From the NCBI RefSeq assembly GCF_001507645.1, contig NZ_CP013909.1, positions 310,001-374,000 of the forward strand: a stretch of DNA of 64,000 nucleotides, written 5' to 3'. Position 1 is the stretch's first letter. The number at the start of each line of letters is the position of its first letter. Position numbers and translations under genes: made by a program. Source of the DNA: Hymenobacter sedentarius (GTDB taxonomy: Bacteria > Bacteroidota > Bacteroidia > Cytophagales > Hymenobacteraceae). The notes below the pieces were generated by a model. The model saw nothing but the letters and a program-made list of their open reading frames with translations, made no database searches and was not told the origin of the DNA. Below, piece after piece: positions 1 to 64,000 of this stretch.

Positions 1-597
1 GTAGCGGCCGTGCTGGTCAGCGATGGCACCATGTCGCATCCGGCTTCGGAGCGGTTTTTGGCTCCGGCTCGCCGCGCGGTGCGCGAAGCGGAATTTCGGC
101 AAGCCCTCGGCAGCCTGGGCATCATGACTGAGCCGCTTCTGCTGGGCCTGCCCGATAGCCTAGTGCCCGGTTCGGACGCTGAGCCGGGCTTTGCCGAAGC
201 GGTAGCTCAACTCCGTGATTTTCTAACACGCCACCGGGCTGCTACCGTGCTGGTGCCCTGGCGGCGCGACCCCCACCCCGACCACCGCGCCACCAGCCAG
301 CTGGTGCAAGCTGCCCTGGCGGCCCAGCCGGAGCCGCCCAGCTGCCTGGAATATATCGTGTGGGCCTGGGAACGCGCCGCGCCCGACGACCTGCCCACGC
401 CCGAAGACGGCGTGCGCGGGTTTCGGCTGGATATTGGGCCGGTGGTGCCGCAGAAGCAGCGGGCCATTGCCGCCCACCGCTCGCAGGTGGCGCCCGGTAT
501 TTTTACCGACGACCCCTCCGGCTTTCTGCTATCTCCCGAAATGCTGGCTCACTTTGCCGCGCCCTACGAAGTTTATTTTGAGGCCCTAGAATCATGA
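1..597 (+). CDS. PIG-L family deacetylase (5' end cut by window)
   Basis: The reading frame is open from base 1, so the N-terminus lies outside the window. The visible part carries the C-terminal signature of PIG-L/LmbE zinc-dependent deacetylases, PWRRDPHPDHRATSQ (about residues 80-95 of the visible part), where the His-Pro-Asp-His contributes to the metal site. The usual N-terminal AHPDDE motif is missing only because the gene is cut. Family members remove N-acetyl groups from GlcNAc-type sugars or related conjugates. The stop codon overlaps the start of the next gene by 4 bases (ATGA), so the two are probably translationally coupled. With the adjacent methyltransferase and glycosyltransferase this suggests a small pathway modifying a glycan or glycolipid; the substrate cannot be read from the sequence. 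Confidence 0.85.
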   Translation, partial: VAAVLVSDGTMSHPASERFLAPARRAVREAEFRQALGSLGIMTEPLLLGLPDSLVPGSDAEPGFAEAVAQLRDFLTRHRAATVLVPWRRDPHPDHRATSQLVQAALAAQPEPPSCLEYIVWAWERAAPDDLPTPEDGVRGFRLDIGPVVPQKQRAIAAHRSQVAPGIFTDDPSGFLLSPEMLAHFAAPYEVYFEALES

Positions 598-1190
598 ATC
601 AAAACCAGCCCAACTCGCTGCCGCCAGAGTATTTTGACCACGTGTACCGAGCCAACCGTGACCCGTGGAACTACGAGTCCAGCCCGTATGAGCGGGACAA
701 GTACGCCGCCACGCTTGCGGCCCTGCCCCATCCCAACTACGCCGAGGCGCTGGAAATTGGCTGCTCGCTGGGAGTGCTCACGGCGCAGCTGGCCGCGCGC
801 ACGGGCCACCTGCTGGCCGTGGATGTCAACGAGGCCGCCCTGGCCCAGGCGCGGCAGCGCTGTGCCGGCCTGCCCCACGTGGACCTCGAGCTCATGCAGG
901 TACCCGACCAGTTTCCCGGCCAGCAGTTCGACCTGATACTGGTGTCCGAAGTTGGCTACTTCTGGTCGCCGGCCGATTTGGCCCGGGCGGCCGATAAGGT
1001 GGTGGCCGGACTGCGCCCCGCGGGCCAGCTGCTGCTCGTGCACTGGACGCCCGCCGTGCACGACTACCCACTGACCGGCGACGACGTGCACGAGTTTTTC
1101 CTGCAAAAAGCCACTGCAGACGGACCACTGCGCCACCTCACCGGGCAACGGCACGAGAACTATCGGCTAGACCTGCTGGAAAAGCGCTAG
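594..1190 (+). CDS. NodS-like SAM-dependent methyltransferase
   Basis: A 198-residue class I methyltransferase. The N-terminal DPWNYESSPYERDKY followed by motif I (ALEIGCSLGVLTAQLA, about residues 50-65) and the acidic end of strand 2 (LLAVDVNE) match the NodS family, which N-methylates deacetylated glucosamine in Nod factors. This fits the preceding PIG-L deacetylase, with which it overlaps by 4 bases: deacetylation would expose the amine that is then methylated. That order is an inference from the families. The 3' end overlaps the convergent glycosyltransferase gene by about 50 bases. Confidence 0.85.
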   Translation: MNQNQPNSLPPEYFDHVYRANRDPWNYESSPYERDKYAATLAALPHPNYAEALEIGCSLGVLTAQLAARTGHLLAVDVNEAALAQARQRCAGLPHVDLELMQVPDQFPGQQFDLILVSEVGYFWSPADLARAADKVVAGLRPAGQLLLVHWTPAVHDYPLTGDDVHEFFLQKATADGPLRHLTGQRHENYRLDLLEKR

Positions 1191-2442
1191 CCTCAGCATA
1201 AGCCGCCCCCCGCGCTTCGCCCCGCGGCTGGTAGTGCCTGATAAGCTGCGGTAGCATGCGCAAGGCCTGCGACAACGGGATGGCCGATACCGCAGCCGCC
1301 CGGGCGGTGGGCAGCACTGCCTCCCAGAGCTCCCCAAACGTGGCGGCGGCTTGCATATGCGCCGCTAGCGTGGCCGCCGGCAGCCCCAGGCAGATAGCCA
1401 GGACATCGAGCCGGCGCGTGGAGCCGCCGGCCCACCGGTGGCGCAGGTGGCGCCGGGCTTGCCACAACGCCGCCAGTTGCACGGGGTTGTCTACCTGCGG
1501 CTCGCACTGCCGCTGGCTCATGCGGAGCCATTCGCGCAGCTGCCACGACAGCCCCACTTCAACCCTTCCCTGCTGGCGGCCAGAGGTGAGCACCTGCACC
1601 CGCGGGCTGTGGCGCACGGCCAAATCGTGCCGCAGCAGGGCCTGGCAGAGGGCCTCGTCTTCCAAAAACCGGACGGCGGGCAGGCCGCCCACCTGGCAGT
1701 AGGCCCGGGCGGTGAGGGCCAGGCTGGCGCCAAAGTGCTGGTGGTGGCGGGGCCAGGGGTCGGCCGGATTGGGGTCGATGAGGTCTTCCAGGCGGGCGCA
1801 CATCAGGCGGTAGGCCGTGTCGCGGTCCTTGATGCGGCGCAGCGGCAATAGCGCCGGCGCGTTTATCTCGGTGAGGATGCGGCCGCCCACGGCATCGGCC
1901 CCAGCCGCAATTTCGGCCTGAATGGCGGCCACCCAGGTCGGGGCCACGCGGGTATCGGCGTCGGTGCTGGCGATGATGCCAGTCGCGCTGCCCATTTGCT
2001 CCAGGCGGGCGCAGGCCACGTCCATGAGCAGGCAGCGGGCCCGGCCCACGTGGGCATCGGGCCTGGGCAAATACAGGCTGGCCGCGTGCACGGGCAGGTG
2101 GGGGTACCGCTTTGCCTGCCGCCGCACTACGGCAGCCGTGGCATCGGTGCAGTTGTTGGCCAGCACAATCACCTCGTAGCTGCCCGGGGGCAAGGGCTGC
2201 CCGTGCCAATCGGTTTGGGCGGCCAGGGCAGCCAGCGTCGCCGGCAGGGAATCCGCTTCGTTTTTGGCCGGGATGATGACGCATACCTGCAAGCCGGCAT
2301 GAGGGGGCGGCAGCTGCCGGTGTAGCAGCTCGGCATGGCGCCCCCGACGCGGCACGGCAGGCCGGAAATTGACCTGAACCTGCGGGCCAGGGGCCGTGGC
2401 TTCGTGGGAGCCAAGGAAGCGGGCAGGCGCAGCGTGTTCCAT
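1138..2442 (-). CDS. Glycosyltransferase family 2
   Basis: A 434-residue GT-A fold glycosyltransferase. The nucleotide-sugar binding start CVIIPAKNEADSLPATL lies near residue 53, followed by VIVLANNCTDAT and the metal-binding DxD-type motif in STDADTRVAP. The C-terminal third is rich in Ala, Arg and Leu and shows no clear extra domain. There are no convincing membrane segments, so it probably acts on the cytoplasmic face. It is convergent with the deacetylase/methyltransferase pair, with overlapping 3' ends, and is likely part of the same glycan-modifying set. The ATG at 2442 is the first in-frame start before the catalytic domain. Confidence 0.85.
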   Translation of the reverse strand: MEHAAPARFLGSHEATAPGPQVQVNFRPAVPRRGRHAELLHRQLPPPHAGLQVCVIIPAKNEADSLPATLAALAAQTDWHGQPLPPGSYEVIVLANNCTDATAAVVRRQAKRYPHLPVHAASLYLPRPDAHVGRARCLLMDVACARLEQMGSATGIIASTDADTRVAPTWVAAIQAEIAAGADAVGGRILTEINAPALLPLRRIKDRDTAYRLMCARLEDLIDPNPADPWPRHHQHFGASLALTARAYCQVGGLPAVRFLEDEALCQALLRHDLAVRHSPRVQVLTSGRQQGRVEVGLSWQLREWLRMSQRQCEPQVDNPVQLAALWQARRHLRHRWAGGSTRRLDVLAICLGLPAATLAAHMQAAATFGELWEAVLPTARAAAVSAIPLSQALRMLPQLIRHYQPRGEARGAAYAEASAFPAGLADSSRAVAR

Positions 2443-2790
2443 CAGGCCTATCTACGCCAGCAATTATCAAAGGATAATGCTTAGCTTATACTTAAACCGG
2501 TTTATTTTATGTATTCGGAACAGTGAATAATTGTTTTTGTTCTGACGGACAGGCTGTTTTAAAATCTTTCTCCGCCCCAAAATATATCCCCGCCAAATCG
2601 CGGCGCCCCCGCCATAATGCAACTTCGCCCAGGTGCAGCCGCGTGGATTGAGCTAAAATCTGCTCCTATGGGCCACCTTCTGCCCTTGCCCATGGCAGCC
2701 GGGAAGCTGCGCACCGGGCGTGGTCACAAAAAATCCCCTCCTGGGAGCAGGAGGGGATTCGTTGGGCTAAATCAATCGCTCAGGAGCGGC
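2443..2790. other. Intergenic region, AT-rich in its first half
   Basis: No convincing gene. Bases 2455-2580 are clearly AT-richer than the surroundings and hold the 12-base palindrome TAAACCGGTTTA (2493-2504), 50 bases upstream of the glycosyltransferase start, which could be an operator. A sequence TATCCTTTG on the minus strand near 2470 resembles a Bacteroidota -7 box with one extra base. The right end holds the terminator of the next minus-strand gene. Confidence 0.4.
2728..2759 (-). terminator. Rho-independent terminator of the outer-membrane protein gene
   Basis: A 12-base perfect stem (AATCCCCTCCTG and its complement) with a GGAG loop. On the minus strand it is followed by a run of T. 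It lies 32 bases beyond the stop codon of the 2791-4014 gene. Confidence 0.8.
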
Positions 2791-4014
2791 CTAAAACGCT
2801 TCGCCGATGGCGAAGAGAATGCCCGGCTTGCTGCCGGTGCCGCCAGCGTAGTCGAGGCGGAGGTTGAGCCGGTCGCGCCGGATGAAGTTGAAGCGGATGC
2901 CGGCCCCGCCCGCAAACTTGGTTTGGTTGAGCGCGAACTTATCGATGTAGTTGCTCACGTTGCCAACGCCCCCGAATACGGCCCCGTCGAGGCGCCAGAA
3001 CAGCTTCTGGCGCAGCTCGGCCTGGAAGGTTATCATCTGCCGGTCGCGGAACCGCTGCTCGTAGATGCCGCGCAGCAGGTTAGCGTTATTGTACAAGCTG
3101 CCGCCCAGGTTGGCGCCCAGGCCGGCCAGTTCCCGGAAGGGCACCTCGCCGGTATGGAACTGCCCCAGGAACTGCAGGGCTAGAATGGTGCGCTCGGAAA
3201 ATACTGGCTGGAAATGGCGGGCGTCGAGCTGGTAGCGCACAAAGCGGTAGTCGGAGCCCAGGCCCGTGCCGTTGAACATGACGCTGGCATCGAGCAGGTT
3301 GCCGCGAAAGGCCGCCAAGGGCACGTCGCGGGTATCGTAGGTAATAACCGGACCCAGGCCCGAGACGCGGGTATTTTCCCGCTCGCGGGCCGTGAGCCGC
3401 GGGTCGCGCAAAAATACGTTGACGTTGGTGCCCTTGGCGTCTACCGTGCCGGCCGGAATCTCAAGGTTGCGAACGTCGGTGAGGCGGTACTGCGCCCCAA
3501 AAAACACCTTGGGTGCCACCTGCTTCTGTACCCGCTGGTTGATGATGAACAGCTTATAGCCCGTTTCCGACTCGTCGTCGCTGAGGCTTTTGGGCCCGAT
3601 GCCGTAGTAGTACAGCAAAATGTCGTAGGCGCTGATTTCGCCGCTGAGGTAAAACTTCTCGCCCGGTGTATACACCGTGTGCACCAGCTGGATAAGCGAC
3701 TGCTTGTTTTGCGTGGTCCAGTACTGCGCCCGGATGTTGGAAGGGCGCGTGAGGGTATCGCTCGAAAAGCGGCCGCTGAGCAAGCCGCCCAGGCCATAGC
3801 CCAAGCCGGTTTCGGCCTGGTAGAACAGTACCGGAATGGGCAGAATCGTGAGGCGCTTGGTTCGGTCGACGTCCTTGACCCCACGCACCAGTTTTGCCGG
3901 CGGGTCGGTGGCGGCCGGCGTGGCCGTAATGACGGAGTCGGGAGGCGCAACGGGCTGGGCGGTGGCGGCAAAGGCCAGCCCGGCCAAGACCAGGGCTGCG
4001 TAAGGGAAGCGCAT
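2791..4014 (-). CDS. BamA/TamA-like (Omp85-type) outer-membrane barrel protein
   Basis: A 407-residue exported protein. The chosen ATG at 4014 puts a typical signal peptide (MRFPYAALVLAGLAFAATAQ) at the N-terminus; an upstream in-frame start would add 12 residues that spoil it. The body alternates hydrophobic and polar residues with many aromatic-ended strands (LYYYGIGPKS, RLTDVRN), and the C-terminal third (FRELAGLGANLGGS, GGVGNVSNYIDKF, LRLDYAGGTGSKPGI) resembles the bacterial surface antigen (D15) barrel. No POTRA repeats are visible before the barrel, so it is shorter than BamA and may be a small relative rather than an assembly factor. Its cargo or role is unknown. It has its own terminator. 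Confidence 0.75.
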   Translation of the reverse strand: MRFPYAALVLAGLAFAATAQPVAPPDSVITATPAATDPPAKLVRGVKDVDRTKRLTILPIPVLFYQAETGLGYGLGGLLSGRFSSDTLTRPSNIRAQYWTTQNKQSLIQLVHTVYTPGEKFYLSGEISAYDILLYYYGIGPKSLSDDESETGYKLFIINQRVQKQVAPKVFFGAQYRLTDVRNLEIPAGTVDAKGTNVNVFLRDPRLTARERENTRVSGLGPVITYDTRDVPLAAFRGNLLDASVMFNGTGLGSDYRFVRYQLDARHFQPVFSERTILALQFLGQFHTGEVPFRELAGLGANLGGSLYNNANLLRGIYEQRFRDRQMITFQAELRQKLFWRLDGAVFGGVGNVSNYIDKFALNQTKFAGGAGIRFNFIRRDRLNLRLDYAGGTGSKPGILFAIGEAF

Positions 4015-4138
4015 GAATAAAGGGGTAAAATCTTTGGGTTGAGCTAACAACGGATTCCCCTTGCCTACGGTTTGACGGCAGGAGGATTTCAGCCGCCAAG
4101 TAAGCAGTTAATTATCAGGTTTTCGGCCCCTCCCCTGT

Positions 4139-4459
4139 TTACTGGTCGAGGTGCAGCCGCTTTACCACCCGGCCGCGGCCGATGTGTTCGGCCACCAGCT
4201 CGGCGGCGTCGGTGGGCCGCACGTTGCCGTACACGGTACCCTCGGGATACACAATCAGGGCGGCGCCGGGGCCTTTCTTGCAGCTGCGGCACAGGTCTAG
4301 GCAGTCACAGGTTTGCACCTGGGTCCGCACCTTCTGGCCTTTCACTTCCTGCTTTTTCAGGCCCTGGTGCTTCAGCTCTTTTTTCAGCGCTTTGGCCACG
4401 TCGTCCCCCACGCCAGATTTTTGGTTGGTGCAAACGAAAAGGCGGCGGTCGGTGCTCAT
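4139..4459 (-). CDS. Thioredoxin-like [2Fe-2S] ferredoxin domain protein
   Basis: A 106-residue protein with the pattern of thioredoxin-fold [2Fe-2S] ferredoxins. It starts RRLFVCTNQKSG (Cys10) and carries the cluster TCDCLDLCRSCKKGP (Cys51, 53, 57, 60). The C-terminal part PEGTVYGNVRPTDAAELV is typical of the stand-alone family, related to the NuoE C-terminal domain. It probably carries a cluster used in electron transfer or sensing; its partner is unknown. It lies upstream of the barrel gene on the same strand and downstream of the ArsR-type gene, from which it is separated by a palindromic repeat. Confidence 0.8.
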   Translation of the reverse strand: MSTDRRLFVCTNQKSGVGDDVAKALKKELKHQGLKKQEVKGQKVRTQVQTCDCLDLCRSCKKGPGAALIVYPEGTVYGNVRPTDAAELVAEHIGRGRVVKRLHLDQ

Positions 4460-4484
4460 TGAGGTAATTATAAGAGGAAAGAAC

Positions 4485-4581
4485 CGTCATGCTGAGCGCA
4501 GTCGAAGCATCTCGCCCGCTTCGTTGCAATCATCGGGCTTAATGCTGCACGCGAGATGCTTCGACTGCGCTCAGCATGACG
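4485..4581. repeat. Dispersed palindromic element, copy 1 (CGTCATGCTGAGC family)
   Basis: A 97-base element with perfect 31-base inverted arms (4485-4515 and 4551-4581) that begin CGTCATGCTGAGCGCAGTCG. The 35-base loop is unrelated to the other copies. Four more copies lie at 8838, 34294, 44808 and 45991. It sits between the ArsR-type gene and the ferredoxin gene. Confidence 0.9.
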
Positions 4582-4604
4582 TTCTTAATAAAAACCGTAG
4601 CAGA

Positions 4605-4994
4605 CTACTTCGCCCCGTGCCAGTGCCGGTTCTGGAGCTTATACGCAGCCAGCTCGCGGTTCGACCAGAGTGTTTGGTACACTTGCTGGTCGTGGAGCAG
4701 CTGGGGGTCTTTTTCCATGAAGCCAAGCAACTCCTGGAGCAATTCGGCCGCCTCTTCCTTCAGGAAATAGTACATCCAGTTGTCGAGGCGGCGCACGTTC
4801 ACCAAACCTGCATTCTTTAAGTACGATAATTGCCTACTGGTTTTGGTCTGGGTGAAATCCAGCACTTGCTCCAGGTCGGCCACCACCATTTCGCGGTTGC
4901 GCCAGAGCAAGTGCAGGATGCGAACCCGGCTTTCGTCGCCCAACGATTTAAAAAGTTGCTGCCCAAAAGCAACCGTGAAATGTTTCAAGCGCAT
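4605..4994 (-). CDS. ArsR-family winged-helix transcriptional regulator
   Basis: A 129-residue DNA-binding protein. FGQQLFKSLGDESRVRILHLL (about residues 9-29) is the classic ArsR first helix, followed by the recognition region TQTKTSRQLSYLKNAGLV and the wing VRRLDNWMYYFL. No obvious metal-binding CxC pair is present in the recognition helix, so the signal may not be a metal. The ATG at 4994 starts directly at MRLKHFTVAFG; longer in-frame starts would run into the divergent promoter at 5070. It is divergent from the carboxypeptidase-regulatory-domain gene, 101 bases away, and could control it. Confidence 0.85.
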   Translation of the reverse strand: MRLKHFTVAFGQQLFKSLGDESRVRILHLLWRNREMVVADLEQVLDFTQTKTSRQLSYLKNAGLVNVRRLDNWMYYFLKEEAAELLQELLGFMEKDPQLLHDQQVYQTLWSNRELAAYKLQNRHWHGAK

Positions 4995-5069
4995 CTGCTG
5001 TCTGGGAAGGGACGTGCGCCCTTCGTTCTTATCGCCCAAAGTTACGGTCGGCCCCGAACCCGGCCGCCG

Positions 5070-5077
5070 TATATTTG
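5070..5077 (+). promoter_or_regulatory. Bacteroidota-type -7 box TATATTTG
   Basis: TATATTTG matches the TAnnTTTG consensus of the Bacteroidota primary sigma factor and ends 18 bases before the ATG at 5096. No clear TTTG box is seen about 19 bases upstream. Confidence 0.55.
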
Positions 5078-5095
5078 TCCTACCTACCCCTGAAC

Positions 5096-5782
5096 ATGCC
5101 TGATTTATTGCGCCTTCGTGGCTTCTCTTTCTTTTTTGCTGTGGCCCTGCTGGGCGTGCTGCTCTTGGCGGCGCCCTCGGCACATGCGCAGGGCAACCGC
5201 CGCATTATCCAGTTCACGGGCATTGTAGCCAGCGGCGACAGCCTGCTCGGCATCCCCGGCGCCACCATCTACGTGCCCAAGGCCGGCCGCGGCACGGCCT
5301 CCAACGCCTACGGCTACTTCTCCATGGCCGTGCTGGCCGGCGACAGCGTGGTGATTCGCTCGCTGGGCTACGCCAACCAGACCATTGTCATCCCGGCCGA
5401 TTTCCAGCGCCAGAGCTACTCCGTCATCATTCAGCTGCGGGAAGACGCCACCATGCTCGGCGAAGTGCGCGTGTTTCCCTACACCACCGAGCGCGACTTC
5501 AAAAAGGCCTTTCTGGCCCTGCGCCTGCCCACCGAGCGCGGCAGTGCCGCCGCCGCCAACCTGAACGAGCAGCTCATGCGCCGCATCTTCAACACGCAGC
5601 CCATGGGCGCCGTGGCCAACTTCCGCCAAACCATGGACCGGCAGCAGTACAACCACGACGCGCGCCAGGGCATGGCCCCCAACCAGTACTCCAACAACCC
5701 CTTGCTCAACCCTTTCAGCTGGCTCCAGCTGATTCAGCAGGTGAAAAAGGGCGAATTCAAGAAGAAGGACACCGACGACTAA
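5096..5782 (+). CDS. Exported protein with carboxypeptidase regulatory-like domain
   Basis: A 228-residue protein with a signal peptide (hydrophobic stretch about residues 12-32, ending AHAQG). Residues 38-120 form a CarboxypepD_reg-like beta sandwich: FTGIVASGDSLLGIPGATIY, GTASNAYGYFSMAV and SVVIRSLGYANQTI. This domain is common at the N-terminus of SusC/TonB receptors, but here no barrel follows. The C-terminus is polar with a Gln/Asn-rich segment and ends in charged residues. It is probably a periplasmic or surface protein of unknown partner. The ATG at 5096 is used because the upstream TTG at 5075 lies inside the -7 promoter box. Confidence 0.75.
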   Translation: MPDLLRLRGFSFFFAVALLGVLLLAAPSAHAQGNRRIIQFTGIVASGDSLLGIPGATIYVPKAGRGTASNAYGYFSMAVLAGDSVVIRSLGYANQTIVIPADFQRQSYSVIIQLREDATMLGEVRVFPYTTERDFKKAFLALRLPTERGSAAAANLNEQLMRRIFNTQPMGAVANFRQTMDRQQYNHDARQGMAPNQYSNNPLLNPFSWLQLIQQVKKGEFKKKDTDD

Positions 5783-5889
5783 GCCGGCGGCTTAGCTCAA
5801 TTTTCCGCCAGCGGGGCCCGCTCAACGGGCTGGGCATAACCTCTTGAGGAGTTTACGGGTAAAGCAAGGGCTAACTTTTGCTTTATTCC

Positions 5890-7263
5890 ATGGATACCAA
5901 TCTTCCCGCCTCGGCTAATCCACGCGTTGTCATCATCGGCTGCGGATTTGGAGGCCTGCGCCTGGCCAAGGCCTTGCGCCACGCTCCCGTGCAGGTGGTG
6001 GTGGTCGACCGCAATAACTACCACAACTTCCAGCCCCTGCTCTACCAGGTGGCCACCGGCGCCCTCGAGGCCGATAGCATTGCCTACCCCATCCGCAAGA
6101 TTTTTGCGGGCCAGAAGAACTTCTTCTACCGCATGGCCGACGTGCACCGGGTGGAGCCCAGCACCAATACGGTGGTGACCAGCGTCGGCGACATTCGCTA
6201 CAACTACCTGGTGCTGGCCACCGGCTCGCTCACCAATTTCTTCGGCCTGGAAAGCATTGAGCGCAATGCGATGCAGATTAAGAGCATCCCCAACGCCCTG
6301 AACCTGCGGAGCTTCATCTTCCAGAACTTCGAGAAAGCCCTGCTCACCGAGAATCCCGAGGAGCGGCAGGCACTGCTCAACATTGTGGTGGTGGGCGGCG
6401 GCCCTACCGGCGTCGAAATCAGCGGCTCGCTGGCCGAGATGCGCAAGCACGTGCTGCCCAAGGACTACCCGGAGCTGGACTTGCGCACCATGCAGATTTT
6501 TCTGGTTGAAGCCGCGCCCGTGCTGCTGGGGCCCATGTCGCCGGCCTCGCAGGCCGATGCCAAACGCTACCTCGACGAGCTGGGCGTGAAGGTGCTGCTC
6601 AACACCAGCATCAAGAAATTTGAAAACTGCCGGGCTTATTTCTCAGATACCGAGTTTATTCCGACCGAAAACCTGGTGTGGGCCGCCGGCGTGAACGGCG
6701 CCGAAGTGCCCGGCCTGCCCGCCGAGGCTATTACCCGCAACAAGCGCGTGACAGTGAACCGCTGGAACCAAGTGGTAGGCCTTTCCAACGTCTTCGCCAT
6801 CGGCGACGTGGCTAACATGGTGACCGAGGACATGCCCCGCGGCATGCCCATGCTTGCGCCCGTGGCCCAACAGCAAGCCGACCAGCTGGCCAAGAACATC
6901 GAGCGCCTGCTGCGCGGCGAAGCCCCCAAGGATTTTGTGTACACCAACAAAGGCTCTATGGCCATTGTGAGCCGCAACAAAGCCGTGGTGGACCTGCCCA
7001 AGAACGTCCACTTCAACGGCTTTTTCGGCTGGCTCACCTGGCTCTTCGTGCACCTGATGACGCTGGTGGGCTTCCGCAACCGCGTGGTGGCGCTCGTGGA
7101 CTGGGCCTTCAGCTACTTCAATTCTGACCAGGCCCTGCGGCTCATCATCCGCCCCTTTAGCCGCCGCGATGTGAAAGACGACAAAGGCAAGAAAAGCGCC
7201 GAACACCGCACCGCGACGCCGGAATACAATCCCACGCCGCCAGCCATTCAGACTCCGGTGTAG
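5890..7263 (+). CDS. ndh: Type II NADH:quinone oxidoreductase (NDH-2)
   Basis: A 457-residue flavoprotein that oxidises NADH and reduces quinone without proton pumping. The FAD-binding VVIIGCGFGGLRLA lies near residues 12-25, the NADH-binding NIVVVGGGPTGVEISG near 165-180, and the second FAD motif FAIGDVANM near 302. The segment HNFQPLLYQVATGAL is characteristic of the NDH-2 family. The C-terminal region (FFGWLTWLFVHLMTLVGF onward) is strongly hydrophobic and should anchor the enzyme on the inner face of the membrane. The start is the ATG at 5890; a TTG four codons earlier is less likely. It gives this organism a second NADH dehydrogenase beside the nuo operon at 39875-48361. Confidence 0.93.
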   Translation: MDTNLPASANPRVVIIGCGFGGLRLAKALRHAPVQVVVVDRNNYHNFQPLLYQVATGALEADSIAYPIRKIFAGQKNFFYRMADVHRVEPSTNTVVTSVGDIRYNYLVLATGSLTNFFGLESIERNAMQIKSIPNALNLRSFIFQNFEKALLTENPEERQALLNIVVVGGGPTGVEISGSLAEMRKHVLPKDYPELDLRTMQIFLVEAAPVLLGPMSPASQADAKRYLDELGVKVLLNTSIKKFENCRAYFSDTEFIPTENLVWAAGVNGAEVPGLPAEAITRNKRVTVNRWNQVVGLSNVFAIGDVANMVTEDMPRGMPMLAPVAQQQADQLAKNIERLLRGEAPKDFVYTNKGSMAIVSRNKAVVDLPKNVHFNGFFGWLTWLFVHLMTLVGFRNRVVALVDWAFSYFNSDQALRLIIRPFSRRDVKDDKGKKSAEHRTATPEYNPTPPAIQTPV

Positions 7264-7282
7264 GGTTGAGCTGGCTGTTGGG

Positions 7283-7443
7283 AACCTCACCCCCGCCCCC
7301 TCTCCAAAAGAGAGGAGTGCCTGTCGTTAACCATTCAACAAAAAGACCCGGCCCAATATTGAGCCGGGTCTTTTTGTTAGGAAATGAGCTGCCCCTTGTA
7401 CCGTGGCTCCCCTCTCTTTTGGAGAGGGGTCGGGGGTGAGGTT
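7283..7443. repeat. Nested palindromic repeat with terminator core, copy 1
   Basis: The outer arms 7283-7315 and 7411-7443 are inverted copies of 33 bases with one mismatch, beginning AACCTCACCCCCGCCCCCTC. They enclose the terminator-like hairpin at 7340-7375. The same plan occurs at 26395-26551, with related arms and a nearly identical core centred on CAATATTG. Confidence 0.9.
7340..7375. terminator. Bidirectional terminator between convergent ndh and M16 genes
   Basis: AAAAAGACCCGGC pairs with its complement around the loop CCAATATTGA, and is flanked by A and T runs, so it can work on both strands. It lies 77 bases after the ndh stop and 99 bases before the M16 stop. Confidence 0.8.
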
Positions 7444-7473
7444 CTACCGGCGCGGGCTTCCCCAGCCGCAGGT

Positions 7474-8787
7474 CTACTCCTGCTCCTCCACCACCTCCAC
7501 CGGGCCGGCAATGACAATCTGCATATCCTCCGGCTTGAGGTATTGCTGGGCCAGCTTCTGCAGCGTCTCGGCGTCGGCGGCTTCGGTTTGGCGCACGAAT
7601 TCGGTGTAGTAATCGGCGGGCAAGCCCAGGAAGACCTGCGTTTTGTATTTATCGCACTGCTCGAATACCGTGGACAACTCGTTGGCGAATTTCCCCAGGA
7701 TGTAATTCTTCACCGTCGACAGCTCTTCGGCGGGAATGGCTTCTTCCTGCAGGCGGCGCAGTTCCAGCTCAATTTCACTCACGGCCACGTCGGCACTTTC
7801 GCCCTTCACATCGGTGGCGATGACGAGCGAGGTGCCGTGCTCGCGCGGGCCCACGCTGGCGTAAATGCCGTAGGTCAAGCCTTTGTCTTCGCGGATGTTG
7901 CGCATCAGGCGCGAGCCAAAATAGCCGCCCAATACGTTCACCAGCAACTTCAGGTGGTGGGTCTCGGGGTGCGTGGGCGCGAGCCAAGCACGGCCCATGC
8001 GCACCGAGGCCTGCAGGCTGCCGGCCACGGCCACCCGGTCGGTAGCGGAGCGGCCCGTAAAATCATGGGCGGCGCCATTGGTAAAAATAGGCAGGTCGGC
8101 GGCCGAATGCACCGCCGTGGCGGGCACGCTGAAGGCGGCGGCTACCAATTCGCGTTCGGCGGCCACATCGCCGCACAAAAACACCTCGACGTTGCCAAAG
8201 GAATAGGCCGCGCGATGGAAAGCCTGGGCTTCTTCCACGGTCAGGGCCTGGTAGGCCTCGCTGTCGAAGGGCCGGCCGTATGGGGTGTCGGCCCCAAACA
8301 GCAGCTCATTGAAACGCTCCGAAGCCAGGAAGCTGGTCTTCTGGCGTTCTACGCGCACGTTTTGGATGGTGCGGGTTTTCAGCTGCTCCAGCTCAGCGGC
8401 CGGGAAGGCGGGGTTGGTGAGCACGTCCGTCACCAAAGGCAGCAGCACCGGCAGGTGGCGCGTGAGGCAGTAGAGCGTGAGGGTGGAGCGGTCGAAGCCG
8501 GCGTCGCACTCCAGAGAGGCGCCGTAGAAGGCCACTTCGTCAGCAATCTGGCGGGCGGTGCGGGTGGTGGTGCCTTCCAGCAGCATGCGCGCGGTGAGAG
8601 AGGCCAGGCCGAAGCGTGGCTCGGCCATTTTGCCGGCCCGGAACACGGCCTGCAGGCGCACCACCGGCTGGGCATCGTTGGCCATCACGTGCAAACGGGC
8701 GCCGCTGGGCAATGAAAATACGTCGGCCGCTGGCAGCGTTACGCGGGCCAGTGGCTGAACGGGAGGAGCGACGGTACGGTCGAGCAT
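7474..8787 (-). CDS. M16 family (insulinase-like) protein lacking the zinc motif
   Basis: A 437-residue single M16 unit with the two usual half-domains: the N-terminal part contains AVFRAGKMAEPRFGLASLTA, and the C-terminal part contains LVNVLGGYFGSRLMRNIREDKGLTYGIYA, which matches the R/Y pair of M16 peptidases. The catalytic HxxEH that should follow the GLAS segment is absent (LTARML in its place), so this is a non-catalytic subunit, as in the beta partner of mitochondrial processing peptidase-like pairs. A catalytic partner is not next to it here. There is no signal peptide from the ATG at 8787. It is the last gene of a minus-strand run after porU and porV, but a palindromic repeat separates it from porV. 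Confidence 0.85.
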   Translation of the reverse strand: MLDRTVAPPVQPLARVTLPAADVFSLPSGARLHVMANDAQPVVRLQAVFRAGKMAEPRFGLASLTARMLLEGTTTRTARQIADEVAFYGASLECDAGFDRSTLTLYCLTRHLPVLLPLVTDVLTNPAFPAAELEQLKTRTIQNVRVERQKTSFLASERFNELLFGADTPYGRPFDSEAYQALTVEEAQAFHRAAYSFGNVEVFLCGDVAAERELVAAAFSVPATAVHSAADLPIFTNGAAHDFTGRSATDRVAVAGSLQASVRMGRAWLAPTHPETHHLKLLVNVLGGYFGSRLMRNIREDKGLTYGIYASVGPREHGTSLVIATDVKGESADVAVSEIELELRRLQEEAIPAEELSTVKNYILGKFANELSTVFEQCDKYKTQVFLGLPADYYTEFVRQTEAADAETLQKLAQQYLKPEDMQIVIAGPVEVVEEQE

Positions 8788-8837
8788 CAGGAAGGAAATA
8801 TGGATTGAAAGGACGGGATAAATAACAGCAAAAAGAA

Positions 8838-8937
8838 CGTCATGCCGGGCCCAGCCCAAGCCTCTCTCCTGCCCAGCTAACCCAACCGAATGAATTAGTA
8901 CTGTGGCAGAGGGGCTTGGGCTGGGCCCGGCATGACG
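8838..8937. repeat. Dispersed palindromic element, copy 2 (diverged)
   Basis: About 100 bases, with arms of roughly 28-30 bases starting CGTCATGCCGGGCCCAGCCC and ending in the complement GGCATGACG. The outer CGTCATG ends agree with copies 1, 3, 4 and 5, but the inner arm sequence differs and the two arms have changed together. It lies between porV and the M16 gene. Confidence 0.8.
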
Positions 8938-8972
8938 CTCTGCTATCAGCTCGTCAACCGAAAGTAGGCGAC

Positions 8973-10208
8973 TTAGTTCGAGGGGGCTTCGCCGCTAGTG
9001 CCACCGGCGCCGTTTTCGTCGAAGGCCTGGGAAAGCTTGTTCAGGTTGAAGTGCAGCGACACCCGGATGGTTTGGGCCAGGGGGTTGTTTTGGGAGTTGC
9101 CGCCGGTGGGCACCAGGTACGTGCCGTCGATGCCAAACACCTGGTAGCGCACGCCGAGGCCCATGCTCACGTACTGGCGGTCGCCTTTGTCAGGGGCTTC
9201 GTAGAAATACCCGCCCCGGGCATACAGCAGGTCGTTGTAGTTGTACTCGAGGCCGGTCGAGAGGTTGATTTCGCGCAGCTCTTCCTTAAACCCGCCGGGG
9301 GCATCGCTGAACGAGCCCAGCATGCCACTCACGATGGACTTGTTGGCAATCTCCTTGTTCTTTGCCACTATTTCCGGGTCGTTTTCCAGCAGCACGCCGT
9401 TCACGTCGTAGTAGGGCGAGGGCACCAGCAGCTTGCTGGCATCGAACACCAGGGTGATTTTGTTGTACTGGTCAATTTCCCGCGTCAAGGCCGTGCCCAA
9501 CTTCAGGGTAGTGGGCAGGAAGCTGGGGTTCTCGGCGTCGTTGTAGGTAATCTTGTTGCCAATGTTGGTAACGGAGGCCCCAAACGCCAGGTTGTACAGC
9601 CCGGAGCCGATGGTGGCGTCCTTGGAGTAATAAGCGCCCAGGTCGACGGCCGCCGCGTTGCCGGGCTTGGCATCGTTGCCGTTCACGGTGCCCACCAGGT
9701 TGGAGCGGATGTAGCGGGCCGAGGCGCCGACCCCGAAGTTATCGGTGAGCTGAATGCCGTACGAAACCGTGAGGGCATACTCCTTGGGGCTGAAAGAGCC
9801 CTGCGGAATATTCTGGCCGTTGCGGTAGTCGATGGTGCCCAAATCGAAGTACATCAGCGACCCGCCAAACGCCGAACGCTGCCCTACTTTGCCATAGGCC
9901 GACAGGTACGACAGGCTCATGTCGTCGGTGATGTTGCGCAGCCACGGCGAATAGGAGGCCGCCGCCGAGTATTTATACGGCACAAAGCCCAACTTTCCCG
10001 CGTTGAAATAAGCTGAGTTGGCATCCGGGGAAGTGGCCACGCCGGCCTCGCCCAGCGCCGAGGCCCGTGCATCGGGGCTGAGCGTCAGAATCGGCACGGC
10101 CGTGGTAATGGCGTGGGGGCTGAGTTGGGCCTTGGTCTGGCCAGTGGCTGCAATGGCCAGCAAGCCGGCAAACAGGGCCACGCGCGAACGGGAAAAGGAA
10201 GGGTGCAT
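8973..10208 (-). CDS. porV: Type IX secretion system outer-membrane protein PorV
   Basis: A 411-residue FadL-like barrel of the T9SS that shuttles cargo from the translocon to the sortase PorU. The N-terminus is a signal peptide (VALFAGLLAIAATGQTKAQL), followed by the family hallmark ILTLSPDARASALGEAGVAT, then alternating barrel strands such as AAASYSPWLRNITDDMSLSY and FGVGASARYIRSNLVG. The ATG at 10208 gives a clean signal peptide. It lies 49 bases downstream of porU on the same strand, the gene order seen in many Bacteroidota, so the two are probably co-transcribed. Confidence 0.95.
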   Translation of the reverse strand: MHPSFSRSRVALFAGLLAIAATGQTKAQLSPHAITTAVPILTLSPDARASALGEAGVATSPDANSAYFNAGKLGFVPYKYSAAASYSPWLRNITDDMSLSYLSAYGKVGQRSAFGGSLMYFDLGTIDYRNGQNIPQGSFSPKEYALTVSYGIQLTDNFGVGASARYIRSNLVGTVNGNDAKPGNAAAVDLGAYYSKDATIGSGLYNLAFGASVTNIGNKITYNDAENPSFLPTTLKLGTALTREIDQYNKITLVFDASKLLVPSPYYDVNGVLLENDPEIVAKNKEIANKSIVSGMLGSFSDAPGGFKEELREINLSTGLEYNYNDLLYARGGYFYEAPDKGDRQYVSMGLGVRYQVFGIDGTYLVPTGGNSQNNPLAQTIRVSLHFNLNKLSQAFDENGAGGTSGEAPSN

Positions 10209-10257
10209 AGATGAGGGAAAGAAGACCACACGCGGCCTGAGAGCAAATAAAAGCAGA

Positions 10258-13200
10258 TTAATTTAGGATGACGAGTTTTTCGTATTTCGAGACCGAACTA
10301 CCGTTGAGCTGTGACCGCACGCTGAGGCGGTACACGTAAACGCCACGAGCCAGCTGGTCATTGTATTCATCGCGGCCATTCCAGGAAATACTTCGCTGGT
10401 GGGCATCGGTGCTGGGCACTACCGCCGTGAGCGTGCGCACCAAATGGCCGGATACGGTGAAAATCTGGACTTGTACGTCTAAGTTGGTGGGTTCGCTGCC
10501 GGCCTGGTTGTGGTCGAAGAAGAACGTAGTTGAGCTGGCAAACGGATTGGGGTAGTTCAGCACGTGGTCGAGCGCCAGCTTTTCGTTGTGCGCCACAATA
10601 AACTCGATTTCTTTTTCTGCCGAGTTGTTGTACGTGTCCCAGGCTTTCAGGCGCAGCGTGTGCGGGCCGGTGGGCAGGTCCTTAAACAGGTTGTTGACCT
10701 GCCCGGAGCGGAAGTCGCCCACCTTGGCCACGTAGCTGTCGTTGAGCACGATGAGCTTGGTGGGGTCGTTGTCGAGCACGGCCGTGATGTCGTGCCCAAT
10801 GCCCGCGCCGGTGGTGTTGATGCCGCTCGAGTCGCTGAGTTGGGCCAGCAGCGTGGTGTTTTGCCCGGTGAGGCCGCCAAACACAAAGGACTCGTTGTCC
10901 ATGAACAGCTTAATGACCGGGGGCATGGTGTCCTTCAGGAAATCGCGGGCCGCGCCGCCCACTTGCTTGAGCTGGTAGCCGTGCGCGTCGATGCGGTGCG
11001 TCCCGTCGAAGGCGTAGAGGCTGACTTTGCCCAGCCCGACGTTGTAGTTAATGTCCTTGGGCACCACGAAGGTGAGGTTAAACTCGCCGTTCACCACGTT
11101 GGCCTGCCCGCCATAAATCACACTTTCCTGGATTACCACCGGCCGCGGCGCATCGGCCGAGTTGGGGTCGCCGCCGGCCTCGTTGCCGAGCGTCTTCACG
11201 GTGCTGGGCTTGTCGTAAATGGTGACCTGGGCCACGCCGGTGAAGGCCGAATTGACGGCGCCGTTGTTGAGCAGGCGGCCGTGCAGCCGCACGCGGGCCA
11301 GCGCCTGCAGGGTATCGGTGGAGGTCCAGGGGCCGGCGCCCACCCGCGTCCGGATGCTGTCGAGGGCCACCGTTTGCCGGGGGTAGGCCAGCGTCATGCT
11401 GGGGTCGGCCAGCAGCGTGTAGTTGCGGTTGTTGATAACGCCCGGCTGCCCGGCGCCGGGGTAATCGTTCTTGCTCAGCATCACCACCGTGCCGATGCTG
11501 GGCATCTGGCCGTTGGCCAGCGGCCGCAGCACCCGGTTGAAATAGGCCTGGTTCAGGCCAGCGTTGAGGCCGGCATCTACCACGCGGGTGGTGGTAAACA
11601 GGCCAATGGCGCCGCCGGTGGGGTTGTCGGTAAGCGACTGCTCACCGGCCGAGGTAAAATCGGGGTTGTCGTAAGTGCTGAAATCGCAGGTGCCGGTGGT
11701 GAAAAACGTCAGGTTGTTGGCGTTGCGCAGGGCCAGCACCGAGGCATTGGTCAAAATCTGCTCATCGGTCCAGCCCTTCGGCCCGCCGTGGCCCAAGTAG
11801 TTCACAATCAAGGAGCCTTGCTCCACCGACTGGTCGATGGCGCGGCTGGCTTCGGGCGAGCGCTGGCCCGCCGATACCGACAGTTGCGGGTAGAGGTCCA
11901 GGTACACCTTGTGCACGTTATAGACCGGGTAGTCCGTTTGGATGACCTTGGCAATCAGCTCCGAGCCTTGCCCCACAAACAAGTCCCCGTTGCCGTCGTC
12001 CGAGACCAGCGTGATGCGGTTGCGCCACTTGCCATACGCGGCCGGGGCATCGTAGCTTATTAGCTTATCAACCACCTGCTTCGCTTGCTCGGCGTTGGTC
12101 CGGTCGCCTTTGGGCGTGCGTATCGGCAGGCGGCCCACGCCAATGTCGAGCAGCTCGCTGCCTGGGTTCTGCTCGCTCCATTCGCCTTCGTCGTCGTCGA
12201 GCAAGGCAAAGTAGTCGTCGGAAGAGTAGCTGGCTTGGCCAAAAGCGCCGCCGTAAAAAGGCGCCAACGACTCCCGCGACTCGTAAGTGGGCACGTAGTT
12301 TTGGTTGACGGCGTCGAAGTCCGCGTCGTTCTTAAACGGCGTCCGGTCTTTCCACCACGCGGGCTCAAAACTTTTGTTGTTGTAGGGGTCCGACTTGTAG
12401 TCAAACGAGGCATCGCCGAACAGCAGCAGCTGCATCTGTTTGCCCTGGGGCGCCCGATCATAGAGCTGCTTCATCATGTCGCGGATGGCCGTAATGTCCT
12501 GGCCGCCCGAGCCATACTCATTATACACTTCCGAGGTTGTCACCACGGCCACGCGCAGGTTGTCGTGGCTGGTGCGGTGGTTAGCCAGCCGCTGCGCCTG
12601 GCTTTTGAAGGCCGGATACGTCACAATGACCAAGTCGACCAGAGCGGCCGCGTTGCTGTTGAGGGCGTGCAGGTCCTGGTTTGCAACCTTCCCAAATTCG
12701 CGGGGCTTGCCGAAGGTGCCGTTGGGCTGGAAGGCCACGTACTCGCGCAGCGTATCGGCCGGCGCCAGAAAAGTGCCGGTGCTGCCCGCCAGGGCGAGCG
12801 CGCGGGCGGTGGCCTGGCGCGGGTTGGTCACGTCCCACACCGTGGCTCCGGTGGCATTGGCAAGCTCAAAGCGGTTTACCGCTTTCGGCGCGATGTTCGA
12901 CAGCGAGCGAAACTCAAGCTGGCTGCCGCTCAGCCGCAGCTGGCGCTGGGCGTTGATTTCCAGGTAGTCGAGGTAGGCGCTGGCCGCGGGGTCGCTGCTG
13001 TTGTAGGTTAGCCCAACTTTTAGCTCAACTCCTGGGTTGGCCAGCGTGAGCTGCCGGGTAACGGTGCTGACGGTGGCAATGGCCCCAAAATCGTAGTTGG
13101 GCCGCGCATCCAACGACTGGCTGCCCAACGCGCTGCCGTTCAGCGTGAGCTGAAACGCGCTGGCCGTGGCCGAATTGGCTACCAGCGACGACGTGACGCG

Positions 13201-14313
13201 GATGGGCGAATTGGGCACCAGGTCGGGGATATTGCCGAAGACGAACTCCTTCTGGGCACCATTGCCAAAGACTTCGCCCACCCAGTTGCGGCCCGAGCCC
13301 GAACCACTGGAGCTGGCCTTGTGCATCAGGTTCAGCAGGTCGTGCTCGTAAAAGTCGCGGTAGGTGAACGCGTTGATGGTAGGCGTGGTGGCGGTGGCGG
13401 CGGGCGCCGTGGCGGTGGGCACCCGGCGCCCGGCCGTGTTATTCACCGTCACGAAGTAGTAAGTCGTGTCGGTGTAAATGTTGTTGCGGTGCCGGAATAC
13501 GCCGCCCTGGGCCTCCCAGGTGTGGGCGCCGGGCGAGTAAAACAGAAAGTACTCGTTGTCGTCGAACACGTTGTCGCCGTTGCCCACCAGCAGCACGTTG
13601 TTTTCGGCCAGGTCATCGGGGCGGGGCACAGCATTGGCCTGAGGCAGGATGCCCATGGAGTTGCCGTACACGTGCAGGTTGTTGGGGTTGATGCCTTGCA
13701 GGTCTTTGCGGCCCAGTATGCGCAGCAGCGCTTCCTTGTCGAGCTTGTAGATGCCGCTTTCGGCCACGCCCATCTTGTACCAGTCGCCGGTGGCCAGCAC
13801 CGAATGCGAAGCGTGCGGGCGGTTGGCCGTTGAGCCGCGGGCCGCGATTGGGCTGGTGCCTGGCGAGTAGCGGTAGTCGAACGACGTCAGGCGCTCGGGC
13901 CGGCCGGTTTGGGGGTTGCGGCGCACGGGACGCAGGCTCAGGTGCGATACCACCCGCTTCATTTCGGTGCCGGAGCTGAGCGTTGGTTCTGGCCCGGCCG
14001 GCAGTCGGGCGGCATCAAACAGCTTGGCATCGGCCGCCGGGAAGGGCTCGTACACTAGGTTCACCAGCTCGCCCGCACCTACCTCGCCGTTCAGCCGCAG
14101 GCTAAACCAGCCCACTTGGTCGTCCAGGGCCGGGTGCGCTTCATCGAACGTGGGCACTTTCTGCTTGCGGGAGCTCAGCGTGGGCACCTCCGCGTAGCCG
14201 CCCCATTTGATAACGCCGTGGGCCGTGGCCTCCCCGCCCGGTTGGGCCGCTATTGGGGTGGCCGCGCCTAGTATCAATCCCGCAAACGCAACGCAGAGAA
14301 AAATTAGACGCAT
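10258..14313 (-). CDS. porU: Type IX secretion system sortase PorU (C25 peptidase)
   Basis: A 1351-residue gingipain-type cysteine protease that removes the C-terminal sorting domain of T9SS cargo and attaches the cargo to the surface. A signal peptide (residues 1-22) is followed by a long beta-rich prodomain. The C25 domain spans about residues 570-960, with the catalytic His in NYLGHGGPKGW (about 842) and the catalytic Cys in TTGTCDFSTYDNPDF (about 876). The last 90 residues (LNYPNPFASSTTF, WNGRDEYNDQLARGVYVYRL) form a T9SS-type C-terminal domain. The ATG at 14313 starts MRLIFLCVAFAGLI, a proper signal peptide; a longer frame upstream adds 24 residues without one. porV follows directly. Confidence 0.95.
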   Translation of the reverse strand: MRLIFLCVAFAGLILGAATPIAAQPGGEATAHGVIKWGGYAEVPTLSSRKQKVPTFDEAHPALDDQVGWFSLRLNGEVGAGELVNLVYEPFPAADAKLFDAARLPAGPEPTLSSGTEMKRVVSHLSLRPVRRNPQTGRPERLTSFDYRYSPGTSPIAARGSTANRPHASHSVLATGDWYKMGVAESGIYKLDKEALLRILGRKDLQGINPNNLHVYGNSMGILPQANAVPRPDDLAENNVLLVGNGDNVFDDNEYFLFYSPGAHTWEAQGGVFRHRNNIYTDTTYYFVTVNNTAGRRVPTATAPAATATTPTINAFTYRDFYEHDLLNLMHKASSSGSGSGRNWVGEVFGNGAQKEFVFGNIPDLVPNSPIRVTSSLVANSATASAFQLTLNGSALGSQSLDARPNYDFGAIATVSTVTRQLTLANPGVELKVGLTYNSSDPAASAYLDYLEINAQRQLRLSGSQLEFRSLSNIAPKAVNRFELANATGATVWDVTNPRQATARALALAGSTGTFLAPADTLREYVAFQPNGTFGKPREFGKVANQDLHALNSNAAALVDLVIVTYPAFKSQAQRLANHRTSHDNLRVAVVTTSEVYNEYGSGGQDITAIRDMMKQLYDRAPQGKQMQLLLFGDASFDYKSDPYNNKSFEPAWWKDRTPFKNDADFDAVNQNYVPTYESRESLAPFYGGAFGQASYSSDDYFALLDDDEGEWSEQNPGSELLDIGVGRLPIRTPKGDRTNAEQAKQVVDKLISYDAPAAYGKWRNRITLVSDDGNGDLFVGQGSELIAKVIQTDYPVYNVHKVYLDLYPQLSVSAGQRSPEASRAIDQSVEQGSLIVNYLGHGGPKGWTDEQILTNASVLALRNANNLTFFTTGTCDFSTYDNPDFTSAGEQSLTDNPTGGAIGLFTTTRVVDAGLNAGLNQAYFNRVLRPLANGQMPSIGTVVMLSKNDYPGAGQPGVINNRNYTLLADPSMTLAYPRQTVALDSIRTRVGAGPWTSTDTLQALARVRLHGRLLNNGAVNSAFTGVAQVTIYDKPSTVKTLGNEAGGDPNSADAPRPVVIQESVIYGGQANVVNGEFNLTFVVPKDINYNVGLGKVSLYAFDGTHRIDAHGYQLKQVGGAARDFLKDTMPPVIKLFMDNESFVFGGLTGQNTTLLAQLSDSSGINTTGAGIGHDITAVLDNDPTKLIVLNDSYVAKVGDFRSGQVNNLFKDLPTGPHTLRLKAWDTYNNSAEKEIEFIVAHNEKLALDHVLNYPNPFASSTTFFFDHNQAGSEPTNLDVQVQIFTVSGHLVRTLTAVVPSTDAHQRSISWNGRDEYNDQLARGVYVYRLSVRSQLNGSSVSKYEKLVILN

Positions 14314-14459
14314 AGATGCATTACATGTTAAATACCATCCCGCCTGCACGGCGGCCGCCTGGTCGTGCGCTAGCAACAGCACCAAATAGCATCAGGTTCA
14401 CCCGGTATTTGCCGCTTAACTACCAAACAATCTATTTATTGTAGCCATGGAACAAATAG

Positions 14460-15155
14460 CTAGCGGGCCGCCGTCTTCGGCACTGAGAGCAGGACGTAGA
14501 GCAAGACCACCAGCGGCACGGCCGCGGCCTTCAGCACTAGCACCAAGGCGGCCGCCAGCATTAAAAATAGAAAACGGCGGCGATTATCGGCCCACCGCAA
14601 GTTCTTAAACTTCAGGGCAAACAGCGGAAGTTCAGCGACCAAGAGGCCCGAGAGCAGGGCCGTGAGACCCAGCAACAGCCCCGGATGCAGGATAATAGGC
14701 GTTAGCCCGAACTGGTCGTACGCCAGGATAAGGGGCAGCGACGCCACCACCAGCGTGCAGGCCGGGGTAGGTAGCCCAATAAAGGAAGTGGTTTGCCGGG
14801 TGTCGTTGTTGAACTTGGCCAGGCGCAGCGCCGAGAAGATGCTCACGGCAAAGCCAAAATACGGTACCCACACCGGCAGGCCGTCCGCACCGATGCCCCG
14901 GGCCAGCAGCTGGAAGAAAATAGCGCCCGGCACCACCCCAAACGACACCATATCAGCCAAAGAATCAAGGTCTTTACCAATGGCCGATGACACGCGCAGC
15001 GCCCGGGCCACAAGGCCATCGGCAAAATCGGCGGCGGCGGCGACGGCCACAAACCAGGCGCCCAATTCTAGCCGGCCGGCAAAAATGCTGGTGAGCGCCA
15101 GGCAGCCGCACAACAGGTTGAGGCAGGTAATGGCGTTGGGGAGGTGACGTTTCAA
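14460..15155 (-). CDS. pssA: CDP-diacylglycerol-serine O-phosphatidyltransferase
   Basis: A 231-residue membrane enzyme making phosphatidylserine, the precursor of phosphatidylethanolamine. The CDP-alcohol phosphatidyltransferase motif is visible as DGLVARALRVSSAIGKDLDS followed by LADMVSFG, with the family pattern DGxxAR, 8 residues, GxxxDxxxD. At least six hydrophobic segments follow. The start chosen is the TTG at 15155 (MKRHLPNAITCLNLLCGC), which matches the family N-terminus. A TTG at 15182 is also in frame but falls in a TTCCTTTG sequence that resembles a -7 promoter box, so it is less likely. The adjacent genes are not obviously related. Confidence 0.9.
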   Translation of the reverse strand: MKRHLPNAITCLNLLCGCLALTSIFAGRLELGAWFVAVAAAADFADGLVARALRVSSAIGKDLDSLADMVSFGVVPGAIFFQLLARGIGADGLPVWVPYFGFAVSIFSALRLAKFNNDTRQTTSFIGLPTPACTLVVASLPLILAYDQFGLTPIILHPGLLLGLTALLSGLLVAELPLFALKFKNLRWADNRRRFLFLMLAAALVLVLKAAAVPLVVLLYVLLSVPKTAAR

Positions 15156-15339
15156 GGGGGTGCAGGGTGAGGTAATGAGCAAAGGAAGCAGCCGGTCGTT
15201 CTGCTGAGCTTAACCCGGCTTCTCTACCGCGAGAGGCTCTGGTAAGTTGCGCCGTAAAGATGCCGGGCTGGCGCCGGCTGCTGAGTGGGCAAGCTCGTCA
15301 GGACAGGGGCGGGCGTTTAGCCCAATTTTCCTGTTTTGT

Positions 15340-15981
15340 TTAATTCAAAAAGGGATTTTCGCGCCGCTCCTCCCCGATGGTGGTGGCCGGGCCGTGCCCG
15401 GGGTACACCACGGTGGCATCGGGCAGGGTCATCAGCTCGGTTTCGATGCTGTGCAGCAGCTCGGCGTGGTTGCCGCCGGGCAAGTCGGTGCGGCCAATGC
15501 TGCGCTGAAACAGCACGTCGCCGCCGATAACGGTGGCCGTGGGCTCGTGGTAAAACACCACGTGGCCCGGCGCATGGCCCGGCGCAAAGCGCACTTCTAG
15601 CTCCGTTTCGCCGATGCGAACGGGCTGGCCGGCCACCAGCTCGCCGGTGGGCTCGGCAGGTTGGTACTGCGGAAAGCCGTAGTTGTCCGCGTAAGTAGAA
15701 ACGGCGCGCAGCGTGGCCAGGTCGAGCCGGTGTAGCAAGAAAGGGGTGCCCGGCCAGGTGGTCAGCACAAACTGGTTGCCGAGAACGTGGTCGATGTGGG
15801 CGTGGGTATTCAGCAGCAGTATTACCTGTAAGTCATTGCTTTTGATATACTCCCGGAGCGCCTGCTGCTCGGCGGGCGCGTAGCAGCCGGGGTCCACGAT
15901 GGCGCACTGCCGCGTGGCTTCGTCTATCAGCAGGTAAGTATTTTCGGAAAAAGCGTTGAAAGTAAATCCGGCGACGGTCAT
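15340..15981 (-). CDS. MBL-fold metallo-hydrolase (glyoxalase II-like)
   Basis: A 213-residue metallo-beta-lactamase fold hydrolase. The zinc motif LLNTHAHIDHVLGN lies near residue 60, the second histidine in RFAPGHAPGHVVFY, the bridging Asp in IGGDVLFQRSIGRTDLPGG and the last His in VVYPGHGPATTIGEE. The RTDLPGG segment is typical of the hydroxyacylglutathione hydrolase-like subgroup, which also includes persulfide dioxygenase relatives, so the substrate is open. The ATG at 15981 is chosen because a longer frame would translate the heptamer array at 16031-16093 as an artificial peptide. Confidence 0.88.
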   Translation of the reverse strand: MTVAGFTFNAFSENTYLLIDEATRQCAIVDPGCYAPAEQQALREYIKSNDLQVILLLNTHAHIDHVLGNQFVLTTWPGTPFLLHRLDLATLRAVSTYADNYGFPQYQPAEPTGELVAGQPVRIGETELEVRFAPGHAPGHVVFYHEPTATVIGGDVLFQRSIGRTDLPGGNHAELLHSIETELMTLPDATVVYPGHGPATTIGEERRENPFLN

Positions 15982-16030
15982 GCGAAATTGGAGTCTCTGA
16001 GCAATGCGGCAAGGTACGACGCTGGGGTTA

Positions 16031-16093
16031 ATGAGGAATGAGGAATGAGGAATGAGGAATGAGGAATGAGGAATGAGGAATGAGGAATGAGGA
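16031..16093. repeat. Heptanucleotide tandem repeat, 9 copies of ATGAGGA
   Basis: Nine perfect consecutive copies of the 7-base unit ATGAGGA with no interruption. The array lies between the divergent MBL gene (start 15981) and the FAD oxidoreductase gene (start 16195), 50 bases upstream of the former. Copy number in such arrays can change by slipped-strand mispairing. Confidence 0.95.
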
Positions 16094-16140
16094 AGTTCGG
16101 GCACCTTGGCCCAATTCTTCATTCTTCACTATTAATTCTT

Positions 16141-16175
16141 CATTAAGCGCAGCGTTATTCTACATTAAGCGCAGC
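16141..16175. repeat. Two direct repeats CATTAAGCGCAGC, 22-base spacing
   Basis: CATTAAGCGCAGC occurs at 16141-16153 and again at 16163-16175, so the repeats are 22 bases, about two helical turns, apart. They end 20 bases before the ATG of the FAD oxidoreductase. This could be a regulator binding site or a small duplication. Confidence 0.6.
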
Positions 16176-16194
16176 ATTCCTTACCTTTCCGGCC

Positions 16195-17271
16195 ATGACA
16201 GTCTGCGATTTTCTGGTAGTGGGCCACGGCATTGCGGGCGCCACCTTGGCCTATGTGCTGCGCCAGCGCGGCCACCACGTGCTGGTGTACGACCCCGGCC
16301 AGGACAACTCGGCCTCGAACGTAGCGGCCGGCCTCATGAACCCGGTGGCCGGCAAGCGCTTCGCCCTTTCGTGGCGGGCCGCCGAGCTGCTGCCCTACGC
16401 CGCCACCTTCTACCGCGAGCTGGAGCAGCGCTACGGCCAGCCCTTCTTCACCGAAACGCCCATCTTCAAGCTGTTTGCCTCGCTGGAAGAGCAGAATGCC
16501 GTGCTGGCCCGCAGCGCCGACCACCCCTGGGGCGACTTCGTGGCCGGCCTGGCCACCACCGACCCCGACTTGCCGGGCGTCCACGCCCCGTTTGGGGGCG
16601 CGTGGCTGCGGCATGGCGGGCACGTGGCCGTGCGCGAACTGCTGGCCGCCCTGGCTGCCGAAGGTGCCCACGACGGTTGGCTGCGGCGCGAAAGTTTTGA
16701 TTGGAACCGCCTCGTTACCGATGCCGCTGGCGCTACTTACGCCGGCCAGGTGCGGGCGCGCCAGGTCATCTGCTGCGAAGGCGCGGCGTCCGTGCGCAAC
16801 CCGTATTTCAGCTGGCTGCCCCTCACCCCCAACCAGGGTGAGGTGCTCGACGTGGAATGCGCGGGCCTGAGCACGGCCCAGGTGCTCAATCGGGGTGCCT
16901 ACGTGGTGCCAGTGGGCGGGGCGCAGTTTCGGGTAGGCGCGACGTACCGCTGGCCGCCTTTTGCCGAAGGCATCACGGCCGTAGCGCGCGAAGAGCTGGC
17001 GGCCCGGCTCACCGTTATTACCGACCTACCCTTTACGGTGGTGCGGCAGCAGGCCGGCGTGCGGCCGGCCGTGCGCGACCGCCGCCCGCTGCTGGGCCCG
17101 CACCCCACGGTGCCGTCGTTAAGCTTTTGCGGCGGCTATGGGTCCAAGGGCGTGATGCTGGCCCCGCGGCTGGCCCAACTGCTGGCCGATTGGCTGGAAG
17201 GGCACGGCGAAATTTGGCCGGATGCAGGCTTGGAGCGGTACCACGCCCTGCTGCCAGCCAGCGTAATTTGA
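16195..17271 (+). CDS. FAD-dependent oxidoreductase (DAO/glycine oxidase-like)
   Basis: A 358-residue flavoenzyme of the D-amino acid oxidase superfamily. The N-terminal dinucleotide motif is DFLVVGHGIAGATLAYVLRQ (residues 5-24), followed by the family segment NVAAGLMNPVAGKRF. The C-terminal part contains GVRPAVRDRRPLLGPHP and CGGYGSKGVMLAPRLAQLL, the second FAD-contact region typical of ThiO/DadA/MnmC-C relatives. The substrate is probably an amine or amino acid; the sequence does not decide which. The start ATG is preceded by a structured region with the heptamer array and a direct repeat. Confidence 0.82.
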   Translation: MTVCDFLVVGHGIAGATLAYVLRQRGHHVLVYDPGQDNSASNVAAGLMNPVAGKRFALSWRAAELLPYAATFYRELEQRYGQPFFTETPIFKLFASLEEQNAVLARSADHPWGDFVAGLATTDPDLPGVHAPFGGAWLRHGGHVAVRELLAALAAEGAHDGWLRRESFDWNRLVTDAAGATYAGQVRARQVICCEGAASVRNPYFSWLPLTPNQGEVLDVECAGLSTAQVLNRGAYVVPVGGAQFRVGATYRWPPFAEGITAVAREELAARLTVITDLPFTVVRQQAGVRPAVRDRRPLLGPHPTVPSLSFCGGYGSKGVMLAPRLAQLLADWLEGHGEIWPDAGLERYHALLPASVI

Positions 17272-17467
17272 GTATAATTGAGAATAGTGCTGCTGGGGTT
17301 ATTCCTGGTTTGAACAACGGAAATGGGGCCCGGCAACAATTTCGCGTTAAATGCCTTTACTTCAGCTCAACCCGGCCATTCCGCCATCGACTGAATCTTG
17401 GGCTGAACCCCACAAAAATTTTAGCGATTTAGCGGACTAATTTTCGCCTTTGCTCGTTGTTTCTCTT

Positions 17468-20400
17468 ATGAATATTCTACTATCCGCGAAGCGCACGTTG
17501 GGCACACTGGTGCTGCTGCCGTTGCTGCTCACCACTACGGCCCGAGCCCAGACGGCGCAGGAGCCGTTTGGGCGGGTGCGCATTCAGTACAAGCCGTTTC
17601 GCTGGCAGCAGCTCAGCACCCAGAACTTCAATGTGATGTACTACGAAGGCGGCGAGGCCAGCGCCCGCCGGGCAGCCGAGTACGCGGAGAAGGAGCTGCA
17701 GCGCATCACGGCGCTCATCGGCTACTACCCCTACTCCAAAACCACCCTGCTGTTTTACAACTCAGTGGGCGACCTGCGCCAGAGCAACATCGGCCTGACG
17801 GCCACCCAGCAGCAGGTAAATGGCGGCGAGACCCCGCTGGCCCGCATGAGCAAGGTCCAGATTGCCTTCACCGGCCAGGAAACCGAGTTTAAGCGCGAGC
17901 TGAGCACCCAGATAACCGAGGTGCTGCTCAACGACATGATGTACGGTGGCTCGCTGAAGGAAGTGCTGCAAAGCAGCTACTTGCTGCAGCTGCCCAACTG
18001 GTTTATTTCGGGTGCCTCGGCCTACGCCGCGGAAGGCTGGAGCGTGGACATGGACGGCTTCATGCGCGACATGAGCAAGCAGTACCCCACCGGCACCCGC
18101 ACGGCCCCGTACTTTTTGCGCAACCACACCTTGGCTGGCCAGAGCATCTGGAACTACGTGGCCGAGCGCTACGGCTACACCACCATCCAAAACATCCTCA
18201 ACCTGACGCGCATCACCCGCGATGTGGAAGTGGGCATCAGCTCGTCGCTGAACGTACCCTATAAGGTGTTCCTGAAGGATTGGCTCACCTACTACCGCGA
18301 GCTCAACGGCCAGCCCGTAGCCACGCTGGTAGAGCCGGACCAGAAATTCCGGCAGAGCGACCGCAACCGCCACGCCGACGTGTTCTCGCAGCCCATCATC
18401 AGCCCCAACGGCCAGATGGTGGCCTATGCCCAGAACGAGCAGGGCCGCTACCGCGTGGTGGCCATGAACCGCGACGGCAGCCACCGCCGGATACTGAGCC
18501 GCGGCGGCCACAAAACCCCCGACCAGCAAATCGAAACCCGCCTGCCCGCCTTGGCCTGGCGCGGCAACTCGCAAGTGGCCGTGGCCGAAATGAGCCGCGG
18601 CGAGATGGCACTGCACCTCCGCGATGCCGACGGCCGCGGGCTGGTGCGCCGGGTACGCGAGGCCATTCGCTTTTCGCGCCCCGCCTCGCTGTTTGGGGCC
18701 TACGACCAGGTCCTGAGCATGAGCTATGCGCCCGATGGCAAGGCCCTGGTGTTTAGCGCGGTGCGCAACGGCCAGAACGACATTTACCTGCTGCGGGCCG
18801 GCAGCCGCAAGGCCGAGCAGCTCACCAACGACTTGTTTGATGACGTGCAGCCGGTGTTTCTGCCCGGGGGGCAAGGGCTGGTGTTCAGCTCCAACCGCTA
18901 CCTCGATTCGGCGGGCCGGGCCCATACCGCCACTTTCCAGAACGTGGTGAACAACTACGACCTGTTTGTGTACCACCTCGACGGGCGCGCCACGCCGGTG
19001 GAAACGCTAGTGAGCACCATTTCGAACGAAACGCGGCCCCGGGCCATTTCCGATGACGAAGTGCTGTACCTGGGCGAGGAAAGCGGCGTGCGGCAGCTGT
19101 ACCGCTACTCACTGAAAACCAAGGAGCGCGCGCTCCTGACCAAGTGGCTGCCCAACACCCAGGACTTTGATTACAGCGCGCTGACCTCGGCGTTGGTGTT
19201 TGTGGCGCCGGCGCAGGCCCGCGACATCCTGTACGTTTACCCCACCTTCCCGCTGCCCGCGGCGCTGCCCCTCACCAAAACCGCTCGGCAGCAAACCCTA
19301 GAAGACCGGTCGGCTCCGCCGCGCGCGGCCGCGCCCAAGCCAGCTCCAATTCCAGCCCAAGCCCCGGCGCCGGTTTCGGCAGCCGCTGCGCCGCCTGACA
19401 CTACGGCTCCTGCCCCGCCGGCTACTCCGGCCGACTCGGCTGCTACCCCGCCCGCCGCTCCGGCCCCGCGCAAGAAGGCCAGCGAAACCGTGAACACCAG
19501 CGACTACCAGTTTGAGGAAGACGAGCCAGCCCAACCTGCCCAATCCAGACGGCGGCGCACGGCGCCCACGGCAGCCGTGGCCGCGGCCCAACCCCAGGCC
19601 GAGGTGCCGACCCTGACGGGCCCGTTCCGGTATGATACCCGCTTCATGGCCGACAACGTCTCGACCTCGCTGTACGTGGACCCGCTGCTGGGGCTGGGCC
19701 TGCAGTTCAAGGCCGCGCTGACCGACGTGCTGGAAAACCAGCGCATCGACGCCAGCCTGTTTGGCTTATTTGATTTGCGCACCAGCAACATTCGCGCGTC
19801 CTATACCAACCTCACCCATCGCTACGACTGGGGCGTGGCCTACCAAAAGCAGGCCTATTTCTTTGACATCAACAGCGGCCGCTACCGCTATGGCCGCCAC
19901 GAAATAGCGCCCACCATTGCCTATCCCCTCACGCACAACCTGAGCGTGCGCGGCGGCCCCCGCTTCGTCAACATCTCCCGGACGCTGCTCGGCGACGTAT
20001 CGACCGAAGACGACAAAAACACGAATTACCTGGGCTACAACGGCGAAATCGTGTTCGACAACAGCATTGCCACGGGGGTTAACATGGTGTCGGGCACCCG
20101 CCTCAAGGCCAGCGTGCTGAACCACACCAACATCAACGACAAGGGCCTGAGCTTCGGCAAGTTCGTGGTGGACCTGCGGCACTATCAGAAAATCAGCCGC
20201 TCCATTGTGTGGGCCAACCGCGCCAGCTACGGCCAGTTCTTTGGGCGCCGGCCCCAGATATTCCGGCTCGGCGGCATGGATGACTGGCTGAACGCCGCCT
20301 ACCAGGACGGCACCCGGTTTATCCCAAACTACTCGGCGCCGGACCAGGTCTTCAACCAGGAATTCGTGACCAACCTGCGCGGCTTCGATTACAGCGCCCG

Positions 20401-20773
20401 CAGCGGCCCACGCTACGTGCTGTTCAATAGCGAGCTGCGCATTCCCATTGTGCAGTACTTCGCCCGCAAGCCTATTTATTCAGGCTTCTTCCGCAACCTG
20501 CAGCTCACCGGCTTTGCCGATGCCGGCACGGCGTACTCGGGCACCAACCCCTTCGGCACCGACAACTCGGCCAACACCGAGCAGGTGATTCCCGCTGGCA
20601 ACTTCTTCTCGGCCACGGTCATCAACTTCCGCAACCCCTTCCTTATCGGCTACGGGGTGGGCGCCCGCACCACGCTGCTGGGCTTCTACGGCAAGGTAGA
20701 CGTGGCTTGGGGCCAGGAAGACTATGTTACCCACGGCCCGAAGTTCTACTTCTCGCTCGGCTACGACTTCTAA
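17468..20773 (+). CDS. Fusion of peptidase-like domain, TolB-like propeller and C-terminal barrel
   Basis: A 1101-residue exported protein. The signal peptide (LLPLLLTTTARAQ) is followed by a gluzincin peptidase MA-like domain, residues 35-270 (STQNFNVMYYEGGEASARRA, LQLPNWFISGASAYAAEGW). The position expected for HExxH reads ELSTQITEVL (about residue 142), so it is probably catalytically dead. Residues 295-600 are a TolB/WD40-like beta propeller (QPIISPNGQMVAYAQNEQGR, SMSYAPDGKALVFSAVRNGQ). A Pro/Ala-rich linker covers about 614-680, and residues 716-1101 alternate like an outer-membrane barrel. The probable placement is outer membrane with a periplasmic propeller; function unknown. The ATG at 17468 is preferred over an upstream TTG. 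Confidence 0.75.
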   Translation: MNILLSAKRTLGTLVLLPLLLTTTARAQTAQEPFGRVRIQYKPFRWQQLSTQNFNVMYYEGGEASARRAAEYAEKELQRITALIGYYPYSKTTLLFYNSVGDLRQSNIGLTATQQQVNGGETPLARMSKVQIAFTGQETEFKRELSTQITEVLLNDMMYGGSLKEVLQSSYLLQLPNWFISGASAYAAEGWSVDMDGFMRDMSKQYPTGTRTAPYFLRNHTLAGQSIWNYVAERYGYTTIQNILNLTRITRDVEVGISSSLNVPYKVFLKDWLTYYRELNGQPVATLVEPDQKFRQSDRNRHADVFSQPIISPNGQMVAYAQNEQGRYRVVAMNRDGSHRRILSRGGHKTPDQQIETRLPALAWRGNSQVAVAEMSRGEMALHLRDADGRGLVRRVREAIRFSRPASLFGAYDQVLSMSYAPDGKALVFSAVRNGQNDIYLLRAGSRKAEQLTNDLFDDVQPVFLPGGQGLVFSSNRYLDSAGRAHTATFQNVVNNYDLFVYHLDGRATPVETLVSTISNETRPRAISDDEVLYLGEESGVRQLYRYSLKTKERALLTKWLPNTQDFDYSALTSALVFVAPAQARDILYVYPTFPLPAALPLTKTARQQTLEDRSAPPRAAAPKPAPIPAQAPAPVSAAAAPPDTTAPAPPATPADSAATPPAAPAPRKKASETVNTSDYQFEEDEPAQPAQSRRRRTAPTAAVAAAQPQAEVPTLTGPFRYDTRFMADNVSTSLYVDPLLGLGLQFKAALTDVLENQRIDASLFGLFDLRTSNIRASYTNLTHRYDWGVAYQKQAYFFDINSGRYRYGRHEIAPTIAYPLTHNLSVRGGPRFVNISRTLLGDVSTEDDKNTNYLGYNGEIVFDNSIATGVNMVSGTRLKASVLNHTNINDKGLSFGKFVVDLRHYQKISRSIVWANRASYGQFFGRRPQIFRLGGMDDWLNAAYQDGTRFIPNYSAPDQVFNQEFVTNLRGFDYSARSGPRYVLFNSELRIPIVQYFARKPIYSGFFRNLQLTGFADAGTAYSGTNPFGTDNSANTEQVIPAGNFFSATVINFRNPFLIGYGVGARTTLLGFYGKVDVAWGQEDYVTHGPKFYFSLGYDF

Positions 20774-20790
20774 TACTAGTGGCGCATATC

Positions 20791-20828
20791 AAGAAGGTCC
20801 GGCTCAACTCAGCCGGACCTTCTTTTTT
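20791..20828 (+). terminator. Terminator after the propeller/barrel gene
   Basis: AAGAAGGTCCGGCT pairs with its complement over a CAACTC loop and is followed by TTTTTT. Confidence 0.88.
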
Positions 20829-20866
20829 GCCCTTGGTTTATCATCCGTTCCGGGCGGGTTCGGTCG

Positions 20867-20874
20867 TATCTTTG
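20867..20874 (+). promoter_or_regulatory. -7 box TATCTTTG upstream of ccmB
   Basis: A perfect TAnnTTTG match, 24 bases before the GTG start at 20899. It supports that start, because every longer in-frame option lies upstream of or inside the box. No good TTTG upstream element is visible. Confidence 0.65.
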
Positions 20875-20898
20875 CGGCCCGAAACTGAAACGCTGCCC

Positions 20899-21573
20899 GT
20901 GCCCCTGCTCCACGAAATTTCCACCTTGCTAGCCAAAGACTTCCGCCTCGAATGGCGGCAGCGCGCGGCCCTGGGGGGGCTGCTGCTGTACGTGGGCAGC
21001 ACGGTGTTTGTGTGCTTTTTGAGCTTCAGTTTACGCGGTGGGCAGCCTCCGGCGCCCGCCTGGAATGCGCTGCTCTGGGTTATCCTGTTGTTTGCGGCCA
21101 TCAATGCCGTAGCCAAGGGCTTCATGCAGGAAAGCCCCGGCCAGCGCCTCTATTACTATACGCTGGTGCGGCCCCAGGCCATTATTCTGGCCAAGATGCT
21201 CTACAATGCGCTGCTACTGGGCGGGGTGGCGCTGCTGGGCTTGTTCCTCTACACGGTGTTTCTGGGCAATCCCATTCAGGACGCGCCGCTGTTTGTGGGC
21301 AACCTGCTGCTGGGGGCGGTGGGGTTTGCCACCACACTTACGCTGGTGTCGGGCATTGCGGCCAAGGCTGGCGGCAATGGGGCCACCCTCATGGCCGTGC
21401 TGGGCTTCCCGATAATGGTGCCCATGCTGCTGCTGCTCATCAAGGTGAGCAAAAACGCCCTCGACGGCCTCGACCACAGCGTGAGCCAGCAGTCGCTGCT
21501 CACGCTGCTGGCCCTGAACATGCTGGTGGGGGCCGTGTCTTATTTGTTGTTTCCGTATTTGTGGAGGGGTTAA
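20899..21573 (+). CDS. ccmB: Heme exporter protein CcmB (ABC permease)
   Basis: A 224-residue membrane protein with about six hydrophobic segments, matching CcmB, the permease working with CcmA and CcmC in release of holo-CcmE. Recognisable features are the N-terminal LLAKDFRLEWRQRAALGGLL, the segment WVILLFAAINAVAKGFMQES and YYTLVRPQAIILAKMLYNAL. The GTG at 20899 is chosen from the promoter position and from homologous N-termini that begin just before the LxxDxRLE segment. ccmC follows after 2 bases, and no ccmA is seen nearby. Confidence 0.9.
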   Translation: MPLLHEISTLLAKDFRLEWRQRAALGGLLLYVGSTVFVCFLSFSLRGGQPPAPAWNALLWVILLFAAINAVAKGFMQESPGQRLYYYTLVRPQAIILAKMLYNALLLGGVALLGLFLYTVFLGNPIQDAPLFVGNLLLGAVGFATTLTLVSGIAAKAGGNGATLMAVLGFPIMVPMLLLLIKVSKNALDGLDHSVSQQSLLTLLALNMLVGAVSYLLFPYLWRG

Positions 21574-21575
21574 TT

Positions 21576-22241
21576 ATGAAATTTACCTGGTGGAAAGTCC
21601 TGACCGTCATTCTGCTGCTGTATTCGGCGGTGGCGGGCTTCCTGCTGCCCGTGCCGCGGCTGGCCATTGTGAATGAGAGCATTCGCAACCTGTATTTCCA
21701 CGTGCCCATGTGGTTTGCCATGATGGTGATACTGGGCACGTCGGTGTTCCGCTCCATGCAGTACCTGCGCAGTCCGTCGGCTAGGCTCGACATTCTGAGC
21801 CACGAAGCGGCTAAGAGCGGCATCGTGCTGGGCATCTTGGGCCTGGCCACCGGCAGCCTGTGGGCCAAGTACACTTGGGGCGCCTGGTGGACGCCCGACC
21901 CGCGCCTGAACGCCGCCGCCGTGGCCCTGCTCATCTACGGGGCTTACCTGGTGCTGCGCGGCTCCTTCCGCGACGAGCAGCAGCGGGCCCGCGTGTCGGC
22001 CATCTACAACATTTTCGCTTTTGCGGCGGCCATTCCGCTACTGTTTATCCTGCCCCGCATTTCGGGCAACAGCCTGCACCCCGGCCAGACCGGCAACCCG
22101 GGCTTCAACAAGTACGACCTCGACAGCACCATGCGGATGGTGTTTTACCCCGCCGTTATCGGCTGGATTCTCTTTGCCTTCTGGATGACCCAAGTGAGCA
22201 GCCGGCTGGCGTTTTTGCAATTGAAACTCGATGAAAAATAA
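21576..22241 (+). CDS. ccmC: Heme exporter/cytochrome c biogenesis protein CcmC
   Basis: A 221-residue, six-helix member of the heme handling protein superfamily, which loads heme onto CcmE. The tryptophan-rich motif reads AKYTWGAWWTPDPRLNAAAV (near residue 105), a version of WGxWWxWDxR with a Pro in place of Trp. Conserved histidines are in LYFHVPMW and ILSHEAAKSG. The gene starts 2 bases after the ccmB stop and overlaps the ccmD-like gene by 11 bases, so it is part of a tight operon. Confidence 0.92.
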   Translation: MKFTWWKVLTVILLLYSAVAGFLLPVPRLAIVNESIRNLYFHVPMWFAMMVILGTSVFRSMQYLRSPSARLDILSHEAAKSGIVLGILGLATGSLWAKYTWGAWWTPDPRLNAAAVALLIYGAYLVLRGSFRDEQQRARVSAIYNIFAFAAAIPLLFILPRISGNSLHPGQTGNPGFNKYDLDSTMRMVFYPAVIGWILFAFWMTQVSSRLAFLQLKLDEK

Positions 22242-22473
22242 CCTCCTGGCTCGCCTCGCCGGCGCGCTGTGCTTGCTGCAGTTCCTCTTATTTACTTCCC
22301 ACGCGGCTCTGGCTCAGGCAACTGATGCCCCCGAAATGGCCGATGGCCTGCGGGCGAGCGGCAAAATTTACGTGGTGGTAGCCGCCGTAGTCATTATCGT
22401 CGCCGGCTTGTTATTCTACCTGATATCGCTCGACCGCAAAGTGAGCAAACTGGAGCAGGAAATAAAAAAATAG
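22231..22473 (+). CDS. CcmD-like small membrane protein
   Basis: An 80-residue protein with an N-terminal hydrophobic stretch that could be a signal peptide (ending ALAQ) and one transmembrane segment (YVVVAAVVIIVAGLLFYLI) followed by a charged tail (SLDRKVSKLEQEIKK). The position directly after ccmC, with an 11-base overlap, and the single-helix plus basic tail design fit CcmD, which bridges CcmABC to holo-CcmE. Similarity is mainly in layout rather than residues. Confidence 0.72.
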   Translation: MKNNLLARLAGALCLLQFLLFTSHAALAQATDAPEMADGLRASGKIYVVVAAVVIIVAGLLFYLISLDRKVSKLEQEIKK

Positions 22474-22571
22474 CCGGGCACCCAAGCCACCCGCATGCTG
22501 TTACCATTTCGAGCATAAGCGCTGACTACAGTATTCGTGGAAGCCGCTTATATCCGAGCTAATCAGTGATT

Positions 22572-22997
22572 ATGAAGAAGTCGCACATTTTCATCATGGC
22601 CATCATTGCGGTGGCCGCCGCCATCATCCTCAGCACCACCGCCGATGCCAGCGTGTACGTGGGCTTCGGCGAGGCCCGGCAGCGGGCCGCCGAGGGCAAC
22701 ACCACCAAAGTACACGTGGTGGGCAAGCTCCTGCGCGACAGCCAAAAGCGCCCCATTGGGCTGGAATACGACCCCATGACGGACCCCAACTACTTCGCCT
22801 TCACCCTGGTAGACACCAACCGCGTGGCCCAGCGCGTGGTGTACAACAACCCCAAGCCCCAGGACTTCGATGCGTCGGAGCAGGTGGTGATTACCGGCAG
22901 CATGAAGGGCCAGGTATTCATGGCCGACAACATCCTGCTCAAGTGCCCCAGCAAGTACGTGAAGAAGGATTTGAAGGGGGCCACGGCTACGCGCTAG
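22572..22997 (+). CDS. ccmE: Cytochrome c maturation heme chaperone CcmE, CxxxY type
   Basis: A 141-residue periplasmic OB-fold heme chaperone with an N-terminal anchor (IFIMAIIAVAAAIILSTTA). The core (TKVHVVGKLLRDSQKRPIGL, YNNPKPQDFDASEQVVITGS, GQVFMADNILLKCPSKYVKK) follows CcmE. In the standard family the covalent heme-binding residue is His in a HxxxY motif; here the motif is Cys125-Pro-Ser-Lys-Tyr129. CxxxY chaperones are known from Desulfovibrio and archaea. The ATG at 22572 is used rather than the GTG at 22566. Confidence 0.9.
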   Translation: MKKSHIFIMAIIAVAAAIILSTTADASVYVGFGEARQRAAEGNTTKVHVVGKLLRDSQKRPIGLEYDPMTDPNYFAFTLVDTNRVAQRVVYNNPKPQDFDASEQVVITGSMKGQVFMADNILLKCPSKYVKKDLKGATATR

Positions 22998-23000
22998 TTG

Positions 23001-23420
23001 ATGGAAGGACTCGACTTTAGCGCTTTGGAGCGATGCCTGGGCACTTTGAAGCGGGCGCATAGCTGCCTGCTGCAACATGGTCCCGACTCGGATGACCACG
23101 ACTTATTTCGGGCTGCTTGCGTGAAGGAATTCGAGTTGATTCTGGAAATCGTGGTAAAGCTGCTGCGCCGGGTGTTGCGCGAGTACCTCACCTCCACGCG
23201 CGAGCTGGCCGAGATGAATTACAAGAATGTGTTTGGCCTCGCGGCGAGCCACGGGCTTCTTTCGGTAGACGAAGTGGACCGTTGGTTCTTGTACCGCGAC
23301 AACCGGAACACGACTGCCCACGAATACGGCCCGCTTTTCGCCGAGAAAATTGTGACAACGCTGCCCGCTTTTATTGTTGACTCGGATTCCTTCCTGGTCA
23401 GAATGCGCTACCAAGGCTAA
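23001..23420 (+). CDS. HEPN-domain toxin (HI0074-like nucleotidyltransferase partner)
   Basis: A 139-residue all-helical protein of the nucleotidyltransferase-substrate-binding HEPN group. The RNase-type motif Rx4-6H is intact in YRDNRNTTAHEYG (Arg102 to His107). The start is the ATG at 23001, 3 bases after the ccmE stop. It is followed by a minimal nucleotidyltransferase gene 10 bases downstream, the classic HEPN/MNT type VII toxin-antitoxin order. In known pairs the MNT protein AMPylates the HEPN toxin. The pair splits ccmE from ccmF. Confidence 0.88.
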   Translation: MEGLDFSALERCLGTLKRAHSCLLQHGPDSDDHDLFRAACVKEFELILEIVVKLLRRVLREYLTSTRELAEMNYKNVFGLAASHGLLSVDEVDRWFLYRDNRNTTAHEYGPLFAEKIVTTLPAFIVDSDSFLVRMRYQG

Positions 23421-23430
23421 CCCCACGCTT

Positions 23431-23760
23431 ATGCTCGACCTGCGCCCCCAAGACTTGGCCCTGGTGCTGCGCCTGGCAGCCCTCACGCTCCCAGTCTCGG
23501 TAGCCATATGGGCCTATGGCAGCCGCGTAAATGGCGACGCTTACGAGGGCAGCGACCTCGACTTAGTACTACGCTCCCCCGAACTGCAGGAATTACCCGC
23601 CGCTACGCTTAGCCGCTTCCGCGCCGCCCTGACGGAAAGTAACCTACCCATTTTTGTTGATGTTCACGACTGGGTACTTCTCCCCGCCAGTTTTCACGAG
23701 AGAATTTTAACCCGCTACGAAGTACTGCGCCCCGGTGCTACCGCGCCGGTTCCCGCTTGA
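23431..23760 (+). CDS. Minimal nucleotidyltransferase (MNT) antitoxin
   Basis: A 109-residue nucleotidyltransferase of the polymerase-beta fold. The active-site motif AYGSRVNGDAYEGSDLDLVL (residues 28-47) gives GSR and the paired Asp42/Asp44, and FVDVHDW supplies a third acidic strand. The ATG at 23431 follows the HEPN stop by 10 bases, and upstream codons overlap that gene. It probably neutralises the HEPN toxin by nucleotide transfer. It ends 10 bases before ccmF. Confidence 0.88.
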   Translation: MLDLRPQDLALVLRLAALTLPVSVAIWAYGSRVNGDAYEGSDLDLVLRSPELQELPAATLSRFRAALTESNLPIFVDVHDWVLLPASFHERILTRYEVLRPGATAPVPA

Positions 23761-23770
23761 TTTTTTGCTT

Positions 23771-26368
23771 ATGAACTTATTAATAGGAAACATTGGCCAC
23801 TTGAGCGTCATCGTCGCGTTTGCAGCGGCGCTGGTGGCTGCCTACAGCTACTTCCAGGCCTCGCGGGGCCGGGCCTTGGGCGATACCGACGCCAGCTGGC
23901 TGCGCATAGCGCGCGGGGCGTTTTTTGTGCACGGGGCGGCGGTGCTGTCGGTGGTGGTGTGCTTGTTCAACATCATCCACGCCCACCGCTACGAGTACTA
24001 CTACGCCTGGAGCCACAGCTCCAACCACCTGCCGGTGCAGTACATGATTTCCTGCTTCTGGGAAGGCCAGGAAGGCTCGTTTCTGCTCTGGATTTTCTGG
24101 CACGTGGTGTTGGGCGGGTTCATCATCCGCTACAACCGCAAGTGGGAGGCGCCGGTAATGGCGGTGTTCAGCGGCGTGCAGCTGTTCTTGGTGAGCATGA
24201 TTCTGGGCGTGGTGCTGGGCGGTGTGAAAGTGGGCTCGTCGCCGTTTATCCTGCTGCGCGACTTCCTCACCGATCTGCCGGTGTTTAAGATGAATCCCGA
24301 CTTCGTGCCCAAAGACGGCACCGGCCTCAACGCCCTGCTTCAGAACTACTGGATGGTGATTCACCCGCCCACACTGTTTCTGGGCTTTGCGCTCACCTTG
24401 GTGCCGTTTGCCTTTGCTATTGCCGGCCTCTGGAAGAAAGAACTGACCGCCTGGGTAAAACCGGCGCTGCCGTGGACGCTCATCGGCGGCGGCGTGCTGG
24501 GCGTGGGCGTGGTAATGGGTGCCTACTGGGCCTACGAAACCCTGAACTTTGGCGGCTACTGGAACTGGGACCCGGTCGAAAATGCCGTGTACATTCCCTG
24601 GCTGGTGCTGGTGGCCTCGCTGCACGGCATGGTGCTCTGGCAGAAGCGCCGCCTGGGCCTGCGCACTTCGTTTGCGCTGGTGGTGGCCACGTTTATTTTG
24701 ATTTTGTACGCCACCTTCCTCACCCGCAGCGGGGTGCTGGGCAATGCCTCGGTGCACTCCTTTACGGACCTGGGCTTGTCGGGCCAGCTGCTCATTTACC
24801 TGGGCGCGTTCACGGTACTGGCGGTGGCGCTGCTGGTGTGGCGCTGGAAGGAAATCCCGGTTTCGGAGAAAGAGCTCAACGCCTACAACCCCGAGCTGTG
24901 GGTATTTGTGGGCGCTACGGTGCTGTGCCTGGGCGCTTTCCAGGTGTTATTCACCACCAGCATCCCGGTTTATAATGCCTTGATGGGCTTGATTGGCATC
25001 AAAACCAACGTGGCCCTGCCCGCCGACCAGATTGCCCACTACTCCAAGCTGCAGCTCTGGATGGGCGTGTTTGTGGCGCTGCTCTCCGGCCTAGCCCAAA
25101 TCATGTGGTGGCAGCGCAACGACAAGACCACCCTGGTCAACTCCCTGACCGCGCCCACGCTGCTATCCCTCTTGGGCACGGCGCTGGTGGTGCTGCTGGT
25201 ACGCTACAATGGCCTGACGATTTCGCCGGCTTACGTGGTGCTGGTACTGGCCGGGTTGTTTGGGGTGCTGGCCAATTTCGGCACCATCTTCACGCTGCTG
25301 CGGCGCGGGGTGCGGCTCTCGGGCGGGGCAGTGGCCCACCTGGGCATCGCCCTGATGCTGCTAGGCATCCTGGCTTCGTCGGGCTACTCAAAAATCATTT
25401 CGCGCAACGTCTCGGGCCTGCTGTATTCGCGGGAATTCACGGAAGAGCTGAACCGCGACAACGTACTGTTGTGGCGCAACGAGACCGCGCCCATGCACGG
25501 CTACGAGCTGACCTATACCGGCCAGTATTTTGACGTGCCCGGCGTGCCCGGCTACGTCGATAAGCAGTTCCTGTTCCGCACCGACGACGACTACCGCGCC
25601 ATTGCCCGCGCGCCCATCGCTAGCGAAGGCAAGACCTACTACAAGACCGGCGACACGCTCGACATCCTGCCCGAAAACACCTATTACCGCATCACCTACA
25701 AAGACCAGAAGTCGGGCGAGCAGTTTGTGCTGTACCCCAGGGCGCAGGTGAATGAGGAAATGGGCGGCCTGCTGGCTTCGCCGGCCATCAAGAAGTTCTG
25801 GGGCCACGACATCTACTCGCACATCAGCTCCGTGCTCGACCCGCGCAAGGAAAAGACCTGGAGCGAGGCCAAGGAGCACATCCTGAGCGTCGGCGACACC
25901 ATTTTCCTGAACGACTACTTCGCGGTGTTCCGGGCCATTGAGCCGGCCCACGAAACTGCCGGCCTCAACCTGCAAAAAGGCGACCTCGCCATGCAGGCCG
26001 ACATGATTGTATCGGGGGAGAAGCGCCAGTACCACGCCCACCCAGTGTTTGTGGTGCGCAACCGCATGGTGGGCCGCGTGCCCGACGAGGTAGAAGACCT
26101 CGGCGTGCGCCTGAGCCTAAACGCCATCGACCCCACAGCTGGCAAGTTCACTTTTGCCGTGAGCACTACGCAGAAGGACTATGTCATCCTGAAGGCCATG
26201 GAGAAGCCCTTCATCAACCTGCTGTGGAGCGGCACGCTGCTCATGGCCCTCGGCTTCGGCTTGAGCCTGCGCCAGCGCGGACGCAAAGACGCTCCTGTGG
26301 AGCTTTTGCCAGAAGCGCAAAGCCAGCCGAGCAACCGAAATACCCGGCCGCAGCCCGCGGTGGGCTAG
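23771..26368 (+). CDS. ccmF: Cytochrome c heme lyase CcmF/CcsA family
   Basis: An 865-residue polytopic protein that attaches heme to apocytochrome c. The tryptophan-rich heme motif is YETLNFGGYWNWDPVENAVY (near residue 260), with conserved histidines in NYWMVIHPPTLFLGF and SHSSNHLPVQYMISCFWEGQ. FLTRSGVLGNASVHSF is a family hallmark. About 14 hydrophobic segments surround a large periplasmic domain (about residues 560-815) before the last helix. It completes the ccmB-ccmC-ccmD-like-ccmE set, from which it is separated by the HEPN/MNT pair. No ccmG or ccmH is visible. Confidence 0.93.
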   Translation: MNLLIGNIGHLSVIVAFAAALVAAYSYFQASRGRALGDTDASWLRIARGAFFVHGAAVLSVVVCLFNIIHAHRYEYYYAWSHSSNHLPVQYMISCFWEGQEGSFLLWIFWHVVLGGFIIRYNRKWEAPVMAVFSGVQLFLVSMILGVVLGGVKVGSSPFILLRDFLTDLPVFKMNPDFVPKDGTGLNALLQNYWMVIHPPTLFLGFALTLVPFAFAIAGLWKKELTAWVKPALPWTLIGGGVLGVGVVMGAYWAYETLNFGGYWNWDPVENAVYIPWLVLVASLHGMVLWQKRRLGLRTSFALVVATFILILYATFLTRSGVLGNASVHSFTDLGLSGQLLIYLGAFTVLAVALLVWRWKEIPVSEKELNAYNPELWVFVGATVLCLGAFQVLFTTSIPVYNALMGLIGIKTNVALPADQIAHYSKLQLWMGVFVALLSGLAQIMWWQRNDKTTLVNSLTAPTLLSLLGTALVVLLVRYNGLTISPAYVVLVLAGLFGVLANFGTIFTLLRRGVRLSGGAVAHLGIALMLLGILASSGYSKIISRNVSGLLYSREFTEELNRDNVLLWRNETAPMHGYELTYTGQYFDVPGVPGYVDKQFLFRTDDDYRAIARAPIASEGKTYYKTGDTLDILPENTYYRITYKDQKSGEQFVLYPRAQVNEEMGGLLASPAIKKFWGHDIYSHISSVLDPRKEKTWSEAKEHILSVGDTIFLNDYFAVFRAIEPAHETAGLNLQKGDLAMQADMIVSGEKRQYHAHPVFVVRNRMVGRVPDEVEDLGVRLSLNAIDPTAGKFTFAVSTTQKDYVILKAMEKPFINLLWSGTLLMALGFGLSLRQRGRKDAPVELLPEAQSQPSNRNTRPQPAVG

Positions 26369-26394
26369 GTTTTCCTCGCGGCTCGGCCCGGCGG

Positions 26395-26551
26395 AACCTC
26401 ACCTCCAGCCCCTCTCCCGCGGAGAGGGGAGCTGAGCGTTAACCAATCAAAAGGCCCGGCTCAATATTGAGCCGGGCCTTTTGATTTAAAATTGAGCTGA
26501 TTTTTGAGCCGTGGCTCCCCTCTCCGCGGGAGAGGGGCCGGGGGTGAGGTT
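26395..26551. repeat. Nested palindromic repeat with terminator core, copy 2
   Basis: The outer arms 26395-26430 and 26516-26551 are 36-base inverted copies with two mismatches, beginning AACCTCACCTCCAGCCCCTC. They enclose the 40-base perfect palindrome at 26446-26485. Layout, arm sequence and core match copy 1 at 7283-7443, and both lie between convergent genes. Confidence 0.92.
26446..26485. terminator. 40-base perfect palindrome, bidirectional terminator
   Basis: ATCAAAAGGCCCGGCTCAAT is followed exactly by its reverse complement. The A and T runs at either end allow termination in both directions, for ccmF on plus and, if read through, the surface-protein gene on minus. Confidence 0.8.
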
Positions 26552-26580
26552 TCCGGGGGCTCAGGCTTCCCCACCCAACA

Positions 26581-26612
26581 AAAAGGGCCGCCCACAGACT
26601 GGACGGCCCTTT
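26581..26612 (-). terminator. Terminator of the T9SS surface-protein gene
   Basis: On the minus strand AAAGGGCCGTCC pairs with GGGCGGCCCTTT around a short loop and runs into T. It lies just after the stop at 26631. Confidence 0.7.
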
Positions 26613-26630
26613 CATCAACAAAGCGACACC

Positions 26631-29600
26631 CTACTTCACAATGGAAATCTGCTGCATGGTGTAATCTTCACCATTGCGCACCTTGATGTTGTAGATGCCC
26701 GGAGCCAGCGACGACAGATTCACTTCGCTACGGAAGTTGTCTTTTGCCGTGCCCGTGTACACGCGCTGGCCCAGCATGTTGGTAACCTCCACACCCAAGA
26801 GCTTCCTGGCGTTTGCGCCGTGGATTTCCAGGTTGAAAACCCCAGAGGCCGAAGGGTTTGGGAACACGCTGATGGCGCGCTTCAACGCCTCTGACGTAGC
26901 CAGGGGGCTGGCCGAAATCATGACATCGTCGACAGCCAAGAAGCCTTGACTGGCGCCGCTGATGGCATGAAAGCCAATGTAGTACGTGCCCGTAGTGGGC
27001 GTAATGTCCAGTACGGCGGGGGTGCTGGCGTTGTTGGCTACGGCATAGGCCGTGTTGGTAATGGCGTTGTTGCTGAAAATGGTGTTGGTCTGCCCGGCTG
27101 GGGTGGCGGCGGTGCCGTACTTCACCTCCAGGCGCTCGGTGTAGCCACCTGTGGCCACGCGGTAGTAGAACGACAAGCGGTAGCTCTGCCCCGCGTTCAG
27201 GGCCAACGCCGGCGTGTAGAACCAGTCGTTGGCGCCCACAGTAATGTCAGCGTCGTTGTAGACGTATACCATCGCATTCGGGGCCGAGCGGGCAACGCTG
27301 GTTGAGCTGAGGGCGGCGGGCACAGTGCCGCGGGCCTGCCAGGTATAGCCGTCGTTGTTCGCGTCGGCCAAGGTAATGCCGCAGGGCAAGGTCTGGCCCG
27401 AGGCCACCACGTCAAAGTTTTGCGTGTAGGGGAACGTGCTGATGGTGGGCGCGGTGCAGGCCGTGGTGGCCCGCACGGGCCCGGCCAGGTTGCTCTGGTC
27501 GGTGGCGCTGCAAATGGTGCGCACGTAAAAATCGTAGGTGGTACCGGCGGCGAGGCCCGTCAGGGTGTAAGTGGTGCCGGTGAAGGTGGCCGACGTGCTG
27601 CTCGTAGTGCCGGGCGTGAAGCCTTGCGGACCGTACACAATCTGGTAGCCAGTGGCCCCGGCCGCGGCCGTAAACGAGAACGATACCGACGTGGCCGTGC
27701 TGCCCGTGATGGCCAAAGCCGTGGGCACGGGGCAGGTAGCTGGAGCCGATACTTCCGCTTCCAGCATGTAGCGGGCATCGTTCACGGCGCCGTCTACTGG
27801 GGCGCCCGGCGTCGTGATGTTCGCAATGAAGAAGGTGCCCGGGCGGGCGGGCGTTTCAGCTTGGTAGGCCATCGGGAATACCGCATCGGCGGCGGTGCCT
27901 GCGGGTACTACCTGCGCCAGGCCTACCAGGAAGTCGCCCGCGGGCACGTTGGCCGACAGGTTGAAGGTGTGGAGCTGGCCCAGGTCGGCCGCCGTCAGCA
28001 CGTAGTCGGGAGAACGGGCAATCAATGCGCCGGTGGTGGCATTTACCACTACGCCATACACGGTGGTGCTGCGCTGGCCGTTGGCCGCCCTGGGCAGCAG
28101 GTCGGGGTCGTTGCCAATCACAGCGCGCACCGCTGTCACGTCGCGCGCAGCATTCACGGTGAACTTGCCGCAGAACGCCAACGTGCGGGCGGTCGTGTTC
28201 GGCGTGAAACCAAAGCTACTGACCGCGGGCACCCCGGGGGTGATGAACGAGAACCGCGTGGCACTGGTGGCCATTTGTTGGGCTACCGAGTTGTTGGCGT
28301 TGTTGTCGTCGTTGGGCACCGATACGGTTACGGTGTTGGCGCCCACGTTATTGAGCGTAATGCCGGTGAAGTTTATCAGCGCCGTACCGCCCACGCCCAC
28401 CGAAGTCAGCGTTTGGGTTTGCGTCACCGTGTTGGCCCCGGTGATGGTGAGGGTCACGGCCACGTTGTTGAGGGCGGCAGCCCCACTGTTGCGCACTACA
28501 GCGCGCAACGCCACGGGGTTGCCCACCGGCACGGCAACGGAGCCATAGCCCTGTATCTCGACCACCGCCAGGTCGTTGTTGGAGGGCGCGGCCGTCACGG
28601 CTTCCAGCATGTAGCGGGCGTTATCGCCCGTGTTATCGTGCGGTGGGCCGGTGGCCGATACGCCGGTACTGAAAAACAAGCCCGGGCGGGCGGGAACTTC
28701 CGCCTGATAAGCCATGGGGAACACGGCATCGGCAGCGGTGCCGGCGGGAACTACCTGCGCCAGGCCCACCAGAAAATCACCGGCCGGCACCGTAGTGGGC
28801 GCCGCCAACGTGAAGGTGTGCAGTTGGCCAATGTCGGCCGTGGTCAGCACGTAATCGGGAGAGCGGCCGAGGACGTCCCCCGTCGTGGCGTTGATTACCA
28901 CGCCGAACACCGTGGTGGTGCGCTGCCCGTTGCCCGCGTTGGGCGCCAGGTCGGGGTCGTTGCCAATCACGGCGCGCACCGCCGTCACGGCCCGGGCCCC
29001 GTTCACGGTGAATTTGGCGCAGAAGGCACTCGTGAACCCCGAGGTAGTGGGCGAGAAGCCGTAGCTGTTGGATTGGGGCACGCCAGGCACGATAAAAGAG
29101 AACGTCGAAGCGCTGGTTTCCATCGTCTGCGAGACGGAATTGTTGGCGTTGTTGCCGTCGCTCGCCACCGAAATAGTCACCGTATTGGTGCCCACGTTGG
29201 GCAGCGAAATGCCCGTGAACGTGGCCAGGCCGGTGGCATTCAGCGCCAGCGAGGGAACCGTCTGCGTCTGGGTGTAAGTATTAGCGCCGCTGATGGTCAG
29301 CGTGACGGGTGTGTTGCTCAGGGCCGTGGAGCCCGAGTTGCGCACCACTCCCCGCAGCGAGAACGGATTGCCCACCGGCACGGCAATGGAGCCGTAGCCC
29401 TGAATCGAGGCCGCTGCGGCGTCGTTGGCTACCTGAACGGAGAAGCTGAAGGTGCGCCCCGGGTCGGGCAGCGGCGCGCCGCCGGGTATCGTGGGCGTGG
29501 CGCGGATGTTGAAGGCATTGGTGGCCGACGTGTAGGGGCCGGCCTGAAACACCGTGCCGCTCCACGGACTGTTCGACGCCTTGATGGCCGTAATTACCTG

Positions 29601-30290
29601 GGCGGCCGCGGTGCTGGTACCTTTCAGCCCAACTACAATAAAGTTGGCATTGGTTTGATTGCTGGACGGCGTGGCCGTGCCGTACACAAAATCGATGGCG
29701 TTGCTCGACTCATACAGCTTCACCTGGAAGCTGAAATTGGCGAATTGCTTGTCGATGTTGCCCGCGGCCGTGCTGCTGGCGGCGCGGGTTTTGTCGCTCA
29801 CGTTTTTCCACTGAATAGTAAGCACCCGGTTGGGGGCTGTGCCGGTGGTGGCCATGCGGTACTCGGGCGTGCCGGTCCCGGCCTCCAGGTCCGTGTTAAA
29901 CGGGAGCACCAGGTTGGTTTCGGTGGCCGAGTTCAGCGGGCCGCCCGTGGAGGCTTCCTGGGCATAGCTCGAAAAAAACGGCGCGGCCGGAGCCACCGAG
30001 CCCAGTTTCAAAAAGCCATTGGTATTCAGCACAAATTCATTGAATACCGTTCCGCTATAAGTAAACGGGAACGGCAGCGTCTGCACAGCCGAGTTCGCAT
30101 CATCAAAGTTGGGCGTGGTGATAACCGTGCCGCTGCTGCCCAGGTCGGTGTAGGTGCCGGCCTGGTTTAGTACGTTGGCCGCACTGTAAAACTGCGCGTG
30201 GGCCGTGGTAGCCCCGCACGCCAGCAGCGCCGCCAAGGCCAGGTGCCGAAGGCGGGCCCTCAGCCCCGGAGGGGTGTACTTGTCTTTCAT
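26631..30290 (-). CDS. T9SS-sorted multidomain surface/secreted protein
   Basis: A 1219-residue exported protein. A signal peptide (HLALAALLACGATTAHAQF) is followed by a 250-residue N-terminal beta domain, then two tandem copies of a 283-residue unit (about residues 285-850), each with an Ig-like half (GYGSIAVPVGNPFSLRGVVR) and a second half ending ARYMLEA. A fibronectin III-like domain (TSVSFSFTAAAGATGYQIVY), an anchor-type beta domain and the T9SS type A sorting domain (SVFPNPSASGVFNLEIHG, VTNMLGQRVYTG, LSSLAPGIYNIKV) complete it. It should be exported by the T9SS, which needs PorU and PorV encoded here. The ATG at 30290 gives the signal peptide. Its binding partner is unknown. Confidence 0.85.
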   Translation of the reverse strand: MKDKYTPPGLRARLRHLALAALLACGATTAHAQFYSAANVLNQAGTYTDLGSSGTVITTPNFDDANSAVQTLPFPFTYSGTVFNEFVLNTNGFLKLGSVAPAAPFFSSYAQEASTGGPLNSATETNLVLPFNTDLEAGTGTPEYRMATTGTAPNRVLTIQWKNVSDKTRAASSTAAGNIDKQFANFSFQVKLYESSNAIDFVYGTATPSSNQTNANFIVVGLKGTSTAAAQVITAIKASNSPWSGTVFQAGPYTSATNAFNIRATPTIPGGAPLPDPGRTFSFSVQVANDAAAASIQGYGSIAVPVGNPFSLRGVVRNSGSTALSNTPVTLTISGANTYTQTQTVPSLALNATGLATFTGISLPNVGTNTVTISVASDGNNANNSVSQTMETSASTFSFIVPGVPQSNSYGFSPTTSGFTSAFCAKFTVNGARAVTAVRAVIGNDPDLAPNAGNGQRTTTVFGVVINATTGDVLGRSPDYVLTTADIGQLHTFTLAAPTTVPAGDFLVGLAQVVPAGTAADAVFPMAYQAEVPARPGLFFSTGVSATGPPHDNTGDNARYMLEAVTAAPSNNDLAVVEIQGYGSVAVPVGNPVALRAVVRNSGAAALNNVAVTLTITGANTVTQTQTLTSVGVGGTALINFTGITLNNVGANTVTVSVPNDDNNANNSVAQQMATSATRFSFITPGVPAVSSFGFTPNTTARTLAFCGKFTVNAARDVTAVRAVIGNDPDLLPRAANGQRSTTVYGVVVNATTGALIARSPDYVLTAADLGQLHTFNLSANVPAGDFLVGLAQVVPAGTAADAVFPMAYQAETPARPGTFFIANITTPGAPVDGAVNDARYMLEAEVSAPATCPVPTALAITGSTATSVSFSFTAAAGATGYQIVYGPQGFTPGTTSSTSATFTGTTYTLTGLAAGTTYDFYVRTICSATDQSNLAGPVRATTACTAPTISTFPYTQNFDVVASGQTLPCGITLADANNDGYTWQARGTVPAALSSTSVARSAPNAMVYVYNDADITVGANDWFYTPALALNAGQSYRLSFYYRVATGGYTERLEVKYGTAATPAGQTNTIFSNNAITNTAYAVANNASTPAVLDITPTTGTYYIGFHAISGASQGFLAVDDVMISASPLATSEALKRAISVFPNPSASGVFNLEIHGANARKLLGVEVTNMLGQRVYTGTAKDNFRSEVNLSSLAPGIYNIKVRNGEDYTMQQISIVK
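27743..29440 (-). repeat. Internal tandem duplication, 849-base period
   Basis: Matching landmarks recur with an offset of 849 bases (283 codons): GCCGTAGCCC at 29391 against GCCATAGCCC at 28542. The encoded copies share long identical stretches such as AVRAVIGNDPDL and DFLVGLAQVVPAGTAADAVF. Edges are approximate. Confidence 0.85.
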
Positions 30291-30511
30291 AAAAGCATTG
30301 GAAAAAGATGAAGAATAAAGCGCGAGGAAAAGGACTCTGGAAAATGGCCGCGGCGGCATGCTATCGAGTAATTTTGAGTGCACAAATTGCTAATTTTTAG
30401 CATAACTATCTAGCTCCCGAATAGTACTCGGCCACTTTGTATCGCTGAAGTGCGGCGAGCCGTCCCAAAATATATTCGCTGCAACATCGGCAACCAAATA
30501 ACCTCATTTGA

Positions 30512-31306
30512 ATGAGCGGTTTACCTCGCCCACAATTACGAATTGGGCTATTTGGCGCGGGCCGCGTAGCCAGCCAACTAGGCCCGGCACTAGTCGCCGC
30601 CGGCCACCACGTGGTGTTTGTCTGGAGCCGCACGGCCCCCACAGCCGAATCCCTGGCCGCCCAGCTGCCCGGCACCACGGTCCTGACCACCCTGGCAGCT
30701 CCCCTTCCCGCCGCCGATGTCTACCTTCTGGCCGTGCCCGATGCGGCCGTGGCGCCGCTGCTGAGCAGCATCAGCTGGCCGGCTGGGGCGCTGGTGGCAC
30801 ACTTGGCGGGCGCCCTGCCACTCAGCATTTTTGAGCACCAGCCCACCGTGCGCGGCGGCGTCTTGTATCCGCTGCAAACCTTCAGCCCCGGCCGGGCCAT
30901 CGACTGGCCCACGGTGCCGCTTTGCATCGAAGCCAACGACCTGACCGCCGAAACCACCCTGCTGGACCTGGCTCGCAGCCTGAGCCAGCACGTGCGGCGC
31001 CTCGATTCGGCCCAACGCCTGAAGCTGCACGTGGCCGCCGTGTTTGCCAACAATTTTACCAACCACCTGTTGGGCATTGCCGAGGCCCTCCTGGCCGAAG
31101 CCAATCTGCCGCCGGCGCTGCTGGCCCCGCTCGTGCGCGAAACCGTGGACAAAGCCCTGGCCAATCCGCCGTTCTCCGTGCAAACCGGGCCCGCCGCCCG
31201 CCAGGATGCGCCGACCCTGGCCGCCCACCAGGCGGCGCTGGCGGCTCATCCGGCATGGCAGGCCCTTTACGGGCAGCTCACCGCCAGCATTCAAGCCCAA
31301 CTTTGA
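30512..31306 (+). CDS. Rossmann-fold and DUF2520 domain protein
   Basis: A 264-residue protein with an N-terminal Rossmann domain (LRIGLFGAGRVASQLGPALV, VYLLAVPDAAVAPLL) and an all-helical C-terminal DUF2520 domain (KLHVAAVFANNFTNHLLGIA, LVRETVDKAL). The architecture resembles pyrroline-5-carboxylate and 6-phosphogluconate-type reductases. No substrate is known for the family. The ATG at 30512 is the first good start. Its 3' end contains the promoter of the downstream ferredoxin gene. Confidence 0.85.
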   Translation: MSGLPRPQLRIGLFGAGRVASQLGPALVAAGHHVVFVWSRTAPTAESLAAQLPGTTVLTTLAAPLPAADVYLLAVPDAAVAPLLSSISWPAGALVAHLAGALPLSIFEHQPTVRGGVLYPLQTFSPGRAIDWPTVPLCIEANDLTAETTLLDLARSLSQHVRRLDSAQRLKLHVAAVFANNFTNHLLGIAEALLAEANLPPALLAPLVRETVDKALANPPFSVQTGPAARQDAPTLAAHQAALAAHPAWQALYGQLTASIQAQL

Positions 31307-31332
31307 TGCCGGGACCGGGAGGAGTACCTTTG
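31302..31332 (+). promoter_or_regulatory. Complete Bacteroidota promoter TTTG-N19-TACCTTTG
   Basis: TTTG at 31302-31305 and TACCTTTG at 31325-31332 with a 19-base spacer match the consensus at every fixed position. It lies at the very end of the DUF2520 gene and 44 bases before the ferredoxin start. Confidence 0.8.
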
Positions 31333-31376
31333 CGGCGGCTACGGCCGTGTCTTTTTCGCCATTTTCGTTTTTCGTT

Positions 31377-31712
31377 TTGTCTGTTCCCGCCACCACCATC
31401 ACCTTCCAACTCAGCGACGGCCAGCCGGCCCAAACCCACGTGGCGGCCCCCGGCGAGTCGGTGCTCGACGTGGCCCTCAACAACGGCATTCAGCTCCAGC
31501 ACAACTGCGGCGGCGTATGCGGCTGCAGCACCTGCCACGTCTACATCAACTCGGGCGGCGATGACCTGCCCGAAATCAGCGACAAGGAGGAGGACTTCAT
31601 TGACCGCGCCGAGAACCCGCGCATCAACTCCCGCCTGGCCTGCCAGTGCGTGGTGCAAGCCGGCACGCAGTTGGTCGTGACCATCCCACCCCAGCATTTC
31701 CTGGGCCACTAA
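31377..31712 (+). CDS. [2Fe-2S] ferredoxin (adrenodoxin/Isc type)
   Basis: A 111-residue plant/vertebrate-type [2Fe-2S] ferredoxin. The cluster motif is C44-x5-C50-x2-C53 (HNCGGVCGCSTCHVYI), with the fourth ligand most likely C89 in SRLACQCVV; C48 and C91 are extra. The start is uncertain: the TTG at 31377 gives MSVPATTITFQLSDG with a leader of about 38 bases from the promoter, while a GTG at 31347 would leave almost none. IscX follows, so this ferredoxin probably supplies electrons to iron-sulfur cluster assembly, although no iscS or iscU is in the window. Confidence 0.85.
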   Translation: MSVPATTITFQLSDGQPAQTHVAAPGESVLDVALNNGIQLQHNCGGVCGCSTCHVYINSGGDDLPEISDKEEDFIDRAENPRINSRLACQCVVQAGTQLVVTIPPQHFLGH

Positions 31713-31720
31713 CTTTCGAA

Positions 31721-31842
31721 GTGTTGAATTTTTAGGGTTGAATGTTGAATTATGGGCCCAGCTGATTTTTAAATCGGGAACGGCCTTGTTATTTCCTCCT
31801 ACTCAATTTTTCATTCAACACTCAACCTTCAAAACTCAACCC
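31721..31842. repeat. Intergenic inverted repeat between ferredoxin and iscX
   Basis: The arms 31721-31750 and 31813-31842 are inverted copies matching at 25 of 30 positions, built of TTGAAT and GGTTGA words. Unrelated to the CGTCATGCTGAGC family. Confidence 0.65.
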
Positions 31843-31849
31843 TTCCAGA

Positions 31850-32086
31850 ATGAATCACTTTGAGCCGCCCATGCACTGGGCCGACCACGAAGACATTGCC
31901 ATGGCGCTCTACGAGAAGTTCGGCGATGATTTTACCGAGGCGAAGATTTACCGCATCCGCTTCACCGATTTGATTGAATGGGTGCTGAGCTTGAGCAACT
32001 TCAACGGCACCCGCGAGCAGGCCACCGAAGGCCACCTCGAGCAGATTCAGGCCAAGTGGGTGTACGAGTGGCGCGATAACCAATAA
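31850..32086 (+). CDS. iscX: Fe-S cluster assembly protein IscX
   Basis: A 78-residue acidic protein matching IscX (YfhJ) over its whole length: MHWADHEDIAMALYEKFGDD, YRIRFTDLIEWVLSL and a C-terminal WVYEWRDNQ. IscX binds IscS and modulates iron delivery. It follows the ferredoxin gene after a 137-base gap filled by an inverted repeat, matching the fdx-iscX end of the classical isc operon. Confidence 0.95.
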   Translation: MNHFEPPMHWADHEDIAMALYEKFGDDFTEAKIYRIRFTDLIEWVLSLSNFNGTREQATEGHLEQIQAKWVYEWRDNQ

Positions 32087-32228
32087 CGGATGGGGTTAGA
32101 ACTCCGGGCAGCCAACCCGGCGTTGATTTCCCGCGTAAGCTGCCCTGAAGTGAATTAAAAACCCATTTCAGGCATTTCTGCAGCCTTTACCCGGGCAGTT
32201 TCTCATCTTTCCATTTTTGTTTTTTTGC

Positions 32229-32423
32229 ATGAAAACCGGCATCATCAAATTTTTCAACGAAGCCAAAGGCTACGGCTTCGTGACCGACGACCAAACGAAG
32301 GAAGACTTCTTCGTGCACGTAACCGGCCTGAACGGAGCCACAGTGCAACAAAACGACCGAGTTGAGTTCGAAACCCAGGAAGGCCGCAAAGGCATCAACG
32401 CCGTGAACGTGCGCAAAGTCTGA
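32229..32423 (+). CDS. Cold-shock domain protein (CspA family)
   Basis: A 64-residue single cold-shock domain. RNP1 is KGYGFV (residues 13-18) and RNP2 is DFFVHV (26-31), both intact, so it should bind single-stranded nucleic acid. The start is the ATG at 32229, after a T-rich stretch. The leader region from 32087 may be part of a longer 5' UTR. Confidence 0.95.
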   Translation: MKTGIIKFFNEAKGYGFVTDDQTKEDFFVHVTGLNGATVQQNDRVEFETQEGRKGINAVNVRKV

Positions 32424-32454
32424 GCTAAACCAATAATTGCGGGGCTACCCGCCG

Positions 32455-32487
32455 AAAGCTTCTCCCCTCCCGGAGAAGCTTTTTTAT
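32455..32487 (+). terminator. Terminator after the cold-shock gene
   Basis: AAAGCTTCTCC pairs with GGAGAAGCTTT over a CCTCCC loop, followed by TTTTATT. Confidence 0.88.
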
Positions 32488-32560
32488 TGCGCCCGGCGCC
32501 CGTTTCGGCCCAAGGCCATTCTCTTTCGCCGACCTTTGCAGCCTGCCCCACCTGCCCACC

Positions 32561-33499
32561 ATGACCACGCCCCCGCCCAAGCTGCCGCACCCGGCGCTGC
32601 CCCCGTTTCCGGCGGGTGGGCTGGGCTCGGCGCTGCCCACGCTGGTGCGCTGGCCCAATTTGCTCATCATGCTGCTGTGCCTGGCCTTGGTGCGCGCGGG
32701 CCTGCTGCTGCCCGAGCAGCCGCTGGGCACGGCCCTGTTGGAGCCGCGCTTCCTGGTGCTGGTGCTGGCGGCGCTGCTGGTGGCGGCCGGCGGCTACATC
32801 ATCAACGACTATTACGACGTTAAAATCGACGCCATCAACCGGCCCGACCGGCTGGTGATTGGGCGCGTGGTGCAGCGGCGCAAGGCCATGCTGGCCCACC
32901 TGATACTAAGCGGCACGGGTGTGCTGCTGGCCGGCGGGCTCCACCCCGTGCTGGGGGCCGTTACGCTGGGCACGGCGCTGCTGCTGTGGGGCTACTCGGC
33001 CCGGTTCAAGCGGGTGGCGCTGGCCGGCAATGCCAGCATTGCCACGCTCACGGCGGCGCTGGTGCTGCTGCCTGAGCTGCAGCTGCAGCTGGCGCGCAAC
33101 AACAGCCACAGCGTGGTGTGGCCCTACGCCCTGGCTGCGTTTCTGCTCACCATGGTGCGCGAAATTGTGAAGGACGTGGAAGACATGCGCGGCGACGCCC
33201 AGCACGGCTGCCGCACCCTGCCGCTGGTGGTGGGCGTGGCCCAAACCAAATGGGTGGCGGGTTTCTTTCTGGCCTGTCTTGCCTTGCTCACGGCGGGGGC
33301 CACGGCCCGCATGTTCGGGAGCGGGCACTGGCCGCTGGGGGTGTGGCTGGTGCTGCTGGTGCTGCTGCCCATGGTGCAGCTGGCGCGCCTGCTCATCCGG
33401 GCCGACCGCCGGCGCCACTTCAAGCACCTGAGTGCCTGGTGCAAGGGCATTATGCTGGCGGGCGTGCTGAGCATGGCACTGGCCGGCGGCATCGGCTAA
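32561..33499 (+). CDS. UbiA-family prenyltransferase
   Basis: A 312-residue polytopic prenyltransferase. The first Asp-rich motif is NDYYDVKIDAINRPDR and the second is REIVKDVEDMRGDA, both binding the Mg-diphosphate. The match is closest to geranylgeranylglycerol-phosphate geranylgeranyltransferase-like members, but Bacteroidota carry several UbiA paralogues and the acceptor is not evident. About eight hydrophobic segments follow a Pro-rich N-terminus. A gACCTTTG sequence at 32531-32538 may be its -7 box. Confidence 0.88.
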   Translation: MTTPPPKLPHPALPPFPAGGLGSALPTLVRWPNLLIMLLCLALVRAGLLLPEQPLGTALLEPRFLVLVLAALLVAAGGYIINDYYDVKIDAINRPDRLVIGRVVQRRKAMLAHLILSGTGVLLAGGLHPVLGAVTLGTALLLWGYSARFKRVALAGNASIATLTAALVLLPELQLQLARNNSHSVVWPYALAAFLLTMVREIVKDVEDMRGDAQHGCRTLPLVVGVAQTKWVAGFFLACLALLTAGATARMFGSGHWPLGVWLVLLVLLPMVQLARLLIRADRRRHFKHLSAWCKGIMLAGVLSMALAGGIG

Positions 33500-33578
33500 A
33501 GGGATTTGGCGCGTAGCGTGTTGAATCAATAGGGCCGCCCAACCTGTAGTTGCTTTCTGATACTTATTACTTGAGCCA

Positions 33579-34274
33579 TTGAAAACCTACCGCCACCTCT
33601 TCTTCGACCTCGACCACACGCTGTGGGACTTCGAAAAAAACGCGAACGAAACGCTGCACACGCTATTTGAGCGGCATGATTTTGCGCGCTTTGGCACGTT
33701 CACCGTCGAGGAGTTTATCCAGGTCTACAGCGACGTTAACCACGCGCTGTGGCGCCTGTACCAAAACAATAAGATTACCCAAAAGCAGCTGCGCGAAATC
33801 CGCTTCGTGCGCACGCTGACCAAACTGGGCGTGCCGGAAGACCAGATTCCGGCCACTATTTCGGCCGAGTTCACCAGCATCCTCCCCCAGAAGTCGGCGG
33901 TATTCCCCTTTACGCACGAAGTGCTGGACTACCTCAAGCCCAAGTACCGGCTCCACTTAATCACCAACGGCTTCAACGACATCCAGGACCTCAAGCTGGT
34001 TTCGTCGAACCTGTCGCACTATTTCGAGGAGGTCATTACCTCCGAGCACAGCGGCCACCTCAAGCCCGACCCGCGCATGTTTCAGCACGCGCTGGAGCGC
34101 ACCGGCGCCACCGCCGCCGAAAGCCTGATGATAGGCGATAACCTGGAATGCGACGTGCTGGGCGCTTATAACGCCGGCATCGACCAAGTGTATTTCAACC
34201 CCGACAAGCGCCGGCACTTCAACCAGATTACCCACGAAATCAGTTGCCTGAGCGAACTGAAGGACATTTTGTAA
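33579..34274 (+). CDS. HAD hydrolase, YjjG-type pyrimidine nucleotidase
   Basis: A 231-residue HAD protein. Motif I is FFDLDHTLWDFE with nucleophile Asp10, motif II is LHLITNGFND, motif III Lys is in HSGHLKPDPRMF, and motif IV is MIGDNLECDVLGAYNAG. The WDF after motif I and the overall length match YjjG, a 5'-nucleotidase acting on non-canonical pyrimidine nucleotides. The start codon is TTG at 33579, since no in-frame ATG precedes motif I. Confidence 0.9.
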   Translation: MKTYRHLFFDLDHTLWDFEKNANETLHTLFERHDFARFGTFTVEEFIQVYSDVNHALWRLYQNNKITQKQLREIRFVRTLTKLGVPEDQIPATISAEFTSILPQKSAVFPFTHEVLDYLKPKYRLHLITNGFNDIQDLKLVSSNLSHYFEEVITSEHSGHLKPDPRMFQHALERTGATAAESLMIGDNLECDVLGAYNAGIDQVYFNPDKRRHFNQITHEISCLSELKDIL

Positions 34275-34293
34275 AACGCTAGAATAAAAAGGC

Positions 34294-34382
34294 CGTCATG
34301 CTGAGCTTGTCGAAGCATCTCTACCACAAGAGTAATTAGATTACTTCCCCGGTAGAGATGCCTCGACTCCGCTCAGCATGAC
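34294..34382. repeat. Dispersed palindromic element, copy 3
   Basis: Arms starting CGTCATGCTGAGCTTGTCGA and ending with the complement of GTCATGCTGAGC, about 31 bases with a few mismatches, around a 25-base AT-rich loop. It lies between the HAD gene and the dNMP kinase gene. Confidence 0.9.
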
Positions 34383-34411
34383 CGTTATTTTTATCCGCCT
34401 ACTCAAAACCC

Positions 34412-34960
34412 ATGATACATCTGATTGGCATGTCGGGCCGCCGGGGCAGCGGCAAAGACACCGTGGCGCGCCTGCTGCAGCAACAGCAACCGGCGCGCCT
34501 CTGGCAAATCCGCTCTTTCGGCGATTCCATTAAATCGGTCTGCGCCGCCCTCACGGGCGAAGACGTGGCGCCTTATTACACCCAACGAGGCAAGGCCCAG
34601 CTGGTGCCTACTTTCCGGCGCACCCGGGGCGAAATGCTCCAGCAAGTGGGCCAGGCCCTGCGAGCGTGGGAGCCCATGGTGTGGGTGGATGCCTTTTTTG
34701 CCGCGCTGCCGCACGACGCCTGCGTGCTGGTGCCCGACGTGCGCTTTGCCAACGAAGCCGACCCCATCCGGGCCCGCGGCGGCCTGATGCTGCGCATCGA
34801 AGGCGACCCGCTCAAGCAGCGCGGCGATGGCACCCGCGACGATAACCACCCCAGCGAAACGGCGATGGATACGTATCAGCACTTTGATTTTACGATTTAC
34901 AATACCGGCTCTTTCAAGGACCTGGAGCAGCAGGTGAAGGAGCTGACGAAGCAGTTGTAG
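34412..34960 (+). CDS. Deoxynucleoside monophosphate kinase-like P-loop protein
   Basis: A 182-residue P-loop kinase. The Walker A is MSGRRGSGKDTVARLL, followed by RSFGDSIKSVCAALTGED and the LID-like FRRTRGEMLQQVGQALRAW, then VLVPDVRFANEADPIRARGG and DDNHPSETAMD. This arrangement matches the dNMP kinase family of T-even phages (gp1), found sporadically in bacteria. It is a stand-alone gene; no phage genes adjoin. Confidence 0.8.
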   Translation: MIHLIGMSGRRGSGKDTVARLLQQQQPARLWQIRSFGDSIKSVCAALTGEDVAPYYTQRGKAQLVPTFRRTRGEMLQQVGQALRAWEPMVWVDAFFAALPHDACVLVPDVRFANEADPIRARGGLMLRIEGDPLKQRGDGTRDDNHPSETAMDTYQHFDFTIYNTGSFKDLEQQVKELTKQL

Positions 34961-34972
34961 CAACTTAAAAGG

Positions 34973-35326
34973 ATGAAGACTATTCCATTAAAAGTTTGGA
35001 ACAGGATAGAAATTTTGCAACAGCCGATTGCAGCTATTGCCCACGCATCAACAGATAATCGAAACCGCTGGGTAGACATTTACTACAATGTGAATAGGCA
35101 CTCTGTTGTAGTACACCCGCCTCACCTCTATTGTGTTATTGACACTGAGTATGACACATCATTATTAGAAGTCCATGCTGAACACGGAGATGAAGACTTA
35201 GCAATTGTGAGTCAAGCAAGGTATTACGCTACTGACATCAACGAGCTATATGCTTTGTTAACCAGCCTTCATGTCGACCCTGAAGCATTTAACGCCCCTT
35301 GGCATGTAAACCATCCGCAATTCTAG
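34973..35326 (+). CDS. AT-rich hypothetical protein
   Basis: A 117-residue soluble protein not recognised as any family. It has no signal peptide or membrane segment and a mixed alpha/beta look (WVDIYYNVNRHSVVVHPPHL). The DNA is visibly AT-richer than its neighbours, with codons such as TTA and AAA that flanking genes avoid, so recent transfer is likely. The start ATG at 34973 follows an AAAAGG sequence 12 bases after the preceding stop. Confidence 0.6.
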   Translation: MKTIPLKVWNRIEILQQPIAAIAHASTDNRNRWVDIYYNVNRHSVVVHPPHLYCVIDTEYDTSLLEVHAEHGDEDLAIVSQARYYATDINELYALLTSLHVDPEAFNAPWHVNHPQF

Positions 35327-35343
35327 CTGCTATTTTATCCCGC

Positions 35344-35351
35344 TACCTTTG
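35344..35351 (+). promoter_or_regulatory. -7 box TACCTTTG upstream of pruA
   Basis: A perfect TAnnTTTG match, 43 bases before the ATG of pruA. No clear upstream TTTG at the expected spacing. Confidence 0.6.
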
Positions 35352-35394
35352 CTCCCTCCCACTCAAAACTCCATAAACACCTAACCCGCACCTT

Positions 35395-37059
35395 ATGGCC
35401 AACGCCTTTTTCAACGTCCCCATCCCGATTAACGAACCCGTGAAAGGCTACGCGCCCGGCTCCAAAGAGCGGCTGGAGCTGCAGCAGCAGCTCAAGAGCC
35501 TGCGCAATTTGGAGCTGGACATTCCGATGTACATCGGCGGGAAGGAAGTACGGACCGGCAAACTGGAGCGCATTAGCCCGCCCCACGACCACCAGCGCAC
35601 CATTGGCCATTTCCACGCCGGCGACGCCAGCCACGTGACCCTCGCCATTGAGGCTGCCCTGGCGGCCCGCACGGCTTGGGCCGAATTGCCCTGGGAGCAC
35701 CGCGCCGCCGTGTTCCTGAAAGCCGCCGACTTGCTGGCCGGCCCCTACCGCGCCCGCATCAACGCCGCCACCATGCTGGGCCAGAGCAAGAATGCGTTTC
35801 AGGCCGAAATCGACGCCGCCTGCGAGCTGATTGACTTCTTCCGGTTCAACGTGTACTACATGCAGGAAATCTACAAGCAGCAGCCCGAGAGCCTGCCCGG
35901 CATGTGGAACCGTGTGGAGCACCGGGCCCTGGAAGGCTTCGTGTTTGCCCTCACGCCGTTCAACTTCACGTCCATCGCCGGCAACCTGCCTTCGTCGGCG
36001 GCCATGATGGGCAATGTCATCGTCTGGAAGCCCGCCAACACCCAGATTTACTCGGCCCAGGTGCTGATGGAGCTGTTCAAGGAAGCGGGCGTGCCTGACG
36101 GCGTGATTAACCTCGTGTACGTGGACGGCCCCACGGCCGGCGACGTTATTTTCTCGCACCGCGACTTTGCCGGCATTCACTTCACCGGCTCTACGGGCGT
36201 GTTCCAGAACATCTGGAAGACCATCGGCCAGAACATTCACCTCTACAAATCCTACCCGCGCATCGTGGGCGAAACTGGCGGCAAGGACTTTATCCTGGCC
36301 CACCACTCGGCCCACCCCAAAGCGGTAGCCGTGGCTATGAGCCGGGGCGCCTTCGAGTACCAAGGTCAGAAATGCTCGGCCGCATCGCGCGTGTACCTGC
36401 CGTCGAACACGGCCGAAGAAATCTTGGGCTACGTGAAAGAAGACCTCGCCTCGTTCAAAATGGGCGACGTGGAGGATTTCGGCAACTTCATCAACGCCGT
36501 TATCAGCGAGGCTTCCTTTGATAAGCTCGCCAAGTACCTCGACGACGCCAAAGCCGACCCGAACGTGGAAATCATTGCCGGCGGCGGCCACGACAAGTCG
36601 AAAGGCTACTTCATCGAGCCCACGGTGATTGTGGCCAAAGACCCCAAGTACGTGACCATGTGTGAGGAGCTGTTCGGCCCCGTGCTCACGGTGCATGTGT
36701 ACGACGAGAACGAGTTCGAAGAGACGCTGGCGCTGGTGGATACCACCTCGCCCTACGCCCTCACCGGTGCCGTGTTTGCCCAGGACCGGTACGCCATCGA
36801 CCTGGCCTCCAAGCGCCTGATGAACGCGGCTGGCAACTTCTACATCAACGACAAGCCCACCGGCGCCGTAGTGGGCCAGCAGCCTTTCGGCGGCGCCCGC
36901 GCCTCCGGCACCAACGACAAAGCCGGCTCGCAGCTCAACCTCATTCGCTGGGTGTCGCCCCGCGCCATCAAGGAAACCTTCGTGCCCGTGACCGACTACC
37001 GCTACCCCTTCCTGGGCTCGGAGCCGGCGGAAGACTTGAACCGCGATAAGGGCTTGTAA
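35395..37059 (+). CDS. pruA: L-glutamate gamma-semialdehyde dehydrogenase
   Basis: A 554-residue aldehyde dehydrogenase oxidising glutamate semialdehyde (from proline via P5C) to glutamate with NAD+. The catalytic Glu is 293 (VGETGGKDF) and the catalytic Cys 327 (EYQGQKCSAASRVY). The N-terminal extension and HHSAHPKAVAVAMSRGAFE match the Bacteroidota/eukaryotic P5CDH branch. No PRODH (PutA) domain is fused, so proline dehydrogenase must be separate. Own promoter and terminator. Confidence 0.96.
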   Translation: MANAFFNVPIPINEPVKGYAPGSKERLELQQQLKSLRNLELDIPMYIGGKEVRTGKLERISPPHDHQRTIGHFHAGDASHVTLAIEAALAARTAWAELPWEHRAAVFLKAADLLAGPYRARINAATMLGQSKNAFQAEIDAACELIDFFRFNVYYMQEIYKQQPESLPGMWNRVEHRALEGFVFALTPFNFTSIAGNLPSSAAMMGNVIVWKPANTQIYSAQVLMELFKEAGVPDGVINLVYVDGPTAGDVIFSHRDFAGIHFTGSTGVFQNIWKTIGQNIHLYKSYPRIVGETGGKDFILAHHSAHPKAVAVAMSRGAFEYQGQKCSAASRVYLPSNTAEEILGYVKEDLASFKMGDVEDFGNFINAVISEASFDKLAKYLDDAKADPNVEIIAGGGHDKSKGYFIEPTVIVAKDPKYVTMCEELFGPVLTVHVYDENEFEETLALVDTTSPYALTGAVFAQDRYAIDLASKRLMNAAGNFYINDKPTGAVVGQQPFGGARASGTNDKAGSQLNLIRWVSPRAIKETFVPVTDYRYPFLGSEPAEDLNRDKGL

Positions 37060-37100
37060 GAGCTTTCCCTTGCGGCTGATTTACATTCAGCTCAATATGC

Positions 37101-37138
37101 AAAAGCCGCCCCCAGCACTGGAGGCGGCTTTTGTTTTT
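37101..37138 (+). terminator. Terminator after pruA
   Basis: AAAAGCCGCC with its complement GGCGGCTTTT around a short loop, followed by TTGTTTTT. Confidence 0.85.
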
Positions 37139-37186
37139 AACAGAAATCTCAGCATAAACCAGCTCAATTTTCTGGCCAGCCAGCTT

Positions 37187-37585
37187 TTACTGCGCTTCCA
37201 AGCCATTTTCCAGCTGCGCTTGAATGGCGCGGATTTCTTTGCTGTCGAGAGGCTTGTGTATCAGGCCGACTACCAGGGCGTAGTGCTTGGATTTCTCCAG
37301 GTCGGTGAGCGCCAGCGACGAGGTAAGGATGTAGATATGGCAGTTGCCGCGCAGTTTTTTCTCGTAGGGGACCAAAGCATCCAGGAATTCCCAGCCGTTC
37401 ATTACCGGCATGTTCAGGTCCAGAAATACCACCTGCGGCACCTCGTCTTCTCCTTGCGCCAGCGACTGCAAGGCTGCTTCGGCCGATTCGAACGTGCAAA
37501 TGGAATTGGAAAAACCTTCGGCTCGCAACAACTGCTCGGTGAGGAAAATCCCGAGGTGGTCGTCGTCAATCAGGTAGGTTTTCAT
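37187..37585 (-). CDS. Single-domain response regulator
   Basis: A 132-residue receiver domain with no output domain. The acidic pocket is Asp7-Asp8-Asp9, the phosphate-accepting residue Asp56 (VVFLDLNMPVMNGWEF), the conserved Thr/Ser in ILTSS and Lys in LIHKPLD. The start ATG at 37585 lies within the histidine kinase gene, 20 bases before its stop, so the pair is translationally coupled. It probably signals by protein contact, possibly to another kinase or phosphotransfer protein. Confidence 0.92.
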   Translation of the reverse strand: MKTYLIDDDHLGIFLTEQLLRAEGFSNSICTFESAEAALQSLAQGEDEVPQVVFLDLNMPVMNGWEFLDALVPYEKKLRGNCHIYILTSSLALTDLEKSKHYALVVGLIHKPLDSKEIRAIQAQLENGLEAQ

Positions 37586-39449
37586 CCGCACGTTGCCTAA
37601 AATAAAGTATAAATTCGGTGCCTTCGTTGACCTGGCTCCGAACAATAATTTGCCCGCCCATGGCCTCCATGTGCGCTTTAACCAAGTACAGCCCAACGCC
37701 GCGCCCGGCTTTATCGGTGTGGAAGCGCCGGTACAGCTGAAACATCTCCTCGCTTCCCTTTTCCTGGCTGATGCCCAACCCGTTGTCGCGCACGGTGATG
37801 GTCGTGTCGGAGCCGGGGCCGACGGTGGCCGTGATGTCGATACGCAAGGGCCGCTCGTCGGAGCGGTACTTGATGGAATTCGACACCAGATTGTAGAAGA
37901 TGCTGTGAAAATAAGCCCGGCTGCCGGATACCCACAACGTTTCCGGGATATTACTGTGCAGCTCGCCCCCGCACGCCCGCAACGCTTCCTGCAGGCCAAG
38001 CAGTGCCTCCCGGCACACGGCGGCCACCGCCACTGGCTCGGGCCGGTAGCCGCCTTGCTCGTCGCGAAGCGAAAGGATGTCGTTCACATCGGTCAGCACC
38101 TGGTCCAGCTGCAGCAGGCTGGTGCGCAGGTTTTGCACCGACTGGTCGAATACCTCCGATTGTTTGTCGACCCGGGAAAGCAGGTCGCTAAACCCGAGGG
38201 CATTGGCCAGCGGCGCGCGCAGGTTGTGCGACACGATGTAGGTAAATTGCTGCAAATCCGAGTTTTGCCGGGCCAGCCTTTCAGTGAGCAGCCGCTGCCG
38301 CTCTTCGGCCTGCTTGCGAGGCGTAATGTCCTGCATGGCCCCAATCATGCGCAGGGCGTGGCCCGCTGCATCCCGCAGGATGTAGCCCCGGTCCATGACC
38401 ACGGCCCAGGAACCGTCGGCCCGTTGAAATCGGTATTCGTCTTCCCAGAACGAATCCGTGGTTTCGTACACCACCCGCTGCAGGCCCACCACGGTGCGGT
38501 GCGTGTCGTCGGGGTGCACATAATCGGTCCAGCCGCTAAAGGAAACGGGGTTCTGCTTGAGCTGATACCCAAACAAGAACTCAAACCCCTCTCCCCAATA
38601 CAGCGTGTCTTCCATTACGTTCCAGTCGTAAATAGCGTCGGTGGTGGCTTTCAGCGCATACGCAAACCGCTCATTGCTCACGCGCAAGGCTTCTTCCACC
38701 TGCTTCTCCTTGGTCAGGTCGTGCACGACGCCCACCAGCTGGTGGCAGCGGCCGGCCGCGTCGCACACGGGCGTCACGCTCACCTCGCCCGTGACCCGGC
38801 CGGTCGGGTAGTCCGACGTTTCCTGCCAGACCACCCGCTCCAGCGTGGTCACGGCTTCGTGGTATTTCTGCAACACCAAGGTGAGCGACGGCTCCGGAAT
38901 TACTTCGTCGACGTAGCTGCCCACCACTTTTTCGGCCGGCACCCCGGTGGTTCTCTCAAAGGCTTTGTTGGCAAAAGTGAACCGGTAACGGCCGTTCTCC
39001 TCTACGTAGAGCACAAAAGTGACGTCGGCAATGGTATTGAAGATAACCGAAAGCTGATGCTCCCGCTCCACCAATGCCTCGGTTGCCGCGGGTGGGCTGG
39101 GTACCGGCGTAGCAATGCCATAGACGCCCGCGAACTGGTCCGCATCGGTGAGTACCGGCAGAAGCTCAAGATTCAGTTTCAGGGGCCCATCGGCAGCCGT
39201 CATACTGGCCTGGTAGCGCACGATTTCGCCCGCCGCGGCCCGGGCGAGGTACTGCTGGCTCTGCTCCGCCTCGCCCGAAGCGAGGTACTGCAAAAATGCC
39301 GTGCCGGGCAGTTGCGCGACGGCGCAGCCCAACAAATGCGCAAAGCGGGAATTGGCCCGTTGGAAATTGCCGGCCCCGTCCAGCACGAAAATCGCCTCCG
39401 CACTCCGCTCAAATGGCGCATTATCCAACGGCGTACTGCGGTTAAGCAT
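37566..39449 (-). CDS. Cytoplasmic multi-PAS sensor histidine kinase
   Basis: A 627-residue kinase with three PAS/PAC units at about 10-125, 127-245 and 265-390 (endings such as LVGVVHDLTKEKQVEEAL and MIGAMQDITPRKQAEER), then HisKA (His408 in YIVSHNLRAPLANALGFSDL) and a HATPase domain (N box FYNLVSNSIKYR, G boxes RDNGLGISQEKG and GRGVGLYLVKAH). No transmembrane segments, so it should sense a cytoplasmic or diffusible signal. It overlaps the cognate receiver gene. Upstream lies the nuo promoter region on the other strand. Confidence 0.93.
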   Translation of the reverse strand: MLNRSTPLDNAPFERSAEAIFVLDGAGNFQRANSRFAHLLGCAVAQLPGTAFLQYLASGEAEQSQQYLARAAAGEIVRYQASMTAADGPLKLNLELLPVLTDADQFAGVYGIATPVPSPPAATEALVEREHQLSVIFNTIADVTFVLYVEENGRYRFTFANKAFERTTGVPAEKVVGSYVDEVIPEPSLTLVLQKYHEAVTTLERVVWQETSDYPTGRVTGEVSVTPVCDAAGRCHQLVGVVHDLTKEKQVEEALRVSNERFAYALKATTDAIYDWNVMEDTLYWGEGFEFLFGYQLKQNPVSFSGWTDYVHPDDTHRTVVGLQRVVYETTDSFWEDEYRFQRADGSWAVVMDRGYILRDAAGHALRMIGAMQDITPRKQAEERQRLLTERLARQNSDLQQFTYIVSHNLRAPLANALGFSDLLSRVDKQSEVFDQSVQNLRTSLLQLDQVLTDVNDILSLRDEQGGYRPEPVAVAAVCREALLGLQEALRACGGELHSNIPETLWVSGSRAYFHSIFYNLVSNSIKYRSDERPLRIDITATVGPGSDTTITVRDNGLGISQEKGSEEMFQLYRRFHTDKAGRGVGLYLVKAHMEAMGGQIIVRSQVNEGTEFILYFRQRADENLPD

Positions 39450-39874
39450 GGCTTGGGGAGGTTTGTAGCATCAGCGGCCATCGGTGGCGAAGAGCTACCA
39501 AACAGGTAATTGAGCTAAATAAAACATTTCTGCGCTAATACCGCAGGACTAGCAGCAAGCACCCGGAAGCAAATAGCTTAGAATGGATTTGTCAGTTTCC
39601 CATCCGTACCGCAAACTGGCAAAGCATAGAATACTTGTCAAGGTTTTGGTAAGCCCGCCGAGAGTAGCTCCTGATTATCGCAAGCAAGCCGAAGTGTATT
39701 ATCACTGATTTACACGCGTTTGCCAAACTTCATTTTGTGCAGCCTTTGTAGCAGCTTGCGTTCCTAACGTCGGTTCTTGGCCTGCGCATAGCCCCAACAT
39801 TGCGCCCCAAACCCGTGCGCGCTACCTTTGCCCTTCAGCGCCCTTGGGGCCTGCTTGCCACTAGCCTGATTGTT
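39450..39874. other. Divergent intergenic region, kinase gene and nuoA
   Basis: No gene seen over about 425 bases. It is AT-richer than its surroundings between 39500 and 39770. It contains the nuoA promoter at 39799-39830 near its right end and no obvious long hairpin. Confidence 0.5.
39799..39830 (+). promoter_or_regulatory. nuoA promoter ATTG-N20-TACCTTTG
   Basis: ATTG at 39799-39802 and TACCTTTG at 39823-39830, separated by 20 bases, match the Bacteroidota promoter pattern with one change in the upstream box. The TTG at 39800, which could be taken as a nuoA start, is the upstream promoter box. Confidence 0.7.
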
Positions 39875-40267
39875 ATGTTATTAGTCCTGCCGGCTGCCAA
39901 TTATCAGCCTTCCGATTACCTCCCGATTATCATTCAATTCGGTCTGGCGCTGGCCTTTGTCGCCTTCGCCATGATTGTTTCCCACCTCGTGGGCCCGAAA
40001 CGCCACAGCACGGTGAAGGATGCCTCCTTCGAGTGCGGCATCGAATCGGTGGGCAACGCCCGCACGCCGATTTCGGTGAAATACTTCCTCACGGCCATTG
40101 TCTTTGTGCTGTTCGACGTCGAAGTCATCTTCATGTATCCCTGGGCGGTGAATTTCCGGGCCTTGGGCAACGACGGTTTCATTGCTATGGTGCTGTTCAT
40201 GTTCTTCCTGTTGGCGGGCTTCCTCTACATCATCAAAAAGGGCATCCTGCGCTGGAACGAAGCCTAA
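39875..40267 (+). CDS. nuoA: NADH-quinone oxidoreductase subunit A
   Basis: A 130-residue, three-helix membrane subunit of complex I. The hallmark is the ECGIESVGNARTPISVKYFL segment (Cys in the loop), followed by AIVFVLFDVEVIFMYPWA. The ATG at 39875 is preferred to the TTG at 39800, because a promoter lies between them and 130 residues is the usual NuoA length. First gene of the nuo operon, nuoA to nuoJ. Confidence 0.95.
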   Translation: MLLVLPAANYQPSDYLPIIIQFGLALAFVAFAMIVSHLVGPKRHSTVKDASFECGIESVGNARTPISVKYFLTAIVFVLFDVEVIFMYPWAVNFRALGNDGFIAMVLFMFFLLAGFLYIIKKGILRWNEA

Positions 40268-40342
40268 TTCGGCCAAACTTTTGCCGCGCAGCTTGTGTTG
40301 GCGACTAGGCCATTAGGCCCCCAAACCTGACCCATCTCAACT

Positions 40343-40897
40343 ATGGATACCCGAGTTCCGGAAATCAAAACTGTCGAGGCCCCCGAGGGCATTGAAGGCG
40401 CTGGCTTCTTTGCCACTTCGCTGGAGAAAGTGGTGGGCATTGCCCGCGCCAACTCGCTCTGGCCCTTGCCCTTCGCTACCTCCTGCTGCGGCATCGAGTT
40501 CATGGCCACCATGGGCTCGCACTACGACATCTCACGCTTCGGCTCCGAGCGGCCCAGCTTCTCGCCCCGCCAGGCCGACTTGCTGATGGTAATGGGCACC
40601 ATTGCCAAGAAAATGGCCCCCATTGTGAAGCAAGTGTACGAGCAGATGGCCGAGCCCCGCTGGGTGCTGGCCATGGGTGCCTGCGCGTGTTCGGGCGGCA
40701 TTTTCGACTCGTACTCGGTGCTGCAAGGCATCGACCGCATCATCCCGGTCGACGTGTACGTGCCCGGCTGCCCGCCCCGCCCCGAGCAAGTGCTCGACGG
40801 CCTGATGCGCGTGCAGGACCTGGCCAAAAACGAATCCATGCGCCGCCGCAATGCACCCGAGTACCAGGCCCTGCTGGCGTCGTACAATATCAAATAA
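40343..40897 (+). CDS. nuoB: NADH-quinone oxidoreductase subunit B
   Basis: A 184-residue peripheral subunit carrying cluster N2, the last iron-sulfur centre before quinone. The tandem cysteines are Cys48-Cys49 ([11 protein letters not shown]), with the further ligands in MGACACSGG and VPGCPPRPE. It interacts with NuoCD. A gap of 75 bases follows nuoA. Confidence 0.97.
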
Positions 40898-40904
40898 TTT
40901 GGCT

Positions 40905-40960
40905 GTTGGTTGCTAGTTGTCAGTGGTTTGTGTTTAATGAACTGACAATTAGCAACCAAT
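40905..40960. repeat. Intergenic hairpin between nuoB and nuoC
   Basis: The arms GTTGGTTGCTAGTTGTCAGT (40905-40924) and its near-complement (40941-40960) match at 18 of 20 positions. It lies within the operon; there is no T run, so it is not a standard terminator. It could slow read-through or protect the mRNA. Confidence 0.7.
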
Positions 40961-40979
40961 AACTAATAGCAACCCCCGA

Positions 40980-41540
40980 ATGAATCCTCAGGAATCTGCC
41001 GCCGCTCCCGAAGTCGCTGTTGCCGAAGACCCCATTAAGGTCCAGAATGCGCGGGTGCTGGCTTTGCTGCACCAGTTGTTTGGCGAGGCCACTTTCACCG
41101 ATGTGGAGGAGCCCTACGGCCTGCTGACGGTGACCACCACGCGGGAGCGCATCCACGACATCATCGCCGGCTTGCAGCAGGACCAGGAAATTAAATTCCA
41201 TTTCCTGACCACGATGTGCGGCATCAACTACCCCGAGAACGAGGGCAAGGAGCTGGGCATGATTTACCACCTGCACAGCCTGACACAGAACATCCGCCTG
41301 CGGATTAAAATCTTCTTTCCCATCGCCGACCCGGTGGTGCCGACCCTCACCGACCTCTACGCCACCGCCAACTGGATGGAGCGCGAGGCCTACGACTTCT
41401 TTGGCGTCATCTTCACCGGCCACCCCAATCTCATTCGCATCCTCAACGTCGAGGACATGGACTACTTCCCGATGCGGCGCGAATACCCGCTCGAAGACGG
41501 TACCCGCGAAGACAAAACTGACCTGTTTTTCGGCCGCTAG
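40980..41540 (+). CDS. nuoC: NADH-quinone oxidoreductase subunit C
   Basis: A 186-residue 30-kDa subunit of complex I. The N-terminus is acidic and variable; the signature runs DPVVPTLTDLYATANWMERE, then AYDFFGVIFTGHPNLIRIL and YFPMRREYPLED. It is a separate gene from nuoD, whose start follows 18 bases after its stop. It builds the quinone-side module with NuoD. Confidence 0.96.
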   Translation: MNPQESAAAPEVAVAEDPIKVQNARVLALLHQLFGEATFTDVEEPYGLLTVTTTRERIHDIIAGLQQDQEIKFHFLTTMCGINYPENEGKELGMIYHLHSLTQNIRLRIKIFFPIADPVVPTLTDLYATANWMEREAYDFFGVIFTGHPNLIRILNVEDMDYFPMRREYPLEDGTREDKTDLFFGR

Positions 41541-41558
41541 GCCCCTGATACCCCTATC

Positions 41559-42821
41559 ATGGCAGTAAACGACACGCTGGAAGGCACCCATAAAATCCAC
41601 GAGGAGGCCGCCGCGCAGCGCCACGGCCAACTCATGCCCCTGCTCAACGACTTCAGCCAGGAGCTGACGACGCTGAACCTGGGCCCCACGCACCCGGCCA
41701 CGCACGGCATTTTCCAGAACATCCTGCAAATGGATGGCGAGCGGATTGTGTCGGGCGTGCCCACCATCGGCTACATCCACCGCGCATTTGAGAAAATCGC
41801 GGAGCGCCGCCCGTTTTATCAAATCACGCCGCTCACCGACCGGATGAACTACTGTTCGTCGCCCATCAACAACATGGGCTGGCACATGACGGTGGAGAAG
41901 CTGCTCGGCGTGACGGTGCCCAAGCGGGCGCAGTACATGCGCGTGATTATGATGGAGTTGGCCCGCATTGCCGACCACTTGATTTGCAACTCCATCCTGG
42001 GCGTGGACACGGGTGCCTTCACCGGCTTCCTGTACGTGTTCCAGGAGCGCGAGAAGATTTACGAAATCTACGAGGAGGTGTGCGGCTCGCGCCTGACCAC
42101 CAACATGGGCCGTGTGGGCGGCATGGAGCGGGATTTCTCGCCGGTAGCACTGCAAAAGCTGCGCGACTGGCTCAAGACCTTCCCGGCCGTGATGAAGGAA
42201 TTTGAGTCGATGTTCAATCGCAACCGCATTTTCATGGACCGCGTGGTAAACGTGGGCCCGATTTCGGCGGAGAAGGCGTTGAACTACGGCTTCACCGGTC
42301 CCAACCTACGGGCCGCTGGCGTCGACTACGACGTGCGCGCCATGAACCCCTATTCTTCTTACGAGGACTTCGAGTTCGACATTCCGGTGGGCACCAATGG
42401 TGATACCTACGACCGTTTCATCGTCCGCAACGAGGAGATTTGGCAGAGCCTGCGCATCATCAAGCAAGCGCTGGAAAACCTGCCCGAAGGCCCCTACCAC
42501 GCTGACGCCCCGCACTACTACCTGCCCGCCAAGCAGGAAGTGTACAAGAACATGGAGGCCCTGATTTACCACTTCAAAATCATCATGGGCGAGATTGATG
42601 CGCCTGTAGGTGAGGTATATCACTCGGTGGAAGGCGGCAACGGCGAGTTGGGTTTCTACCTGATTTCGGACGGCGGCCGCACGCCCTACCGCCTGCACTT
42701 CCGCCGGCCGTGCTTTATCTATTACCAAGCTTACCCGGAAATGGCCGTGGGCACCACGCTGTCGGACGCCATTGTCATTCTCTCGTCCATGAACGTCATC
42801 GCTGGCGAGCTGGACGCCTAG
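41559..42821 (+). CDS. nuoD: NADH-quinone oxidoreductase subunit D
   Basis: A 420-residue 49-kDa subunit forming most of the quinone pocket. The family signature is LNLGPTHPATHGIFQNILQM (residues 45-64), followed by VPTIGYIHRAFEKIAERRPF and, at the C-terminus, GELGFYLISDGGRTPYRLHF and RPCFIYYQAYPEM. The HPATHG histidine near residue 50 is the quinone contact in homologues. Confidence 0.97.
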   Translation: MAVNDTLEGTHKIHEEAAAQRHGQLMPLLNDFSQELTTLNLGPTHPATHGIFQNILQMDGERIVSGVPTIGYIHRAFEKIAERRPFYQITPLTDRMNYCSSPINNMGWHMTVEKLLGVTVPKRAQYMRVIMMELARIADHLICNSILGVDTGAFTGFLYVFQEREKIYEIYEEVCGSRLTTNMGRVGGMERDFSPVALQKLRDWLKTFPAVMKEFESMFNRNRIFMDRVVNVGPISAEKALNYGFTGPNLRAAGVDYDVRAMNPYSSYEDFEFDIPVGTNGDTYDRFIVRNEEIWQSLRIIKQALENLPEGPYHADAPHYYLPAKQEVYKNMEALIYHFKIIMGEIDAPVGEVYHSVEGGNGELGFYLISDGGRTPYRLHFRRPCFIYYQAYPEMAVGTTLSDAIVILSSMNVIAGELDA

Positions 42822-42842
42822 TTTTCTGTGAATCTGATTGAT

Positions 42843-43415
42843 ATGGAGCCGACCACCGCGCCCACCAAACCGCAATTTTCTCCCGCCGCCCAAGCGGAAA
42901 TCAAGCGCCTGCTCACGCACTACCCGGAAGACCGGAGCAAGTCGGCCCTGCTGCCGATTCTGCACATTGCGCAAGCCGAGTTCGGCGGTTGGGTAAGCCC
43001 CGAAGTACAGGACCTGGTAGCTGAGACCCTCGGCATCAAGCCCATTGAAGTATACGAGGTATCCTCCTTTTACACGCAGTACAACCTCAAGCCGGTGGGC
43101 AAGCACGTGCTGGAAATATGCCGCACGGGCCCCTGCATGCTGCGCGGCTCTGATGAGCTGACGGCCCACCTCGAGCGCATCACCGGCGCCAAAGTGGGCG
43201 GCACTTCGCCCGACGGTACCTTCACCCTGAAAGAAGTGGAGTGCCTGGCCGCCTGCGGCTTTGCCCCCATCGTGCAGGTGCGCGAGAAATACTACGAGCA
43301 GTTGGACACGCCTGAGGCGGTGGACGCCATGCTCAGCGAATTGAAGAGCCTGGTGCACCGCCCCATTTTGCCGTGGGAAGAAACGGGCCTGCCCAACTCC
43401 TTGAAGAACTACTAA
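42843..43415 (+). CDS. nuoE: NADH-quinone oxidoreductase subunit E
   Basis: A 190-residue thioredoxin-fold subunit with the N1a [2Fe-2S] cluster. The ligands are in EICRTGPCMLRG (Cys-x4-Cys) and ECLAACGFAPIV (Cys-x3-Cys). With NuoF and NuoG it forms the NADH-oxidising module. The start is probably the ATG at 42843; a GTG at 42828, 7 bases after nuoD, is possible and adds 5 residues. Confidence 0.96.
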   Translation: MEPTTAPTKPQFSPAAQAEIKRLLTHYPEDRSKSALLPILHIAQAEFGGWVSPEVQDLVAETLGIKPIEVYEVSSFYTQYNLKPVGKHVLEICRTGPCMLRGSDELTAHLERITGAKVGGTSPDGTFTLKEVECLAACGFAPIVQVREKYYEQLDTPEAVDAMLSELKSLVHRPILPWEETGLPNSLKNY

Positions 43416-43446
43416 TCGGCTGGCCATCAGCACAACGCTTACCACT

Positions 43447-44787
43447 ATGGGCCGCAAGCTATTAACTGAACATATCAACGTCGAAGGCATTGACACCTTC
43501 GAAGTCTACCGCAAGCACGGCGGCTACCGCTCCGTGGAGAAGGCGCTCAAAACCATGACGCCTGAGGAAGTAGTGGAAGAAGTGAAGAAGTCGGGCCTGC
43601 GGGGCCGCGGCGGCGCGGGCTTCCCTACAGGCATGAAGTGGAGCTTCTTGGCCAAGCCCGAGGGCGTGCCGCGCTACCTCGTCTGCAACGCCGACGAATC
43701 GGAGCCCGGCACCTTCAAGGACCGCCAGTTGATGGCGAAACTGCCCCACTTGCTCATTGAGGGCATGATTACGGGCAGCTACGCCCTGGGCGCGCGCACC
43801 AGCTACATCTACATCCGCGGCGAGTTGTTGTACGTGCTGCGCATTCTCGAAAAGGCCATTGCTGAGGCTTACGCGGCTGGTTTCCTGGGCGAGAACATCC
43901 TCGGCTCGGGCTACTCGCTCGATTTGCACGTGCACCCCGGCGCCGGCGCCTACATCTGCGGCGAGGAAACCGCGCTGCTAGAATCCTTGGAAGGGAAGCG
44001 CGGCAACCCGCGCAACAAGCCGCCATTCCCGGCTGTGCAGGGCCTCTACGCCCGCCCCACGGTGGTAAATAACGTGGAAACCATTGCAGCTGTGCCAGTT
44101 ATCGTGAACGAAGGCGGCGACGAGTACGCCAAAATCGGGGTAGGCAAAAGCACGGGCACCAAGCTGATTTCGGCATGCGGCCACCTGAACAAGCCGGGCA
44201 TCTACGAAATTGAGCTGGGCGTACCGGTGGAGGAATTTATCTATTCCGATGAGTACTGCGGCGGCATCTGGAAGGGCCGCGACCTAAAGGCCGTTGTGGC
44301 TGGGGGTTCGTCCGTTCCGATTCTGCCCAAGGAGCTTATCCTGAAAACCGCAGCCGGCGAAAACCGCCTGATGACCTACGAGTCGTTGTCTGACGGCGGC
44401 TTCGTTACGGGCACCATGCTGGGCTCGGGCGGCTTCATTGCGATGGACGAAACCACGTGCATTGTGAAGAACACCTGGAATTTCAGCCGCTTCTACCACC
44501 ACGAGTCGTGCGGGCAGTGCTCGCCCTGCCGTGAGGGTACGGGCTGGCTGGAGAAAGTACTGCACCGCCTCGAACACGGCCACGGCTCGATGCACGACAT
44601 CGACCTGATTGTGAGCGTGGCCAAGCAGATTGAAGGCAACACCATCTGCCCGCTCGGCGAAGCTGCGGCGTGGCCGGTAGCTGCCGCTGTGCGTCACTTC
44701 CGCCACGAGTTTGAGTGGCACGTGACCAACCCCAAAGAGGCCACTATGCCCGGCGCGGCGTACCGCGGCGCGGCGGTGCTGGCCTAA
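43447..44787 (+). CDS. nuoF: NADH-quinone oxidoreductase subunit F
   Basis: A 446-residue flavoprotein holding FMN and cluster N3 and binding NADH. The glycine-rich NADH motif is GLRGRGGAGFPTGMKW (near residue 50), the FMN region contains NADESEPGTFKDR and ICGEETALLESLEGKRGNPR, and the [4Fe-4S] ligands are in ESCGQCSPCREGTGW with a last Cys in GNTICPLGEAA. Followed by a dispersed palindromic repeat before nuoG. Confidence 0.97.
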   Translation: MGRKLLTEHINVEGIDTFEVYRKHGGYRSVEKALKTMTPEEVVEEVKKSGLRGRGGAGFPTGMKWSFLAKPEGVPRYLVCNADESEPGTFKDRQLMAKLPHLLIEGMITGSYALGARTSYIYIRGELLYVLRILEKAIAEAYAAGFLGENILGSGYSLDLHVHPGAGAYICGEETALLESLEGKRGNPRNKPPFPAVQGLYARPTVVNNVETIAAVPVIVNEGGDEYAKIGVGKSTGTKLISACGHLNKPGIYEIELGVPVEEFIYSDEYCGGIWKGRDLKAVVAGGSSVPILPKELILKTAAGENRLMTYESLSDGGFVTGTMLGSGGFIAMDETTCIVKNTWNFSRFYHHESCGQCSPCREGTGWLEKVLHRLEHGHGSMHDIDLIVSVAKQIEGNTICPLGEAAAWPVAAAVRHFRHEFEWHVTNPKEATMPGAAYRGAAVLA

Positions 44788-44807
44788 TTCTTAGAACGAA
44801 AAAAGAA

Positions 44808-44912
44808 CGTCATGCTGAGCTTGCCGAAGCATCTCTACCGCTTCGTTAAGCCGATTGAAATAGTACTGCGGTAGAGATGCTTCGACTCCGCTGCGCTTCG
44901 CTCAGCATGACG
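44808..44912. repeat. Dispersed palindromic element, copy 4
   Basis: Arms starting CGTCATGCTGAGCTTGCCGA and ending GCTCAGCATGACG, with an extra GCTGCGCTT-like insertion in the right arm. Lies between nuoF and nuoG. Confidence 0.88.
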
Positions 44913-44941
44913 GCCAGATATAAATTTGATTCTCCCCAACA

Positions 44942-45958
44942 ATGGCTAAAATAACCTTCGACGGCATTGAGGTAGAGGTTCCGGACGGAACCACTATCCT
45001 GAACGCGGCCCGCCAGATTGGCGGGGGCGTGGTGCCGCCCGCCATGTGCTACTATACCCCGCTAAAGGGCACCGGCGGCAAATGCCGCGCCTGCCTGGTG
45101 CGCGTGGCGGCCGGTTCGGCCAAAGACCCGCGCCCCATGCCCAAACTGGTGGCCTCGTGCATCACGACGGTGCAAGACGGCATGGTGGTCGAGAACACGA
45201 CCTCGCAGCAAGTGATGGACGTGCGCAAGGGCATCGTGGAGATGCTGCTCATCAACCACCCGCTCGATTGCCCGGTGTGCGACCAGGCCGGCGAGTGCGA
45301 CTTGCAGGACTTTGCCTTCGAGCACGGCGTGAGCACCACCCGCTACGAGGAAGAGCGCCGCACCTTCGAGAAAATCGACATCGGCCCGCTCATTCAGCTG
45401 CACATGACACGCTGCATCCTGTGCTACCGCTGCGTCTACACCGCCGACCAGCTCACCCCCGAGCGCGTGCACGGCGTATTGGGCCGCGGCGATGCGTCGG
45501 AAATCGGCACCTACATCGAAAACATCATCGACAACGAGTTCAGCGGCAACGTCATCGACGTGTGCCCGGTGGGCGCGCTGACCGACAAAACCTTCCGCTT
45601 CAAGCAGCGCGTGTGGTTCACGAAACCCGTGAACGCCCACCGCGAGTGCGAAAACGAGAAGTGCTGCGGCCGAGTAACGCTCTGGTACAAAGGCAAGGAC
45701 GTGCTCCGCGTGACGGCCCGCAAAGACCAGTACGGCGAAGTGAAGGAGTGGATTTGCAACACCTGCCGTTTCGACAAAAAGGAAACCTCGGACTGGGTGC
45801 TCGAAGGCCCGGCGCACATCAACCGCGCTTCGGTAATCTCGCAGAACCACTACGAGCTGCCGGTAGTAAACCCGCAGGTAATTCTGGACTTGCCCGAAAG
45901 CACGACCCGCGAACTGGAACGCAACCCGCCGCTGCGCCTGGGTGGCATCAATGGCTAA
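44942..45958 (+). CDS. nuoG: NADH-quinone oxidoreductase subunit G, short form
   Basis: A 338-residue short NuoG with the N-terminal [2Fe-2S] domain (GTGGKCRACLVRV), the [4Fe-4S] motif with a His ligand (HPLDCPVCDQAGECDLQD) and a ferredoxin-type cluster region (TRCILCYRCVYTADQ, VIDVCPVGALTDK). It then carries the beginning of a molybdopterin Fe4S4-like part (EKCCGRVTLWYKGKDVLRVT, EWICNTCRFDKKET) and ends. The large C-terminal molybdopterin-like domain of E. coli NuoG (about 900 residues) is absent, as is usual in many Bacteroidota. Flanked by repeats at 44808 and 45991. Confidence 0.93.
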   Translation: MAKITFDGIEVEVPDGTTILNAARQIGGGVVPPAMCYYTPLKGTGGKCRACLVRVAAGSAKDPRPMPKLVASCITTVQDGMVVENTTSQQVMDVRKGIVEMLLINHPLDCPVCDQAGECDLQDFAFEHGVSTTRYEEERRTFEKIDIGPLIQLHMTRCILCYRCVYTADQLTPERVHGVLGRGDASEIGTYIENIIDNEFSGNVIDVCPVGALTDKTFRFKQRVWFTKPVNAHRECENEKCCGRVTLWYKGKDVLRVTARKDQYGEVKEWICNTCRFDKKETSDWVLEGPAHINRASVISQNHYELPVVNPQVILDLPESTTRELERNPPLRLGGING

Positions 45959-45990
45959 TTAAACTCATAATCAGCGCGTCAACAAAAGAA

Positions 45991-46078
45991 CGTCATGCTG
46001 AGCGAAGTCGAAGTATCTCTACCACGAGAGTAAATCAAACGAAGCGGTAGAGATGCTTCGACTTCGCTCAGCATGACG
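45991..46078. repeat. Dispersed palindromic element, copy 5
   Basis: Arms starting CGTCATGCTGAGCGAAGTCG and ending CTCAGCATGACG, about 31 bases with very few mismatches, and a 26-base loop. Lies between nuoG and nuoH. Confidence 0.92.
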
Positions 46079-46113
46079 GACACAGGAATGACGGCCGACT
46101 TATAACACAACAT

Positions 46114-47193
46114 ATGACTCTTCCCGCTCTGGGCTGGCAAGGCCTCGTCGTTCTGGTAGTTTTCGGCGTTTCGCTGCTGATTGCCACGTATTCTACTTAT
46201 GCGGAGCGCGTCATCGCCGCGTTTCTGCAGGACCGGGTGGGCCCGGACCGCGCCGGTCCCTTCGGCCTGCTGCAGCCGCTGGCCGATGCCGTGAAGCTCT
46301 TCACTAAAGAAGAGTTTTTCCCGGCCGGTGCCAACCGCGCGCTGTTCGTATTTGGGCCCTGTCTGGCCATGACCACGGCGCTCATGTCGTCGGCAGTTAT
46401 TCCGTTCGGCAACGTGCTGCAGTTCGGTGAAACGTCTATTCACCTTCAAGGCATTGAAATCAATGTCGGGATGCTCTACGTGTTCGGCATGGTATCGCTG
46501 GGCGTGTACGGCATCATGATTGGCGGCTGGGCTTCAAACAACAAGTTCTCGCTACTGGGCGCCATTCGCGCTGCTTCGCAAAACATCAGCTATGAAATTG
46601 CTATGGGCCTCGCCCTGATTGCCGTGCTGATGATGTCGGGCACACTGTCGCTGCGCGAAATCACCCTGCAGCAGTCGGTGGCCGGCGAGTGGCACTTCTG
46701 GAACATCGCCAAGCAGCCGCTGGGCTTTATCATCTTCATTGTGTGTGCTTTTGCGGAGACCAATCGGACGCCCTTCGACTTGCCGGAGTGCGAAACTGAG
46801 CTGATTGGCGGCTACCACACCGAGTACAGCTCCATGAAAATGGGCCTGTACCTGTTCGCTGAATACATCAACGTATTCGTGGCTTCGGCCGTGATGAGCG
46901 TGCTGTACTTCGGCGGCTTCAACTTCCCTTTCCAATATGAATTGCGTGATTGGTTGGTTTCATCGCAGCACCTAGAGCTGGTGACGGCCTCAAACATCAT
47001 TACCATCCTTGGGCTGGTGGGCTTGTTCGCCAAAATCTTCGGCTTCATCTTCTTCTTTATGTGGGTGCGCTGGACCTTGCCGCGCTTCCGCTACGACCAA
47101 CTGATGCGCTTGGGCTGGACGATTCTCATTCCGCTGGCTATCTTCAACATCCTACTTACGGGCGGCCTGATTACGTTCGGCGTAATTAACTAA
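46114..47193 (+). CDS. nuoH: NADH-quinone oxidoreductase subunit H
   Basis: A 359-residue eight-helix membrane subunit connecting the quinone pocket to the proton pumps. The hallmarks are AAFLQDRVGPDRAGPFGLLQ, DAVKLFTKEEFFP and CAFAETNRTPFDLPECETEL, followed by IGGYHTEYSSMKMGLY. The conserved acidic loop is present. The gene begins 35 bases beyond the repeat at 45991. Confidence 0.97.
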   Translation: MTLPALGWQGLVVLVVFGVSLLIATYSTYAERVIAAFLQDRVGPDRAGPFGLLQPLADAVKLFTKEEFFPAGANRALFVFGPCLAMTTALMSSAVIPFGNVLQFGETSIHLQGIEINVGMLYVFGMVSLGVYGIMIGGWASNNKFSLLGAIRAASQNISYEIAMGLALIAVLMMSGTLSLREITLQQSVAGEWHFWNIAKQPLGFIIFIVCAFAETNRTPFDLPECETELIGGYHTEYSSMKMGLYLFAEYINVFVASAVMSVLYFGGFNFPFQYELRDWLVSSQHLELVTASNIITILGLVGLFAKIFGFIFFFMWVRWTLPRFRYDQLMRLGWTILIPLAIFNILLTGGLITFGVIN

Positions 47194-47198
47194 CGACC

Positions 47199-47777
47199 AT
47201 GGAATCCTTAAGCAAACGCGCCAAAGTCCTCGAAAAGAAGCCCATGACTTTCGCCGAGCGGGCTTACCTGCCGGCGATTTTTCAGGGCCTGACGATTACG
47301 ATGCGGCACTTTTTCCGGGCCGCTACCAAGAAGCAGGTAACCGTACGCTACCCCGACGAGACCCGTCCCTTCTCCCCCGTTTTCCGTGGCTTGCACGTGC
47401 TCAAGCGCGACGAAGCTGGCCGGGAGCGCTGCACCGCCTGCGGCCTCTGCGCCGTGGCCTGCCCTGCCGAAGCCATCACCATGGTGGCCGGCGAGCGCAA
47501 AAAGGGCGAGGAGAACCTCTACCGCGAGGAGAAGTACGCCGTGAGCTACGAAATCAACATGCTGCGCTGCATCTTCTGCGGCCTCTGCGAAGAAGCCTGC
47601 CCGAAAGCCGCCGTGTACCTGCAAGCTGATAAAATGGCCCCGCCGCGCTTTGAGCGCGACGAGTTCATCTACGGCAAAGACCGGCTGGTAGAGCCCGTGA
47701 CGCCGGACAACCGCTCGAAGCGCGGCATCCAACTCACGCCCGAGCAAGCCGACAAGCTGCGTTCGCAACTGGCATAA
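47199..47777 (+). CDS. nuoI: NADH-quinone oxidoreductase subunit I
   Basis: A 192-residue ferredoxin-like subunit with two [4Fe-4S] clusters, N6a and N6b. The cysteine motifs are RCTACGLCAVACPAEAI and RCIFCGLCEEACPKAAVYL, each CxxCxxCxxxCP. It follows nuoH after 5 bases. The N-terminus (MRHFFRAATKKQVTVRYPDE) matches the family. Confidence 0.97.
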   Translation: MESLSKRAKVLEKKPMTFAERAYLPAIFQGLTITMRHFFRAATKKQVTVRYPDETRPFSPVFRGLHVLKRDEAGRERCTACGLCAVACPAEAITMVAGERKKGEENLYREEKYAVSYEINMLRCIFCGLCEEACPKAAVYLQADKMAPPRFERDEFIYGKDRLVEPVTPDNRSKRGIQLTPEQADKLRSQLA

Positions 47778-47779
47778 AA

Positions 47780-47848
47780 TAGCGCGGACTTTTAGTCCGC
47801 GTCCGCTTGTTTATTTTCATCTTCCACGCGGACTAAAAGTCCGCGCTA
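47780..47848. repeat. Double palindrome between nuoI and nuoJ
   Basis: The 23-base arms 47780-47802 and 47826-47848 are perfect inverted copies, and each arm contains its own palindrome CGCGGACTTTTAGTCCGCG. Two small hairpins or one large one can form in a 74-base gap that is otherwise empty. Confidence 0.88.
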
Positions 47849-47851
47849 CTT

Positions 47852-48361
47852 ATGTCCCCTCTGTTCCTGTTTCTCTCGTTCGTGGCCTTGCTGAGTGCGC
47901 TGGGCGTGGTGCTAGCCAAAAACCCGGTCCACAGCGTGCTCTTCCTCATCCTCACGTTCTTCACGCTGTCCGGCCACTACCTGCTGCTGAACGCGCAGTT
48001 CTTGGCCGCCGTGAACATCATCGTGTACGCCGGCGCCATCATGGTGCTGTTTCTTTTTGTGATTATGTTTTTGAACCTGAACGAGGAAACTGAGCCGCAC
48101 AAGCCAGCGCTAGCCAAGTTTGCAGCTGCCATCGCCGGCGGCTCGCTGCTGCTGATTCTGGTAGCCGCTATGCGCAACGTGAGCCCCGCCGGCTACGACC
48201 CCGCCAGCTTCGATTCGCAGATTGGCATGGTTGACCGACTGGGCCTGGTGTTGTTTCAGCAATATGCCTTGCCGTTTGAGTTGGCATCGGTATTGCTGCT
48301 GGCGGCCATGGTGGGCTCGGTAATGCTAGGCAAACGGGAGACGGGCGAGCGGAACTTCTGA
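47852..48361 (+). CDS. nuoJ: NADH-quinone oxidoreductase subunit J
   Basis: A 169-residue membrane subunit with five predicted helices. Hallmarks are LAKNPVHSVLFLILTFFTLS, GHYLLLNAQFLAAVNIIVYA and the pi-bulge helix AIMVLFLFVIMFLNL. The C-terminus is ALPFELASVLLLAAMVGSVM and then LGKRETGERNF. It is followed by a terminator, so nuoK-N are not part of this transcript. A diverged copy of its 3' end lies at 49508. Confidence 0.96.
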   Translation: MSPLFLFLSFVALLSALGVVLAKNPVHSVLFLILTFFTLSGHYLLLNAQFLAAVNIIVYAGAIMVLFLFVIMFLNLNEETEPHKPALAKFAAAIAGGSLLLILVAAMRNVSPAGYDPASFDSQIGMVDRLGLVLFQQYALPFELASVLLLAAMVGSVMLGKRETGERNF

Positions 48362-48382
48362 TTCATTATTCATCTCTTTCTC

Positions 48383-48420
48383 ACAACAAAGCCGCGCCCG
48401 ACGGGTGCGGCTTTGTTGTT
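48383..48420 (+). terminator. Terminator after nuoJ
   Basis: ACAACAAAGCCGC pairs with GCGGCTTTGTTGT around a GC-rich loop. It ends directly at the 3' end of the convergent SWIM gene and may serve both. Confidence 0.8.
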
Positions 48421-48422
48421 AT

Positions 48423-49409
48423 CTAGCCAGCCGCCCTGGGCTGACGGCCGCGCCGCTTGGGTGGTAGAGCAGTGGCTTCCTCGGGAGCAATGGGAGAAAA
48501 GCCGGCGCGTGCCAAGCTCTCACGCAACGCCCGGAGCTGCCGGTACTGCTGCATTAGCTCTGAGGCAAACAGCTGCACCTGCTTGGTGAGGGATGGCAGC
48601 TGAGCCAGGGCTTGCAGACAAGCAGCCAAGCGGTTGTAGAGCGGATAAGCCCGCAAAGCTTTGTTTTGCAGGAAGGCCTCGAACCGTTCCATTACGGCAT
48701 CAAACGCAGCTTCGGGCTGAAAGCGGGCGGCTTCGCTCAGCAGGTATGGCAGGGCGTGGGTATCCGACGCGGGCGGATGCTGCAGCCAGTCAACCGAGAG
48801 CACCAGGGGCAGCAGGTCGTGGCCGCGCTGCTGGGCCAGCAGCTGGTGAGCTTGCTCGGTGAGGGTGAGCGGCTGGCGCGGGGCGGGCCGGCGGGCGAGT
48901 TGAGGCGTTGACTTGGCGGTAAGCCTGGGCGCCGCGGGCAGCGCGGCCAGCAGTTCTTCATCGAACTCGAATGCCTCCAGAAACCGGTGCAACTGCTTGG
49001 GCTTCTGGCTCAGCAGCTGATGCAGGAAGCCTAATTTTTCTTTGTCGCTGGTGCGGGTCCAGGCGCCGTTCAGAATATGCACCGACTGCTCAGCTTTGCT
49101 GAGCTTGGAAGGTGCCAGCGGCTCACTGGCCGGCTCATCTTCCATCAAATCAAGCACCGCCAGGCCCAAGGCGATGCCATGCTTGCACACGTCGCCGTGC
49201 TCGTAAGGGCAGTCGCAATGGATTTCGGGCGAACCGGCGGCCCGGATGGTCAGGCTTACCCGGTACGTATCCGTGCCGCGCACGCGGGCTTTGAAAACAT
49301 TCCCTTTCCGTTGAATGTGCCCAACGGCGTCCTCCTCGTAATAATACGCTGCGCCCCGTTCAAAAATTTTGCTTGGCACGAGAGCCTCCAAATCTTCTTG
49401 GGTGAACAT
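48423..49409 (-). CDS. SWIM zinc-finger protein
   Basis: A 328-residue protein with a SWIM motif CxCx7CxH (Cys65, Cys67, Cys75, His77 in HCDCPYEHGDVCKHG). The rest is helical, Ala/Leu/Gln-rich, with a basic C-terminus (PPKRRGRQPRAAG). The family often occurs with SNF2-type helicases or DNA metabolism but no partner is here. The ATG at 49409 starts MFTQEDLEALVPSKIF; a TTG 27 bases upstream is less likely. It lies between nuoJ and a nuoJ remnant. Confidence 0.85.
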   Translation of the reverse strand: MFTQEDLEALVPSKIFERGAAYYYEEDAVGHIQRKGNVFKARVRGTDTYRVSLTIRAAGSPEIHCDCPYEHGDVCKHGIALGLAVLDLMEDEPASEPLAPSKLSKAEQSVHILNGAWTRTSDKEKLGFLHQLLSQKPKQLHRFLEAFEFDEELLAALPAAPRLTAKSTPQLARRPAPRQPLTLTEQAHQLLAQQRGHDLLPLVLSVDWLQHPPASDTHALPYLLSEAARFQPEAAFDAVMERFEAFLQNKALRAYPLYNRLAACLQALAQLPSLTKQVQLFASELMQQYRQLRALRESLARAGFSPIAPEEATALPPKRRGRQPRAAG

Positions 49410-49507
49410 GAATGACGGCACAAAGAATTGCGGCAAATTTAGGTAAGTGCATCTGTGCCCACTAACGTTATAACTACCAATTCAATCGCTAGTCAGTCTC
49501 AGAAAAT

Positions 49508-49573
49508 CTGCTAGCATCCATGGTGGGCTCGGTAATGCTGGGCAAACGTGAAACAGGCGTAAGAAGCTTTTGG
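49508..49573 (+). pseudogene. Remnant of a second nuoJ 3' end
   Basis: Bases 49508-49573 align with the end of nuoJ (48296 to the stop codon). The encoded peptide keeps LLA, MVGSVMLGKRETG, then VRSF against ERNF in nuoJ, and the stop TGA reads TGG. Most differences inside the shared codons are synonymous (CTG/CTA, CGT/CGG, GAA/GAG, ACA/ACG, AGA/CGG, TTT/TTC). A hairpin follows, as after nuoJ. No upstream part of nuoJ and no nuoK are present. Confidence 0.75.
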
Positions 49574-49584
49574 GCTTCTGTGCC

Positions 49585-49629
49585 GATAACAAAAGAGCCG
49601 CACCCTGAGGGCGCGACTCTTTTGTTATC
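49585..49629. terminator. Hairpin after the nuoJ remnant
   Basis: GATAACAAAAGAGCCGC and its near-complement GCGACTCTTTTGTTATC form a long stem with A and T runs on both sides. Confidence 0.75.
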
Positions 49630-49663
49630 AGAAAAACAAACAGCTCAGGTAGCCGATGACGGG

Positions 49664-49879
49664 TTAATTATATATACCAGCGATGGGGCGCGTTATGCGG
49701 GCCATAGCGTGTGAGGCTACTGATACCGAGCGGTAAGTAGGCACGCGCATCTTCGATACGGGCGACGATGCGAGTTGCAGGCGAATGAGCGAGGTGCTCA
49801 AACCCATAAACAGAACAAAGGCGGCGAAGGCGTAAAATTTAGACACGTGCAGAAAGCGTTTAAGAGGATAACTGCTCAA
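49664..49879 (-). CDS. Possible small membrane protein (doubtful)
   Basis: An open frame of 71 codons beginning with TTG. It has one hydrophobic segment (FYAFAAFVLFMGLSTSLI) and a basic N-terminus (PLKRFLHVSK), which could be a membrane anchor or signal peptide. No family is recognised, and no promoter or clear ribosome-binding site is seen. It is kept as a candidate because the region has no other gene. A 14-base palindrome TTTAACCGGTTAAA lies 74 bases upstream of its start. Confidence 0.3.
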   Translation of the reverse strand: MSSYPLKRFLHVSKFYAFAAFVLFMGLSTSLIRLQLASSPVSKMRVPTYRSVSVASHAMARITRPIAGIYN

Positions 49880-50010
49880 ACTTACTGGGCTGGTTTGCCT
49901 TCAGATTTACTACCTCGCTGAAGGATTCGGATTACTCGTTGAACGGTGGATTTTTAACCGGTTAAATATTCAGATTAGGCAATAGATAAGGACGCTACTT
50001 AACGGGGCAT

Positions 50011-50050
50011 AAAAAAGCGGCGCCTGAAGTATCAGGCGCCGCTGCTGTTT
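50011..50050 (-). terminator. Terminator of aspS
   Basis: AGCGGCGCCTGA pairs with its complement TCAGGCGCCGCT over a short loop; on the minus strand a run of T follows. Confidence 0.88.
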
Positions 50051-50066
50051 CTACCGTCACACGAAG

Positions 50067-51830
50067 CTACTTCGCCACTACCGCCGTGGCAATGCTCAAT
50101 TCCTTGAGTTGAGCACCCGAAATCGGCGAGGGCGAGTCAATCATCACGTCGCGGCCGGAGTTGTTCTTCGGGAAGGCGATGAAGTCGCGGATGGAATCGG
50201 CACCGCCGAAGAGGCTGCAGAGGCGGTCGAAGCCGAAGGCGATGCCGCCGTGGGGCGGGGCGCCGTACTCGAAGGCGTCGAGCAGGAAGCCGAACTGGGC
50301 CTGGGCTTCTTCGGGGGTGAAGCCGAGCAGGCCGAACATGCGGGCCTGCACGGCGCGGTCGTGAATGCGGATGGAGCCGCCACCCACTTCTACGCCGTTA
50401 ATCACAAGGTCGTAGGCATTGGCGCGAACCTGGCCGATGGTGTCGGGCGAGTCGAGCAGGGCCAGGTCTTCCGGCTTGGGCGAGGTGAAGGGGTGGTGCA
50501 TGGCGAAGTAGCGGTTTTCCTCATCGCTGTATTCGAGCAAGGGGAAATCGACCACCCACAGTGGCGAGAAATCGTCTTTGTCGCGCAGGCCGAGGCGCTG
50601 GCCCATCTCCAGGCGCAGCTCGCTCATGGCTTTGCGGGCCTTGTTGGGCTCGCCGGCGATGATGAGCAGCAGGTCGCCTTCGTGGGCGTTGAAAGCCGTC
50701 TTCCAGCGCTGCAGCTCTTCCTGTGAGTAGAACTTATCAACCGACGACTTCACCACTCCACCGGATTCGACGCGAGCGTAGATGAGGCCAGTAGCTCCGA
50801 TTTGGGGGCGCTTTACGAAATCCGTCAGCTCGTCGAGTTGCTTGCGGGTGAAATGAGCACAGGTGGAAGCATTGATGCCCACGACCAGCCCAGCGTTATC
50901 GAACACGGGGAAGCCCTGGCCCTGTACAATTTCGGTCAGCTCAACGAACTCCATGGCGAAGCGCGTGTCGGGCTTGTCGTTGCCGAAGCGGCGCATGGCG
51001 TCGGCGTAGGTCATGCGGGGGACGGTTGGGAAGTCGAGGCCCTTGATTTCCTTGAACAGGTAGCGGGTCAGTCCTTCGAAGGTGTGCAGGATGTCTTCCT
51101 GGGTCACGAAGGCCATTTCGCAGTCAATCTGCGTGAACTCGGGCTGGCGGTCGGCGCGCAGGTCTTCGTCGCGGAAGCACTTCACAATCTGGAAGTAGCG
51201 GTCAAATCCCGACACCATAAGTAGCTGCTTGAACGTCTGGGGCGACTGCGGCAGGGCGTAGAACTCGCCGGGGTTCATGCGTGAGGGCACCACAAAGTCG
51301 CGGGCGCCTTCGGGCGTGGACTTGATGAGCACCGGCGTTTCGACTTCGATGAAGTGCTGGCCGTCGAGGTAGCGGCGCACGGCTTGGGCCATTTTGTGGC
51401 GCAGCATCAGGTTGTTGCGCACGGGGGTACGGCGCAGGTCGAGGTAGCGGTACTTCATCCGCAGGTCGTCGCCGCCGTCGGTTTCGTCTTCGATGAGGAA
51501 GGGCGGTAGCTTGGCGGCGTTGAGAATTTCGAGCTTCTCGGGACGAATTTCGATGGCGCCTGTGGGCATCTTGTCGTTTTTGGAATGGCGTTCTACCACC
51601 TTTCCGGTCACGCTCAGCACAAATTCGCGGCCGAGGTGGCGGGCGGTTTCGCGCACTTCGTTGGCTTCCACGCCTTCTTCCAGGGCTATTTGGGTGAGGC
51701 CGTACCGGTCGCGCAGGTCAATCCAGAGAATGGCGCCTTTGTCGCGGGTGCGTTGCACCCAGCCGCAAAGCGTGACGGTTTGACCAATGTGTTCGGGGCG
51801 GAGTTCGCCGCAGGTGTGGGTACGGAGCAT
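50067..51830 (-). CDS. aspS: Aspartate-tRNA ligase
   Basis: A 587-residue class II synthetase of the bacterial type. An N-terminal OB anticodon-binding domain ([20 protein letters not shown]) is followed by motif 1, motif 2 ([20 protein letters not shown]), the bacterial GAD insertion (about residues 290-420) and motif 3 ([16 protein letters not shown]). The ATG at 51830 starts [10 protein letters not shown], matching homologues; a longer in-frame start adds 35 residues not seen in the family. It lies divergent from the 51985 gene. Confidence 0.96.
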
Positions 51831-51984
51831 GGCAAAAGGGTTTTGGGCAAAGTTAGGCCCTTGGGCTAAGAAGCCAACCGCCAACTGGCGAACCTCCCGA
51901 CGGCGCTTCCCGCATTTTTGGTACGGAGTATGCAAAGGCCGACAGCAAGTGCGTTCCTTTGTCTTCTCAATCCTTCAATTGTCA

Positions 51985-52425
51985 ATGAAATTCCTCCCCT
52001 CCTTCGCACTCGCGGCCGCCCTATTGTTTGCCGGCACCGCCCAGGCACAAACCAAAGTCAAGACCAAAAACAAGTCGGACGAGTCGGGCACCGTGGTGAA
52101 AGCCAAGGGCACGGCCGGAGCGGTGACGCTCGACGGCCCCATCAAGCGCATCGAAACGCTGTCGGGCATAGACGTATTTCCCAAGCCCAACTCCACCAGC
52201 ATCCTGCTGAGCTTTACCCAGCAGTTCACCAAGCCCGGTACGCTGGTGATGACGGACTACAAGAACCGCGTCATTTACCAAACTGAGCTCGACCCGGCCA
52301 ACAACACCGGCGCCCCGGTAGACTTGGGCAAGATTCCGGCCGGCACCTATTTGGTCGAAGCCAAAACCGGCAACTACGTCTACTGGAAGAAGGTGCGGAT
52401 TAAGTACCCCGCCGTTCGGCGCTAA
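51985..52425 (+). CDS. Exported hypothetical protein
   Basis: A 146-residue protein with a signal peptide (MKFLPSFALAAALLFAGTAQ). The mature part has a Lys-rich start and a beta-sandwich C-terminus (LVMTDYKNRVIYQTELD, KIPAGTYLVEAKTGNYVYWK), which resembles the fold of T9SS C-terminal domains without the usual NPF motif. It may be periplasmic or surface-exposed. Function unknown. The ATG at 51985 lies directly before the signal peptide. Confidence 0.7.
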   Translation: MKFLPSFALAAALLFAGTAQAQTKVKTKNKSDESGTVVKAKGTAGAVTLDGPIKRIETLSGIDVFPKPNSTSILLSFTQQFTKPGTLVMTDYKNRVIYQTELDPANNTGAPVDLGKIPAGTYLVEAKTGNYVYWKKVRIKYPAVRR

Positions 52426-52502
52426 GGCCCCGAAGACCTACGGCAGTGCCACGGCCCCCCAGCCGTGGCACTACTTTTATCCCCTCATCGTTGCTGCTTA
52501 CC

Positions 52503-53051
52503 ATGAAGATTTTCTCGTTTCTGCTGTTGATTCTTGGCCTCACGGCCTTTGTCCCGAAGCCCAAGCTGACGAATGTCAAGCTCGGCTCAGGCCTGACGGT
52601 TGGCGTGCCGGCCGGCTTTATGCCCCTGCCCGACGACGGCATTGCGGTGAAGTACCCGTCGCCGCGCAAGCCGCTGGCCGTGTACTCCGACCCCAGCGGC
52701 CGCGTGGACTACAGCGTGGCCGTGCGCCCCACCACGTTCGAAAGCATGGACTACGGCGTGCTGCTCAAGATTTACAAGTCCAGCATTCAGCGCCTGTATT
52801 CCAAGGTTGACTTTCTGAAGGAAGACATCCGCACCGTAAACGGGCGCGATTTCATTTACTTCGAATTTGTGTCGACCGTGACGGATACGCGGCGCGGCAG
52901 CCAGTTGGCGCCCATCAAGAAATACCAGGCGGTGCAATACGCCATTGAGGGCCAGCAGCTGTATGTCTTCACCTTCGTGGCTCCCGCCGAAGAGCAAGCC
53001 AAGTGGCAACCCACCGCGCAAGCTGTTATGAATACCATTGCGCTGAAATAA
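52503..53051 (+). CDS. Exported PsbP/DcrB-like hypothetical protein
   Basis: A 182-residue protein starting with a signal peptide (MKIFSFLLLILGLTAFVP). The mature part has a mixed alpha/beta look with VPAGFMPLPDDGIAVKYP and GRDFIYFEFVSTV, and ends LYVFTFVAPAEEQAKW and TAQAVMNTI, reminiscent of DcrB/PsbP-like domains (DUF1795). The assignment rests on fold-like pattern only. The start at ATG 52503 gives the signal peptide. Confidence 0.65.
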   Translation: MKIFSFLLLILGLTAFVPKPKLTNVKLGSGLTVGVPAGFMPLPDDGIAVKYPSPRKPLAVYSDPSGRVDYSVAVRPTTFESMDYGVLLKIYKSSIQRLYSKVDFLKEDIRTVNGRDFIYFEFVSTVTDTRRGSQLAPIKKYQAVQYAIEGQQLYVFTFVAPAEEQAKWQPTAQAVMNTIALK

Positions 53052-53094
53052 GGCCATCGGCCAAGGCGAGGCGCTTTCTTGGTTCATTATCCTT

Positions 53095-53154
53095 TTAGCC
53101 CAATAAAAGAACCCCCGGCACTGCGCAGTGCCGGGGGTTCTTTTATTGGGCTAA
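53095..53154. terminator. 60-base perfect palindrome, bidirectional terminator
   Basis: The sequence from 53095 to 53154 equals its own reverse complement without mismatch, centred between 53124 and 53125, with core GGCACTGCGCAGTGCC and flanking A/T runs. Separates the DcrB-like gene from tadA. Confidence 0.88.
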
Positions 53155-53159
53155 TTTTG
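53152..53159 (+). promoter_or_regulatory. -7 box TAATTTTG upstream of tadA
   Basis: TAATTTTG matches TAnnTTTG and lies 31 bases before the tadA ATG. Its first bases are the last bases of the palindromic terminator. Confidence 0.5.
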
Positions 53160-53190
53160 CCGGGCTCACACCGCCCGGGCTCCGCCTCTC

Positions 53191-53622
53191 ATGACCGACG
53201 ACTTTTTCATGCTTCAAGCGCTGGCCGAGGCCGAAAAAGCTCTGGCGGCCGATGAAATTCCCATCGGGGCCGTGGTGGTGTTCGAGAAACAGATAATTGG
53301 GCGGGGCTACAATCAAACCGAGCAGCTGCGCGACGTGACGGCCCACGCCGAAATGCTGGCCCTGACGGCCGCCGCCAACCACCTGGGCAATAAATACCTG
53401 GCCGATTGCACCCTCTACGTCACCATTGAGCCGTGCGTGATGTGCGCCGGCGCCAGCTACTGGGCCCAACTAAAAGCGGTGGTGTTTGGGGCCAGCGAGC
53501 CCAAAGTGGGGTTCCGGCGCCACGGCCAGCTCCTGCATCCCAAGACCCAACTGCGCGCAGGCGTGCAGGCCGAAGCTTGCGCCGCGCTGATGCAAGCGTT
53601 TTTTAGTTTAAAGCGGAAATAA
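53191..53622 (+). CDS. tadA: tRNA-specific adenosine deaminase
   Basis: A 143-residue zinc deaminase that converts wobble A34 of tRNA-Arg to inosine. The zinc/catalytic motifs are VTAHAEMLAL (His52, Glu54) and TIEPCVMCAGA (Cys82, Cys85). Length and the FGASEPKVGFRRHG segment fit TadA. The ATG at 53191 follows the terminator and promoter. Confidence 0.93.
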   Translation: MTDDFFMLQALAEAEKALAADEIPIGAVVVFEKQIIGRGYNQTEQLRDVTAHAEMLALTAAANHLGNKYLADCTLYVTIEPCVMCAGASYWAQLKAVVFGASEPKVGFRRHGQLLHPKTQLRAGVQAEACAALMQAFFSLKRK

Positions 53623-53625
53623 ATC

Positions 53626-53698
53626 TACTTTTGAACCTGAGCGGGCGCTGGTCGTAACTAGATATCTAGTTAGGCTATTTTAGCGCCTGCTCGGTTTT
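53626..53698 (+). promoter_or_regulatory. sodA promoter and leader hairpin
   Basis: TACTTTTG at 53626-53633 fits the -7 box. It is followed by a large stem: the AACCTGAGCGGGCGCT region near 53634-53649 pairs with AGCGCCTGCTCGGTTT at 53682-53697, with two mismatches. Inside the loop lies the 18-base perfect palindrome TAACTAGATATCTAGTTA (53655-53672). The start codon is 35 bases further on. It could be a terminator for tadA, an operator or a leader control element. Confidence 0.5.
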
Positions 53699-53732
53699 TC
53701 ATACGCCCGTCCACCCAAAACCCTTTTCACTT

Positions 53733-54347
<615 letters not shown>

Positions 54348-54388
54348 GCATCTGGTGCGCAAAAATACCGTGGCGCAAATCTCAAGCA

Positions 54389-54425
54389 CAGAAGGCCCGT
54401 TCCGCGTTGTGGAACGGGTTTTCTG
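54389..54425 (+). terminator. Terminator after sodA
   Basis: CAGAA-GGCCCGTTCC pairs with GGAACGGGTT-TTCTG around a short loop; a further T run follows. Confidence 0.8.
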
Positions 54426-54556
54426 GTTTTAGCTGGGCCGGCTGCCAGCATTAGGCAGCTCAGAAAAGGGTCATCGAAAACAATTCGTGTACATACTTCG
54501 TTTCAGGACACGTTTCATCCTCCCGCGGTCCAAGCACCGCGGCAAAACTTGTTTTT

Positions 54557-55675
54557 ATGTCCAAGAAATTGTTTGAGCCGGCTCAGCTGGGCCCCCTTAC
54601 TTTAAGCAACCACATCGTAATGGCCCCGCTCACGCGTAGCCGCGCGATTGGCAACGTGCCCAACGAGCTGATGGCGGAGTACTACCGCCAGCGCGCCACG
54701 GCGGGCCTGATTATTACGGAAGGCACCTCGCCCTCGGCCGACGGGCTGGGCTACGCTCGCATTCCGGGCCTGTTCAATCAGGAGCAGGTCACCAACTGGC
54801 AGCGCATCACCGAAACGGTGCACCACCACGGCGGCCATATCTTCATACAGCTCATGCACGCCGGGCGCATCGGCCACACCCTCAACCTGCCCGCCGGCGC
54901 CGAAGTGCTGGCCCCCTCGGCCATCACGGCTGCGGGCCAAATGTGGACCGATGAGCAGCAGCTGCTGCCCCATACCCAGCCCCGCGAAATCCGCACCGAC
55001 GAGCTGGCTCGCCTGCGCGACGAGTATATTCAAAGCGCCAAGCTGGGCATTGATGCCGGCTTCGACGGCGTGGAGGTGCACAGCGCCAACGGCTACTTGC
55101 TTTCGCAGTTCCTGAACCCGCACAGCAACCAGCGCACCGACGCCTACGGCGGCAGCGTGCAGAACCGGGCCCGCTTCGTGCTGGAGGTAGCCCAGGGCGT
55201 GGCCGATGCCATCGGGGCCGAGCGCACGGGCATCCGCCTTTCGCCCTGGGGCACCGACGCCGACATGCCGCACTACCCCGAAATGGACGAAACCTACGCC
55301 TACCTGGCCGAGGAGCTCCAAAAAATCGGTTTGGTGTACGTGCACCTCGTCGACCACTCCAGCATGGGGGCCCCTGCCGTGCCGGCCGAAACGGTGGCCA
55401 CCATTCGCCGCCTGTTCACCAACACCCTCATCCTGAGCGGAGGCTACGATGCCGAGCGCGCCGAAGAAGCCCTGCAAAGCGGCCGCGCTGACCTGGTGGC
55501 CTTCGGTAAGCCCTTCATCTCGAACCCCGACCTGGTCGAGCGCCTCAAGACCGGCGCGCCGTTGGCTCCCCTCGACGCGGACAAGCTCTACACGCCCGGG
55601 CCCGAGGGCTATATCGACTACCCAACCCTGGATGGCCAGCCCGCAGGCACGTTCTCGCCTAGCTACCAAGCTTAG
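54557..55675 (+). CDS. Old Yellow Enzyme family alkene reductase
   Basis: A 372-residue FMN-dependent TIM-barrel ene-reductase. The barrel starts LGPLTLSNHIVMAPLTRSRA; the active-site region is GFDGVEVHSANGYLLSQFLN, followed by RTDAYGGSVQNRARF, then the phosphate-binding AFGKPFISNPDL. It is close to NemA, which reduces N-ethylmaleimide, glycerol trinitrate and similar electrophiles using NADPH. It is a stand-alone gene. Confidence 0.92.
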   Translation: MSKKLFEPAQLGPLTLSNHIVMAPLTRSRAIGNVPNELMAEYYRQRATAGLIITEGTSPSADGLGYARIPGLFNQEQVTNWQRITETVHHHGGHIFIQLMHAGRIGHTLNLPAGAEVLAPSAITAAGQMWTDEQQLLPHTQPREIRTDELARLRDEYIQSAKLGIDAGFDGVEVHSANGYLLSQFLNPHSNQRTDAYGGSVQNRARFVLEVAQGVADAIGAERTGIRLSPWGTDADMPHYPEMDETYAYLAEELQKIGLVYVHLVDHSSMGAPAVPAETVATIRRLFTNTLILSGGYDAERAEEALQSGRADLVAFGKPFISNPDLVERLKTGAPLAPLDADKLYTPGPEGYIDYPTLDGQPAGTFSPSYQA

Positions 55676-55701
55676 GCAGCGCTGCTTTCGTAAAAAAACA
55701 C

Positions 55702-55735
55702 AAAGCCCCGGCCTTCAACGGCCGGGGCTTTTTTG
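55702..55735 (+). terminator. Terminator after the alkene reductase
   Basis: AAAGCCCCGGCC pairs with GGCCGGGGCTTT over a short loop; TTT follows. Confidence 0.9.
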
Positions 55736-55870
55736 CTGCCCAAACATTGGTGTTGGGCTAAAGTTGCAGGCCGGAGTTGCGCCACGAGGGGCTGTACGTT
55801 AGGCAAGGCCCTTAGCTATTCTTTATGAAAGCAGCCCGGGCAAAACCAACTCGGCGGCAGGAGCACGGCG

Positions 55871-55903
55871 TTGCCACTTCTGCCGGGAAGCCGTGTATCT
55901 TTA
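55871..55903 (+). promoter_or_regulatory. Promoter of the nucleoside permease gene
   Basis: TTGC at 55871 and TATCTTTA at 55896-55903 with 21 bases between them. The -7 box deviates from TAnnTTTG only in its last base. It lies 37 bases before the ATG. Confidence 0.5.
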
Positions 55904-55940
55904 GCGGCTAAATCACACCTTTCTGTTATTCTGACCCAGC

Positions 55941-57224
55941 ATGAATACTAAGTTGCGCCTCACCGTATTGAGTTTCTTACAATTCTTTATCTGGGGCTCG
56001 TGGTTGATAACAATTGGGGCTTATTGGTTTCAAACCAAGCAATGGTCGGGCGCGCAGTTTGGCGCCATCTTCTCGACCATGGGCATCGCCTCCATCTTCA
56101 TGCCCTCGCTCATGGGCATTGTGGCCGATAAATACATCAACGCGGAGAAGCTCTACGGCATCCTGCACATCCTGGGCGGCCTGACGCTCTGCACCATCCC
56201 CATGGTGACGGACCCCAGCACGTTCTTCTGGGTGATTCTGCTGAACATGATTTTCTACATGCCCACGCTGTCGCTGTCCATCGCGGTGTCGTTTTCGGTG
56301 CTGAAAACCGAAGGGCTCGACGTGGTGAAGGACTACCCGCCCATCCGGGTGTGGGGCACCATCGGCTTCATTGTGGCCATGTGGACGGTGAGCCTGCTGG
56401 GCTTCGAGAAGACGGCGGGCCAGTTTTACGTGGCGGCTGGTGCGGCTCTCCTGCTAGGCCTGTACTCCTTCACGCTGCCCAAGTGCCCTCCCCAGTCCAC
56501 CAGCACGTCCAGCCAGGGCCTGATGGAAATCTTGGGCCTCAAATCGTTTGCCATCCTGCGCGACCGCAAGATGCTCACCTTCTTCCTGTTTGCGCTGCTG
56601 CTCGGGGCCGCTTTGCAGCTCACCAACGCGTACGGCGATACCTTCCTGCACGATTTCGATAAGACGCCGGCTTACCAGGACACCCTGACGGTGAAGTACC
56701 CGGCCATCATCATGTCCATCTCGCAGATTTCCGAGACCCTGTTCATCCTGGCCATTCCGTTCTTCCTGCGGCGCTTCGGCATCAAGCAGGTGATGCTCTT
56801 CAGCATGATTGCCTGGGTGTTGCGCTTCGGCCTGTTTGCTTACGGCAACCCCGGCGGGGGCCTCTGGATGATTATCCTCTCGTGCATCGTGTACGGCATG
56901 GCCTTCGACTTCTTTAACATCTCGGGCTCGCTGTTCGTCGAAACCCAGACGCAGCCCAGCATCCGGGCCAGCGCACAGGGCTTGTTTATGATGATGACCA
57001 ACGGCTTCGGGGCCGTGCTGGGCAGCTCGCTGAGCGGCCTTATCATCCAACACTATTTCACCGACGCCGCCGGCAACAAGGACTGGCACAGCATCTGGCT
57101 CACGTTTGCGGGCTATGCGCTGGCCATTGCCGTGCTGTTTGTGCTTATTTTCAAGCACAAACACACCCCTCAGGCCACCGCGCAAGCGCACCCCGAAGGC
57201 CTGCTCACCGTAGAGCAAGTATAG
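55941..57224 (+). CDS. NupG-type nucleoside:H+ symporter (MFS)
   Basis: A 427-residue MFS permease with 12 hydrophobic segments. The N-terminus (LRLTVLSFLQFFIWGSWLIT) and the ADKYINAEKLYG loop match NupG/XapB nucleoside permeases. The last third carries RASAQGLFMMMTNGFGAVLG. It should import nucleosides with protons. Substrate preference cannot be read. Confidence 0.88.
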   Translation: MNTKLRLTVLSFLQFFIWGSWLITIGAYWFQTKQWSGAQFGAIFSTMGIASIFMPSLMGIVADKYINAEKLYGILHILGGLTLCTIPMVTDPSTFFWVILLNMIFYMPTLSLSIAVSFSVLKTEGLDVVKDYPPIRVWGTIGFIVAMWTVSLLGFEKTAGQFYVAAGAALLLGLYSFTLPKCPPQSTSTSSQGLMEILGLKSFAILRDRKMLTFFLFALLLGAALQLTNAYGDTFLHDFDKTPAYQDTLTVKYPAIIMSISQISETLFILAIPFFLRRFGIKQVMLFSMIAWVLRFGLFAYGNPGGGLWMIILSCIVYGMAFDFFNISGSLFVETQTQPSIRASAQGLFMMMTNGFGAVLGSSLSGLIIQHYFTDAAGNKDWHSIWLTFAGYALAIAVLFVLIFKHKHTPQATAQAHPEGLLTVEQV

Positions 57225-57267
57225 TCCACGACGCGGCGGTACGTGTTGCAGCCGTCTTTGCTCAATG

Positions 57268-57300
57268 AAAAAAGCCTTGCAATTGCGAGGCTTTTTTGTT
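57268..57300. terminator. Terminator after the permease gene
   Basis: AAAAAAGCCT and AGGCTTTTTT flank TGCAATTGCG, giving a stem with T runs on the plus strand. Confidence 0.9.
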
Positions 57301-57410
57301 GGCTCTTTTAAACCGCAGCCCCATCCTACTGCGCACCGCATGGGCCGCGTTGAGCTGAATTTTTGCTCGGAGACTGGTTGGTTTCCGGGCAGTAAAATGT
57401 ATTTTTAGGA

Positions 57411-58526
57411 ATGAAAGTCAACGGCATGAAGAAAGCATTGCCTGTGGTGGCCACTCCCGACCTCTCGCAATCCTTCGAAAGAGACGCATATTTCCAGCCC
57501 GTCTCCTGGTTTTACTCGGCATTCGGGGTGTTGCCGCGCCGTGAGATTTACCAGCTGGCCAGTGCCGAAGCCCGGCAAACCATTCTGGCGGAGCTGGCCA
57601 AGACTTATGACCTGGAGCAGGCCACCGTCGCGCACGCGGTGTACCTGGACAAAAAAGACAAGGCGCCCGACATCAGCCACTACGCCCTGAGCCTGGCGCC
57701 GCACCTGCTGCTGTGGTTCTACGAGCGCGGCACCTACGGCGACCGCGCCGGCCAGCTGTTCTTTTCCCCGCAGACCGACCCCGCCCAGTTGGCGCTGGTG
57801 CAGAAACTCCTGGCGGCCCAGCTCGACACCGGGAAGCTGGAACACGACCGCATTCAGGTACTGCGCCTGGCCTTCGGGGAGCTGGAGTTTTCGCCGCTGC
57901 CCATCAAAATCCCGGCGCTGGACCTCACCACCCACTACAACGACGACCTGCTGCCCGCCCACGAAGCCATTCTCAAGCGCCTGCAGCAGCCCGACGAGAA
58001 AGGCATCATTATCCTGCACGGCCCGCCCGGCACCGGCAAAACGAGCTACATCCGGCACCTGTGCGGCCTCACCGACAAGCCCAAGCTGTTCATTCCGCCC
58101 AACCTGGCCACCCGCATTGCCGACCCGGAATTCATCAACCTGCTGCACGACAACACCAACTCCATTCTGCTGATTGAAGACGCCGAGGAGCTGCTGGCCA
58201 AGCGCGACGGCCACGGCGGCAACGCCGTGAGCAACCTGCTCAACCTCTCCGACGGCCTGCTGTCCGACGGCTTCCACATCCAGATTATCTGTACTTTCAA
58301 CGCCGACCTGGCCCGCATCGACAAAGCTCTGCTGCGCAAAGGCCGACTCATCGCCTCCTACCGCTTTGAGCCGCTGGCCCTGGAAAAAGCCCAGGCCCTG
58401 GCCACGGAGCTCGGCCTGACCGAGCCCATCCTAGAGCCCACGTCTTTGGCTGAGCTTTACAACCGCGAAAAAACCGATTTCATCAGCGAATTCAAAACAC
58501 CCGGCCGCATCGGTTTCAGCCGATAA
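57411..58526 (+). CDS. AAA-family ATPase
   Basis: A 371-residue protein with an uncharacterised N-terminal domain (residues 1-165) and a C-terminal AAA module. The Walker A is IILHGPPGTGKTSYIR, Walker B is SILLIEDAEELL, sensor 1 is ICTFNADLARIDKALLRKGR with an arginine finger-like RLIASYRF. It resembles Bcs1/CbbX-type AAA proteins; the substrate is unknown. The start may be the ATG at 57411 or that at 57426 (MKKALPVV). A TATTTTTA sequence just before the first ATG resembles a -7 box and would favour the second. Confidence 0.8.
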   Translation: MKVNGMKKALPVVATPDLSQSFERDAYFQPVSWFYSAFGVLPRREIYQLASAEARQTILAELAKTYDLEQATVAHAVYLDKKDKAPDISHYALSLAPHLLLWFYERGTYGDRAGQLFFSPQTDPAQLALVQKLLAAQLDTGKLEHDRIQVLRLAFGELEFSPLPIKIPALDLTTHYNDDLLPAHEAILKRLQQPDEKGIIILHGPPGTGKTSYIRHLCGLTDKPKLFIPPNLATRIADPEFINLLHDNTNSILLIEDAEELLAKRDGHGGNAVSNLLNLSDGLLSDGFHIQIICTFNADLARIDKALLRKGRLIASYRFEPLALEKAQALATELGLTEPILEPTSLAELYNREKTDFISEFKTPGRIGFSR

Positions 58527-58576
58527 AGTAAGCTCAACAATACAAAATTGGTACAAAAACAGTCAGCTTTTGGCAC

Positions 58577-58620
58577 AAACAAAAAGCCCGCCCTGCATAG
58601 CGCAGGGCGGGCTTTTTGTT
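58577..58620. terminator. Bidirectional terminator between the AAA gene and ndk
   Basis: AACAAAAAGCCCGCCCTGC pairs with GCAGGGCGGGCTTTTTGTT around a short loop, A-rich on the left and T-rich on the right, between convergent genes. Confidence 0.92.
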
Positions 58621-58638
58621 GATTTAACGGACGCTGGA

Positions 58639-59049
58639 CTACTTCGCGCCGAAGAAGAAGTCGGCTTCAATCTGCGCGTTCTCGTCGGAGTCTGAGCCGT
58701 GCACGGCGTTGGCTTCGATGCTCTTGGCGTACTTCTTCCGGATGGTGCCTTCGGCGGCCTGGGCGGGGTTGGTAGCGCCGATGAGGGTGCGGAAATCGGC
58801 CACGGCATTGTCCTTCTCCAGCACAGCCGCTACGATGGGGCCGCTCGACATGTAACGAACCAGGTCGTTGTAGAAAGGACGCTCGGCGTGCACCGCGTAG
58901 AACTGGCCGGCGCGCTCGGCCGTGAGGGTGAGTTTCTGAAGCTCCACGATGCGGAAGCCGCCTTCTTCCATCATGTTCAGGATGCCACCAATGTGGTTTT
59001 CCTGTACAGCGTCGGGCTTAATCATCGTGAATGTGCGGTTGGTGGCCAT
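58639..59049 (-). CDS. ndk: Nucleoside-diphosphate kinase
   Basis: A 136-residue enzyme transferring the gamma phosphate from ATP to NDPs. The N-terminus is [20 protein letters not shown] and the phospho-accepting His lies in [16 protein letters not shown] near residue 116. [14 protein letters not shown] and [13 protein letters not shown] are also conserved. Length and motifs are typical. Own terminator shared with the convergent gene. Confidence 0.97.
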
Positions 59050-59146
59050 GGGCAGGGGAAATCAGGTAAAAATGAAAAGTTGAAGCTGCAAAACTACCAC
59101 ATCCCCGGCGGGCACCCAACCCGGTGGTTCTTAGCTGCGCCGTAGC

Positions 59147-61177
59147 TCAGGGCAAAATGCTCATTTCCCAATCGTCGAGGGAGATTTCACCAGCCCCGGA
59201 CTCCCTAATGCCCACCGTTAGCACATCGATGGCCGCGTGTGGCGCAGGCAGGGTAAACGCAGCACCCAGCGGCTCCCACTCGCCGGGTCGGGTGGCCCGG
59301 CACACCACCGTTTGCTGCCAGTAAGGCGGTGCCCCAGCCTCCAACGCCAAACTGACCACCAGCACAGCTCCGGCCTCGCTGCCAGCCTGGTACCGCGCCG
59401 AAAAAAGCAGTTGCTGACCAGCGCGCAAACCGAGTTGAGCTACCGTCTGGTGAAAAGCCAGCCCCGTGGCCCTACCGCCAGCAAGGCGGGCAGCCCGCCG
59501 CCCCGATGCGGCAGGACCCGCCGAAATACTTGCCGTATTGAGCCACATTATGGTATCGAGTGGGGTTTCCATATCGGTGCGCAGCTGCCAGTGAGCCACC
59601 AGCGGCACTTTTCGGATGCGCCACAAACTCAGTCGGCCGTTGTTGGCGATGGGTTGCAGGTAGGCGGCGATGCCCGGGTAGCGGTTCACGACTTCCTGGG
59701 CGTAAGTCGCGTTTTGCGTAATCACGTAGTCGGCCGGCAGCGACAGTGCGGCCCGAACGTTTGCTGCCGATAAATCCTGGGCTGACTTTCGGTTCTGGAG
59801 CATGGTCCAGCCCCGGCGGTGGGCCAGCAGCAAGGGCAGGTTGTAGGAGTAGGCATCAAGCACCAAAATCGTGGCCGTATGCGGCACGCCCAACGAATCG
59901 AGCCACCGGGCACTCGAGGCAAAATTGTCGCGGGTGAGCACGCTCTTGTCGGTGGCAAGGGGCGTAATGCGGCGCAACTGCTCGGCCCGGGCTTTCCACG
60001 CCGCCGTGCCGCTCAGCAACAGCGTACCCGCCATAATCGCGAGTTGGGCTGGCCGCCGCTGGGTCAGGCGTATGCTGGCTACGCTACCCGCAAAAGCCAG
60101 CACTAGCGGCAGGAAGAACGTGTCGAGCAGGTAGTAGTCGTGGATGGCAAATTGCTGCCCCATCAGCACGTAGTAAACCAGACCACCGGCCGAGAGCGCC
60201 AGCCAGTGCCCAACCCATTCATTGCGAAACAGCCGGCGCCCCTGTTGCCCCACTAGCGCCCCGCCGGCCAAGAGCAGCAAGAGCCACTGCGGCTTGCTGA
60301 GCAAGCTCCACAGCCAGTACTCGCGGACCGTTTGGGTCACTTCCACCGCCTGGGCCCACGAGGTGAAGGAGCGCGGCCGCGCCAGAAACAGGGCACCATG
60401 GTAGGCCTGGTTCAGGTGTTCGTTATACTGAAATTCGGCTATCAGCAGCGAAAAGGCGGTTCCATAAATAACCAGCAACGCTCCCCGGCCCACCAGCGCC
60501 GGGCGCTGGGACTGCAGAAGCACCACGTGGCCGAGCGTGCACAGGAGCGGCAAGGCGAAAGGTGTACGCATGGCCGCGGCCAACGTCAGCCACGCCACAG
60601 CCACTACCAAGTGCCAACGCGCTTCTCGTGATTGGTTATCAGCCTCCAGAGCCAGATAAAACCAATAATACCCTGCCAGCGCCGCCGCCGCAGCTGGCAC
60701 CGAAGGCAGGAAATTGGCCTGATAAAACACATAAATGGGGCTGAAAAAAGCAAACAGCGCGACTATCCCTCCCTTGAGGGCCGAGCCGCTGGCGCGCCGC
60801 ACCAGCGCAAAAAGGGCCCGCAGCCCCCCTAAGCCAGCGGCCAATGTCACGCCCCGCATCAGGCCGGGGGCCTCCTGGCCGGTGAGGCCCATGAGCAGGG
60901 CGGCCAGGTAGGCGGGCAGCGGGAAGCCAGCGCCGGTCACGCCGTCGTCGGTGAGGAGATTGAAAGTGGCCGGAAGAAAAAAATTATAGCCCCGTTCGCA
61001 AAATTTTACGGCGATGGCCAGCCAGTCGGCCTGCGACCAGGCATGATTGAACGACGGATAGAGGCCGATGGAGTCGTGATAAAACCAGACGCTCAGGGCC
61101 AGCAATAGCACCAGCAGGGTTAGCGGAGCCATTCCGCGGCCCGCCGCCCGCCTGCTTAAAAAGGAAAAAATGCTCAT
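59147..61177 (-). CDS. GT-C fold glycosyltransferase (ArnT/PMT-like)
   Basis: A 676-residue membrane protein. The first loop (HDSIGLYPSFNHAWSQADWL, residues 35-55) contains an Asp/His-rich motif typical of family 39/83 enzymes, which transfer sugar from a polyprenyl phosphate donor. About 11 hydrophobic segments cover the first 430 residues, and the C-terminal 240 residues form a soluble beta-rich domain (TATILVLDAYSYNLPLLLAH, DVLTVGIRESGAGEISLDDW). The ATG at 61177 (MSIFSFLSRR) is preferred to an upstream start. Substrate unknown. Confidence 0.75.
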   Translation of the reverse strand: MSIFSFLSRRAAGRGMAPLTLLVLLLALSVWFYHDSIGLYPSFNHAWSQADWLAIAVKFCERGYNFFLPATFNLLTDDGVTGAGFPLPAYLAALLMGLTGQEAPGLMRGVTLAAGLGGLRALFALVRRASGSALKGGIVALFAFFSPIYVFYQANFLPSVPAAAAALAGYYWFYLALEADNQSREARWHLVVAVAWLTLAAAMRTPFALPLLCTLGHVVLLQSQRPALVGRGALLVIYGTAFSLLIAEFQYNEHLNQAYHGALFLARPRSFTSWAQAVEVTQTVREYWLWSLLSKPQWLLLLLAGGALVGQQGRRLFRNEWVGHWLALSAGGLVYYVLMGQQFAIHDYYLLDTFFLPLVLAFAGSVASIRLTQRRPAQLAIMAGTLLLSGTAAWKARAEQLRRITPLATDKSVLTRDNFASSARWLDSLGVPHTATILVLDAYSYNLPLLLAHRRGWTMLQNRKSAQDLSAANVRAALSLPADYVITQNATYAQEVVNRYPGIAAYLQPIANNGRLSLWRIRKVPLVAHWQLRTDMETPLDTIMWLNTASISAGPAASGRRAARLAGGRATGLAFHQTVAQLGLRAGQQLLFSARYQAGSEAGAVLVVSLALEAGAPPYWQQTVVCRATRPGEWEPLGAAFTLPAPHAAIDVLTVGIRESGAGEISLDDWEMSILP

Positions 61178-61375
61178 TATTTGCCCTGGACGAGAAGGCA
61201 ATATTGGCGAAAAAACCGCTGTTTCAACGGCCTTTTTAGCTCAACCTTTATTCAGATTTGGGAGAACCTTCCAAGGGGGGCTGGCTGTTAAGAAAAGATT
61301 TCTTCCGACTTTTGCCGCCCGATTTATTCGTAAGCCACCGGCCCTCAGTTCCTTTTTGGGCCATTCACGTTGTCG

Positions 61376-62422
61376 ATGTCCACTTCCATATCCGCCCTGC
61401 AGGCGTTGCTTGCGCAGCCCAAGCAGGTTGTTATCACCACCCATCACAAACCCGACGCCGACGCGCTGGGCTCGTCACTTGCCTGGGCCGGCTATCTCAA
61501 ACAAAAAGGCCACCACGTCACGGTGGTTACCCCTTCCGACTACCCCGCGTTCCTCAACTGGATGGAGGGCAACGACGAAGTGGTGGTGTACGACAAGCGG
61601 CAGAACGACCGGCAGGTGCGCGACCTCATCGCCCGCGCCGAGGTTATCTGCTGTCTCGATTTCAGCTGCCTGGGCCGCATCAATGAGTTGGGCGAGTACA
61701 TCCGGCAGGCCAGCGGCACCAAGGTGCTCATCGACCACCACCAGGAGCCCGAGGACTTTGCCGACATCGTTTTTTCGGTGCCCAGCGCCGCCGCTACGGC
61801 CGAGCTGATTTTTGAAATCATCCGCGACCTGGGCGACCAGGACCTCATCACTAAAGGCATCGGCGAGGCCCTGTACGCGGGCATCATGACCGACACAGGC
61901 TCGTTTCGCCACCCCAGCACCTCGCGCAACGTGCACCTCATCATTGCCGAGCTCCTGAAGGTCAACATCGACCTCTCGAAGGTGCACCGCCTCATCTACG
62001 ACTCGCATTCCGAAATCCGCCTCCGCTTCCTGGGCTTTGTGCTGAAGGACAAACTGGTGGTGAACCGCGAGTACAACACGGCCTACATCGCCATCACGCA
62101 GGACGAACTGCGCCAGTACCAGAGCAAAACCGGCGACACCGAAGGCCTGGTCAACTACGCGTTGAGCATCGAAGGCATCAAGTTCGCGGCCGTGTTCATC
62201 GACCGCGGCGTGGCCGTGAAGATTTCCTTCCGCTCGGTGGGCAACTTTTCCGTGAGCGACTTTTCGCGCCGGCATTTCGAAGGCGGGGGGCACCACAATG
62301 CGGCCGGCGGCATCAGTTATTTGCCCCTCGATGCAACGGTGGAGCGCTTCCTGAGCATCCTTCCCGAGTATAAGGAGCAGCTAACGGGCGTACCTGCCGC
62401 CGTAGCGCCGCCGGTGGCGTAA
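61376..62422 (+). CDS. DHH-family phosphoesterase (NrnA-like)
   Basis: A 348-residue protein with the N-terminal DHH domain (VVITTHHKPDADALGSSLAW, VLIDHHQEPED) and a C-terminal DHHA1 domain (SFRSVGNFSVSDFSRRHFEG, then GGHHNAAGG). This is the arrangement of NrnA, which degrades nanoRNA and hydrolyses pAp. The ATG at 61376 follows a TTG two codons upstream. FKBP genes follow. Confidence 0.9.
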   Translation: MSTSISALQALLAQPKQVVITTHHKPDADALGSSLAWAGYLKQKGHHVTVVTPSDYPAFLNWMEGNDEVVVYDKRQNDRQVRDLIARAEVICCLDFSCLGRINELGEYIRQASGTKVLIDHHQEPEDFADIVFSVPSAAATAELIFEIIRDLGDQDLITKGIGEALYAGIMTDTGSFRHPSTSRNVHLIIAELLKVNIDLSKVHRLIYDSHSEIRLRFLGFVLKDKLVVNREYNTAYIAITQDELRQYQSKTGDTEGLVNYALSIEGIKFAAVFIDRGVAVKISFRSVGNFSVSDFSRRHFEGGGHHNAAGGISYLPLDATVERFLSILPEYKEQLTGVPAAVAPPVA

Positions 62423-62460
62423 CTTTGAAACGTTTCTGATTCCTCACTTCTTTCTTTTTC

Positions 62461-63504
62461 ATGCGTTTTTCCTCCCGCTCTGCGCGGCAGTTGGCCCTGG
62501 GGGCCAGCCTGCTGGGCTTCGCTTCCCTCACGGCCTGTAACAAAGGCGGCGGTGACTTTGCCAAAACCAAATCCGGCATCGAGTACAAGATTTTCAAGAA
62601 AGTCGGCAACGATTACGAGCGGCGCGATGTGAGCCCCGACGGCGACCCGACCTACAAAGACCGGGTGGGCAAGTTCCTGCTGGGCAACATGCAGTACCGC
62701 ACCGGCAAGGACTCGGTGCTGCAGAACACCCGCCGCGACGTGGGCCTGCCCGTGCCGCTGCCCCTGCTCGAGCTCAAGCAGAAAGGTGCTCCCGACGAAG
62801 CCCTGTCGATGCTGCAGCCCGGCGACAGCGGCGTGTTCCGCTTTCAGGTTGATTCGCTCATCAAGCCCAAGTCGGGCCAGCCCGTGCCCAAGTTCCTGAA
62901 GAACGGCGGCAACGTGGTGATGATGTACGTGGCCACCACGCCCAAGCTCATCACGCAGGAAGAAGCCCAGGCCATGCAGCCCGAGCTGCAGAAGCGCGCC
63001 ATGGCCGCCCAGATGAAGCAGCGCATGGCCTCGCCCGAGTATGCCAAGCAGATGAAAGAACAGGCAGATGCCCAAGCCAAAGCCCTGGCCGCTCCGGCCG
63101 TGGTAGCCCAGCTCAAGAAGGACGACGCCGTGCTGCAGGACTACATCAAGAAAAACAACCTGAACATGAAGAAGACGCCCTCGGGCATCTACTACCAGGT
63201 CCTGAAGCCCGGCACCGGCCCCACGCCCAAGCCCGGCCAGACGGTGAGCGTGAACTACAACGGCACGCTGCTCAGCGGCAAGCTGTTTGACTCGTCGGAG
63301 AAAACCGGCAAGCCAATTGACTTCCCAATCGGCCAAGGCGCCGTGATTCCTGGTTGGGACCAAGGCATTGCGCTACTCAACAAAGGCAGCAAGGCCATCC
63401 TGCTCATCCCCTCCTCGCTGGCCTACGGCACGCGCGGCGCAGGTACGGACATCCCCGCCGACGCGCCCCTGCGCTTCGAGGTGGAGCTAGTCGACGTCCA
63501 ATAG
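62461..63504 (+). CDS. FKBP-type peptidyl-prolyl isomerase lipoprotein
   Basis: A 347-residue lipoprotein (signal sequence LGASLLGFASLTAC with lipobox Cys). The first half (residues 35-175) resembles a degenerate FKBP-like domain, followed by a Met/Ala/Gln-rich helical linker and a complete C-terminal FKBP domain (VSVNYNGTLLSGKLFDSSEK, VIPGWDQGIALLNKGSKAIL, PSSLAYGTRGAGTDIPADAP). It should help protein folding in the periplasm. It is adjacent to a second FKBP gene. Confidence 0.9.
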   Translation: MRFSSRSARQLALGASLLGFASLTACNKGGGDFAKTKSGIEYKIFKKVGNDYERRDVSPDGDPTYKDRVGKFLLGNMQYRTGKDSVLQNTRRDVGLPVPLPLLELKQKGAPDEALSMLQPGDSGVFRFQVDSLIKPKSGQPVPKFLKNGGNVVMMYVATTPKLITQEEAQAMQPELQKRAMAAQMKQRMASPEYAKQMKEQADAQAKALAAPAVVAQLKKDDAVLQDYIKKNNLNMKKTPSGIYYQVLKPGTGPTPKPGQTVSVNYNGTLLSGKLFDSSEKTGKPIDFPIGQGAVIPGWDQGIALLNKGSKAILLIPSSLAYGTRGAGTDIPADAPLRFEVELVDVQ

Positions 63505-63593
63505 TCTTTTATTGTTTCTGAATTCCGGCCAACGGGCGGCACGGCACAGCTGCCAGCGCCTCCGTTGGTCGGAATCCTTTTATCCCCTTCGCC

Positions 63594-64000
63594 ATGAAAT
63601 ACCTTCTGCTCCGTTCACGCTTGCTGGTGCTAGCGGCGAGCCTGCTCCTGGCGGCCCCGGCCCTGTGGAGCTGCAACACCGAAACTGCCTACCAGAAAAC
63701 GTTGCGTGAGCACGAAGACCAACTAAAAGCCATCGACGAGGATACGATTCAGCATTACCTGACGCGCAATAAGCTGATGACGAATGCAGTGCGGACCAAC
63801 TCGGGCCTGTACGTGGTTACGCTCACAGCGGGCCAGGGCACGCCCATTACGGCCGGCAAGCAGGTAAGCGTGAAGTACGTTGGCCGCATTCTGAGCAACG
63901 GCGCGCACCCCGAGTCTTCGGGCTACCCGGCTTCGCCCGGCGACAGCCGCTACCCGCAAGGTGCTATTTTCGACAACTCGTCGGAGAACCACACCGCCTG
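63594..64000 (+). CDS. FKBP-type isomerase lipoprotein, cut by window end
   Basis: An open frame from the ATG at 63594 to the last base. The N-terminus is a lipoprotein signal (LVLAASLLLAAPALWSC with the lipobox Cys). The mature part has TNSGLYVVTLTAGQG and ITAGKQVSVKYVGRILSNG, the start of an FKBP domain, and IFDNSSENHTA near the cut. It lies 89 bases downstream of the other FKBP gene and is probably co-transcribed. Confidence 0.85.
   Translation, partial: MKYLLLRSRLLVLAASLLLAAPALWSCNTETAYQKTLREHEDQLKAIDEDTIQHYLTRNKLMTNAVRTNSGLYVVTLTAGQGTPITAGKQVSVKYVGRILSNGAHPESSGYPASPGDSRYPQGAIFDNSSENHTA

Follow-up and report, generated by a model that had tools for sequence, protein, structure and literature searches.

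The window, a stretch of 64,000 nucleotides of the Hymenobacter sedentarius genome, carries an intact nuoJ, a gene for a SWIM zinc-finger-like protein (SWIM) on the opposite strand behind it and, beyond SWIM, a second, truncated copy of the nuoJ 3' end, here called the remnant. The features of the locus are as follows:

47778-47851 (no strand): gap between nuoI and nuoJ with a dispersed palindromic repeat, probable left crossover zone between an ordinary nuoI and an outlying nuoJ
47852-48361 (+): nuoJ, intact, probably a foreign allele (PF00499, E 9.1e-44)
48296-48361 (+): copy 1, the repeated nuoJ tail inside the intact gene
48383-48423 (+): hairpin T1, 3' of nuoJ, stem unbroken on + (-31.1 kcal/mol on +, z -8.1)
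48423-49409 (-): SWIM gene, probable incoming cargo (328 aa counted from ATG), with homologues beside nuoJ in other Hymenobacter
49410-49507 (no strand): SWIM upstream region, ending at the junction
49508-49573 (+): remnant, orphan nuoJ 3' end left by displacement, stop codon lost
49589-49629 (-): hairpin T2, terminator-like for the small reverse gene, stem unbroken only on -
49664-49846 (-): small conserved reverse gene in the right flank, 94% identical in BT770

The nuoJ tail and its remnant

Alignment of the two tails bears out the initial annotation, which had noticed that the 3' end of nuoJ (48296-48361) recurs downstream: the 66 nt at 49508-49573 repeat the final 22 codons of nuoJ with 52/66 identical bases (80% over 65 bases in a separate comparison), and the similarity extends into the hairpins at 48383-48423 and 49589-49629 (76% over 41 bases). 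As that annotation also stated, SWIM (48423-49409) and a terminator-like hairpin (T1, 48383-48423) lie between the copies, and the SWIM stop codon falls at the edge of T1. The arrangement is that of a displaced 3' end: the intact nuoJ comes first, and beyond the SWIM cargo its 3' end recurs in 5'-truncated form. A genome search with 49440-49900 matched the nuoJ tail at E 1.7e-10, and the next-best 66-nt match inside the window on either strand reached 35/66 as compared with 52/66 for the remnant, which rules out a chance match as source of the repeat. Likewise, the possibility raised at the outset that the shared region is a common repeat unrelated to nuoJ had to be discarded, because frame, codons and downstream hairpin are all preserved in the remnant. 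A readthrough ORF at 49520-49714, which was without a Pfam match, was dismissed as a gene.

Remnant and copy 1 differ at 14 bases, distributed over codon positions 1, 2 and 3 as 2, 2 and 10. Twelve codons are changed, eight of them synonymously, and the other four give A->S, E->V, N->S and stop->Trp; the latter three fall in the last five codons of the remnant and A->S lies outside them. The earlier impression that nearly all changes are synonymous is therefore correct for the core peptide MVGSVMLGKRETG, which is identical in copy 1 and remnant, but not for the last five codons, where the reported loss of the stop codon was also found. When the changes are placed at random and G/C sites are given 1- to 5-fold weight, the third-position bias of the differences from copy 1 (10/14) has a P of 0.001-0.006, and for the changes private to the remnant (9/13 at third positions) the same weighting gives P 0.003-0.015. 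Mutation bias as the sole cause of this pattern is insufficient with G/C weights of 1 to 5 times, and since the third-position bias exceeds it, we conclude that the tails diverged largely while coding. For much of the time since they separated, both tails belonged to working genes, in agreement with the original view, now backed by the P of 0.001-0.006, that the copy diverged while functional and is no simple recent duplication.

The two hairpins differ in the strand on which they fold best. As minus-strand RNA, T1 yields -28.1 kcal/mol with one mismatch, and T2 folds with -38.2 kcal/mol on the minus strand and with -27.7 kcal/mol and a broken stem on the plus strand. This is suggestive of T2 having been kept for the small reverse gene and seemingly not for a gene ending at the remnant; the opposite-strand unbroken stems of T1 and T2 could reveal which gene each terminator serves. 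In H. rubidus (locus L005), a hairpin-like stretch on the far side of SWIM (about 3178-3215) resembles T1 of the window by eye, and the hairpin after nuoJ resembles T2, also by eye.

Divergence of nuoJ and its flanks from BT770

The closest named relative of the window is Hymenobacter BT770, in which nuoJ is followed by a hairpin, the small reverse gene and aspS, without SWIM. BT770 matches window positions 49508-54000 in one alignment at 93.6% identity through aspS, 54000 being the end of the compared stretch, and this alignment starts inside BT770's own nuoJ, at the very codon where the remnant starts. As the right flank aligns to BT770 from 49508 onwards, the remnant sits at the position that the nuoJ end has in a genome lacking SWIM. 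When 49574-49640 was compared with 44 loci and with copy 1, the best match was the post-nuoJ segment of BT770 (58/65, score 41), to which the segment after copy 1 scores only 5; the seven best matches to the latter segment include no SWIM-bearing relative. Over the 133-base segment overall, glacialis reaches 109 versus a slightly lower 101 for BT770; this and the lack of a SWIM-bearing relative among those seven matches speak against the replacement favoured below. The right-hand genes show ordinary divergence from BT770, and the orphan end thus adjoins a resident flank, as judged from the alignment beginning at 49508, the 58/65 match and these genes. The small reverse gene gave no Pfam match at E 0.01, where a longer ORF was searched, and no NCBIfam match at E 0.1.

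A genome search found one full nuoJ in addition to the remnant. The protein encoded by this gene is 100% identical to that of BT770, and the two genes differ at 30/95 fourfold sites (0.316), which places nuoJ second of 48 window reading frames, the median of the other 47 being 0.133. The scan kept reading frames with a third-position share of at least 0.5 and a coverage of at least 0.7, and hence some genes are missing and a few frames may be non-genes. Pooling of six neighbours gave 123/931 (Fisher P 1.1e-5 versus nuoJ), comparison with aspS alone gave P 0.005, and nuoI, directly upstream, shows an ordinary divergence of 12/98. The sole frame above nuoJ, at 54557-55672 (43/125 = 0.344; 81.8% aa identity over 75% of the ORF), may represent another foreign allele or may have been matched to a paralogue. 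At the other extreme, 46440-47339, comprising most of nuoH and the start of nuoI, is nearly identical to BT770 (59 or 60 of 60 per block), above the rest of the region and likely through recent exchange, and the ORF at 41559-42818 is near-identical as well (3/199 fourfold sites differ).

From the outlying divergence it follows that nuoJ is foreign in either the window strain or BT770; being pairwise, the measure gives no direction. In the nuoJ tree the window pairs with BT770 (98/96) on a branch of 0.074 versus 0.037 for BT770, a hint that the foreign allele is that of the window. Together with the resident-like sequence adjoining the remnant, the outlying divergence makes the present nuoJ with SWIM the likelier newcomer. 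Because nuoI is ordinary (12/98) and nuoJ outlying (30/95), the left boundary probably lies near 47778-47851. In 90-base windows along nuoJ, BT770 is nearest in 6/8, with one tied, and there is no clear breakpoint inside the gene. Window and BT770 carry different short repeats in the nuoI-nuoJ gap. The window's repeat is a palindrome, GCGCGGACT-NNN-AGTCCGCG, often paired about 40-100 bases apart. A genome-wide search for exact copies of its core gave 22 in forward and 21 in reverse orientation, compared with 0 for a reversed control; many of the forward and reverse matches are one palindromic site read on both strands. A similar repeat lies beside the nuoJ start in another locus (L004).

These comparisons also bear on a purely local origin, in which the nuoJ end and its hairpin were duplicated around SWIM within the lineage and one copy decayed, with no outside allele involved. 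Copy 1 and remnant do have five bases in common against BT770, and over their first 51 bases only 7 differences separate them, a figure equalled by glacialis and artigasi. Nevertheless, the bias of the differences to third positions, the position of nuoJ as a divergence outlier and the far greater nearness of the post-remnant segment than of the post-copy-1 segment to that of BT770 (41 vs 5) lead us to give a local duplication little credence.

The sequence around the remnant is itself less similar to BT770 than the rest of the right flank. By block, identity over 49508-49679 is 42/52, 38/60 and 48/60, compared with ~93% beyond, and remnant and BT770 tail differ at 7/12 fourfold sites, which in this comparison of only 66 bases gives P 0.0003 at the neighbour rate of 0.132 and 0.05 at the 0.316 of nuoJ. 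Resident sequence diverging at the neighbour rate should show fewer such differences, and the excess counts against the reading that we favour, namely the replacement of the resident nuoJ by a related strain's block. Both observations would fit an arrival of remnant and T2 together with SWIM: the displacement would then have taken place earlier, in the donor lineage, and the whole nuoJ-T1-SWIM-remnant-T2 block would have been moved by homologous recombination with a right crossover near 49640-49680. Given that BT770 is the nearest match to the sequence immediately behind the remnant (58/65), and that 0/80 named loci carry a second nuoJ tail downstream (within 5 kb, or to the locus end), we regard this course of events as unlikely while according it an appreciable chance. 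The best downstream score for the nuoJ tail in the 80 loci was 38/66, equal to the best reverse-strand score, and shuffled sequence reached 34/66. In the genus search, in which at most five candidates per genome were scored, the SWIM-to-tail junction was not found in the 119 other genomes, and 49440-49507 had no match outside its own genome. Within the sampled genomes, the event seems private to the lineage of the window.

Gene order after nuoJ and occurrence of SWIM

The initial annotation had proposed that a second nuo operon, or that of another lineage, once continued at the remnant and was replaced or deleted. The former coding of the remnant would agree with a second operon that was later deleted. 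However, the genome has a single full nuoJ and a single nuoK, the latter about 81 kb away on the other strand (the search was limited to these two genes), and 33/80 named loci have aspS after nuoJ without nuoK in the stretch covered, as in the window. By these gene orders nuoJ is the normal end of the gene row in the window's kin; a lost second operon is unneeded, and we consider it extremely improbable. In 34 of the 80 loci, those of Rufibacter, Adhaeribacter and Hymenobacter less like the window, nuoK follows nuoJ by about 0.15 to 4.5 kb, and in the other 13, some of them incomplete, neither nuoK nor aspS was found. Replacement, the other half of the proposal, is retained as the best reading, its implied polarity being probably reversed, with the present nuoJ the likelier newcomer.

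The SWIM protein scored 16.0 bits with the Pfam SWIM model, under the cut-off of 19.6, and a CxCx(n)CxH pattern, which we take to be that of the SWIM motif, is visible in it. Counting the window's own genome, SWIM occurs at E <= 1e-30 in 10/120 genomes of the genus; nuoJ lies in the same locus in nine of the ten, the tenth being a contig of 4979 bases. On a nuoH+nuoI tree of 24 chosen rows SWIM is present in 6/24, which needs at least five gains or losses, and it is unclustered, as 197/500 label shuffles need as few changes. For this reason simple vertical inheritance of SWIM is not favoured, and on its present distribution SWIM looks to be a patchy guest at the nuoJ site; alternatively, an old residence with repeated loss may apply. 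The SWIM tree is too weakly resolved to name a donor. In a 32-row tree the window is sister to BT770 within a set of seven rows, the six other members of which (BT770, arizonensis, jeongseonensis, glacialis, terrenus and montanus) are all without a SWIM match after nuoJ. This tree left out 13/45 rows for missing genes, including rubidus and IS2118, both with SWIM. IS2118, left out for want of aspS, pairs with glacialis in the 24-row tree, and therefore SWIM is not absent from the wider clade. Other relatives have a different gene in the same gap: the one that we tested encodes a PhyH-type oxygenase (Pfam, E 3e-16), eight more loci have gap ORFs that are similar to it in sequence by eye, and two tree rows (L105 and L109) were labelled PhyH from gap size alone.

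In H. roseosalivarius (L131, 5001-9209), a longer SWIM-like sequence, in two parts, occupies the space between nuoJ and nuoK; SWIM and nuoJ may therefore have been linked before nuoJ and nuoK became separated in the window's kin. This observation, the adjacency of SWIM and nuoJ in 9/10 SWIM-bearing genomes and the presence of SWIM in IS2118, near glacialis, are what would be expected of the mirror case, with SWIM and the present nuoJ as residents, onto which the nuoJ tip and hairpin of a SWIM-less relative were joined from the right, and with SWIM repeatedly lost in relatives. Such a history would, however, require several independent losses of SWIM around the window and a foreign nuoJ in BT770, despite the longer branch of the window, and the right flank shows ordinary divergence from BT770; we judge it to be quite improbable. 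Whether by replacement of the resident nuoJ, by displacement in a donor lineage or in this mirror case, the remnant derives from a second nuoJ allele, whose end was displaced.

Origin of the remnant and related systems

The explanation to which we give somewhat better than even credence is that a nuoJ-hairpin-SWIM block of a related strain replaced the resident nuoJ, and that an illegitimate right join left the old 3' tip as a scar. We infer the direction and the recombination steps of this replacement from what the genomes directly display: the repeat, the single full nuoJ, its outlying divergence, the BT770 homology from 49508 and the patchy SWIM. The ancestor of the window strain would have had nuoJ, hairpin, small reverse gene and aspS, like present BT770, and DNA from a related strain with nuoJ, T1 and SWIM would have recombined in. 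The left join would have been made by homology, near or just before nuoJ, and the right join, without long homology, would have linked the SWIM upstream region to the final 22 resident nuoJ codons. The outcome would be a complete foreign nuoJ, the gain of SWIM and a resident tip with its hairpin pushed downstream, where the tip would have decayed afterwards and the hairpin been retained for the small reverse gene. Under replacement the donor must be a close, unsampled lineage, because the window still groups with BT770 in the nuoJ tree (98/96); no donor genome was found among the genomes compared.

Known counterparts of the remnant are the orphan 3' ends that have been displaced at rhs, CDI and type VI effector loci. 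For Vibrio cholerae, shifted 3' ends and orphan immunity arrays are described at type VI effector loci, with old gene ends shifted back, and a mechanism akin to homology-facilitated illegitimate recombination is proposed (PMC5361080). These loci share with ours an incoming module, an upstream homology anchor, the replacement of a resident gene or gene end and the pushing of old parts downstream, but they concern competition effectors, whereas here a housekeeping respiratory subunit and a SWIM-like cargo are involved. In rhs C-terminal displacement and with CDI orphan ends, displaced 3' ends similarly lie after an intact gene; our locus differs in having a single decayed tip and in lacking an effector-immunity pair. 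As reported for Acinetobacter, Streptococcus and Pseudomonas, homology-facilitated illegitimate recombination combines one homologous end with one non-homologous join, as here; our case is reconstructed from a genome after the fact and was not observed. A literature search on Hymenobacter and nuoJ found no paper.

Most likely, then, the remnant is a clear and fairly ordinary scar of DNA exchange between bacteria, combining allele replacement with gene gain. On a wider scale, it is possible, and we suggest it tentatively, that the nuoJ 3' end is a recurrent landing site in Hymenobacter, where cargo (SWIM, PhyH-type oxygenase or none) would be swapped via recombination anchored in the conserved gene, the remnant being the fossil of one swap. 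A displaced-3'-end scar of the kind familiar from polymorphic effector loci here closes a row of housekeeping respiratory genes, and two nuoJ alleles lie 1.2 kb apart in one genome, so that this genome and a few close relatives offer a way to study a small exchange between strains.
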